Below are positions 1 through 39,098 of a DNA stretch of 39,098 nucleotides, one piece after another. The stretch lies in NCBI GenBank assembly GCA_012519835.1, contig JAAYPJ010000088.1, forward strand, positions 1 to 39,098, read 5' to 3'. Origin of the DNA: Clostridiales bacterium (lineage in GTDB: Bacteria; Bacillota; Clostridia; Peptostreptococcales; Natronincolaceae). Numbering within the stretch: the stretch's first letter is position 1; every line of letters begins with the position of its first letter. Position numbers and translations under genes: made by a program. Under the pieces are notes generated by a model. That model saw only the letters and a program-made list of their open reading frames with translations. It searched no databases and was not told the DNA's origin.

Positions 1-541
1 CCCGGCTTTTGATTAGGATGCATTGATCACTTTTATCAATAAAAAGAGCAGTCATGCCATTCAGAACCTGTTCGATAATTTCTGTATAATCGGATTCTGT
101 TGTCACTTGATTGGCTGCAAGAAGGTTATCTGTTATATAATCCGGCACATTGATTTTAGTGCCTGTATCAGTGTTATGTTTTCTCAGTAATTGGCGCAAG
201 ATATAGTCATTGACGATATTGTTATCAACCATGCCGTCAATATACACAATAAAGGCGTCACTTTGTTGCAGGATCTTGAATTCCCGTATTATTACATCCC
301 GGCTTGTGGGGTAATTAAGCTTATTCTTGATTTTTTCGAGGTTTGTTTGGAGCTTTTTGCTCACTTTATCTTTATTATTGCTTTTTTGTTTAGTTTCCGG
401 AACATCTTGTGCGGCGGTATCTTTTTTATCGGGTTTAACTTGACTGTTGTCTTCAACCCCATCTTCAAGCAATTCAAAACGATCATATTTTTTTGGTTCT
501 TTATAAGCAAAAAGGTTCTTTAACATATCTCCCAGACCCAT
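1..541 (-). CDS. GerA-family spore germination protein, N-terminal part (runs off the left edge)
   Basis: Reading the minus strand from the ATG at 541 gives 180 codons with no stop before the window edge. The N-terminus is a lysine- and acid-rich hydrophilic stretch. It is followed by a segment typical of the N-terminal domain of GerAA/GerKA germinant-receptor A subunits, with RDVIIREFKI at about residues 85-94 and DAFIVYIDGMVDN at about 99-111. The membrane region of the family would lie beyond the window. A-subunits act with B and C partners in the inner spore membrane to sense nutrients. The start at 541 has an AGGG 10 nt upstream; the in-frame ATG at 526 has its GGGAG too close. A sigma-G-like promoter precedes it, which fits forespore expression. 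Which receptor paralogue it is cannot be told. Confidence 0.85.
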   Translation of the reverse strand, partial: MGLGDMLKNLFAYKEPKKYDRFELLEDGVEDNSQVKPDKKDTAAQDVPETKQKSNNKDKVSKKLQTNLEKIKNKLNYPTSRDVIIREFKILQQSDAFIVYIDGMVDNNIVNDYILRQLLRKHNTDTGTKINVPDYITDNLLAANQVTTESDYTEIIEQVLNGMTALFIDKSDQCILIKSR

Positions 542-575
542 ATATCCACGTCCCTAGGCTTATCTTTGTTTTATT

Positions 576-606
576 TATCATGTACCGAGGGGGCTGTTTT
601 TATTCA
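576..606 (-). promoter_or_regulatory. Candidate sigma-G promoter of the gerA-type gene
   Basis: On the minus strand TGAATA (606-601) is followed after 18 nt by CATGATA (582-576). This closely resembles the sigma-G consensus TGAATA-N17/18-CATACTA. The predicted start of transcription lies about 30 nt before the ATG at 541. gerA operons are known sigma-G targets in Bacillus, so motif and gene agree. Confidence 0.6.
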
Positions 607-695
607 AATACCTTAAAGTCCTATTGTTTATTTGGATATAATTTGTTATCTCACGAAAGGTTACTGTTCACACCCTGCTACCAAAACGCCTCCTG

Positions 696-863
696 CCAAT
701 AGTCGACTGTGCAAAATTTCAAGTAATTCCTATGTATATAGCAAATATACAACACAATGAATACTATTGTGCGAATTATAAGCTGATGTGTTGTGAATAT
801 GGCATGAATTGGGATAAATCTTATAAAATTCATGCATTAATTGAAATTTTGCACATTCGGTTG
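696..863. repeat. Nested inverted-repeat element
   Basis: Arms at 708-727 and 836-855 are inverse complements over 20 nt with one mismatch (TGTGCAAAATTTCAAGTAAT against ATTAATTGAAATTTTGCACA). A weaker extension pairs GCCAA near 696 with TTGGC near 860. Two smaller hairpins sit inside: CACAAT/ATTGTG (753-758, 766-771) and GCATGAATT/AATTCATGC (802-810, 827-835). It could be a small non-autonomous element or a structured transcript. It encodes no protein. The rest of 542-933 shows only the gerA promoter. Confidence 0.6.
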
Positions 864-933
864 GCTGTGCATGGGTTGGAGTGTGAACTGTAACCATGAA
901 GGATATTTTCATAAAACCTAGGATTGAAAATGT

Positions 934-962
934 TTGGTTATTCACGGCGATTATATTATAAT
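934..962 (+). promoter_or_regulatory. Possible sigma-A promoter
   Basis: TTGGTT (934-939), 17-nt spacer and TATAAT (957-962). The -10 is perfect and the -35 weak. It would drive the small ORF at 1018 and perhaps purC. Confidence 0.4.
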
Positions 963-970
963 ATAGTGAG

Positions 971-987
971 GGCGAGCTTTGCTCGCC
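971..987 (+). repeat. Perfect GC-rich hairpin
   Basis: GGCGAGC TTT GCTCGCC, a 7-bp perfect stem at the start of the transcript predicted from the promoter at 934-962. No T-run follows, so it is unlikely to be a terminator. A relative with changed but still paired stem bases is at 10384-10404. Confidence 0.55.
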
Positions 988-1017
988 TGCTTGTATATAA
1001 ACAAGGAGTGATAGTGG

Positions 1018-1179
1018 ATGGTGTATTTCTTGGCATTTGTGCTTTTAGCCACATTTATAGCCAGAAAGAAATTGGTAAGTATGTTAAGGGAAGAAATTAA
1101 AGACAACGAAAATTTGGCGGATATGGTAACGGTAAAGAAAAAGGACATAATAAGGATAAAAAGGAAACCACGAAAGTAA
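1018..1179 (+). CDS. Small putative membrane protein (53 aa)
   Basis: An ATG ORF preceded by AAGGAG with a 9-nt spacer. The product starts MVYFLAFVLLATFIARKK, one hydrophobic segment at residues 2-15 followed by a basic, charged tail ending KKKDIIRIKRKPRK. This gives a single-pass topology with a positively charged cytoplasmic end. No family is recognised. The good ribosome binding site, the promoter upstream and the sensible composition argue that it is real, but 53 codons is short. It lies 115 bp before purC. Confidence 0.5.
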   Translation: MVYFLAFVLLATFIARKKLVSMLREEIKDNENLADMVTVKKKDIIRIKRKPRK

Positions 1180-1180
1180 C

Positions 1181-1226
1181 TTTGTCATTGATATGAAGGT
1201 GCTGCAATTTTGTCATCCCGAGACGG
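1181..1226 (+). repeat. TTGTCATC-type dispersed repeat, copy 1
   Basis: Reads TTTGTCATTGATATGAAGG and then, after a few bases, TTTTGTCATCCCGAGACGGA. Related stretches with the same two TCATC/TCATT blocks about 30 nt apart lie at 10431-10470 and 32946-32990. Just downstream GCGTTTGACCT (1238-1248) matches the arm of the large palindromic repeats found later in the window. An apparent in-frame upstream extension of purC lies in this repeat. Confidence 0.5.
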
Positions 1227-1294
1227 ACAGCCGGCTGCGTTTGACCTGTGAGGGATTTGTTGAATTTTTCAAATTAAAAAGGAGTTTAGAAAGC

Positions 1295-1993
1295 ATGAAA
1301 CTTGTATATAAAGGTAAAACAAAAGATGTATATGATTTAGAAAACGGTAATTATCTGCTCAAATTTAAAGATGATGTAACAGGAGAAGATGGTAAATTCA
1401 ACCCGAGTGCAAATAAGGTGGGCTTAACTATAGAGGGAATGGGTAGGTCCGGGCTCAGGTTAACAAAATATTTTTTTGAAATACTGAAAAACAATAGCAT
1501 ACCTACCCATTATATCGATGCAAATATCGAAGAGGCAACTATGACGGTAAAACCTGCTGTTATGTTTGGCAAGGGGCTTGAGGTTATTTGCAGATATAGG
1601 GCGGTGGGAAGTTTTTTACGCCGTTATGGGATGTATGCGAAAGAAGGACAGGAATTGGATGCCTTTGTGGAATTTACCCTCAAGGACGACGAACGCAATG
1701 ATCCGCCTATATCGGAAGACGCCCTCCATATGTTAGGAATATTAACAAGGGAAGAATATAAAATTATAAAGGATTTAACCGGGAAAGTTTGTAATATAAT
1801 AAAAGAGGAATTAGCCAAAAAGGATATAGAACTTTACGATATCAAGTTGGAATTCGGTAAAATCGGGGGAGAGGGCCAGGGAGAAGAGCAAATAGCCTTG
1901 ATAGATGAAATTTCAGGCGGAAATATGAGAGCATACAAGGACGGAAAATATATAGAGCCATTGCAATTGGAAAGACTGGTATTAACTGATTAA
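1295..1993 (+). CDS. purC: Phosphoribosylaminoimidazole-succinocarboxamide synthase (PurC)
   Basis: SAICAR synthetase, the ATP-dependent ligase that joins aspartate to CAIR in de novo purine synthesis. The protein (232 aa, normal length) opens KLVYKGKTKDVYDL, the nucleotide-binding beginning of the family. It continues with KFKDDVTGEDGK, VICRYRAVGSFLRRYG (about 117-132), KLEFGKIGG and IDEISGGNMRAYKDGKY near the C-terminus, which matches the clostridial branch rather than the E. coli SPDTCR-type ending. The start at 1295 is chosen because AGGAG lies 9 nt upstream and the N-terminus fits the family. A longer in-frame ORF from 1193 runs through a dispersed repeat and is rejected. No other pur genes are beside it; the next gene abuts its stop codon. 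Confidence 0.93.
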   Translation: MKLVYKGKTKDVYDLENGNYLLKFKDDVTGEDGKFNPSANKVGLTIEGMGRSGLRLTKYFFEILKNNSIPTHYIDANIEEATMTVKPAVMFGKGLEVICRYRAVGSFLRRYGMYAKEGQELDAFVEFTLKDDERNDPPISEDALHMLGILTREEYKIIKDLTGKVCNIIKEELAKKDIELYDIKLEFGKIGGEGQGEEQIALIDEISGGNMRAYKDGKYIEPLQLERLVLTD

Positions 1994-3292
1994 ATGAAGA
2001 GTATCGGTATGGTGCAACAAAAAAAGAGTCTCGAGAATAAAAAGGAGATATTAAACAGGCTGCTTCTCATAGTGCTTATTATCACCCCCCTGATAATAAT
2101 CCCGTATTCATCTGATTATTTTTATTTCCCTAAAATATATTTTGTATATATAATTTCGGCAATAATGCTTGTTATATGGTTTTTAAACAGGGAAGGCAAC
2201 AAACCGGATTTTAATTCAGTAGAAAAACCTGTAATATGTTATCTTTTTATAGTTATTATATCAACTGTATTCTCTGTCAACCATATTATATCCCTGTACG
2301 GAAACTTCAGAAGAGAAGAAGGCCTATTTGCAATAATTGTTTATATATATTTATATATCGTGGCAAACAGAAATTATATATTTTCGGAAAAGCCTGTAAA
2401 ATTTCTGCTTTTTTCAGCTACAATTATAGCTGTTTATGGGGTGTTCCAGTATTTTGGATTTGATCCTGTACCAAGAGATTTAGAGCGGATCAACTGGAGC
2501 AAACGTGCATTTGCAACGATGGGAAACCCGGATTTTTTGGGCTCATATTTAGTTCTCATTTTGCCGATCAGTGTTTTTGCATATTTTTATGCACGGAAAA
2601 ACATTTATCTGCTGACCTCCGGTTTAATATATTTATCATTATTATGCACTATGACCAGAAGCGCTTGGCTGGGGGCCTTGTTCAGCATAGCGGTATTAAC
2701 CGTCTATTCTGTTATATATGGGTTAGGTAAAAAACACATTGCTATATTGTTGGTTATTTTCGTTATTATAACAATAGTGATGAATAATATAAGTTCGGGG
2801 AAGGTTATAGGAAGATTTTTTACAATAGGACTTGATTTCAAAAAGATTGTAAATCAGGCACCTGATTATCAAAAAGCTGGGGCGGGCAGGGTTTTTATTT
2901 GGGAGAGGGTTTTAAAACTTATTTCACAAAGACCGTTGTTTGGATATGGTTTGGAAACATTAGGCATAGTTTTTACAGAGCGTTTTTACTGTGATGTTGT
3001 TGAAAGGTATAACAGAGTAATAATATTTGACAAGGCACACAATGAATACCTTCATATTGCTGTAACTACAGGAGTGCCGGCGCTTATGGCTTATCTGTAT
3101 TTTGTATTAAATATAGTTATAAAGGCCATAAAAAACGTTGGTAAAAATATTATGATTATTCCTTTACTGTGTAGTGTTATCGGATATTTGGTTCAGGCGT
3201 TTTTCAACATAAGTGTAGTATCTGTGGCTTATGTTTATTGGATAGCATTAGGTATGCTGTCCAATATAACAATTGGGGTAGAGAATGTGTAA
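1994..3292 (+). CDS. O-antigen ligase/polymerase family (Wzy/WaaL-type) membrane protein
   Basis: 432 aa with about ten to twelve hydrophobic segments. The Wzy_C signature is in the central to C-terminal part: TRSAWLGALFS (about 224-234), GAGRVFIWERVLKLI (about 297-311), LFGYGLETLG and then AHNEYLHIAVTTGVPAL (about 350-366), whose His-Asn-Glu is characteristic of the O-antigen ligase/polymerase fold. In Gram-positives such proteins polymerise or attach surface polysaccharide; the exact substrate is unknown. The ATG directly follows the purC stop with no clear ribosome binding site. An in-frame ATG at 2009 is an alternative. The link to purC is probably positional only. Confidence 0.8.
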   Translation: MKSIGMVQQKKSLENKKEILNRLLLIVLIITPLIIIPYSSDYFYFPKIYFVYIISAIMLVIWFLNREGNKPDFNSVEKPVICYLFIVIISTVFSVNHIISLYGNFRREEGLFAIIVYIYLYIVANRNYIFSEKPVKFLLFSATIIAVYGVFQYFGFDPVPRDLERINWSKRAFATMGNPDFLGSYLVLILPISVFAYFYARKNIYLLTSGLIYLSLLCTMTRSAWLGALFSIAVLTVYSVIYGLGKKHIAILLVIFVIITIVMNNISSGKVIGRFFTIGLDFKKIVNQAPDYQKAGAGRVFIWERVLKLISQRPLFGYGLETLGIVFTERFYCDVVERYNRVIIFDKAHNEYLHIAVTTGVPALMAYLYFVLNIVIKAIKNVGKNIMIIPLLCSVIGYLVQAFFNISVVSVAYVYWIALGMLSNITIGVENV

Positions 3293-3375
3293 AATCCGCA
3301 TACCTTATTTACAGTCCTAGTAAAGAACTATTATTTTTTCATTTTGAAAACCATCATGCTAGGTCATCATAAAAT

Positions 3376-3384
3376 TGTTATAAT
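3376..3384 (+). promoter_or_regulatory. Extended -10 promoter for the ABC exporter
   Basis: TGTTATAAT (TGn plus a perfect TATAAT) about 75 nt before the exporter start, in the 168-bp gap after the polymerase gene. No good -35 is seen at the right distance, as is common for extended -10 promoters. Confidence 0.5.
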
Positions 3385-3460
3385 ACTTATTAATACAGGA
3401 TTTCAATAAAAAGTGATGATATAAATTTTATATTATTTTTGTAGATTAGGAGATGAATAT

Positions 3461-5188
3461 ATGCGCAAACTCTTGAAATTTATAAAACCCTATCGTTCTG
3501 CTATCATAACAGCTTCGGGTTTGATATTCATACAGGTTATTTTAGAACTGCTTTTGCCCACATTGATGGGTAATATTATTGATATAGGGGTAGTTGAAGG
3601 GGACACAAACTATATACTCAAAACAGGTGGATTGATGATGTTGGCTGCATCATTTGTTATATTGTTTGCAATTATATCAATTTATCAATCATCAAGGGTC
3701 TCTATGGCGTTTGCCAGGGATCTTCGAAGTGAGGTTTTTAAAAAGGTGGAGGACTTTTCCCTCAGCGAATTCGATAAGATAGGCACACCTTCGTTGATCA
3801 CCAGAACCACAAATGATATTACACAGATACAACAGGTAGTGATGATGTCCCTCAGAATAATGGCAAGAGCACCTATGATAACTATAGGCAGCGTTATTAT
3901 GGCTGTCCATAAAAACGCCAGATTATCACTGATTATTGTATTTATATTACCTGTGATTATAATAGCAATAATTATCGTAACAAAAAAAGGAGTACCGTTA
4001 TTTAAAGCGATACAAACTAAAATTGACAGGTTAAATCAAATTTTAAGAGAAAACCTTATGGGTGTTAGGGTAATCAGGGCATTCAATAGGGTGGATTATG
4101 AAAAAGATCGTTTTAAGGTAGCAAATAAGGATATTACGGACATAACAATTAAGGTCAGTAAGATAATGGCGATAGTGATGCCGGCTATAACCTTGGCACT
4201 CAATTTTACTATAATAGCCGTAATATGGTATGGTTCTATAAATATAGACAGGGGTACCATGCAGGTAGGGGATCTGATGGCATTTATTCAATACGTAATA
4301 CAGAGTATGTTTTATTTGGCTATGCTCTCTATGATTTTTATAATGATATCCCGTGCATCCGCATCTGCCACAAGAATCAATGAGGTGCTTGATATGGAAC
4401 CGGAGATAAAGGATCCGGAAAATCCCCGCATTATAAATATAAAAAATGGAATCGTACAATTCAAAGATGTGACCTTCAGTTATCCGGGCGCGGAAGAACC
4501 GGCATTGAAAAATATTTCCTTTACCGCAAGACCGGGAGAGGTAACCGCTATTATAGGAGGAACCGGTTCGGGAAAATCGACATTGATAAATCTAATCCCC
4601 AGATTTTATGATGTGGACAGTGGCAGCATCCTGATAGATGGTGTTGATATCAGGGAAATAACACAAAAAACCCTGAGAGAGAGCATAGGATTTGTTCCCC
4701 AAAAATCGGTTCTTTTCACGGGGACGGTTGCGGATAACATTAAATATGGAAAAGAAGATGCAACAGACGGGGAGGTCAGACATGCAACCGAAATAGCCCA
4801 GGCCGAGGAATTCATATCAAATATGAAGGAAGGATTTAGTGCCGCTATTGCACAAGGGGGAACCAACGTATCCGGCGGGCAAAAACAGAGGCTCTCTATT
4901 GCAAGGGCACTGGTAAGAAAACCGAAGATATATTTATTCGACGACAGTTTTTCCGCACTTGATTTTAAAACCGATGCAAAGTTACGCAATGCTTTAAGGG
5001 ACGAAGTTACCGAATCTACACTGATAGTAGTTTCGCAAAGGGTGAGTACCGTTATGGATGCGGACCAAATAATAGTTTTGCATGAAGGTACAATTTTAGG
5101 AATAGGGAATCATAAAGAATTATTAAAAACCTGTAATGTTTATAGGGAAATTGTATTTTCCCAGCTCTCAGAGGAGGAAATTGCGTAA
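3461..5188 (+). CDS. ABC exporter half-transporter, degenerate-site subunit
   Basis: 575 aa: six-helix exporter membrane domain (about 1-310) followed by a nucleotide-binding domain. Walker A GGTGSGKST is near 366-374, signature VSGGQKQRLS near 470 and Walker B IYLFDDSFSALD near 489-500. The residue after the Walker B aspartate is Asp instead of the catalytic Glu, as in the TM287-type subunit of heterodimeric exporters, while its signature motif is canonical. The partner gene follows with a 1-nt overlap (TAATG). Together they should form one exporter of the BmrCD/TM287-288 type for drugs, lipids or peptides. The substrate cannot be read from sequence. A strong ribosome binding site (AGGAG) precedes the ATG. 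Confidence 0.88.
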   Translation: MRKLLKFIKPYRSAIITASGLIFIQVILELLLPTLMGNIIDIGVVEGDTNYILKTGGLMMLAASFVILFAIISIYQSSRVSMAFARDLRSEVFKKVEDFSLSEFDKIGTPSLITRTTNDITQIQQVVMMSLRIMARAPMITIGSVIMAVHKNARLSLIIVFILPVIIIAIIIVTKKGVPLFKAIQTKIDRLNQILRENLMGVRVIRAFNRVDYEKDRFKVANKDITDITIKVSKIMAIVMPAITLALNFTIIAVIWYGSINIDRGTMQVGDLMAFIQYVIQSMFYLAMLSMIFIMISRASASATRINEVLDMEPEIKDPENPRIINIKNGIVQFKDVTFSYPGAEEPALKNISFTARPGEVTAIIGGTGSGKSTLINLIPRFYDVDSGSILIDGVDIREITQKTLRESIGFVPQKSVLFTGTVADNIKYGKEDATDGEVRHATEIAQAEEFISNMKEGFSAAIAQGGTNVSGGQKQRLSIARALVRKPKIYLFDDSFSALDFKTDAKLRNALRDEVTESTLIVVSQRVSTVMDADQIIVLHEGTILGIGNHKELLKTCNVYREIVFSQLSEEEIA

Positions 5189-7071
5189 TGAAAGATAATA
5201 AAGGAGACAAACAAGCAGTTCATATGGGCAGAGGCCGCGGAAGAGGGCCCGTTATGGGTATGGCCCTTGAGAAGCCGAAAGATTTTAAGGGGACATCCAG
5301 AAGACTGTTGGCCTATTTAAAACCCTTTAACCTGCATTTGGTCATAGTGGTCATAGCCTCGATATTGAGTACGGTATTTGCCACCCTCGGCCCAAGGGTT
5401 ATGGGCAGGGCAATCACCAAGCTTTATGAAGGGGTAAAACAAAAAATACAAGGTGTGGCCGGGGCTAGTATAGATTTCGATTATATACTCAAAATATTAA
5501 TTATTTTAGGTATTTTATATGTTATAAGCGCGATTTTTTCCTATATACAACAACTTATTATGGCGACTGTTACCCAAAAGACGATGTATAATATGCGCAG
5601 GGATGTAAATGATAAACTTTTCAGGCTGCCACTGAAATTTTTTGATTCCCATACCCATGGTGATATATTGAGCCGTGTTACAAATGATATTGATAATATA
5701 AGCAATACCCTGCAACAGAGTGCTACGCAACTCATTACGTCGTTGATTACGCTTATAGGTATAGTAATCATGATGCTCATAATCAGCCCTGTTATGACCC
5801 TTATTTTAGTTATAACTTTACCGTTGTACGGACTGGTAACGAGGGTGGTGGCCAAACATTCCCAGAAATATTTTGCAAGGCAACAGAGAACCCTGGGGGA
5901 ATTGAACGGACATATAGAGGAGATATACACAGGCCATAAAATAATAAAGGCATTTTCCAGGGAAGAGAAATCCATAGAGCGTTTTGAGGGGATCAATGAA
6001 AACCTCTATGAGGCAGGTTTGAGGGCCTTCTTTATTTCAGGTGTGATTATGCCCCTCATGAATTTTATCAACAATATCGGTTTTATTTTCATTTCCGTTG
6101 TTGGCGGTATTTTAGCAATCAGGAATGCAGTGGTGATAGGGGATGTTCAAGCATTCATACAATATTCAAAACAATTTACACAGCCAATCGTCCAAACCGC
6201 CAATATAGCTAATATTTTGCAAGCCACCATAGCATCGGCGGAGCGTGTATTTGAAATTTTGGATGAAACGGAGGAGATACCGGATAAGGAAGATAGCAAG
6301 GTCATCGATATGCCGAGAGGAGAAGTTGCATTCCAAGATGTAAAGTTTTCATATAAAAAGGAAGAACCTCTGATAGAAGATATGAACATAGATATAAGAC
6401 AAGGCCAAACCATTGCCATTGTGGGGCCGACCGGCGCGGGTAAAACCACCATCGTAAATCTGCTTATGCGCTTTTATGAGATAGAAGAGGGGAAAATCAC
6501 CGTTGATGGTGTCGATATCAGGGATTTGTCAAGGGGACACCTAAGGAATATCTTCGGTATGGTACTGCAGGATACATGGTTATTTAACGGAACTATAAGG
6601 GAAAACATAGCTTACGGCAAACAGGATGCTACCGAAGAAGAAATCATCAGGGCATCAAAAGCCGCTCATGCCGATTATTTTATCAGGAGACTTCCCGACG
6701 GATATGATACAATGCTCAGTGAGGAAGCCTCAAATATTTCACAGGGACAAAAACAACTTCTGACGATTGCCCGTGCCATATTAGCCAATCCTGCCATACT
6801 GATCCTGGATGAGGCTACCAGCAGTGTAGATACCAGGACAGAAATTTATATACAAAAAGCCATGCAGGCCCTTATGAAAGGTAAAACGAGTTTTGTGATA
6901 GCCCACAGATTATCCACAATTCGCGATGCGGATTTGATATTGGTCATAAATGAGGGCAGTATTATAGAAAAAGGGACTCATGACGAACTTCTGGCCCGGG
7001 AAGGTTTTTATGCGGATCTTTATAACAGCCAGTTCGCAGGCAGGAGAAAAGAGCATTATATGCTATCCTAA
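5188..7071 (+). CDS. ABC exporter half-transporter, catalytic-site subunit
   Basis: 627 aa. The N-terminus (1-45) is unusual, basic and Arg/Gly-rich (GRGRGRGPVMGMA). Then follow the exporter membrane domain and an ATPase domain with Walker A GPTGAGKTT (about 412-420), signature ISQGQKQL (about 517) and Walker B ILILDEATSSVD (about 537-548). It has the catalytic Glu but a degenerate SQGQ signature, exactly complementary to the upstream subunit, as in TM288. The pair therefore has one active and one inactive ATP site. The ATG overlaps the stop of the partner, so translation is coupled. Repeats and no obvious terminator follow. Confidence 0.88.
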   Translation: MKDNKGDKQAVHMGRGRGRGPVMGMALEKPKDFKGTSRRLLAYLKPFNLHLVIVVIASILSTVFATLGPRVMGRAITKLYEGVKQKIQGVAGASIDFDYILKILIILGILYVISAIFSYIQQLIMATVTQKTMYNMRRDVNDKLFRLPLKFFDSHTHGDILSRVTNDIDNISNTLQQSATQLITSLITLIGIVIMMLIISPVMTLILVITLPLYGLVTRVVAKHSQKYFARQQRTLGELNGHIEEIYTGHKIIKAFSREEKSIERFEGINENLYEAGLRAFFISGVIMPLMNFINNIGFIFISVVGGILAIRNAVVIGDVQAFIQYSKQFTQPIVQTANIANILQATIASAERVFEILDETEEIPDKEDSKVIDMPRGEVAFQDVKFSYKKEEPLIEDMNIDIRQGQTIAIVGPTGAGKTTIVNLLMRFYEIEEGKITVDGVDIRDLSRGHLRNIFGMVLQDTWLFNGTIRENIAYGKQDATEEEIIRASKAAHADYFIRRLPDGYDTMLSEEASNISQGQKQLLTIARAILANPAILILDEATSSVDTRTEIYIQKAMQALMKGKTSFVIAHRLSTIRDADLILVINEGSIIEKGTHDELLAREGFYADLYNSQFAGRRKEHYMLS

Positions 7072-7075
7072 AACG

Positions 7076-7147
7076 GATGCGGCAGGGGGACGCTTGATGC
7101 GGCATGGGGACGCTTTGTGTGGCAGGGGGACGTTTTGTTTGCCATAT
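7076..7147 (+). repeat. GGGGACG hairpin-repeat cluster, copy 1
   Basis: Three consecutive units: ATGCGGCAGGGGGACGCTTG, ATGCGGCATGGGGACGCTTT and TGTGGCAGGGGGACGTTTTG, the last closed by TTTGCCATA. The first two units recur in the same order, inverted, at 24426-24478. The 193-bp gap between the exporter and the chromate transporter contains nothing else that could be recognised. Confidence 0.65.
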
Positions 7148-7264
7148 TCGTATCGTTTAGCGTGTAGTGGCGGACCCATATGTCTGCCCGATTGGCAAGG
7201 ATGGACCTGTGTGTTTGCTTGATCAGCGGGGGGCCGACAGCCGGCCGTTTGATTATACAAGGGG

Positions 7265-7831
7265 GTGAGGACAATAACGGAACTTTGGGAATTATTCACC
7301 ATGTTTTTTCGTATAGGCGCATTTACCTTTGGTGGTGGCTATGCAATGCTCCCGATCATACAAAAAGAGATTGTAGAAAAAAAGAAATGGTCTACAAATG
7401 AGGAAATCATAGACTGTTTTGCTATCGGCCAATGCACACCGGGGGTTATTGCCGTAAATACGGCAACCTTTATAGGTTATAAGAAAAAGGGTGTTACAGG
7501 TGGGATCGTTTCAACAATAGGGGTAGTGCTACCGTCCTTGATCACCATAACCATAATAACGATGTTTTTTAAACAATTTCAGCATTATAAGGTTGTGCAA
7601 TATGCTTTTGGAGGCATAAGGGTAGGTGTTATCGCGCTGATTTCAAATACGGTATTCAAAATGTTCAAGCAGGTTGTAGTAAATTGGGTATGCATAGCAA
7701 TATTTGTAGCCGCGTTCATATTTACGGCCTTTACCGATTTTTCACCGATTATTATGATAGTTGCATCGGCATTGGTAGGTATTTTAAGGAGATGGGACAG
7801 TATTAAAGTTGAAGGGGAGGGCGTAGAATGA
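7265..7831 (+). CDS. Chromate transporter, first short CHR-domain protein
   Basis: 188 aa, one CHR domain of the ChrA superfamily. FRIGAFTFGGGYAMLPII near the N-terminus and CTPGVIAVNTATFIGY at about residues 58-73 are the hallmark motifs. Short CHR proteins work as pairs equivalent to one long ChrA that exports chromate by exchange for sulfate; many clostridial pairs have no tested substrate. The start is unclear. The GTG at 7265 lies inside its own GGGGGTGAGG ribosome binding sequence, whereas an ATA at 7274 has ideal spacing; MTELWELF would then be close to the N-terminus of relatives. The stop overlaps the next start (ATGA). Confidence 0.85.
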   Translation: MRTITELWELFTMFFRIGAFTFGGGYAMLPIIQKEIVEKKKWSTNEEIIDCFAIGQCTPGVIAVNTATFIGYKKKGVTGGIVSTIGVVLPSLITITIITMFFKQFQHYKVVQYAFGGIRVGVIALISNTVFKMFKQVVVNWVCIAIFVAAFIFTAFTDFSPIIMIVASALVGILRRWDSIKVEGEGVE

Positions 7832-8406
7832 TCTATTTGAAATTATATTTTGAATTTTTTAAAATAGGCCTGTTTGCCATAGGCGGGGGCCTCGCTACCT
7901 TGCCCTTTATCAGACAACTGGCAGGAAAATATGGATGGATTACCCAAAAACAGATATTGGACATGATAGCGATTTCGGAATCCACACCGGGGCCCATAGG
8001 CATAAATGCGGCCACATTCGTGGGTAACATAACAGCGGGGGTATTAGGAGGCATACTGGCGACTGTGGGGGTTGTAACCCCGTCCGTCATAATTATACTT
8101 CTGGTTGCACATTATTTTATAAAATTTAGCGAAACACAGATTGTAAGGTCTGTCTTCAGCGGCATTAGGCCGGCAGTAACGGGCCTTATTGCGGCAGTAG
8201 GTTTTGAAGTAGCGAAGGTAACGTTGTTTAATGTAGATGTTATATCTAAGGCCCTATCAATATTTGACATCAAGATTCTGCCGATGTTAAATATAAAAGC
8301 AGTTATATTATTCGGTGTTATCATATTTTTAATGAACAAATACAAAAAGCATCCTGTAACCTATCTAATGGGTTCGGCTATAATAGGAATTATATTTAAA
8401 TTTTAA
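7828..8406 (+). CDS. Chromate transporter, second short CHR-domain protein
   Basis: 192 aa, the partner of the preceding gene. FFKIGLFAIGGGLATLPFI and ESTPGPIGINAATFVGN (about 51-67) repeat the CHR motifs, with four to six further hydrophobic segments and a C-terminal helix pair. The ATGA overlap means the two are translated together. The two domains are homologous and probably insert in opposite orientations, as described for short CHR pairs. No regulator of the ChrB type is nearby. A new promoter starts 14 nt after the stop. Confidence 0.87.
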   Translation: MIYLKLYFEFFKIGLFAIGGGLATLPFIRQLAGKYGWITQKQILDMIAISESTPGPIGINAATFVGNITAGVLGGILATVGVVTPSVIIILLVAHYFIKFSETQIVRSVFSGIRPAVTGLIAAVGFEVAKVTLFNVDVISKALSIFDIKILPMLNIKAVILFGVIIFLMNKYKKHPVTYLMGSAIIGIIFKF

Positions 8407-8419
8407 GGGCAGAAAAGAC

Positions 8420-8448
8420 TTGACATAAATCTGAAATGAAATTATACT
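8420..8448 (+). promoter_or_regulatory. Sigma-A promoter of the T-box transcript
   Basis: TTGACA (8420-8425), 17-nt spacer and TATACT (8443-8448): a near-consensus promoter. Transcription should start near 8455, about 35 nt before the T-box leader. Confidence 0.8.
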
Positions 8449-8489
8449 ATTAATGGATTTAAAAATGAAAACATTGAAGAAAAATGTTG

Positions 8490-8770
8490 ACTAAGAACCA
8501 GTAGGAATAAAATAGACCCTAAAGAGAGTTACCGGTTGGTGAGAGGTGCAGGGAACATTATTCTGAATACATCTTATGAATTTCTTACCGAAAGGTTGGC
8601 CACCCGGTAGGCTAAGACGGTGATTTACACCCGTTATAGTGTAAGGTACTCACTATTTTGTCGGTACTTGATAAGGTTGGCATCGCGAGATGCTGATAAA
8701 TTAAGGTGGTAACACGGAAAATCCCCCGTCCTTTGTATATTTGTATATACAAGGGACGGGGTCTTTATTT
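8490..8770 (+). ncRNA. T-box leader (tyrosine likely; threonine not excluded)
   Basis: Contains the features of a T-box riboswitch: AGAGAG at 8523-8528 in stem I, GGTGAGAGG in the distal part, the T-box sequence AAGGTGGTAACACGG (8703-8717), and a competing terminator. The specifier-loop stretch is CTGAATACATC (8563-8573). Read directly after GAA the triplet is TAC (Tyr), followed by a purine as is usual. If aligned exactly with the metG leader in this window (GAAT-ATG) it would be ACA (Thr). The UGGU in the T-box bulge fits a tRNA with discriminator A, as tRNA-Tyr has, and not tRNA-Trp (G73). The tyrosine-rich leader peptide and the enzyme downstream favour tyrosine. Confidence 0.85.
8724..8770 (+). 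terminator. T-box-controlled intrinsic terminator
   Basis: CCCCGTCCTTTGTATAT pairs with ATATACAAGGGACGGGG over a TTGT loop, followed by TCTTTATTT. Its 5' arm overlaps the antiterminator region, the normal T-box arrangement. Confidence 0.85.
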
Positions 8771-8793
8771 GTAGCACAAAAGGGGGAGGTTCA

Positions 8794-8895
8794 ATGGATT
8801 CGGACTATGATTATTTAATTTTAAATTATAAATATATTAAAAATCACACAAAAAATTGGGGGATGAAGAAAAATGTCAAAGGTAAAATTTTTTAG
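8794..8895 (+). CDS. Tyrosine-rich leader peptide (33 codons) overlapping the lyase start
   Basis: An ATG ORF behind an excellent ribosome binding site (GGGGGAGG, 4 nt upstream). It starts MDSDYDYLILNYKYIKN, with four Tyr codons (all TAT) among the first fourteen, and later holds one Trp. The stop TAG at 8893 lies 20 nt inside the lyase gene, in another frame, so the two are probably translationally coupled. It does not resemble the N-terminus of the lyase family, so a frameshifted extension is unlikely. It sits downstream of the T-box terminator, so it is translated only on read-through transcripts. Its role as a tyrosine-sensing leader peptide is inference. Confidence 0.55.
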   Translation: MDSDYDYLILNYKYIKNHTKNWGMKKNVKGKIF

Positions 8896-10321
8896 CGGCG
8901 AACAAATACCATTAGAAATGCATAAGGTAAGAATAGTACAGAAATTAGAACTGCCACCTGTGGAAAAACGTCTTGAGTATATGCAGGAAGCAGGCAACAA
9001 TACATTCTTGCTCAGAAACAGGGATGTGTTTATGGACATGCTGACAGACAGCGGAGTGAATGCTATGAGTGACAGGCAACAATCCGCTATGTTGGTTGCA
9101 GACGACAGCTATGCCGGCAGCGAAACTTTCTACAGACTCGAAAACAAAATCAGGGAGATATTCGGCACGCAGTTTTTTTTACCGACCCATCAAGGAAGGG
9201 CTGCTGAAAATATAATCTCACAGGTGTTTGTAGGACCCGATACCATAGTGCCTATGAACTATCATTTTACTACTACCAAGGCACATATCTGTTTAAACGA
9301 AGGCTCAATAGAAGAGATTATTATAGACGAAGGGATAAAGGTCACAAGTAACCATCCCTTTAAGGGAAATATAGATATTAAAAAACTCGAAGACATAATT
9401 AAAAAGCATGGCAGGGAAAAAATTGCATTTGTCCGTATGGAAGCGGGTGCAAACCTGGTGGGCGGACAGCCTTTTTCCCTTGAGAACCTCAGGGATGTGA
9501 GGAAGGTATGCGACGACAACGATTTATTGCTTATATTGGACGCCAGTTTGTTGTCCGACAACCTATATTTTATCAAGGAGAGGGAAGAACAATGCAAATC
9601 CATGAGTATCAGAGAAATAACCCGCGAAATAGCCGACTTGTGCCATGTTATTTATTTTTCCGCACGTAAACTCGGATTTGCCAGGGGTGGAGGAATATGT
9701 ACCGATAGCAAGGATTTATATATGAAAATGAGGGATTATATAACCTTATATGAGGGCTTTTTGACATATGGAGGTATGTCTGTCAGGGAGATGGAAGCCC
9801 TTGCAGTCGGCCTGGAAGAGACCATGGATGAAGAGATTATCAACCAGGGACCGTTGTTTACGGAATTCATGGTAGGGGAATTAGTTAAAAGAGGCATTCC
9901 CGTTGTGACGCCTGCCGGTGGTTTGGGTTGTCATGTGGATGCTATGCAATTTTTGGATCATGTTCCCCAAAGCGAATACCCTGCAGGTGCGCTTGCGGCG
10001 GCATTGTATATTGCAAGCGGTGTCCGTGGTATGGAAAGAGGTACCATGTCGGAACAGAGAAATCCTGACGGCAGTGAAATTCTCTCTAATATGGAATTGT
10101 TGAGGCTAGCTATGCCGAGGAGGGTATTTACATTATCACAAGTTAAATATGCAATTGATAGATTGACCTGGCTCTATGAAAATCGTCGTTTAATCGGCGG
10201 ATTAAAATTTGTAGAAGAACCCGCTACACTGAGGTTTTTCTTCGGAAGATTGGAAGCCACATCTGATTGGCAAGAAAAGCTGGTTAAAAAATTTAGGGAA
10301 GATTTTTCAGACAGTTTATAA
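8873..10321 (+). CDS. Tyrosine phenol-lyase/tryptophanase-family beta-eliminating lyase
   Basis: 482 aa, PLP-dependent (fold type I). The alignment follows Citrobacter tyrosine phenol-lyase throughout: MQEAGNNTFLLRNRD, DSGVNAMSD, DDSYAGSETFYRLE (Tyr80), PTHQGRAAEN, FTTTKAH (132-138), GGQPFSLEN and the PLP lysine in SARK (Lys266). It has Thr in FTTT and Arg in MERG, the positions of Thr124 and Arg381 that set phenol-lyase specificity; tryptophanases differ at both. However the DATR segment of the family reads DASL (223-226), so the PLP-contacting arginine (Arg217 in Citrobacter) is Leu. The usual reaction is tyrosine to phenol, pyruvate and ammonia. A biosynthetic or altered role is possible given T-box control. 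GGGGG lies 10 nt before the ATG. Confidence 0.85.
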   Translation: MSKVKFFSGEQIPLEMHKVRIVQKLELPPVEKRLEYMQEAGNNTFLLRNRDVFMDMLTDSGVNAMSDRQQSAMLVADDSYAGSETFYRLENKIREIFGTQFFLPTHQGRAAENIISQVFVGPDTIVPMNYHFTTTKAHICLNEGSIEEIIIDEGIKVTSNHPFKGNIDIKKLEDIIKKHGREKIAFVRMEAGANLVGGQPFSLENLRDVRKVCDDNDLLLILDASLLSDNLYFIKEREEQCKSMSIREITREIADLCHVIYFSARKLGFARGGGICTDSKDLYMKMRDYITLYEGFLTYGGMSVREMEALAVGLEETMDEEIINQGPLFTEFMVGELVKRGIPVVTPAGGLGCHVDAMQFLDHVPQSEYPAGALAAALYIASGVRGMERGTMSEQRNPDGSEILSNMELLRLAMPRRVFTLSQVKYAIDRLTWLYENRRLIGGLKFVEEPATLRFFFGRLEATSDWQEKLVKKFREDFSDSL

Positions 10322-10322
10322 A

Positions 10323-10358
10323 TGGCAAGAAAAATGGCGGGGGACGTTCTGTTTGCCA
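10323..10358 (+). repeat. GGGGACG hairpin repeat, copy 2
   Basis: TGGCGGGGGACGTTCTGTTTGCCA (in two parts: TGGCGGGGGACG at 10335, TTCTGTTTGCCA to 10358), preceded by another TGGCA at 10323. It lies directly after the lyase stop codon. Confidence 0.6.
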
Positions 10359-10383
10359 TATAATATATTATTAATATGTTGTG

Positions 10384-10415
10384 GGGGTGAGCTTTGTTCA
10401 CCCCTTTACATTTTA
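10384..10415 (+). terminator. Probable terminator hairpin of the lyase gene
   Basis: GGGGTGA GCTTTGT TCACCCC (10384-10404) followed by TTTACATTTT. The loop matches the hairpin at 971-987, and the stem differs by compensated changes (GGCGAGC/GCTCGCC there). Confidence 0.5.
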
Positions 10416-10430
10416 CTATCATATATTCTT

Positions 10431-10470
10431 CTATCATTACTATGAAAACACTATATTTTTATCATCCCTT
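10431..10470 (+). repeat. TTGTCATC-type dispersed repeat, copy 2
   Basis: CTATCATTACTATGAAAAC, then ACTATATTTTTATCATCCC, aligning with 32946-32990 (ATGTCATTGCTATGAAAACC, then CTACATTTTTGTCATCTTG) and with 1181-1226. The remaining part of 10322-10722 holds the repeat at 10323, the hairpin at 10384 and the moeA leader; 10471-10580 shows nothing recognisable. Confidence 0.5.
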
Positions 10471-10584
10471 TGCCACCTTTTATACAGTCTAGAGAACCTG
10501 TATATCAGCCCCTAACCGCGCAATCCGCCCATAACCGCACTTGAATTATCTGTTTACCGATAATATAATGATTTTGATGGTTAA

Positions 10585-10715
10585 TCCGGTCTGAGAGCTA
10601 CGACCCTGCTGCCGGGGTATTGCATCATATGACGACCGAGAAAGACAGTTGGGGGAAAATGAACATTTTGGACCCGATTCTGTAGTACATATGGGAATCC
10701 GAAATACCGGGAGGA
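10585..10715 (+). ncRNA. Structured leader of moeA (candidate riboswitch, class unknown)
   Basis: A run of paired segments can be drawn from 10617 to 10708: GGTATT with AATACC, CATATG with CATATG, ACAG with CTGT, GGG with CCC, and a perfect AAAATG-AA-CATTTT hairpin at the tip. The outermost stem ends right at the GGGAGG ribosome binding site of moeA, so folding could hide it. A 5' part (CGGTCTGAGAGCTACGACCC) may form a further domain. Molybdenum-cofactor riboswitches are known upstream of such genes, but I could not match this leader to that consensus. The same segment is also an open frame of about 41 codons without a clear start, so an overlapping small ORF is an alternative. Confidence 0.35.
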
Positions 10716-10722
10716 ATTAAAA

Positions 10723-11946
10723 ATGATTTCACTGGAAAGTGCCAAGGATATTTTATTTGATGAAATAGAACGTTTAGGATTATGTTTAAAAGAGGTAGAA
10801 ACGGTACCCCTGTGGGAAGTTGGCGGAAGGGTATTGGCTGAGAATATTGTTGCAGGGGAAAATGTCCCCGCTTTTGATCGTTCACCTATTGACGGATATG
10901 CCCTCAGGGCATCGGATACACTCAACGCAACGGCGGATAGTCCCGTAAGTTTCGAAATAATAGATACTGTGGCCGCGGGTTCCAGTTCAACGAAAAAATT
11001 AAGTCCCAAAACAGCCGTGAAAATTTTCACAGGAGCACCCATGCCCAAGGGGGCCGACAGTCTGATAAGACTGGAAGAAGCTGTTGAAAGTGATTCCGAA
11101 CTGCTCGTTAAAAGAACGGTTGAAATGGGAGAAAATGTCGCACTGAAGGGTGAAGATATAACTGCCGGTGAATTTTTATTGTCGGAAGGTACAATTCTTA
11201 GGGTTGTTCATATGGCGATTTTGGCAACCTTGGGGTTTGAATTTGTTCCCGTTTACAGGAAGCCCGAGGTCGGTGTGTTTTCAACAGGAAATGAACTGGT
11301 TGAAATACACAGCAAATTGCAACATGGGCAACTGCGGGTTTCTAATATCTATACCCTTGCTGAAATTGTTCGACAGGCCGGAGGCATTCCTGTAAATTTA
11401 GGGGTTGTCAAGGATCGGGTTGAGGATGTGGTGAAGGTATATGAAAAGGCCCATGAACTGAAATTACCTGTTGTGATTTCGACCGGTGGAACTGCTTCCG
11501 GGGATTATGATATTATCAAAGATGCCATGGATGTGGCTTCTACTACCAGGTTGTTTAATAAGGTTGCTGTTCGTCCAGGTGCTCCGGTTGTGGCTTCTGT
11601 AAAACCCGGACAGCTGCTGATTGGTTTGTCGGGTAATCCGGCAGGTGCCGCCGTCACCATGTTGGTAATCATTTTTCCCGTCATTTCAAAACTTGTCGGT
11701 ATAGACAGGGAGTTGGAACGAAGTCAAGGTAAACTTTTAAAACCCATATTTCATAAAGGTGGATTGAGGAAATTTTTATGGGCCGATTTTTACGAGGAAA
11801 ACGGCTGTCTATATGTAACCCCTTATGAAAACCAGTTTTGCGGCGCAATCAAAACCCAGGCACGCAGTAATTGTTTGATTGAAACACCCGGAGGGGAAAT
11901 TAAAATTGAGGCAGGGAGGTTGGTAGATATTCTGAAATTGCCGTAA
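10723..11946 (+). CDS. moeA: Molybdopterin molybdotransferase MoeA
   Basis: 407 aa, full length. MoeA inserts molybdate into adenylylated molybdopterin, the last step of basic molybdenum-cofactor synthesis; in anaerobes a tungsten role is possible. Motifs in order: VPAFDRSPIDGYAL (about 48-61), FTGAPMPKGADSLIRLEEA (about 103-121), GVFSTGNELV (about 184), STGGTASGDYDII (about 250) and GLSGNPAGA (about 304). A C-terminal domain IV follows. GGGAGG with an 8-nt spacer precedes the ATG. It stands alone, with no other moa, mob or mog genes in the window, so the rest of the pathway must be elsewhere. A terminator follows at 11975. Confidence 0.93.
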   Translation: MISLESAKDILFDEIERLGLCLKEVETVPLWEVGGRVLAENIVAGENVPAFDRSPIDGYALRASDTLNATADSPVSFEIIDTVAAGSSSTKKLSPKTAVKIFTGAPMPKGADSLIRLEEAVESDSELLVKRTVEMGENVALKGEDITAGEFLLSEGTILRVVHMAILATLGFEFVPVYRKPEVGVFSTGNELVEIHSKLQHGQLRVSNIYTLAEIVRQAGGIPVNLGVVKDRVEDVVKVYEKAHELKLPVVISTGGTASGDYDIIKDAMDVASTTRLFNKVAVRPGAPVVASVKPGQLLIGLSGNPAGAAVTMLVIIFPVISKLVGIDRELERSQGKLLKPIFHKGGLRKFLWADFYEENGCLYVTPYENQFCGAIKTQARSNCLIETPGGEIKIEAGRLVDILKLP

Positions 11947-11974
11947 TGTATTTATTTAAAATATTTATATATAG

Positions 11975-12008
11975 CGAACCATAGGTACGAATCCTGTGGT
12001 TCGTTTTT
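11975..12008 (+). terminator. Intrinsic terminator after moeA
   Basis: CGAACCATAGG and CCTGTGGTTCG form a long stem with one mismatch, followed by TTTTTGT. Confidence 0.85.
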
Positions 12009-12095
12009 GTCTAATGATGCGTCGAATTAACAATAGAACCGTCCTCATGTTAATTACAAAAACATTTACATAAAAACAATTCACATAAAAACATG

Positions 12096-12125
12096 TTGAC
12101 AAAAACTATTAGGGTGACATATAAT
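12096..12125 (+). promoter_or_regulatory. Sigma-A promoter of the GntR-ABC operon
   Basis: TTGACA (12096-12101), 18-nt spacer and TATAAT (12120-12125). Confidence 0.8.
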
Positions 12126-12134
12126 AATAGTACA

Positions 12135-12146
12135 CTAGCATGCTAG
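12135..12146 (+). promoter_or_regulatory. Likely operator of the GntR-type regulator
   Basis: CTAGCATGCTAG is a perfect 12-bp palindrome ten bases after the -10 box, within the flanks ACA and CACA. YtrA-type regulators bind such TAG-spaced palindromes at their own promoters, so autoregulation of this operon is likely. Confidence 0.55.
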
Positions 12147-12172
12147 CACACCATGCATGGGGGGTGATGTAA

Positions 12173-12547
12173 ATAGAATTTGACAGCTCTAAACCGATAT
12201 ATTTACAAATTGTAGATAAAATAAAAAAACAGTTGATCAAAAAAGAACTCGACATAGGTGATAAAATACCTTCCCAAAGAGAACTCGCCCAACAGTTAAA
12301 GGTAAACCCCAACACCGTGCAAAGGGCTTACAATGAAATGGAAACTATGGGAATGGTAAAAACCCTGAGGGGACAGGGAACTTTTATCTGTAACAAACCT
12401 GAAATGTTGAGGGAAATTAAGGAAGAAATGACGGAAGACATCATGGGGAGATTTTTTCACGACATAAAATCTTTGGGATATGAAAATGAGGAGATAACGG
12501 ATTTAGTCAATAAATGGCAAAATAAATTGAAGGAGGGAAAAGAGTGA
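12173..12547 (+). CDS. GntR-family (YtrA-type) transcriptional regulator, probable ATA start
   Basis: A short GntR protein of about 124 aa with one winged-helix domain and a brief C-terminal helix region, the YtrA arrangement that pairs with ABC transporters. The N-terminus EFDSSKPIYLQIVDKIKKQL is typical of the family. The recognition helix region is IPSQRELAQQLKVNPNTVQR, followed by ETMGMVKTLRGQGTFI. No ATG, GTG or TTG lies at the expected position: the frame opens after a TAA and the fitting start is ATA at 12173, 5 nt after GGGGGGTGATG. The first standard codons in frame are TTG at 12230 and ATG at 12233, which would delete the first helix. Its stop overlaps the next gene (GTGA). Confidence 0.8.
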   Translation: MEFDSSKPIYLQIVDKIKKQLIKKELDIGDKIPSQRELAQQLKVNPNTVQRAYNEMETMGMVKTLRGQGTFICNKPEMLREIKEEMTEDIMGRFFHDIKSLGYENEEITDLVNKWQNKLKEGKE

Positions 12548-13236
12548 TTAAATTTAAAGATGTAAACAAACATTTTGGCAGCGTCAAGGCCTTGGATAAT
12601 ATGTCGGTAAATTATATTAAAGGAAGGATAACCGGGCTTTTCGGGCCTAACGGTTCCGGGAAATCCACCGCTTTAAGGATTATGCTCTCTTTAAACAAGG
12701 CAGACAGCGGTGAGGTACTTATATTCGGTGAGAAACCGTCTGTGGAAACCAGGGAAAACATATCCTATCTGCCGGAAATAGATTATATATATTCATGGAT
12801 GACGATTAAACAAGCAGCAGATTTCATGAAAGGCATTTATGGAGATTGGGATGATTCAAAATATAGCGATCTGATAAAATTCCTGGGACTGGAGCCCGAA
12901 ATGGTTATCAAAAAAATATCCAGAGGTATGCGGGCCAAGGTAAAATTGTTGCTCTGCTTTTCAAGAAATGCGGAAATTATGTTGTTAGACGAACCCTTGT
13001 CAGGTATTGATATATTAACCAGGGATAAAATTATTGAAACAATTATAAGGGATTACAGGGTTGGAGAACAGACAATTATTATTTCTACCCACGAAATTCA
13101 GGAAGTTGAGGGTCTGGTTGACGACGTAGTTTTTATAGGAGAAGGAAAAGTTGTTCTACAAGGAGAAGCGGAAAGACTGAGGAACGAAAACAAACTGTCC
13201 CTAGTCGGTTTAATGAAGGAGGTATACAGACAATGA
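12544..13236 (+). CDS. ABC transporter ATP-binding protein
   Basis: 230 aa, single ATPase domain: GPNGSGKST near 35-43, ISRGMRAKVKLLLCF near 124-138 in place of LSGGQ, IMLLDEPLSGID near 145-156 and the switch histidine in ISTHEIQE. The divergent SRGM signature is typical of the YtrB/EcsA-like group. It starts with GTG that overlaps the regulator stop, behind AGGGAAAAG. With the following permease it should form a transporter, possibly for export of an antimicrobial or for envelope stress, as in Ytr-type operons. The substrate is unknown. Confidence 0.87.
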   Translation: MIKFKDVNKHFGSVKALDNMSVNYIKGRITGLFGPNGSGKSTALRIMLSLNKADSGEVLIFGEKPSVETRENISYLPEIDYIYSWMTIKQAADFMKGIYGDWDDSKYSDLIKFLGLEPEMVIKKISRGMRAKVKLLLCFSRNAEIMLLDEPLSGIDILTRDKIIETIIRDYRVGEQTIIISTHEIQEVEGLVDDVVFIGEGKVVLQGEAERLRNENKLSLVGLMKEVYRQ

Positions 13237-14030
13237 AAATTTCAAATGGTAAGAAACTATTTACTCTTTATAAAAAGGACTTGGCAGCATCCAAATTTGA
13301 GACCTTATTAATTTTAGGGTTTATTATAGTGGGAAATCTGTTTTTACTTTATAAGACTAAAACAGCTTGGCCACTAGACATGGCCATAGCGTTAAGCATG
13401 TTGGCTTTGGGTTTTGTGCCCCTGTTTACCTTCTTCAAGGCCTTCAACTTTATCAGGGAGGAATGGAAAGAAAACACTGTCTACTTTATGATGTCGTTAC
13501 CTACTACAGGGAACATTATCTTTCTTTCCAAATTTCTGGCCCTGTTGACTCAATTTTTTATACTGGGAGCTGTTGCATTAACATTCAGCATTTCCTTTAT
13601 ACTGATGCAATCGGGAATTCAGCAGGCCTGGATAGCCATGAGAGGTATCGGTGATATGCAGCAAGCAATATGGGAAATTAGCAAGGTGGGCATTATTATG
13701 TTTCTGTCCTTTGCAATGGTTATAATAACAGCGTTCTTTAGTGCGGTTGTCGGGAAATTGTTCAGAAAATTTTCAGGTTTGATCACTTTTATTGTATTTA
13801 TAGCCACGAATTATGTATCAACCAAATCGATAGCTGAAATAATGGAATTGATAACTGAGGGCATGTCCAATCCTTATATACAAAAAGAAATGATGGTTGG
13901 GGGAACCGTTGTGTTCTCGCAGATTTTGCCCAATTCAATTTTTATGTCCATCATAATTTTAATTATAATAACTTCCATACTGTTGTTTTTAGCTACTACA
14001 ACCATATATGACAAAAAAGTGGAACTCTAA
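13233..14030 (+). CDS. ABC-2-type permease of the GntR-linked transporter
   Basis: 265 aa with six hydrophobic segments (near 20-37, 45-70, 95-120, 145-170, 175-195 and 235-255). Short basic stretches at the N-terminus (KKLFTLYKKDL) are typical of ABC-2 permeases. It overlaps the ATPase gene by ATGA and is the last gene of the operon. No close family name can be assigned. The 113 nt after it show no clear terminator. Confidence 0.75.
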   Translation: MKISNGKKLFTLYKKDLAASKFETLLILGFIIVGNLFLLYKTKTAWPLDMAIALSMLALGFVPLFTFFKAFNFIREEWKENTVYFMMSLPTTGNIIFLSKFLALLTQFFILGAVALTFSISFILMQSGIQQAWIAMRGIGDMQQAIWEISKVGIIMFLSFAMVIITAFFSAVVGKLFRKFSGLITFIVFIATNYVSTKSIAEIMELITEGMSNPYIQKEMMVGGTVVFSQILPNSIFMSIIILIIITSILLFLATTTIYDKKVEL

Positions 14031-14143
14031 CGCGACAGGGGTGTGCGACAGAAAGACGGGGGTACCATCATATAATAAAATCGTGATGTAATAGTATCTC
14101 GTTCCTCATCATCATTTTTAAAAACAGGGAAAATTAAATGTTA

Positions 14144-14172
14144 TTGACATTTTCAATATAGTTTACTATAAT
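14144..14172 (+). promoter_or_regulatory. Sigma-A promoter of the metF-metH operon
   Basis: TTGACA (14144-14149), 17-nt spacer and TATAAT (14167-14172), both perfect; transcription would start near 14179. Confidence 0.85.
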
Positions 14173-14189
14173 AAAATCAATCAAATAAG

Positions 14190-14314
14190 AACTCTTATCA
14201 AGAGAGGTGGAGGGAAGGGCCCTGCGAAACCTCGGCAGCCTTCAAATATGTCAGTTTGAAAAGGTGCCAACTCCTGCTTCAGGTGTAGTCAAACCTGAAG
14301 AAAGATGAGAAGGA
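14190..14314 (+). ncRNA. SAM-I riboswitch (S-box)
   Basis: The S-box core is clear: CTCTTATCAAGAGAGGTGGA, then GGGCCCTGCGAAACCTCGGC, then AAGGTGCCAACTCCTGC and GAAAGATGAGA. The first and last segments form stem P1. SAM binding would favour the terminator at 14338 and switch off metF and the genes behind it. Confidence 0.95.
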
Positions 14315-14337
14315 AAAATGCGGATAAGTAATAATGA

Positions 14338-14380
14338 CCTTTCATCGTAAAATATTAATTTTTGATGGAAGGCTTTTTTT
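14338..14380 (+). terminator. SAM-riboswitch-controlled terminator
   Basis: CCTTTCATC pairs with GATGGAAGG, followed by C and seven T. An ATG inside this hairpin (14362) is in frame with metF but is not its start. Confidence 0.88.
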
Positions 14381-14400
14381 GTATAAAGGGAGAGAATGAG

Positions 14401-15279
14401 ATGTATATAAGACAACTATTCGATGAAAAAAAGGTGGTTTTTTCTTTTGAAGTGTTTCCGCCCAAACCTACGTCGCCTATAGAAACCATATACAACACGT
14501 TGGAGGGTCTGCAAAATTTAAATCCGGACTACATCAGTGTTACATATGGTGCAGGAGGTGCGGGAAACAGCAACAGAACTTGTGAAATATCATCATTGGT
14601 TAAAAACAAATATGGAATAGAAGCTTTGGCTCATTTAACAAGTATAAGTTCTACAAAAGAAGAAACTACCCAAATCTTGGAGAGCTTAAAAAGGAAAGGT
14701 ATAAAGAACATATTGGCACTCAGGGGTGACATACCCGAAGGAGGATTTTCACCCGGGGATTTCAACAATTCGCAAGAGCTGATCAGGCACATAAAAAAGA
14801 TGAACGGTTTTGGAATCGCAGCAGCTTGCTACCCTGAGGGGCATATTGAAAGTAAGAGTGTGGATCATGATATAGAGGTGCTAAAGCTGAAAGAGGAAGC
14901 AGGGGCGGATTATTTGATAACTCAGCTTTTCTTCGACAACAATAATTTCTATGATTTTTTAAATAAGGTGGAAGGGAAAAACATAAAGTTACCTATACAA
15001 GCGGGTATAATGCCCGTAACCAACAAGAAACAGATTCAGAGAATTGTTACACTTTGCGGTGCCACGCTTCCACGTAAATTTGTAAGAATAATGGACAGAT
15101 ACGAACATGATAAGGAAGCCTTGAGGGATGCAGGAATAGCTTACGCCCTGGAACAGATAGTTGATCTGATATCCACAGGTGTCAGAGGTGTGCATCTGTA
15201 TACGATGAACAGTCCATATGTTGCCAGGAATATAACCAGGGGGCTTGTTTCGATATTGAATTCTGTGAATAATGGTTAA
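14401..15279 (+). CDS. metF: 5,10-methylenetetrahydrofolate reductase
   Basis: 292 aa, the usual bacterial MetF length. It reduces methylene-THF to methyl-THF, the methyl donor for MetH two genes downstream. Family segments: VFSFEVFPPKPTS (N-terminal), SVTYGAGGAGN near 52-62, LALRGDIPEGG near 109-119, AACYPEGHIES near 141-151, LITQLFFDN near 173-181 and GIMPVTNKKQI. A FAD-binding TIM barrel is expected. The ATG at 14401 is chosen because it gives the standard N-terminus MYIRQLFDEKK and has GGGAGAG upstream; the longer frame begins inside the terminator hairpin. First gene of the SAM-controlled operon. Confidence 0.93.
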   Translation: MYIRQLFDEKKVVFSFEVFPPKPTSPIETIYNTLEGLQNLNPDYISVTYGAGGAGNSNRTCEISSLVKNKYGIEALAHLTSISSTKEETTQILESLKRKGIKNILALRGDIPEGGFSPGDFNNSQELIRHIKKMNGFGIAAACYPEGHIESKSVDHDIEVLKLKEEAGADYLITQLFFDNNNFYDFLNKVEGKNIKLPIQAGIMPVTNKKQIQRIVTLCGATLPRKFVRIMDRYEHDKEALRDAGIAYALEQIVDLISTGVRGVHLYTMNSPYVARNITRGLVSILNSVNNG

Positions 15280-15310
15280 GTAACAATTGTTCCACTATTG
15301 TTAAACCATT
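15271..15310. repeat. Inverted 11-mer-type hairpin after metF
   Basis: AATGGTT/AACCATT (15271-15277, 15304-15310) encloses AACAAT/ATTGTT (15282-15287, 15297-15302). The arms are made of the AACAATGGTTTAACAATAG unit that is tandemly repeated after metG. It starts within the last metF codons. Confidence 0.55.
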
Positions 15311-15335
15311 GTTATTAAAAAGGGTCGTGTGATAT

Positions 15336-16052
15336 ATGAATAGATTTCCTATAGATAAAGATGAAGTTTTAAGATATTTAGGATATAGAAATCAAAATTT
15401 GGATGAGGTTACCGATAACCTGATTAATGAATGCATGGAAGAGATGAGGGGCCTGATCAGGGAAAAACATATATACAGATTTTTCGACATTTATAATGAA
15501 AATGGAAATGTACATTTGAGCGAAACCAACTTGACACTAACAGGGAATGATATAAAAAATCATCTAGGGGGAAGTGAAAGCTGTGTTTTGATGGCAGTGA
15601 CCTTGGGAAATAATGTGGATTCCAAAATACGATATTATGAGAGAAAAAGCATTACAAGGGCGTTGATATTGGATGCTTGTGCTACCACGGCAGTAGAAGA
15701 AGTTTGTGATGAAATATGCGAGGACCTGGAAAATACAGCCAACAAGCAAAATAGGACATTGACATCCAGATACAGTCCCGGCTATGGGGATTTACCCATA
15801 GACATACAAAAAGACTTCCTGTCTGTACTGGGGGCGGAAAAGGCTATAGGCCTTACCGCCAATTCCCACAGTATTTTGATCCCCAGAAAATCGGTCACGG
15901 CCATAGTGGGGGTTATGGATATTAAAAACAAACAAAATCGTAGGGATAGTCGATCAGTTCCCGAAAATAATACTTGTCTGAGTTGCAAGAATTATTCAAC
16001 CTGTATGTATAGGAGAGAGGGTGGTAGATGTGGGGCTTATAGAAAAGCTTAA
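15336..16052 (+). CDS. MetH activation-domain protein (stand-alone)
   Basis: 238 aa, related to the C-terminal AdoMet-binding reactivation domain of cobalamin-dependent methionine synthase. Segments such as LMAVTLGNNVD (about 84-94), ILDACATTAVEEVCD (about 110-124), RYSPGYGDLPIDIQKDF (about 144-160) and ANSHSILIPRKSVTAIVG (about 175-192) match that domain. The C-terminus carries four clustered cysteines (CLSCKNYSTC plus a late Cys), perhaps metal binding. It overlaps metH by 32 nt. Since metH here lacks an activation domain, this gene supplies it in trans, as in Thermotoga. Ribosome binding site is weak (AAAGGGTCG). Confidence 0.85.
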   Translation: MNRFPIDKDEVLRYLGYRNQNLDEVTDNLINECMEEMRGLIREKHIYRFFDIYNENGNVHLSETNLTLTGNDIKNHLGGSESCVLMAVTLGNNVDSKIRYYERKSITRALILDACATTAVEEVCDEICEDLENTANKQNRTLTSRYSPGYGDLPIDIQKDFLSVLGAEKAIGLTANSHSILIPRKSVTAIVGVMDIKNKQNRRDSRSVPENNTCLSCKNYSTCMYRREGGRCGAYRKA

Positions 16053-18408
16053 AAACAGAACCTTGCTATTTGACGGTGCTATGGGTACGGCACTCCAAAG
16101 CAGGGGCCTAAAATTAGGGGAATTGCCCGATGTTGCAAACATCAATTCCCCCGAAATGGTAATCGATATACATGAGGGTTATGTAAACTGCGGTGTAGAT
16201 GTTATCACCACCAATGCATTCGGTGCCAATGAGACCAAACTCGAGAGTAGTGGATTTACCGTGGAGGAAATCGTGGACGCAGCGGTGCAGAACGCCAAAA
16301 AAGCAATTAAGGGCAGAGATGTATATGTGGCTTTAGGTATAGGTCCCATAGGAGAATTATTGGAACCTATGGGCACATTAAGTTTTGAGGATGCCTATAA
16401 TATTTTCAAAAGACAGGTCATACAAGGCGTGAAAAGCGGGGCGGATTTGATACTGATAGAAACCATGATAGATTTATACGAAGCAAAGGCGGCAGTATTG
16501 GCAGCCAAGGAAAATTCAACGTTGCCTGTATTTTGTACCATGAGCTTTGAAGAAGACGGAAGAACCTTTACAGGTTGTAACGTCACATCCATGGTCATGG
16601 TGCTTGAAGGTCTGGGAGTGGATGCTCTCGGTGTTAACTGCTCTTTGGGTCCCAAGGAATTGGCCCCTATAGTGGAAGAGATACTCAGCATAGCTACAAT
16701 ACCCGTCATGGTTCAGGCAAATGCAGGTTTACCAAGTATAGTCGACGGTGAGACCGTCTTTAACATATCGCCCGAAGAATTTTCATACTATAAAAAAATG
16801 TTCGTGGAAAACGGGGTCAGAATAGTGGGCGGTTGTTGTGGTACTACGGATGAACATATAAAACATCTGGTGGATACTGTGAAAGATATAAAGATACAAC
16901 CCAGGCAAAATAAAGCCTTAAGCGGCGTATGCACCCCCACTAAGGCAGTAATCATAGACAGGGTCAAGGTGATAGGTGAGAGGATCAATCCCACAGGCAA
17001 AAAACGATTTAAGGAAGCGTTGGTAAAAGGAGATATAGACTATATTTTAAAAGAGGCCATAGACCAAGTCGATGCGGGTGCCCATATTTTAGACGTCAAC
17101 GTCGGGCTTCCTGAGATAGATGAAGTAAAAACCATAGTCAGAGTAATTAAGGAGATACAATCTATATTGGATGTGCCGCTCCAAATAGATTCCACAGACC
17201 CCGAGGTTATAGAACAAGGCTTAAGAATTTATAACGGAAAAGCCATAGTTAACTCGGTAAATGGGGAAGATAGTATTCTGGAAAGCATTTTGCCCATAGT
17301 CAAAAAATACGGTGCTTCCGTTGTAGGGCTTACCCTGGACGAAAAGGGCATACCTTCGAAAGCGGAGGACAGGTTTAAAATAGCGGAAAAAATAGTAAAA
17401 AAGGCCGAACAATATGGCATAGGTAAAGAGGATATCTATATAGATTGTTTGACATTGACAGCTGCCGCACAACAAGAAGAGGTAATGGAAACTGTAAAGG
17501 CCCTTTCTATGGTAAAGGAAAAGCTGAATGTAAAAACCGTGCTCGGAGTATCAAATGTATCCTTTGGTCTACCCAATAGGGATCTTATAAACAGAACATT
17601 TTTAGCTGCAAGTTTGTTTGCAGGTTTGGATCTGCCCATAATAAATCCTATGGATAAGGAAATGATGGATACTATATTGGCATCCGGGGTTTTATGGAAT
17701 GAGGACAAGGGGGCAGCAGAATATTTAAAGTACAATGAAAATGTATCCGCCGAGCAGGTTGTTGTAAAAGATAGCAAGGATAAGCGGGAAGATGACCTGT
17801 TTGAAATAATAATAAAAGGTATAAAGGAAAAAGCCAAAACGGCTACCGTAAAATTGTTGGAACATACGGAGCCTTTAAGTGTAGTCGATGAATATATAGT
17901 GCCTGCCTTGGATTTGGTCGGTGAAAAATATGAAAAAGGGGAAACCTTCTTGCCGCAATTGATACAGTCTGCGGAAACAGTCAAAAATGTGTTTGAAATT
18001 ATAAAAGAAAGATTGAGCAAGGATGGAAGTTCCCAAATTTCAAACGGCAAAATTGTGTTGGCCACTGTAAAAGGCGATATTCATGATATAGGTAAAAATG
18101 TAGTGAAGGTTCTGCTGGAGAATTATAATTACGATGTTATAGATCTGGGCAGGGATGTGGCAAAGGAAAAAATCATAGAAGCGGCTGTTGAACATGATGT
18201 CAAGCTTATAGGGCTGAGCGCTTTGATGACTACCACCGTAAAAAATATGGCCGAAACAATAGAAGCCCTAAAAGAACTCGACAAAAATTATGTGGTCATG
18301 GTCGGCGGGGCGGTTTTAAATCAAGATTACGCCGATATGATAAATGCGGATTATTACGCCAAGGATGCAAAAGGGGCGGTGACCATAGCGAAAAAGGTGC
18401 TGGGGTAA
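16021..18408 (+). CDS. metH: Cobalamin-dependent methionine synthase lacking the activation domain
   Basis: 795 aa against about 1200 in E. coli. Order: homocysteine-binding barrel (about 1-290) with zinc cysteines in GVNCS (about 205-209) and GGCCG (about 271-275); pterin-binding domain starting GERINPTG (about 319) and running to about 560; cobalamin cap near 600-675; Rossmann B12 domain with the cobalt-ligand motif DIHDIG (about 685-690), then LSALMTTT and GGAVLN. It transfers the methyl group of methyl-THF to homocysteine. GTG 16021 is used as start; GTG 16030 is an alternative with better spacing from GGAGAG. The reactivation domain is the separate upstream gene. Confidence 0.95.
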   Translation: MVDVGLIEKLKNRTLLFDGAMGTALQSRGLKLGELPDVANINSPEMVIDIHEGYVNCGVDVITTNAFGANETKLESSGFTVEEIVDAAVQNAKKAIKGRDVYVALGIGPIGELLEPMGTLSFEDAYNIFKRQVIQGVKSGADLILIETMIDLYEAKAAVLAAKENSTLPVFCTMSFEEDGRTFTGCNVTSMVMVLEGLGVDALGVNCSLGPKELAPIVEEILSIATIPVMVQANAGLPSIVDGETVFNISPEEFSYYKKMFVENGVRIVGGCCGTTDEHIKHLVDTVKDIKIQPRQNKALSGVCTPTKAVIIDRVKVIGERINPTGKKRFKEALVKGDIDYILKEAIDQVDAGAHILDVNVGLPEIDEVKTIVRVIKEIQSILDVPLQIDSTDPEVIEQGLRIYNGKAIVNSVNGEDSILESILPIVKKYGASVVGLTLDEKGIPSKAEDRFKIAEKIVKKAEQYGIGKEDIYIDCLTLTAAAQQEEVMETVKALSMVKEKLNVKTVLGVSNVSFGLPNRDLINRTFLAASLFAGLDLPIINPMDKEMMDTILASGVLWNEDKGAAEYLKYNENVSAEQVVVKDSKDKREDDLFEIIIKGIKEKAKTATVKLLEHTEPLSVVDEYIVPALDLVGEKYEKGETFLPQLIQSAETVKNVFEIIKERLSKDGSSQISNGKIVLATVKGDIHDIGKNVVKVLLENYNYDVIDLGRDVAKEKIIEAAVEHDVKLIGLSALMTTTVKNMAETIEALKELDKNYVVMVGGAVLNQDYADMINADYYAKDAKGAVTIAKKVLG

Positions 18409-19176
18409 ATGAATAATTTAGTATATGAACACGAAAGGGTGGACGATTTACAAATAAACAATCTGAAAATCATACAAAACCCCGATGGATTTTGCTTTGG
18501 CATAGATGCTGTCCTACTGGCCAACTTCGTTAAAGTCAAGAAAAATTCGAAGGTTGTGGATTTGGGCACAGGCACGGCAATCATTCCTATACTTTTGGCT
18601 GGTAAAAGCAAAACAAGCCATATTACGGCGTTGGAAATACAAGAAGAAGTAGCCGACATGGCAGAAAGAAGTGTAAAGCTGAACGGGCTCGAGGATAGAA
18701 TCGAAATACTGAACATCGACCTGAAAGATGCGAAGGAATTTTTGGAAGCCAACGAATATGATGTGGTGGTATCGAACCCACCATATATGCATCAGAAGGG
18801 ACTTATCAATCCGGATGATAAAAAGGCCATATCCAGGCATGAAATAAAATGCACACTGGAAGATGTTATAAGCACGGCATCCGGGCTTTTAAGACATAAC
18901 GGCAGATTTTTTATGGTCCACAGACCTATACGTTTGGTTGATATAATGTTTTATTGCAGACAATATAAACTTGAACCTAAATACCTGCGGTTTATACATC
19001 CTGCCTATGATAAAAAACCGAATCTTTTGCTGTTGGAATGTGTAAAAGCGGCCAGACCGGAACTTAAAATATTGGATCCTCTATATGTATACAATAAAGA
19101 AGGGGAATACACGGATGAGGTTTTTCACACATACGGCAAAACATATATGGAGGAAAAGGATGAATTTTATGAATAA
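18409..19176 (+). CDS. tRNA1(Val) adenine-37 N6-methyltransferase-type protein (TrmN6/YabB)
   Basis: 255 aa. SAM-binding motif VVDLGTGTAIIPILLAGK near 48-65 and the amino-methyltransferase motif NPPY near 124-127. The QNPDGFCFGIDAVLLANF segment is characteristic of TrmN6. It follows metH with the ATG directly after its stop and precedes rsmI with a 17-nt overlap. This matches yabB-yabC order in Bacillus and supports the assignment. The gene between them there (yazA, GIY-YIG) is missing here. Whether the tRNA target is the same is not shown. Confidence 0.88.
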   Translation: MNNLVYEHERVDDLQINNLKIIQNPDGFCFGIDAVLLANFVKVKKNSKVVDLGTGTAIIPILLAGKSKTSHITALEIQEEVADMAERSVKLNGLEDRIEILNIDLKDAKEFLEANEYDVVVSNPPYMHQKGLINPDDKKAISRHEIKCTLEDVISTASGLLRHNGRFFMVHRPIRLVDIMFYCRQYKLEPKYLRFIHPAYDKKPNLLLLECVKAARPELKILDPLYVYNKEGEYTDEVFHTYGKTYMEEKDEFYE

Positions 19177-20014
19177 GGGAAAACTTTATGTCTGTCCCAC
19201 ACCTATAGGAAACCTTGAAGATATAACTATAAGAGTGCTGAATACGTTAAAAAATGTCGACTTGATCGCGGCTGAAGATACCAGGCATACTTTAAAACTC
19301 CTGAATTATTTTGGGATTCAAAAGCCTTTGACCAGTTATCATGAGCATAATTTCAGGACAAAAGGAATGATATTAATCAACAAATTGTTGGAAGGTCAAA
19401 ATATTGCTTTAGTATCCGATGCCGGTATGCCGGGCATATCGGATCCAGGATCGGATATGGTGAGGCTATGTATAGAAAGAGAAATACCCCTTGAAATTTT
19501 ACCGGGTGCCACAGCCGGTATTTTAGCGCTTGTGGGATCGGGGCTGGATACAACCAGGTTTGCCTTTGAGGGATTTTTGGATAAAGATACAAAAGAACGC
19601 AGAGAGCGATTGAGGGCAATAAAAAAAGAGGACCGAACCCTGATTTTTTACGAAGCCCCCCATAGGATTGTACGTACACTGGAAGATATGGTCCTTATAC
19701 TGGGTAATCGTAGGGCAGTAATAGCCAGAGAATTAACCAAGGTATATGAGGAATTTGTCAGGGACAACTTGATAGGACTTATAGAGCATTTTGAATTAAA
19801 TCCCCCTAAAGGCGAAATTGTGTTGTTATGCGAAGGGGCTGATTTAGAGGAACTGGCTGCGGATGAAAAAAATGAATTAGAACGGATCACAATAAGGGAG
19901 CATATACTCTTGTTTATGAAAAACGGGTTAGATAAAAAATCTGCAATAAGGGAAGTAGCAAAACGCAGAAATATTCCTAAACGTGATGTATATAAAGAAT
20001 CCATCGGTTTATAG
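19160..20014 (+). CDS. rsmI: 16S rRNA (cytidine1402-2'-O)-methyltransferase RsmI
   Basis: 284 aa, normal length. YVCPTPIGNLEDITIR at the N-terminus, AAEDTRHTLKLL, SYHEHN, LVSDAGMPGISDPG and IFYEAPHRI are diagnostic of RsmI (YabC/YraL) among tetrapyrrole-methylase-like enzymes. It methylates C1402 of 16S rRNA at the 2'-OH. The ATG at 19160 is preferred (GGAGG 6 nt upstream) over 19169; the frame opens earlier but that part lies within trmN6. It ends before a bidirectional terminator shared with abrB. Confidence 0.93.
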   Translation: MNFMNKGKLYVCPTPIGNLEDITIRVLNTLKNVDLIAAEDTRHTLKLLNYFGIQKPLTSYHEHNFRTKGMILINKLLEGQNIALVSDAGMPGISDPGSDMVRLCIEREIPLEILPGATAGILALVGSGLDTTRFAFEGFLDKDTKERRERLRAIKKEDRTLIFYEAPHRIVRTLEDMVLILGNRRAVIARELTKVYEEFVRDNLIGLIEHFELNPPKGEIVLLCEGADLEELAADEKNELERITIREHILLFMKNGLDKKSAIREVAKRRNIPKRDVYKESIGL

Positions 20015-20042
20015 GAAAGCATGAGCCATTTTTCGACAAAAA

Positions 20043-20075
20043 ATAAAAAAGCCCATTTTAATAGGGCCCTTTTTA
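20043..20075. terminator. Bidirectional terminator between rsmI and abrB
   Basis: GCCCATTTTAATAGGGC hairpin flanked by an A-run on the left and CCTTTTT on the right, giving U tails for both convergent genes. Confidence 0.75.
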
Positions 20076-20082
20076 ACGTAAT

Positions 20083-20334
20083 TTATACCAAAACCTTCTC
20101 TTTTAATTCAGCCATACATTCGGAACAGACATTTCTGTTCTTGAATACTTCAATATCCTTTGCATTACCGCAGAAAATACAATCCGGTTCATATTTTCTT
20201 AAAATAATGTTTTCACCGTCAACATATATTTCTAGAGCATCTTTTTCTGCGATTCCAAACGTACGCCTGAGTTCGATGGGCAAAACTATACGACCAAGCT
20301 CATCCACTTTTCTTACAATACCTGTTGATTTCAA
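20083..20334 (-). CDS. AbrB-family transition-state regulator with C-terminal zinc-ribbon-like motif
   Basis: 83 aa. The N-terminal swapped-hairpin DNA-binding domain is textbook AbrB: MKSTGIVRKVDELGRIVLPI, then ELRRTFGIAEKDALEIYVDG. The C-terminal part has CIFCG and CSECM, a four-cysteine knuckle common in clostridial AbrB/Abh proteins in place of the Bacillus C-terminal domain. In Bacillus AbrB represses post-exponential genes including spoVG, which is also in this window. Its place between rsmI and metG is as in Bacillus. Ribosome binding site AAAGGGGGAT (minus strand) lies close to the ATG. The gap 20335-20536 upstream of it contains no gene. Confidence 0.9.
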   Translation of the reverse strand: MKSTGIVRKVDELGRIVLPIELRRTFGIAEKDALEIYVDGENIILRKYEPDCIFCGNAKDIEVFKNRNVCSECMAELKEKVLV

Positions 20335-20536
20335 TTAAAAATCCCCCTTTTTTATAAGACAACTGAAATATCCGGTGTCTTAATTGTCAGTCGATTTTAT
20401 AGCATACAAAAATACTACAAAGTTCGACAAAGCCTCTTTAAATAATACCAAATATTCCATTATTAGTCAACATAAAATATGGAAAATTTTTAGATTTCTG
20501 AATATAAAAATGAGATATTTATATTATGTTACTTTT

Positions 20537-21985
20537 TCATTCATCTTTTGTACAGCTGAGGTCACAATCTCCCATCATTTTATTTTTCAAGTCCCAAAGT
20601 TTTTTGGACAGATCGACCTTGTAGGGTTGGGGGCGTTTTAGGCGTTTATATTCCGGCCAAAGGGAATCCAGCTCTTTTTGTGTATATTCACATATTTCCT
20701 GTATATTCCTCCTCTTGTACACCAGATTACCGTCCTCGTATAAGGGTACCAACATTTCACGAATGCTGTAGTCCACCAAGGTTTTCTTCTTCCAGGTATG
20801 CACCGGGTGGAAAATAGTAAGTGGTTTGTTCGTATCAATTTTTTCATCATTTAACATAATCAGATCAGCTTCAGCTTTGTTGCTTGCTTTATCGTAGATG
20901 CGTATTACTTTTTTATAACCGGGGTTCGTAATTTTTTCCGGATTCTCCGAAATTTTTATTTTCGGAATAAGTTCATTGTTTTTCTGAATTGCGGATAATT
21001 TGTATACCCCGCCCAGGGCGGGACAATCTTTAGATGTTATAAGGTTAGTACCCACCGCCCATGCATTGACGGCGGCATCCTGCAATTTCAGATTATCAAT
21101 TATTTCCTCATCCAAGTCACTGGAAGCTATTATAATGGCATCTTCAAATCCCTCGGCGTCTAACATTTTACGGGCTTCTTTCGACAAATACGCTATGTCA
21201 CCGGAGTCAATACGAATACCATGGGGTTTATGGCCTTTTTCCCTCAGTTCTTTGAATACGGTGATAGCGTTGGGCACTCCACTGGTCAATACATTATAGG
21301 TGTCCACCAAAAGCAGTGCATTATCAGGATATGTTTCAGCATAGGCACGAAATGCATCAAGTTCGGTTTCAAATTTTTGAACCCAGCTGTGGGCGTGGGT
21401 GCCTATAACAGGTACACCGAATTTTTTACCCGCGTATACGTTGGAGGTTCCCTTACAGCCACCAATAATGGCAGCCTTGGCGCCATATATACCCGCATCG
21501 GGGCCCTGCGCACGTCTCAAACCGAACTCAAAGACCGCATCACCTCTGGCAGCAGTACAAATGCGGGAGGCCTTGGTAGCAATCAGGGATTGAAAATTTA
21601 TCAGGTTTAGTAAGGTAGTTTCGATTAGCTGAGCTTCAGCTAATGGCGCTTTAACTCTTAAGACAGGCTCATGTGGAAACATGATGGACCCTTCTTCGAC
21701 ACAATAAATGGTTCCGGAAAATTTAAAGTTCCTCAAGTAGTCTATAAACTTATCATCAAACAAATTTAAATTTTTTAAATATAGCAAATCCTCTTCATTA
21801 AAGTTGATATTTTCAATATAGTCAATCACTTGTTCTATCCCTACTATTATGGTATAGCCGTTATGGCAGGGATTTTTTCTGAAGAACATATCAAAGACGA
21901 CAATATTTTTATCAATTCCGTTTTTCAAATATCCGTTCAGCATGGTCAATTGATAAAGATCTGTCATCAGAGTTAAATTTCTCAT
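20537..21985 (-). CDS. pncB: Nicotinate phosphoribosyltransferase
   Basis: 482 aa, on the minus strand. It converts nicotinate and PRPP to nicotinate mononucleotide in NAD salvage. Family motifs: LMTDLYQLTMLNGYL at the N-terminus, FDMFFRKNP, EFGLRRAQGPDAG (about 153-165) with the phosphorylatable-type loop region following, GTHAHSWVQKF (about 194-204, containing the reaction-coupled histidine region), RIDSGDIAYLSKEARKML and the C-terminal ILFHPVHTWKKK-like stretch (TIFHPVHTWKKK). AGGAAGG lies 7 nt before the ATG. A promoter with an 18-bp tandem repeat lies upstream. It is not part of the Bacillus gene order here and breaks the abrB-metG neighbourhood together with spmAB. Confidence 0.94.
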   Translation of the reverse strand: MRNLTLMTDLYQLTMLNGYLKNGIDKNIVVFDMFFRKNPCHNGYTIIVGIEQVIDYIENINFNEEDLLYLKNLNLFDDKFIDYLRNFKFSGTIYCVEEGSIMFPHEPVLRVKAPLAEAQLIETTLLNLINFQSLIATKASRICTAARGDAVFEFGLRRAQGPDAGIYGAKAAIIGGCKGTSNVYAGKKFGVPVIGTHAHSWVQKFETELDAFRAYAETYPDNALLLVDTYNVLTSGVPNAITVFKELREKGHKPHGIRIDSGDIAYLSKEARKMLDAEGFEDAIIIASSDLDEEIIDNLKLQDAAVNAWAVGTNLITSKDCPALGGVYKLSAIQKNNELIPKIKISENPEKITNPGYKKVIRIYDKASNKAEADLIMLNDEKIDTNKPLTIFHPVHTWKKKTLVDYSIREMLVPLYEDGNLVYKRRNIQEICEYTQKELDSLWPEYKRLKRPQPYKVDLSKKLWDLKNKMMGDCDLSCTKDE

Positions 21986-22046
21986 TTCTATACCTTCCTT
22001 TGGTTAGTATTTATACGAAAAAATATTTTATTCAATGATTAAAATC

Positions 22047-22097
22047 ATTATATCAAATAAAGCTATTATATCAAATAAAATCATTATGTCAAAAATC
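22047..22097 (-). promoter_or_regulatory. pncB promoter embedded in 18-bp tandem repeats
   Basis: Three 18-bp units beginning at 22047, 22065 and 22083 (ATTATATCAAATAAAGCT, ATTATATCAAATAAAATC, ATTATGTCAAAAATCGGG). On the minus strand each holds a TTGATATAAT-like box. The best reading is TTGACA (22092-22087), 16 nt, TATAAT (22070-22065); a second is TTGATA with TATAAT one unit on. The repeats could be an operator for a niacin-responsive repressor, but no known motif was matched. Confidence 0.6.
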
Positions 22098-22138
22098 GGG
22101 ACAAACATAAATAGAGGATGGTTTGCAAACAGATAAAA

Positions 22139-22167
22139 ACATATACGGAAAACCCTGTTCATATAAT
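22139..22167 (+). promoter_or_regulatory. Candidate sigma-E promoter of spmAB
   Basis: ACATATA (22139-22145), 14 nt, CATATAAT (22160-22167), resembling the sigma-E pattern ATATT-N14-CATACAAT. It lies about 30 nt before the spmA start. spmAB is expressed under sporulation control in Bacillus. Confidence 0.45.
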
Positions 22168-22195
22168 ATATCATACTGAATCAAGGAGAATTTTT

Positions 22196-22768
22196 ATGAA
22201 TATTATCTGGATATTGATGATCTTTATAGGAATTATAATAGCAGTTGTCACAGGCAAACCTGAAGTAATCAACGATGTGATTATTCACGAAACAGGGGAG
22301 GCCGTGACGTTTGCAATAGGACTTACAGGTATTATGTCGTTTTGGTTGGGACTTATGAATATTGCTAAAAAATCGGGATTTATTAGCAGTATTACAAAAT
22401 CTATGACCCCTATAACAAGGTATTTATTTCCGGAGGTACCCCCTAATCATCCTGCTATAGGTGCAATGATGATGAATATGGTAGCCAATATGTTTGGAGC
22501 CGGGAATTCGGCCACGGCGTTGGGTCTTAAGGCCATGGAAGAACTTCAGAAACTAAATACGGACAAAATGGTTGTGACCAATACCATGGCCATGTTCCTT
22601 GTGATAAATATGTCATCTATACAAATAATCCCGCTTACAATACTAAAGCTGAGGTCGGATGCGGGCTCCGTCAACCCGACGGATATCATTATCACATCGA
22701 TATTGGCCACGATTGTATCTACGATTTTCGGTGTTGTTGCATGTAAAATACTGGAGGGACGGAAATGA
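22196..22768 (+). CDS. spmA: Spore maturation protein A
   Basis: 190 aa membrane protein of the nucleoside-recognition/Gate family. Motifs: FAIGLTGIMSFWLGLMNIAK (about 41-60), LFPEVPPNHPAIGAMMMNM (about 79-97) and NMFGAGNSATALGLKAM (about 100-116), which define SpmA. SpmA and SpmB are needed for spore-core dehydration and heat resistance in Bacillus. The start at 22196 is chosen for AAGGAG 7 nt upstream; an earlier in-frame ATG at 22118 would add a hydrophilic tail lying in the promoter region. Overlaps spmB by ATGA. Confidence 0.92.
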   Translation: MNIIWILMIFIGIIIAVVTGKPEVINDVIIHETGEAVTFAIGLTGIMSFWLGLMNIAKKSGFISSITKSMTPITRYLFPEVPPNHPAIGAMMMNMVANMFGAGNSATALGLKAMEELQKLNTDKMVVTNTMAMFLVINMSSIQIIPLTILKLRSDAGSVNPTDIIITSILATIVSTIFGVVACKILEGRK

Positions 22769-23298
22769 TAAAGGTACTCAGTTATATTTCGATTATAGCC
22801 ATACCTCTGATGATGACCGTTATACTGTTACATGGTTGGGTCAAGGGAGTAAACATGTATGATTGTTTCGTGGAGGGCGCAGCAGAAGGGTTTAAAACTT
22901 CAATCAGGATTATGCCCTATTTGGTTGCTATATTTATTGCGGTAGGGCTTATGAGAAAATCCGGTTTTATCGATTATTTAATAAATCTTGCCAATCCGTT
23001 GATGACTTTTGTCGGTGTACCCCCTGAGGTATTGCCTTTAGTTATAATGAGACCTATTTCAGGGAGTGGCGCGTTGGCTATTTTGAGGGATATCCTGAAT
23101 TCATACGGTCCGGACAGTTTTATCGGCAGATTGAGTTCTACCATGATGGGGTCCGCAGAAACTATTTTTTATACAATGGCGGTATATTTCGGTTCCGTGG
23201 GAGTTAAAAAAGGGAGGCATACATTGGGGGCCGCGTTGATATCCCATTTAGCTTCCATAATAGCAGCTGTTGTTGTCTGTACATATCTGTTTTTATAA
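22765..23298 (+). CDS. spmB: Spore maturation protein B
   Basis: 177 aa, partner of SpmA in the same membrane family. Key stretches: AEGFKTSIRIMPYLVAIFIAVG (in two halves about 39-50 and 51-60), MRKSGFIDYL, PLVIMRPISGSGALAIL (about 91-107) and DSFIGRLSSTMMGSAETIFY. It is the last gene of the two-gene sporulation operon. A GGGGACG hairpin repeat begins at its stop codon and may serve as terminator. The dacB gene that accompanies spmAB in Bacillus is not here. Confidence 0.92.
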   Translation: MIKVLSYISIIAIPLMMTVILLHGWVKGVNMYDCFVEGAAEGFKTSIRIMPYLVAIFIAVGLMRKSGFIDYLINLANPLMTFVGVPPEVLPLVIMRPISGSGALAILRDILNSYGPDSFIGRLSSTMMGSAETIFYTMAVYFGSVGVKKGRHTLGAALISHLASIIAAVVVCTYLFL

Positions 23299-23329
23299 TG
23301 TGGCACGGGGACGCTTTGTTTGCCACATT
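23297..23329 (+). repeat. GGGGACG hairpin repeat, copy 3
   Basis: AATGTGGCA, CGGGGACGCTTTGTT, TGCCACATT: a 9-bp perfect stem starting in the spmB stop codon. Confidence 0.75.
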
Positions 23330-23402
23330 CTCCCGCCACCCCGGATGCAGGAAATCAGGAAAAATTAAATCCGGCAGTTAGGGTATATATTTCAGTCTGA
23401 TG

Positions 23403-23431
23403 TTGACAATATAACTAGTAAAGTTTATCGT
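23403..23431 (+). promoter_or_regulatory. Possible promoter of the metG T-box transcript
   Basis: TTGACA (23403-23408), 17-nt spacer, TATCGT (23426-23431). The -10 is weak. If used, about 180 nt including one repeat hairpin precede the T-box. Confidence 0.3.
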
Positions 23432-23462
23432 ATTATTATATAATATTAATTACAAAAGCGGC

Positions 23463-23493
23463 ATGTGGCACGGGGACGCTTTGTTTGCCACAT
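23463..23493 (+). repeat. GGGGACG hairpin repeat, copy 4
   Basis: ATGTGGCA, CGGGGACGCTTTGTT, TGCCACAT: identical in sequence to copy 3 across stem and loop. Confidence 0.75.
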
Positions 23494-23552
23494 TTCCCTG
23501 TCACCCGCAATTCCAAGGCAGATACATAGACCGACGCTTATTTCTTAAGGGA

Positions 23553-23576
23553 TGGCAAACAAAACGTTCCCCGCCA
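23553..23576 (-). repeat. GGGGACG hairpin repeat, copy 5 (inverted)
   Basis: TGGCAAACAAAACG and TTCCCCGCCA, the reverse orientation of copies 2-4, about 60 nt before the T-box. Confidence 0.6.
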
Positions 23577-23614
23577 CGGACGGCAAAGCTGTAATGCTTT
23601 TACAACAATTTGAC

Positions 23615-23898
23615 ATTATCCAAAAGTAATGATGGGAAGAGTAGGCAGTGGAATTAGCAACAGAGAGCCGGGAAAGGTGAAAGCCGGTGCTAGTAAAACT
23701 GGCTGAATATGGTCCCTGAACCTCATGGTCGAACAGCCAAAATCGGATTGGCCTTTAAACCATGGCGGTATTGCATCCGTTAACAATGCAAGGTGATAAA
23801 AGTCACTTACCGAGTTTATTATCGTGAGATAATAATAAATTAGGGTGGTAACGCGAGCATATCCTCGTCCCTGTATATTTGGGGACGGGGATTTATTT
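23615..23898 (+). ncRNA. T-box leader, methionine specifier
   Basis: Stem I features include CAGAGAGCC near 23671 and GGTGAAAGCC. The specifier stretch is GGCTGAATATGGTCC, with ATG at 23709-23711. The T-box itself is AGGGTGGTAACGCG (23842-23855). The UGGU bulge suits a tRNA with discriminator A such as tRNA-Met. The first gene downstream is metG, which supports methionine. Confidence 0.92.
23863..23898 (+). terminator. Terminator of the metG T-box
   Basis: CCTCGTCCC pairs with GGGACGGGG across TGTATATTTG, followed by ATTTATTTAT. Confidence 0.85.
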
Positions 23899-23899
23899 A

Positions 23900-24020
23900 T
23901 GACCTAACCCGATCCGACACTCAGTTAACAATAGGCAGGACATCTCTAATTTAACAAAGATATAAACAAATACCAGATATTATCCTTAGAAAGTCTGAGT
24001 GTCGGATCGTTGGTAGGTCA
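23900..24020 (+). repeat. Nested palindromic repeat, element A
   Basis: Outer arms TGACCTA (23900-23906) and TAGGTCA (24014-24020), flanked inside by ACCC and TTGG. Between them lies a 98-bp inner module (23911-24008) with perfect 14-bp inverted ends GATCCGACACTCAG and CTGAGTGTCGGATC. The sequence AACGCA follows the right arm, as in all copies. It begins two bases after the metG T-box terminator. Confidence 0.8.
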
Positions 24021-24026
24021 AACGCA

Positions 24027-24180
24027 TATTAGAAGTGGGGAGCGGGAAGCGGGTGACCGGAATTCTTGCAAGTATAACCACCACTATACAGTTCGGGTAA
24101 CATACAACCGGATTATTTCTAACTTCTAGCTTCCAACCTCTCACCTCTAATATGAGAGACTGCGGAGAATGACCTAACCC
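24027..24180. repeat. Purine-rich inverted repeat and start of another palindromic unit
   Basis: ATTAGAAGTGGGGAGCGGG (24028 on) is the approximate inverse complement of 24129-24150 (GGAAGC and GAGAGGTG blocks on the other strand). It is followed by GAGACTGCGGAGAATGACCT and AACCCC (24156-24181), which joins the known right end of one large repeat to the left end of the next. 24182-24347 shows further purine-rich and GATTTCC-type fragments but no gene; small frames here are not credible. Confidence 0.5.
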
Positions 24181-24347
24181 CGCTAGAAATCAGAAGCTGG
24201 AGGTCGGAGTGCCGGAAATTTGTCAGAAGGGTATAAAATTTTAAGGAGGTCCGGCATACCGGCGCACTGATTTCCGATTTCCAGTTTGTGCGACCACAAA
24301 GAATGATCTTACCCATATTAAAGGCGGGAAGTGAAAGGTGAAAGGTC

Positions 24348-24478
24348 ATGTGGCAAACAAAGCGTTCCCTTGCCGCACATGTGGCAAACAAAGCGTCCCC
24401 TTGCCGCATGAAGGTGGGGGGGGAATGTGGCAAACAAAGCGTCCCCTTGCCGCATCAAGCGTCCCCTTGCCGCATCCC
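24348..24478 (-). repeat. GGGGACG hairpin-repeat cluster, copies 6-9
   Basis: Units begin ATGTGGCAAACAAAGCG at 24348, ATGTGGCAAACAAAGCG at 24379 and ATGTGGCAAACAAAGCG at 24425, each ending in CCCTTGCCGCA, and a shortened TCAAGCGTCCCCTTGCCGCA ends near 24476. The order of the last two mirrors the cluster at 7076-7147. They lie in the leader of metG. Confidence 0.75.
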
Positions 24479-24510
24479 AAATGCAATTCAAACAACAGGA
24501 GGAATAAAAA

Positions 24511-26445
24511 ATGAACAAAGGAAAATTTTATTTAACAACACCAATATACTATCCGAGCGGCAAACTCCACATAGGACACACATACACAACGGTTGCCGCA
24601 GATGCATTGGCAAGATTTAAGAGACTGACGGGATATGATGTCAAATTTTTGACCGGAACAGATGAGCACGGCGAAAAGATACAGGAAGCTGCACAAAAAG
24701 TGGGACTGACGCCAAAAGAATATTTAGACGAAATGGTATCGGGAATAAAAAAGCTTTGGAAGGCAATGGACATTTCCTATGATATTTTTATAAGAACGAC
24801 AGACGAAGAACACAAGCAGAGGGTTCAAAATATATTTCAAAAGCTTTACGATAAGGGGGATATCTACAAAGGCGAATATGAGGGATGGTATTGTACACCT
24901 TGCGAATCTTTTTGGACGGAAAGCCAAATAAAGGAGGGGCATGTATGCCCGGACTGTGACCGTCCTGTATATCTGGCAAAGGAGGAAGCATATTTTTTCA
25001 GGTTATCAAAATACCAAGATAGGCTGATTAAATATTATGAGGAGCATCCGGAAATCTGCTCTCCGCCGTCAAGAAGAAATGAAATGTTAAACAATTTCTT
25101 AAAACCCGGGCTGGAGGATCTCTGTGTATCTCGTACAAGTTTTGATTGGGGCATTCCGGTGCCGTTCGACCCGAAACATATAATATATGTATGGTTTGAC
25201 GCTGTGAGTAACTATATTACTGCATTGGGTTACGGTTCTGAAGACGAAAAACTGTTCAACAAATACTGGCCTGCAGACGTCCATCTGGTGGGGAAGGAAA
25301 TAGTGAGATTCCATACGATAATCTGGCCGATTATGTTGATGGCATTGGAATTGCCGCTACCTAAAATGGTATACGGCCATGGCTGGATATTATTTGATGC
25401 GGATAAAATGTCAAAATCCAAGGGGAATATTGTGTATCCGGAGCCGCTGATAGAACGCTATGGACTGGATGCAATCAAATATTTTCTTTTGAGAGAGTTT
25501 ACATTTGGTCAGGATGGTAATTACACAAACAGGAACTTTATCAACAGACTGAATTCCGATTTGGCCAACGATCTGGGGAACCTTGTGAGCAGAACCATTA
25601 CGATGATTGAAAAATACAACAGTGGAATTATTCCGGAGCCTAAAGAGCCGGGAGAGTTCGACGATGATCTGAAATCGGTTGCGGCTGGAGCATCACAAAA
25701 AGTGGAATCAGCAATCGATAAACTGCAATTTCACGACGGATTGGAAGAAATATGGAAAGTGGTTCGCAGAACAAATAAATATATAGATGAAACCACACCT
25801 TGGATATTGGCAAAGGATGATGCCAACAAGGAAAGACTGGATACGGTGCTTTACAATTTGGCAGATTGCATTAGAATTATATCCGTACTGATAAAACCTT
25901 TTATGGAAGCAACAACTATTGAAATTTGGACACAATTAGGGATTGACAGCGGGCAGGGCACCGCATGGGAAGATACATTCATTTTTGGCAAGATCCCGAC
26001 AGGCGAGAAGGTAAGAAAAAGGGACGTTCTGTTTCCAAGGTTAGATGTGGACAAGGAGGTAGAAGAATTGGAGAAAATGGGCGAAGGGGAGGAAGAAACC
26101 CAAGTCGTTATTGAGCCTAAGGAACAGATAACTATAGATGATTTCAGTAAATTGGAACTTAGGGTGGCTGAGGTATTAAAGGTGGAAAAACACCCTGATG
26201 CAGACAGGTTGTTAGTTTTGCAGTTACAAGTAGGAAATGAAACCAGGCAGGTGGTGTCGGGGATAGCCGAATATTATAAACCTGAACAGTTGGTGGGCAA
26301 AAATTTGATATTGGTAGCCAATCTGAAGCCTGTAAAACTTCGTGGTATTGAATCCCACGGAATGATACTTGCTGCATGTAACGGCAAAGAGTTGGTGCTG
26401 GGCACAATAGACAAAGATATCGCCAGCGGCACGGAAATTAGTTAA
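24511..26445 (+). CDS. metG: Methionyl-tRNA synthetase
   Basis: 644 aa, class I synthetase with a C-terminal tRNA-binding domain. The [20 protein letters not shown] stretch carries the HIGH motif (residues about 18-21), and [11 protein letters not shown] follows. A four-cysteine zinc knuckle is formed by CTPCESFW and CPDCDRP (about 130-153). The catalytic loop is KMSKSKGN (about 299-306). Residues about 535-644 ([20 protein letters not shown] and on) are the EMAP/Trbp-like domain. Zinc and C-terminal domains match MetS of Bacillus, the neighbour of tatD. AGGAGG lies 8 nt before the ATG. It is separated from its T-box terminator by about 610 nt of repeats. Confidence 0.96.
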
Positions 26446-26496
26446 CAATAGTCTAACAATAGTTTAACAATGGTTTAACGATGGTTTAACGATAAT
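26442..26496 (+). repeat. Five tandem 11-bp repeats
   Basis: TTAACAATAGT, CTAACAATAGT, TTAACAATGGT, TTAACGATGGT, TTAACGATAAT: five units of exactly 11 bp, starting in the metG stop codon. Relatives lie at 15271-15310 and 35831-35852. Confidence 0.8.
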
Positions 26497-26706
26497 CCGC
26501 AGACAAACATTACAAATTTGTTCACTCTCCGACACTCAGGTTTTAATAGGAAGGATATTTTTTATTTGTTTGTATCCTTACTAATTCAGAAGTATCCCAA
26601 TTAATTGTTAACTGAGTGTTGGATCGTACAAATTTGATGTTTGGTTGCGTTTGACCTACCATCAATTTGTTACTTCCTTTGGTCGTGCAAATTGGGTTAG
26701 GTCATA
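26497..26706 (-). repeat. Nested palindromic repeat, element B (inverted)
   Basis: Read on the minus strand: TGACCTAACCC (26704-26694), an AATTTG...CAAATT hairpin with ACGACCAAAGGAAGT in its loop, GGTAGGTCA (26660-26652), AACGCAACC, CAAATTTG, then a 99-bp inner module (26626-26528, ends CGATCCAACACTCAG and CTGAGTGTCGGA), and GTGAACAAATTTGTAATGTT to about 26502. It contains both slots of the full unit. Confidence 0.8.
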
Positions 26707-26745
26707 AACAATCGTTTAGCTATCGTTAAGAAAAGGAGGTATAAA

Positions 26746-27513
26746 ATGCTTTTCGACAGTCATGCTCATTTGGATGACGAGCGATTTGATAAAGACAGGG
26801 ATAACGTCATAAAGCGGGCAAAGCAAAACAATATACAATATATACTCAACCCGGGAGCGGACCTGAATACATCTATAAGGGCGGTTAATTTATCGGAGAA
26901 ATACGACATGATATATGCGGCTGTGGGTGTACACCCCCACGATGTTAAGGACATGGACAAGGATACTGTAGAGGTACTCAGGGCTTTAACTAACAGAGAC
27001 AAGGTGGTTGCCATAGGGGAAATAGGCCTGGATTTTTATTATGACCATTCTCCAAGGGATATCCAACGGAAATGGTTTAGGGAACAGATAGAGTTGGCAA
27101 GAGAGGTCAATCTGCCTATAATAATACATGCCAGGGATGCACATGGGGAAGTCTTCAATACATTGAAAGAACACGACGTGGGAAACCTCGGTTGTGTCAT
27201 GCATTGTTATTCCGGTAGTGTAGAATTGGCAAAAGAGTATGTGAAAATGGGGGTATATATCTCCCTTGCAGGACCGGTCACATTTAAAAATGCGAGAAAA
27301 ACATACGAGGTAGCCAAAGAAATTCCGCTGGAATGGCTTTTGGTGGAAACTGATAGTCCGTATTTGACCCCCGCGCCGTATCGCGGCAAAAGAAACGAAC
27401 CCGCTTACGTGAGATTTGTAGCACAAAAAATAGCGGAGATAAAACAAATAACCATTGAAGAAATTGCACATCAGACTACATTGAACACTAAAAAATTATT
27501 TAAAATAGACTAG
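26746..27513 (+). CDS. tatD: TatD-family metal-dependent deoxyribonuclease
   Basis: 255 aa, TIM-barrel hydrolase (YabD in Bacillus). Metal ligands are visible: DSHAHLDD at the N-terminus, IGEIGLDFYYD (about 91-101), IIHARDAHGE (about 126-135), VMHCYSG (about 151-157) and ETDSPYLTPAPYRGKRN (about 203-219). Such enzymes act as 3'-5' exonucleases or DNases in repair or quality control. AAGGAGG with a good spacer precedes the ATG. The position after metG is conserved in Firmicutes. Confidence 0.93.
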   Translation: MLFDSHAHLDDERFDKDRDNVIKRAKQNNIQYILNPGADLNTSIRAVNLSEKYDMIYAAVGVHPHDVKDMDKDTVEVLRALTNRDKVVAIGEIGLDFYYDHSPRDIQRKWFREQIELAREVNLPIIIHARDAHGEVFNTLKEHDVGNLGCVMHCYSGSVELAKEYVKMGVYISLAGPVTFKNARKTYEVAKEIPLEWLLVETDSPYLTPAPYRGKRNEPAYVRFVAQKIAEIKQITIEEIAHQTTLNTKKLFKID

Positions 27514-27514
27514 G

Positions 27515-27787
27515 GCAAATCTCGGACATTGCAAAATTAAAACATTACAGGAAAAATCCGCCGAGGACATAAGGGTATCAGGAACGGAATACCCGGACAA
27601 ACTAGATACCGGTATATTATATTTGTATTTATATCCTCAGAAAAAGTAACGTTATAGGCTTGAGTGCCTTATACACTGGAGGTTTTGTGGATGTACCGAG
27701 TCCTGCATTAGATTACGAGAAGGGGGCAAATCGCGGACTTGAATGGCAGCCAATATATGTGTCCCGGTAGTGCAGGGTTTTTCTAGT
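27515..27787 (+). ncRNA. Candidate structured RNA between tatD and the G5/3D gene
   Basis: Paired segments include TCCGC with GCGGA, GAGGA with TCCTC enclosing a GGGTAT/ATACCC hairpin, and CGAGTCC (27698) with GGACTTG. Against the last, CCTGCATTA can pair with TAGTGCAGG, which is followed by GTTTTTC (to about 27786) like a terminator. GGGCAAATCTCGGACATTG at 27513 and GGGCAAATCGCGGACTTG at 27725 form a direct repeat. The alternative pairings suggest a switch. G5/3D genes are frequent c-di-AMP riboswitch targets, but the c-di-AMP consensus was not found. The class is unknown. Confidence 0.35.
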
Positions 27788-27836
27788 CCTATTATTCCCG
27801 GTTTGTGCATATATTACAAATATGTAATAAGGAGAT

Positions 27837-27865
27837 TTGACAAAAACAAGAATTTGGCATAAAAT
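27837..27865 (+). promoter_or_regulatory. Sigma-A promoter of the G5/3D gene
   Basis: TTGACA (27837-27842), 17-nt spacer and TAAAAT (27860-27865). It lies after the structured region, so that region is not in the leader of transcripts from here. Confidence 0.75.
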
Positions 27866-27911
27866 ATAGAAACATTCCGTCCTTAATTTAAAATGAATAG
27901 GAGGAAGATTT

Positions 27912-28949
27912 ATGGAAAGTCACCTGAGCCGCAATAAGTTTTTTGATAAAAAAATACTTATTGCAGCTGTCGCGGTAGCACTGTTGTTGTTAGGGGCAGT
28001 GTTTATCAAGTCCCGAAAAACAGTTACGATTGCATACGATGGACAGGAAATTCAGGTTTCAACTCTGGCAGGTACAGTGGAGGATGTTTTGAAAAAACAA
28101 AACATTACGATTGGAGACAAAGATAAAATTATTCCGAAAATGAATGAGCAAATAAGGGATGGGATGGAAATAGTCATTCATAGGGCTTTTGAAATAAGGC
28201 TTATTGATGGACAAACGGAAAAAACAATACTTACTGCAGAAACCAATATAAAAGATTTGATAAATTCACTCGATATAAAACTCGAAGAAGAAGATAAAAT
28301 TGAGCCGAAACTTGGGGAACCAATTAAGGAAGGCCAGGCAGTTAAAATTACCAGAGTTTCTCGTGAAGTCGCGGTGGAAACTCAAGAGTTGCCCTTTCAG
28401 ACAGTTTTTAAAAATAATAGTAACCTGGAAAAGGGAAAGACAGTAAAAATTCAGAAGGGCAAGAAGGGATTAAAGGAAATAAAATTCGAGGTTACTTATG
28501 AAAACGGTGTGGAAGTCGGCAGGGAAGTTGTTGAGGAAAGTGTTGTTGAAAATGCCGTGAACGAGATTGTTGAAAAAGGAACACTTGTCTTGGCAGCAAC
28601 CTCCAGCAGGGGGGATATCGCAAGATATTCTAAGGTTTTAACTATGACGGCTACGGCATATGATTTAAGCTTTCAAAGTACCGGAAGAAGACCCGGTGAT
28701 AAGTATTATGGTTTAACGGCCAGCGGTACCAAAATAAGACCGGGGGTTGTGGCGGTAGACCCGAAGGTAATTCCATTGGGTACGAAACTTTATATAGAAT
28801 CTACTGATGGTACTTCGGACTATGGGTATGCTACTGCTGAAGATAAGGGTAGTGCTATCAAAGGAAACAAGATTGACCTTTATCTTGAAACAGCCCAAGC
28901 AGTAAAGAAGTTTGGCAGAAGAACGGTAAGAGTATATATATTAAAATAG
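27912..28949 (+). CDS. YabE-like cell-wall protein: DUF348, G5 and 3D domains
   Basis: 345 aa. One N-terminal membrane anchor (about 15-33) is followed by two DUF348 repeats (about 38-80 and 92-136, with TLAGTVEDVLKKQNI and AETNIKDLINSLDI), a G5 domain (about 145-225) and a 3D domain (about 245-345). The 3D domain includes TATAYDLSFQSTG, VAVDPKVIPLGTKLYIE, AEDKGSAIKGNKIDLYL and a final RTVRVYILK. Its conserved aspartates make it like the catalytic fold of MltA and Sps/Rpf-type wall hydrolases, suggesting peptidoglycan cleavage outside the membrane. Same place as yabE between tatD and ksgA in Bacillus. AGGAGG precedes the ATG. Confidence 0.9.
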   Translation: MESHLSRNKFFDKKILIAAVAVALLLLGAVFIKSRKTVTIAYDGQEIQVSTLAGTVEDVLKKQNITIGDKDKIIPKMNEQIRDGMEIVIHRAFEIRLIDGQTEKTILTAETNIKDLINSLDIKLEEEDKIEPKLGEPIKEGQAVKITRVSREVAVETQELPFQTVFKNNSNLEKGKTVKIQKGKKGLKEIKFEVTYENGVEVGREVVEESVVENAVNEIVEKGTLVLAATSSRGDIARYSKVLTMTATAYDLSFQSTGRRPGDKYYGLTASGTKIRPGVVAVDPKVIPLGTKLYIESTDGTSDYGYATAEDKGSAIKGNKIDLYLETAQAVKKFGRRTVRVYILK

Positions 28950-29004
28950 GCCAGAAAATTCTGGCCTATTCCTATTAGAAGCCGGCAAACCTATATCCGG
29001 CTTC
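28945..29004 (+). terminator. Two hairpins after the G5/3D gene
   Basis: AATAGGCCAGAA pairs with TTCTGGCCTATT (28945-28970), starting in the last codons. A second hairpin, GAAGCCGG with CCGGCTTC, is at 28978-29004. The T-tails are short, so termination is likely but not certain. Confidence 0.6.
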
Positions 29005-29059
29005 CAGATAGCAGGGGCGATTTCAATCGGGGGTTAAATGCTTTAAATTAACAAGGTAG

Positions 29060-29941
29060 GTGAAAACTTTGGACAAGATATCGTCACCAAGAAAAATCAA
29101 AGAGATAATGGATAAGCACGGATTCAGACTTTCTAAAAGTCTCGGGCAAAATTTTCTGATTGATGAAAACATACTAAAGAAAATAGTTGATATTGCAAAA
29201 ATAACGGGTAAGGATTTTATCATCGAAGTGGGCCCGGGTATAGGAAATTTAACCCAACATATAGCAGAGGCCGCAGGGTTCGTAATAGCTATTGAAATTG
29301 ATAAGGCCCTGATTCCTATTTTGAAGGATACATTAAAAAATTATTCCAATATAGAAATAATAAATGAAGATATTTTGAAAACCGATTTACATAAATTAAT
29401 CAGAGAGAAATTTCAAAATCAAACAGTTAAGGTGGTTGCTAACCTGCCTTACTATGCAACAACACCTATAATTATGAAATTCCTCGAAGAAAAGGTCCCT
29501 GTAGAATCCCTGACTGTCATGGTCCAGAAGGAGGTTGCTCAACGCATGCAAGCAAAACCGGGAACAAAGGACTATGGCACCCTATCTATTGCCGTACAAT
29601 ATTATTCTGATCCGAATATCTTATTGAGGGTACCGCCATCAGTTTTCATCCCGCGGCCCAATGTGGAATCCGCAATTGTTAAACTGGAAGTATTAAAAGA
29701 GCCCGAGGTTCATGTGCAGAGGGAAGACTTGTTTTTTGCTTTAGTAAAAGATGCCTTCGGTAAAAGGAGAAAAACCATATTGAACGCTTTAAGTACGGGG
29801 GATCTTAAATTAGATAAAAATTTATTGAGAAATGTATTAAATGAAAGCAATATAGAAGAAAATCGGAGGGGTGAAACCTTAACTATCGAGGAATATGCAC
29901 TTTTATCTAATAATCTGGCAAAAATCTATAATAATTTGTAA
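29060..29941 (+). CDS. ksgA: 16S rRNA dimethyladenosine transferase KsgA (RsmA)
   Basis: 293 aa, or 290 if it starts at TTG 29069. It dimethylates A1518 and A1519 of 16S rRNA. Motifs: GFRLSKSLGQNFLID (about 21-35), IEVGPGIGNLTQHIAE (SAM motif I, about 55-70), AIEIDKALIPIL, NLPYYATTPIIMKF (about 128-141) and VFIPRPNVESAIVKL. The GTG at 29060 has its AAGG only 3 nt away, so TTG 29069 (MDKISSPRKIKEIM) is at least as likely. The rnmV gene (RNase M5) that usually stands directly before ksgA is absent. Confidence 0.94.
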   Translation: MKTLDKISSPRKIKEIMDKHGFRLSKSLGQNFLIDENILKKIVDIAKITGKDFIIEVGPGIGNLTQHIAEAAGFVIAIEIDKALIPILKDTLKNYSNIEIINEDILKTDLHKLIREKFQNQTVKVVANLPYYATTPIIMKFLEEKVPVESLTVMVQKEVAQRMQAKPGTKDYGTLSIAVQYYSDPNILLRVPPSVFIPRPNVESAIVKLEVLKEPEVHVQREDLFFALVKDAFGKRRKTILNALSTGDLKLDKNLLRNVLNESNIEENRRGETLTIEEYALLSNNLAKIYNNL

Positions 29942-30003
29942 ATTATTTTCAGCTCATACATATATTGATTATATATATGTTTAAAAGGGAGGAAAATAAT
30001 TTG

Positions 30004-31389
30004 ATGAGGCGATATAGACGGTTTTTTACTATGTTTGAACTGGAAGATAAAAATTTCAGTATCTTTACGGGCGAAGAGTCGAGAGGTTATGCAAAGGTTG
30101 AAATCAAGAACAGCCAGGGGCTATTATCTATTTACTGTCAAGGTTTAAAAAGCAGTAATGGCAACAGGTATCAATGGTATTTAATCGATACGAAGACAGA
30201 CGGGGAGCCCACAATAGTGGAAATCGGGCCTATGGAGGTAGACGAAAGAGGAAAAGGAGAAAAAATTTGCGAATTTAATGCTGCAAACGTAAAGGGATCC
30301 ATGATACAGATAGATGATTTCAATATATTGGCGCTAATTGCACAAAACAGAGACCAAGAAGACAAATTGTATGCACCCCTTGTGGGCTATATAGACAGAG
30401 AAAGGCCTGATGTAAGCTATTGGAGGTATGCACTGGGTAAATACCTGCATATCCCCATAGACGAGGGGACAACCAAGGAAAAAATGGCGCAATTTTATCG
30501 ACCGGCAAAAAAGGTTGAAGAGAAACCGGTAAAGGAGACTAAAAAGGAAATTACAGAAGAAATGATAAAAGAACCTGTAGAAGAGGTCATAGAAGAACCT
30601 GCGGAAGAGGAAAAGGAGATCGAAGAAAAAGTTGTAGAAGAAGCCATAGAAGAACCCGCAAAGGGGATTGTAGAAGAGATTGAAATTATAGAAGGGGTCG
30701 TAGAAGAGAAAGTTGCGGAAGAAGCTGCAGAACAGATTGTAGAAGAATCCACAGGTGAATTTGTGGAAAAGGTCATAGAAGAACCTGCGGAAGAGGAAAA
30801 GGAGATTGAAGAAAAAGTTATAGAAGAGGTTACAGAGGAAGCTCCAGAAGGGATTACGGAAGAGCTTGCAAAAGAGGCCGAAAAAGAAGTTGTGGAGGAG
30901 GCTGTAAAGGAAACAGCAGAAGAAGTTACAGAGGACGAATACGAGATTCAGATGCAGGCCTACATAGAAAATTCACTGAAGGGCTTTATTGAGGTGGAAC
31001 CGTTTATAGAAAATCTAAAAAACTATATTTGGTGGCAAATTCCTTATGATGTTCAAACCATGTACAGGGCTTATATGCCTTTTATATCATATTTGGATAG
31101 CTTAAGGGAACCTATGGATCAAGCGGACTATTATGTTTCCAGGATGGCACAGATAGTTTATGTACATCAACACCATATATTTGGCATTTGCTATGATACA
31201 AACAACAGAGCAAGGTATTATGCTTACGGTATATTAGGCAGGAACCTGTCCATGGAGCAGCCTTTTGAACTGGATGAGGATTTTGTTTATTGGCATCCGT
31301 GTGACAACGTGCCGGCAAATATAGAATCTTATGGTTATTGGATATTGACAATTGATCCCAAAACGGGAGATGCGGTTAAATGTAAATAG
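30004..31389 (+). CDS. Unknown protein: two conserved-looking domains joined by a glutamate-rich linker
   Basis: 461 aa from the ATG at 30004 (TTG 30001 is possible; AGGGAGG is 8-11 nt upstream). Residues 1-157 form a folded, aromatic-rich domain starting MRRYRRFFTMFELEDKNFSI. Residues about 160-312 are almost entirely E, V, I, A, K and P in repeats of the EEPAEEEKEIEEK type. Residues about 313-461 form a second aromatic-rich domain (NYIWWQIPYDVQTMYRAYMP, HQHHIFGICYD, VYWHPCDNVPANIESYGYW). There is no signal peptide or membrane helix. It stands where yabG is found in Bacillus but shows no likeness to it. I do not recognise the family; a scaffold role in spores or the envelope would be guesswork. 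Confidence 0.75.
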   Translation: MRRYRRFFTMFELEDKNFSIFTGEESRGYAKVEIKNSQGLLSIYCQGLKSSNGNRYQWYLIDTKTDGEPTIVEIGPMEVDERGKGEKICEFNAANVKGSMIQIDDFNILALIAQNRDQEDKLYAPLVGYIDRERPDVSYWRYALGKYLHIPIDEGTTKEKMAQFYRPAKKVEEKPVKETKKEITEEMIKEPVEEVIEEPAEEEKEIEEKVVEEAIEEPAKGIVEEIEIIEGVVEEKVAEEAAEQIVEESTGEFVEKVIEEPAEEEKEIEEKVIEEVTEEAPEGITEELAKEAEKEVVEEAVKETAEEVTEDEYEIQMQAYIENSLKGFIEVEPFIENLKNYIWWQIPYDVQTMYRAYMPFISYLDSLREPMDQADYYVSRMAQIVYVHQHHIFGICYDTNNRARYYAYGILGRNLSMEQPFELDEDFVYWHPCDNVPANIESYGYWILTIDPKTGDAVKCK

Positions 31390-31417
31390 ATTTTTATTTG
31401 ATGGTAAGACATGGAGG

Positions 31418-31487
31418 CACGGCAGAGACGGTTCCTTTGTAGTGTTGGAAAACATAACACAAAGGAACCATCTCTGCCGTGTCTTTT
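31418..31487. terminator. Long near-perfect hairpin, likely bidirectional terminator
   Basis: A 23-bp stem with one mismatch: CACGGCAGAGACGGTTCC... at 31418-31440 pairs with ACAAAGGAACCATCTCTGCC... at 31459-31481, loop AGTGTTGGAAAACATAAC, then GTCTTTT-type sequence. It lies between the glutamate-rich gene and the convergent small ORF. The ACGGTTCC core is reminiscent of other dispersed hairpins. Confidence 0.65.
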
Positions 31488-31522
31488 GCTGTGAAGGTCC
31501 TATATTTTTGTCATCCATATTT

Positions 31523-31618
31523 TTATTTAACCCATAAAATAATTCCCCCAACAATTAATAGACAGATTATTGCCACCATAATATAGACATGATTTTTTTT
31601 CATTATCAAAAATCGCAT
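31523..31618 (-). CDS. Tiny putative membrane protein (31 aa)
   Basis: On the minus strand an ATG at 31618 follows GAGGGGTG with a 5-nt spacer. The product is MRFLIMKKNHVYIMVAIICL followed by LIVGGIILWVK. It is a single hydrophobic helix with a basic N-terminal end. Strong ribosome binding site, a good helix and a hairpin downstream support it; the length is the main doubt. No family recognised. The rest of 31390-31912 holds the hairpin at 31418, a nested hairpin at 31683 and the promoter at 31790. Confidence 0.45.
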   Translation of the reverse strand: MRFLIMKKNHVYIMVAIICLLIVGGIILWVK

Positions 31619-31682
31619 TGTTTCACCCCTCGTAAGTAAAATTTTTTTCTAATAGTAATATATTTACACCCGAAGTACTTTA

Positions 31683-31724
31683 TGCCAGATTAAGTAAGGC
31701 AGCCTGTGACTGCCTGCTATGGCA
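31683..31724. repeat. Nested hairpin upstream of the LCP gene
   Basis: TGCCA (31683) pairs with TGGCA (31720) and encloses AGGCAG/CTGCCT (31697-31702, 31710-31715). Function unknown. Confidence 0.5.
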
Positions 31725-31789
31725 CATAATGGGCGGTTAAAGGTTACCCCTACCACATAAATTTATTTATAGATTATTTTATCGGAATT

Positions 31790-31798
31790 TGTTATAAT
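31790..31798 (+). promoter_or_regulatory. Extended -10 promoter of the LCP gene
   Basis: TGTTATAAT (TGn plus a perfect TATAAT) about 115 nt before the start codon; the -35 region (TAGATT) is poor. Confidence 0.5.
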
Positions 31799-31912
31799 AA
31801 ATAGAATGTGGAAGTTGGATATGGATAAACAATTTGCTTTGTGTTTGCTGTTCCCTATCATTCTGTGATCTACCCAAGTTTAATTTAATACTACAATGAG
31901 GAAGTGGATAAA

Positions 31913-32860
31913 ATGAGGACATTCTGGAAGGTGTTCGCGATTACTTTTCTTGTCTTTGTTATTGTATTCAGCGGACTGGCTTGGTCGTTTGATAAATATA
32001 TGAGGGAAAATAATTCTTCTGAGCCGCCCGTTGTGGTTATTGATGATGGCAATAATGAGAATAATGGAGTAGAACAAGACAAACTTATGGGACTGGTTAA
32101 AGATAGCAAGAGGGTAAATTTTGTTGTTTTAGGACTGGATGGTCCAAGAAGCGATACAATGATATTTATGTCCTTTGATCCCAAAGGCAAGAGTTTAGAC
32201 GCCATTTCCATACCCAGAGATACTTATTTGGTTAGGAAAGGATATAACAGGGCAGACCAGAAAAAAATAAATGCTGCCTATGGTGCCCATGGTGCCGAAG
32301 GGGTAAAAACTGTGGTGAGCAGTTTATTATTTAATGTTCCGGTAGATTATTATGTAACACTTACTTATAAAGGAGTAGCGGATATAACCAATTCTATAGG
32401 CGGAGTGCCGGTATATATTCCCAAAAAGATGGAGTATGATGATGAGTATCAGGATCCCCCGCTTCATATTCGTTTTGAACCGGGTGATCATGTGCTGAAA
32501 GGGGAAAAAAGCGTGGAGTTTTTACGTTACCGTCAGCCTAACAAGGGCAGCGGGGCACTTGACAGGTACGGGGATTTAGGCAGGGTAAAGGCGCAGCAGG
32601 AATTTATCAAGTCCGCAATGCAGAAGGTGATGGGTCCCAAACTGCCCAACGCGATAGGTTCGGCATTTAAACATGTAAAGACGGACATACCTTTGCAAAC
32701 AGCCATGAAACATGCTTTGAGTGCAATAGGTCTTAAGGTAGAGGACATAAACATAAGTACCCTTCCGGGTGAACCTCGCCGCATAAAAATGGGGGATTTC
32801 TTTTTTCATGATCCCAAGGCAACGAGAGAACTCTTAATTAAAATTTATTCAAATGAATAA
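31913..32860 (+). CDS. LytR-CpsA-Psr (LCP) family glycopolymer transferase
   Basis: 315 aa. One N-terminal membrane helix (about 4-25), a short acidic spacer, then the extracellular LCP domain. Seen: FVVLGLDGPRSDTMIFMSFD (about 70-89), AISIPRDTYLV (about 97-107), INAAYGAHGAEGVKTVV (about 118-134), GGVPVYIPKKM, and LKGEKSVEFLRYRQ with the conserved arginines near 195-208. LCP enzymes attach undecaprenyl-linked teichoic acids or capsule polymers to peptidoglycan. The ATG at 31913 fits the GAGGA 9-12 nt upstream better than the GTG at 31904. A strong terminator follows. Confidence 0.9.
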   Translation: MRTFWKVFAITFLVFVIVFSGLAWSFDKYMRENNSSEPPVVVIDDGNNENNGVEQDKLMGLVKDSKRVNFVVLGLDGPRSDTMIFMSFDPKGKSLDAISIPRDTYLVRKGYNRADQKKINAAYGAHGAEGVKTVVSSLLFNVPVDYYVTLTYKGVADITNSIGGVPVYIPKKMEYDDEYQDPPLHIRFEPGDHVLKGEKSVEFLRYRQPNKGSGALDRYGDLGRVKAQQEFIKSAMQKVMGPKLPNAIGSAFKHVKTDIPLQTAMKHALSAIGLKVEDINISTLPGEPRRIKMGDFFFHDPKATRELLIKIYSNE

Positions 32861-32907
32861 AAGAGACACAGCAGTCTCGAACCGTTCCCCCGTGTCCTGC
32901 AGATAGT

Positions 32908-32936
32908 AAGGGCGGCCTTTTTTGGCCGCCCTTTTT
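32908..32936. terminator. Strong terminator between the LCP gene and murC
   Basis: GGGCGGCC, six T, GGCCGCCC, five T: a perfect 8-bp GC stem. The preceding stretch GAACCGTTCCCCCGTGTC (32878 on) resembles the dispersed hairpin repeats. Confidence 0.85.
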
Positions 32937-32945
32937 AGGTTCAAA

Positions 32946-32990
32946 ATGTCATTGCTATGAAAACCCTACATTTTTGTCATCTTGAGACGT
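32946..32990 (+). repeat. TTGTCATC-type dispersed repeat, copy 3
   Basis: ATGTCATTGCTATGAAAACC then CTACATTTTTGTCATCTTGA and GACG. See the copies at 1181 and 10431. Confidence 0.55.
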
Positions 32991-33045
32991 GCAGTATGAG
33001 TTCGACCCTCGAAGGGTCCCGGTGTTCAACAGTTGTTCAACATTT

Positions 33046-34443
33046 TCATAATTCTAATATCATTTTCCCTATATCGTATACATTACCTGCACCCATGGTC
33101 AATACTATGTCTCCCGGTTTCATGTTTTCATAAATATATTTGGATATTTCATCAAAATCCTTCATATAATAAATATCGTTCGCGGGATTATGTTCCCTGA
33201 TTTTATTTACTAAAATCTCACTGTTGATTTCGCCCGTATCTGTTTCCCTTGCGGCATAAATATCCGTTATTATTACATGGTTCGCGTCGTCAAAGGATTT
33301 TGCAAAATCGTGTAACAAGGCCTTTGTACGGGTAAAAGTGTGGGGTTGAAAGACACACCATATTTCACGATGGGGATAGTTTCGTGCTGCTTCCAACGTG
33401 GCCCTGATTTCGGCAGGATGATGAGCATAATCATCTATTATTTTGCATCCCTTAATCTCACCCAAGATATCAAATCGTCTGTGTATTCCCTTAAACTTCT
33501 TGATGTATTTTTTTGTTTCGGATGTGCTCACCCCGAGAGCATGGGCTGTGGCGATAGATGCCAGGGCATTATAGATATTATGTTTTCCCGGGATATTCAA
33601 TTGAAAGGGGCCCAAATCCCTATCGTCAAAATTTACATTAAAAATAGGGAGGCCTTCTCCTGTGAAGACAATATCCCTAGCTATAAAGTTACTATTACTA
33701 TTAATTCCATATGTGATCAAATTGCATTTAACATCATGTATAATTTCCCTTATGTTTTTATCATCTTCATTAGCTATTAAAAAACCCTCTTCAGGAATCA
33801 GATCGATAAATTTTTTAAAAGCGAATTTGATATGATTAATGTCCTTGAAATAGTCCAGATGATCTTCATCAATGTTTAAAATAATACCGATAAAAGGGAA
33901 AAATTTTAGAAAACCTTCTACATATTCACACGCTTCCGTAATAAAATGTTCACTGTTGCCTATTTTGATGTTGCCGCCGATTTCATCTAATTCCCCGCCT
34001 ACAAATATTGTCGGATCCAAATTAGCATATTCCAGAATTAGGGAGATTAATGATGTAGTTGTTGTTTTTCCATGGCTTCCGGCAACAGCAATGGATTTGC
34101 TGTAATTTTTCATTATGAGGCCCAGCATTTCCGCACGATCAATTTCGGTAATATTCAACTGTTTTGCCTTTAGACGTTCACAATTGTCTTGCTTTATAGC
34201 GGCTGTATATACTACCAAATCAGGATTTTGTATATTATTACTATCATGACCGATAAAAATTTCGGCTCCACAATTTCTCAATTTATCAAGTATTTTGGAA
34301 TCCCTTGTATCCGACCCTGAAATCCTATAACCTTGATTTATTAAAAGTTCGGCAATGGCACTCATGCTGATACCGCCAATGCCGATCAAATGTATATGCC
34401 GGTTTTGATTTTGATTTATATCAAATGCAATCAAAGCAGTCAC
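33046..34443 (-). CDS. murC: UDP-N-acetylmuramate--L-alanine ligase
   Basis: 465 aa Mur ligase that adds L-alanine to UDP-MurNAc. [19 protein letters not shown] (about 17-35), the ATP loop [13 protein letters not shown] (about 117-129), [37 protein letters not shown] and [10 protein letters not shown] (about 336-345) are all present. The GTG at 34443 has its AAGGAA immediately adjacent, so TTG at 34434 is a realistic alternative that better matches family N-termini. It is convergent with the LCP gene. The 560 bp upstream contain tandem and degenerate repeats but no gene. Confidence 0.95.
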
Positions 34444-34556
34444 TTCCTTTATATGAGGTTATTTATTATTATTACCAAGTAAATATTTTTCTATTATATG
34501 TCCTTTTTCGTATCTAAGTCCTTTGCCTTGCTCAGCGTGGCAATAAGTTGCCCAAA

Positions 34557-34609
34557 ATGGTGATAAAATTGTTCAGGATGGTGATAAATTGTTTGGGATG
34601 GTACAAACT
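34557..34609 (+). repeat. Short imperfect tandem repeat
   Basis: ATGGTGATAAAATTGTTCAG, ATGGTGATAAATTGTTTGGG, ATGGTACAAACT: two and a half units of 20-21 bp in the murC-spoVG gap. Function unknown. Confidence 0.55.
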
Positions 34610-34737
34610 ACTTAAGAAGATAATAAGGGTATATTTTATTCGTTTTTTATAATAAATTCATGTTGTCTCTTTAATAATAAATATGAAACCCTACTATGTA
34701 TAATAACATAAAAAGTAAAATGGGTGCACAAATCTTT

Positions 34738-34777
34738 GCAGTCGAACATTACAAATTTGTTTATTCCCCCGGTCGCC
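34738..34777 (-). repeat. Degenerate piece of the nested palindromic repeat
   Basis: GCAGTCGAACATTACAAATT, TGTTTATTCCCCCGGTC: the inverse complement of GACCGAAGGGAATGAACAAATTTG...ACTGC in element D. Only the right end is present. Confidence 0.6.
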
Positions 34778-34844
34778 GGCTGGGGTTACATTACTAATTA
34801 TATAGGATTTTTTCGGGATTCTTAAAAATTTACGAGATAAAAGA

Positions 34845-34869
34845 AGGAAAATCAAAAAATATGGAGAAT
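34845..34869 (+). promoter_or_regulatory. Sigma-H promoter of spoVG
   Basis: AGGAAAA (34845-34851), 14 nt, GAAT (34866-34869). This is the sigma-H arrangement with the spacing of the Bacillus spoVG promoter as I recall it. It gives a leader of about 125 nt before the ATG at 35004. Confidence 0.65.
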
Positions 34870-35003
34870 ATGAAAATAGAACTATTAATATTAGGAGAAT
34901 GTAAAGAGGTAAAAGAAAGAATGAAACTTATAGCCGTACATTAAAAATGGGAAAGAGATGTGCGAAAAATAAGTTGACAAAAAGATGAAAGGGTGAAACG
35001 TGG

Positions 35004-35390
35004 ATGCAAGTGACAGATGTAAGAATACGTAAAATAACCACTGAAGGCAAGATGAAGGCTATCGTTTCAGTAACCTTTGATGATGAATTTGTCGTTCATG
35101 ACATTAAAATCATCGAAGGCCAAAATGGATTATTTATTGCGATGCCAAGTCGAAAAATGGGTGAGGGTGATTTCAGAGATATAGCTCATCCGATAAATTC
35201 AGAGACCAGAAACAAAATCCAAGATGCTATTTTTACCCAATACGAAAGAATGAATGAGTTAGAAAGAGAAGCAGCGGAAGCGGAAGAGATAGAAGCTGAA
35301 GAAGCAGGGGTTGAGGAAATAGAAACCGAGGAAGCAGAGGTTGAAGAGATAGAAACCGAAGAGGCAGAAATCGATAAAATAATTGAATAA
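35004..35390 (+). CDS. spoVG: SpoVG with an extended acidic repeat tail
   Basis: 128 aa. Residues 1-84 are classic Spo[41 protein letters not shown] and [13 protein letters not shown]. SpoVG is a small nucleic-acid-binding regulator of septation and sporulation, and in several Firmicutes an RNA-binding protein. Most relatives end near 85-97 residues. Here residues about 93-128 add a tail of ten-residue units ([30 protein letters not shown]) encoded by almost identical 30-bp repeats. The ribosome binding site GGGTGA is moderate. A terminator follows. Confidence 0.94.
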
Positions 35391-35404
35391 TACTACAGTT
35401 ACAG

Positions 35405-35430
35405 GGAGGTCAAACGCCTCCTTATTTTAT
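35405..35430 (+). terminator. spoVG terminator
   Basis: GGAGG TCAAACG CCTCC followed by TTATTTTAT. The loop with its flanks reads AGGTCAAACGC, the same as the right arm of the palindromic repeats. Confidence 0.7.
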
Positions 35431-35716
35431 GTCCTAACCCGACCCAACACACAGGCTTTCTCAAAATAGTATTTTTGTTTTATCGATACTCTTACTAAAA
35501 TAGGGGTATTTTGTTTATTGTTAACTGAGTGTTGGGTCGATGGTAGGACAAACGCAACGAGAACCAAATTTGCATGATCCGACACTCAGTTTCTCAAATA
35601 GGATACCTTGATTTATGGATAGTTCTACCGGATTGAGAATAACCCTGCTGATTGTTGTTTGAGTGTTGGAGAGTGAACAAATTTGTGTTTCGAGACTGCG
35701 GAGAATGTCCTATACT
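35430..35716 (+). repeat. Nested palindromic repeat, element C (two inner modules)
   Basis: Outer arms TGTCCTA (35430-35436) and TAGGACA (35544-35550) differ from the other copies but still pair. Inner module 1 is 35441-35538 (GACCCAACACACAG ... CTGAGTGTTGGGTC). Then come AACGCAACGAGAACC and CAAATTTGCAT. Inner module 2 is 35576-35670 (GATCCGACACTCAG ... TGAGTGTTGGA). The end is GAGTGAACAAATTTGTGTTT and CGAGACTGCGGAGAATGTCC. It is the fullest copy. Confidence 0.85.
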
Positions 35717-35853
35717 AGAAGTGAGAAGTGAGAGGTGGGAGGCCGGGAGGCGAGAAGTGGGAAATGAGAATTTTTGTAAACATAGTTTTCGCGCCCCGTT
35801 TTCGCCGGTGGTTTTCGGAACCGGTCTTATAACAATCGTTCAACAATCGTTCA
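35717..35853 (+). repeat. Purine-rich stretch and two 11-bp repeats
   Basis: AGAAGTGAGAAGTGAGAGGT, GGGAGGCCGGGAGGCG and AGAAGTGGGAAATGAG form a G/A-rich stretch (35719-35768) related to 24027-24049. AACAATCGTTC occurs twice in tandem at 35831-35852. Nothing in 35391-35952 looks like a gene. TATAAT at 35900-35905 may be the glmU -10. Confidence 0.55.
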
Positions 35854-35952
35854 AAGGGGGGTTCATTATTTGCGCGAAATGTAATAAACTATTATAGGGT
35901 ATAATGAAAATATATGTGATATTTTTTAACATAGATGTTGAGGTGAAATAAT

Positions 35953-37320
35953 ATGAAGTTAAAAGCAATTATTTTGGCCGCGGGGGAAGGTACAAGAATG
36001 AAATCCAAATTGCCAAAGGTGCTTCATAAGGTTTGCGGGCAAACCATGCTACAACATGTTATAGATGCAGCGAAAAAATCAGGTATAGAGGAATGTATTG
36101 TAGTGATCGGCCATGAAGCGGAAAAAATAAAAAGGAGTCTTTCTTCTGAAATAAAAACCGTGTTTCAGGAAAAACAGTTGGGAACAGGCCATGCGGTAAT
36201 GATGGCGTATGATAGTATCAAGGAGGATACAATATTGGTATTATGCGGGGACGGTCCTTTAATCACGGAAGAAACCCTGAAAGACATGTTAGATTATCAT
36301 AAAAAAGGGGATTTTAAAGCTACGGTGCTTACGGCTGATTTGCCGGATCCGGAAGGTTATGGGAGGATTATCAGGGACACGGAGGGCCGACTGCAAAAAA
36401 TAGTGGAAGAAAAGGATGCTACCGAGGAAGAAAGGTCTATAAGGGAAATCAATTCGGGTATATATTGTTTTGACGGCGGGACATTAAAAGATGCGCTCCC
36501 AAAACTCAGAAACAATAATTCTCAAGGAGAATATTATCTGACGGATATATTGCCGGTTATCCGTGATATGGGTTTCGGGACGGGAGTATATAAAACCCGG
36601 GATTATGAAGAAATTATGGCTGTCAATTCCAGGGAACAATTGGCAGAGGTGGAAGCTATAATGAGAAAAAGAATAGCCAAAAAACATATGAAAGACGGTG
36701 TAACTATAATCAATCCGGAACACACATATATAGAAAAAACTGTTACAATAGGTGTAGATACTACTATATATGCCGGGGCTATATTGACAGGTGATACTGC
36801 AATAGGGGAGGATTGTATTATCGGACAGAACAGCCGCATAGAAAACAGTGTAATAGGTAATGGGGTGGAAGTGCAAAGTTCTACAATTATCAGCAGTAGT
36901 GTGGGGGATAGCACGACTATAGGTCCATATGCCTATTTACGTCCAAATAGCAATGTCGGCAAACATGTTAAAATCGGTGGTTTTGTGGAGGTCAAAAATT
37001 CGAAGATAGATGATTATTCCAGGGCCTCTCATTTGTCCTATATAGGGGACGCAGATGTAGGTAGGAATGTAAACATAGGTTGTGGAGTTGTTTTTGTTAA
37101 TTATGACGGTAAAGATAAAAACAGATCTATAATAGAGGACAATGTCTTTGTAGGTAGCAATGTAAATCTGGTTGCTCCGGTGGTTATCGGAAAAGACGGA
37201 TATATAGCCTGTGGTTCTACCATCACTTCGGGAGTGCCGAGTGGGGCTCTGGCAATAGCAAGAGCACGTCAGGAAAATAAAGAAGGTTGGGTAGATAAAA
37301 AAGGATTATCGAGAGAATAA
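35953..37320 (+). CDS. glmU: Bifunctional UDP-GlcNAc pyrophosphorylase / glucosamine-1-phosphate acetyltransferase
   Basis: 455 aa, full length. N-terminal uridylyltransferase: [20 protein letters not shown] (about 5-24), [17 protein letters not shown] (about 96-104) and GYGRIIR. The C-terminal left-handed beta-helix starts near 250 with hexapeptide repeats, and shows [20 protein letters not shown] (about 321-340), [13 protein letters not shown] (about 358), FVNYDGKDK and [10 protein letters not shown]. It makes UDP-GlcNAc from glucosamine-1-phosphate for peptidoglycan and teichoic acids. GAGGTGA precedes the ATG. spoVG-glmU-prs is a conserved block. Confidence 0.96.
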
Positions 37321-37354
37321 GCTAATTTTATATCACCAAGGAGGAAAATTTAAA

Positions 37355-38296
37355 ATGAGCATGAGTGAAGTTAAAATATTTACCGGTAATGCTAACCTGA
37401 AATTGGCAGAAGATATTTCGGATGCGATAGGTATACCCCTGGGGAAAGCGAATGTGTCAACTTTCTGTGACGGTGAAATTTCCGTAAATATTGAAGAAAG
37501 TGTAAGGGGTAAGGATGTCTTTGTCATTCAACCCACGAATCCGCCGGTAAACGACAATTTAATGGAGTTGTTGATTTTAATAGATGCATTTAAAAGGGCT
37601 TCCGCGGGGAGAGTGACAGCAGTAATCCCTTATTATGGCTATGCGCGTCAGGATCGTAAGGCTAAGGCCAGAGATCCTATCACTGCAAAATTGGTAGCGG
37701 ATATTCTGACATCGGCGGGGGCGGACAGAATTTTGGCTATGGACCTGCATGCCGCCCAAATCCAAGGGTATTTCGATATTCCTGTGGATCATCTTTTAGG
37801 CGTTCCCATATTAGCAAGATATTTTATAAAAAAGGCTATAAGGGATGTTGTGGTGGTTTCACCTGATTTAGGCAGTGTAACAAGAGCCAGAAATTTCGCA
37901 AATATATTGGATACGTCTATTGCCATTATTGATAAGCGAAGACCGCATACAAACGAAGCGGAAGTGATGAATATTATCGGGTCCATAGAAGGCAGGAACG
38001 TTATTCTGGTTGATGATATAATCGATACCGCCGGCACGATGGTGCAGGGGGCCCAAGCGTTGAAAGAATTAGGTGCCAAGGATGTGTATGCTTGTTGTAC
38101 CCATGCCGTGCTTTCCGGACCTGCTATCAAGAGGATTCAATGTTCCGCAATCAAGGAAGTCGTCATCACAGATACTATTCCTTTATCAAGAGGTAAAGCG
38201 ATTGATAAAATCAAGGTTATGTCTGTTGCACCGATATTCGCAGAAGCAATTCGAAGGATTTATAAAAATATTTCCGTAAGTAAATTGTTTGACTAG
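37355..38296 (+). CDS. prs: Ribose-phosphate pyrophosphokinase
   Basis: 313 aa, normal for class I PRPP synthetase. It makes PRPP for purines, pyrimidines, NAD, His and Trp; PurC and PncB in this window depend on that supply. Seen: [20 protein letters not shown] (about 34-53), [11 protein letters not shown] (about 92-102), [19 protein letters not shown] (about 129-147), [16 protein letters not shown] (about 167-182) and the PRPP loop [11 protein letters not shown] (about 218-228). AAGGAGG lies 9 nt before the ATG and 34 nt separate it from glmU, so they are cotranscribed. Confidence 0.96.
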
Positions 38297-38308
38297 AAGG
38301 TGAACAAT

Positions 38309-38866
38309 ATGCATATAATATTTGGGCTTGGAAACCCAGGAAGGAAATACGGTGCCACAAGACATAATGTAGGGTTTGAAACAATAGATTTGTTGGCAAA
38401 AAGAAACAACATAGAAGTGAAACAATTAAAATTCAAAGCATTATACGGGGAAGGGTATATCGGCGAAAAAAAAGTGATGTTGGCCAAACCTCAGACATTT
38501 ATGAATTTGAGCGGGCAAAGCCTTCTGGATATAGTGCAATTTTATAAAATAGATACCAAGAACATTGTAGTAGTCTATGATGATGCGGATATAGAGCTGG
38601 GTTCTATCAGAATAAGGGAAAAGGGAAGCTCCGGGAGCCATAACGGAATGAAATCCATTATATATCAAATACAAACTGATCAGTTCCCGAGGGTTAGGAT
38701 AGGTATCGGCAAACCGCAATTCGGGGGCCTAATAGGTTATGTTTTGGGAAGGTTTCAAAAAGAAGAGATACCCGTAATACTCGAAGCGATAGAAAGAGCC
38801 GCTCTGGCATGTGAAACCATAGTTACCGACGGGGTTTCTTCGGCAATGAATAAATATAATGGCTAA
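38309..38866 (+). CDS. pth: Peptidyl-tRNA hydrolase
   Basis: 185 aa. It releases peptides from peptidyl-tRNA dropped off ribosomes. IFGLGNPGRKYGATRHNVGF at the N-terminus holds the catalytic His (His20 of E. coli), followed by KPQTFMNLSG with the conserved Asn, VVYDDADIELG with the catalytic Asp, and GSSGSHNGMKSI. The start at ATG 38309 has AAGGTGA 5 nt upstream; an in-frame GTG at 38300 overlaps that site and is less likely. It closes the spoVG-glmU-prs-pth block; mfd, the next gene in Bacillus, is not seen before the window ends. Confidence 0.95.
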   Translation: MHIIFGLGNPGRKYGATRHNVGFETIDLLAKRNNIEVKQLKFKALYGEGYIGEKKVMLAKPQTFMNLSGQSLLDIVQFYKIDTKNIVVVYDDADIELGSIRIREKGSSGSHNGMKSIIYQIQTDQFPRVRIGIGKPQFGGLIGYVLGRFQKEEIPVILEAIERAALACETIVTDGVSSAMNKYNG

Positions 38867-38983
38867 TGCACATGGGTCTAACAATGCGTCGTATTATATA
38901 TTTAAAATATTTGTGTATTACACTCTCATCGCGGTTTGAAATTTTGATAGTTCCGGCAACTCCCTGAAAACAAAAAACCTTTA

Positions 38984-39098
38984 TGACCTAACCCAATTTG
39001 TAAAACAAATTGATGGTAGGTCAAACGCAACGAGAACCAAATTTGCATGACCGAAGGGAATGAACAAATTTGTGTTTCGAGACTGCAATAATTCGCAA
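38984..39098 (+). repeat. Nested palindromic repeat, element D (short modules, no 98-bp insert)
   Basis: Arms TGACCTA (38984-38990) and TAGGTCA (39017-39023). The first slot holds only AATTTGT-AAA-ACAAATT (38995-39011). After AACGCAACGAGAAC comes CAAATTTG (39038-39045), the core CATGACCGAAGGGAATGAA, and CAAATTTG again (39065-39072), then TGTTTCGAGACTGC. It shows the family without the large inner module. 38867-38983 contains nothing recognisable. Confidence 0.8.

Follow-up and report, generated by a model that had tools for sequence, protein, structure and literature searches.

Nested modules in the window

Four copies of a ~98-bp unit, here named Y, lie in the window (the whole 39,098-nucleotide stretch of DNA that was analysed), each within a longer host hairpin. 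Module A, of the 99–102 bp class, occupies positions 23910–24009 on the + strand and matches a covariance model of the unit (R1, described below) with 105.8 bits. It is in + orientation relative to host hairpin 1, ATGACCTAACC..GGTAGGTCAAACGC (23899–24026, +), which was delimited from sequence, folds as one long hairpin (fold z −6.0) and is located directly 3′ of a T-box terminator, upstream of metG. The T-box leader at this site (23620–23875) was confirmed by Rfam. The remainder of composite A, read from sequence (24027–24179, +), consists of hairpin 2 with an unrelated insert, GAGACTGCGG and a second ATGACCTAACC. Module B (26525–26626, −; R1 match 85.2 bits) lies within a host hairpin 2 with CAAATTTG arms (26500–26645, −; sequence, fold z −4.4), in a host element that lies between metG and tatD and reads on the − strand. 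The hairpin 1 belonging to this element (26646–26706, −; sequence and fold) has a short tip, CAATTTG..CGACC AAA GG..CAAATTG, in place of a module.

A further host hairpin 1 (35429–35555, +; sequence, fold z −6.1), 3′ of a terminator-like GGAGG..CCTCC stem and a T-rich tract, holds module C1 (35440–35539, −), which is inverted relative to A in the same kind of host hairpin (R1 match on the − strand, 96.7 bits). The hairpin 2 at 35555–35700 (+; fold z −3.1) holds module C2, a divergent copy (35575–35673, −; R1 match 62.1 bits). A module-free host element, identified from sequence, is found at 38983–39098 (+) and comprises hairpin 1 with the tip CAATTTGTAAAACAAATTG followed by hairpin 2. The model matches bear out the modules of the preliminary description: four are present at these places, with inverted ends of 12–15 bp; it spoke of a five-element comparison, but a fifth was not among the elements it listed.

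Several other repeats were observed in the window. An 11-bp unit, TTTAACNATNG, forms arrays at which host elements are inserted (26440–26495, and many host flanks elsewhere). A multi-copy sequence of ~130 bp, GTCTAAT..GCGTCGTATATTTAAAATATCTG..CTCTCATCGCGG..AAAAAACCTTT, lies directly 5′ of host elements (window 38860–39098; also L076, L084, L095, L096, L099 and L112); several of its copies are at contig ends, and it perhaps adjoins a collapsed repeat, for instance an rRNA operon. REP-like repeats of the GGCAAACAAAGCGTCCCC type are located at 7077–7147, 23298–23490 and 24348–24476, and also flank a RAYT-like gene elsewhere (L127). The short repeat TTGCTATGAAAACCCTACATTTTTGTCATC is found at 32947–33018 and near 1188, 10437 and 31486; the congener G001 contains over 30 matches to it.

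Copies, ends and interior of Y

Copies of Y were counted by pattern and covariance-model searches of its own genome (G000, 1.63 Mb), where 25 matches to the end-pair pattern were found, both strands counted, compared with none to a control pattern. R1, built from an alignment of 17 copies, recovers the complete copies, with at least 17 full-length in the own genome and six (one below 50 bits) in G001, the sole congener examined and the same genome as G081 (MAG AS21ysBPME_83). Beyond A, B, C1 and C2, about 20 copies are spread over these two genomes. R1 detected no copy among 77 other relatives or the genomes of S. saalensis, T. pigra and UBA6113, and Y has so far been found only in one genus of Clostridia-like bacteria. 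Viral contigs yielded 13 pattern matches with a best model score of 25 bits (E 0.013), which we treated as chance.

The constant length claimed earlier holds in 23 copies, which measure 99–102 bp including 15-bp arms. Copies of other lengths or with unpaired ends, which the preliminary description had named as evidence against its reading, form a minority that is longer, truncated, cut by contig ends or recombined (C79, C10, C25, C128, C139 and C151). C79 has 163 bp between its ends and contains an internal repeat, C10 has 99 bp compared with the usual 91–94, C25 is internally deleted, C139 is a lone end close to a contig end, and the ends of C151 come from two different host hairpins. Near-identical copies, also named as contrary evidence, are rare, with one pair at 97%. 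The structure of C151 (G000, 37012–37160), in which the left half of a module hosted by hairpin 1 is joined to the right half of one hosted by hairpin 2, is what recombination would produce between a pair of modules in one element like C1 and C2 (window 35429–35720).

The ends of Y itself, CCRACACTCAG..CTGAGTGTYGG, are almost invariant. In the 17-copy alignment 90% of the arm cells are paired. Changes on both sides affect 14 cells, compared with 6.2 in shuffles (0/500). These two-sided changes fall mainly at columns 1–4/105–108, the arm of the host hairpin; within the 11-bp end of Y the sole pair that varies often (columns 7/102) is standard-paired in only 14 of the 17 copies. The ends do vary in step, as had been proposed, but most of this variation belongs to the host hairpins and not to Y. 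The arms of hairpin 1 also covary strongly without Y: over 47 module-free copies, own arms score 6.46/7 and swapped arms 4.09/7.

The insides had been described as hardly alike. This was an artefact of orientation, since A and C1 had been compared in opposite orientations. Across the 17 copies, interiors in the same orientation have a mean identity of 63% (mean z 4.2; z > 3 in 76 of 136 pairs), compared with 53.5% when reversed (z −0.9; z > 3 in no pair). The interior of Y is homologous and conserved once the flip is undone.

RNAalifold recovered the terminal stem alone and no internal helix in Y. The best helix picked by hand within the interior was 69.6% paired, compared with 65.1% in shuffles and 63% in a slid register, and interior folding z-scores were near 0 on both strands (about −0.1 to −0.7). 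Of the central hairpins reported earlier, AAGGATA/TATCCTT is indeed present in B, but no internal helix is conserved across copies. Rfam searches (gathering and E-value thresholds) returned no match to Y or its host at the gathering threshold; sub-gathering matches to MIR405 and mir-10 were set aside as eukaryotic microRNA families.

Host hairpins, orientation and presence between species

Y sits at the apex of three kinds of host hairpin in its own genus, and all complete copies read are inside a hairpin host. Hairpins 1 and 2 (hp1 and hp2) are both part of a repeat of ~110 bp with two hairpins, ATGMCCTAACC-hp1-GGTAGGTCAAACGCAACGA-hp2-GAGACTGCG, with ATGMCCTAACC..GGTAGGTCAAACGC..GAGACTGCG as the host of A and C1. 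The third host, hp3, is a REP-like TGTCATYCTGA..GAAGRATCT hairpin. In hp2, GA-CC-AAA-GG-GA becomes GA-TCC-Y-GGA-GA and in hp3, GA-GC-GAA-GC-GA becomes GA-CCC-Y-GGG-GA, so that Y stands in place of the apex above a GA/GA step; the apex of hp1 is likewise replaced, not interrupted. The copies hosted by hp3 form a clade of their own (support 99/98), as expected of passengers.

The two-hairpin element typically lies on the immediate 3′ side of terminator T-tracts or other hairpins, or within a TGTCATTCTGAG hairpin. Of 49 distinct module-free copies, 34 are preceded by eight bases of which six or more are T; the 5′ flank is TTT in 32 and AAG in 9, and the two hairpins are present. The central motif of the element was found in Sedimentibacter, Tissierella and related MAGs. 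T-box or T-box-like leaders immediately precede host elements at L077, L094, L117 and L159 (2641–2990); the T-box was confirmed by Rfam in L159 of S. saalensis, and those of L094 and L117 are only T-box-like, with a GGGTGGNACGCG/GGGTGGTACCGCG-type motif. The two-hairpin element, widespread in Tissierellia just 3′ of terminators, would serve as a landing platform for nested repeats.

Within hp1, Y occurs in both orientations (seven + and seven − in the own genome and G001), and within hp3 it has one orientation in five of five copies. A maximum-likelihood tree of the hp1 copies is poorly resolved and orientation is weakly clustered on it: the best tree has three orientation changes, compared with 5.0 after shuffling, and its starred branches force only one. 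This suggests that few flips would suffice. At the scfA|scfB site, which has homologous flanks in both genomes, Y is − in G000 (C110b) and + in G001 (C282), with interiors 84.7% identical. A paralogue 1.1 kb from C110b, C110a, is 85.9% identical to it and thus equally close, which makes copying from C110a a possibility here, at the one orthologous site on which in-place inversion rests. Comparing fixed sites, as the preliminary description had proposed, revealed presence and absence between the own genome and its congener. At the sites of A and B the element is absent from G001, which has other repeats there, and two Y sites of G001 contain other sequence in G000.

We searched both genomes, which are drafts, for a mobiliser and found no transposase or autonomous parent with Y ends. 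In the own genome, 33 of 34 end motifs belong to known copies (complete, truncated or at contig ends), and the remaining one is an isolated end close to where a contig stops. The motifs of G001 correspond to known copies, a contig-end fragment in C243 and a match in C386, which was discarded as it does not resemble Y. No target duplication was seen in the copies read, where the flanks of Y are the complementary arms of the host hairpin and not direct repeats. Y1_Tnp genes are present in G000 and G001 as well as in Sedimentibacter and Tissierella genomes. The ends of the host element were not found at the flanks of Y1/RAYT genes in G000, G001 and Tissierellia genomes, bar one 5′-end motif with a single mismatch (L267), and these genes were rejected as mobilisers on that ground. 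At the RAYT-like gene of G000 (L127) the flanking repeat is a different one, GGGGACGCTTTGTTTGCC.

Origin of Y and comparison with known systems

On balance, Y is probably a non-autonomous nested palindromic repeat (MITE- or REP-like) of hairpin apices that spreads mainly as a passenger of its hosts, and its arms and flips could both be products of template switching. The host elements would be moved by some transposition or recombination machinery, and Y may have no function for the cell. During replication, template switching between the arms of a hairpin could keep the arms complementary, giving the variation in step, and could also invert the spacer, in this case Y. Such switching between inverted-repeat arms has been reported to make the arms homogeneous and to turn spacers round (PMC8604942), and also to generate compensatory changes through which stem pairing is restored (PMC8794818). 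As arm covariation can arise by such homogenisation, selection on RNA shape would not be required. Y is a natural example of arm covariation, which is usually taken to prove a functional RNA, standing beside an interior in both orientations, and this combination is as template switching between hairpin arms predicts.

The preliminary description had favoured an RNA-like unit with a freely diverging interior and selection on shape. That Y is a structured non-coding or cis-regulatory RNA element of this kind is very unlikely, even though a long hairpin with compensatory arm changes and the T-box leaders preceding some host copies would suit it. The orientation flips already weaken it, as Y takes both orientations within one host hairpin, even at an orthologous site; furthermore, the interior is homologous and has no conserved fold, host elements read either with the genes (A) or against them (B), Rfam gave no credible match, and the element is missing at orthologous sites. 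Its other suggestion, a MITE-like unit, agrees with the multiple copies, the TIR-like ends, presence and absence between congeners and the lack of coding capacity, but not with the failure to find a target duplication or parent. A classical MITE, an IS deletion derivative with terminal inverted repeats of ~12 bp inserted independently by a transposase at palindromic targets in either orientation, is doubtful. Near-fixed TIR-like ends, uniform length, both orientations and three hairpin hosts would all fit, and IS elements are known to enter REPs at the dyad axis (PMC1525189). Against this stand the searches for a parent IS or a longer element with Y ends and for a target duplication, which found neither, the replacement and not interruption of the apex in hp1 and hp3, and the single orientation of all five hp3 copies.

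We consider it unlikely that the whole host element, Y included, derives from a single-strand transposon of IS200/IS605 or RAYT type, with its hairpins kept by binding of a Y1 (HUH) transposase. The two hairpins near its ends, the lack of terminal inverted repeats, the 5′ flank preference (..TTT|ATG) and the Y1_Tnp genes in the genomes named above would be in keeping with such an origin, but no Y1 gene was found clearly bounded by host-element ends, and the own RAYT-like gene is flanked by its different repeat. It is similarly improbable that Y is a mobile module that exchanges DNA-hairpin apices above the GA/GA step, colonising any such palindromic repeat through an enzyme or replication-coupled process new to description.

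Taken as a nested passenger repeat, Y resembles several known systems in part. Like REP/BIME palindromes with RAYT (PMC2817692), it is a multi-copy intergenic palindrome that forms mosaic composites and spreads without genes of its own; it differs in that the module, of ~98 bp, has a long interior that is not palindromic and is itself lodged at the apex of other palindromes, and an association with RAYT was not found. ISPsy8, ISRm22 and IS621/IS110 similarly enter hairpin-forming repeats at their axis of symmetry (PMC1525189), but these elements encode transposases and ISPsy8 leaves a 3-bp direct repeat, whereas both gene and duplication are lacking in Y. Bacterial MITEs share its short, non-coding, interspersed form, TIR-like ends and kept length; unlike them, Y was found with neither a parent element nor a target duplication, and its complete copies, where read, are lodged in a hairpin host. 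Group IIC introns insert 3′ of terminator stem-loops. The host element likewise lies directly 3′ of terminator stems, but it is only ~110 bp long, with two hairpins and no reverse transcriptase; intron domains were sought by Rfam scan alone. Template-switched inverted repeats (PMC8604942; PMC8794818) match Y in that paired arms change together and the spacer lies either way round; the published examples concern yeast coding DNA and RNA genes, whereas Y is a dispersed repeat for which we infer switching from the pattern only. No description of these repeats, including the two-hairpin element, was found in the literature searched. Y is new in its sequence and its hairpin-apex niche, and is otherwise of a known kind.
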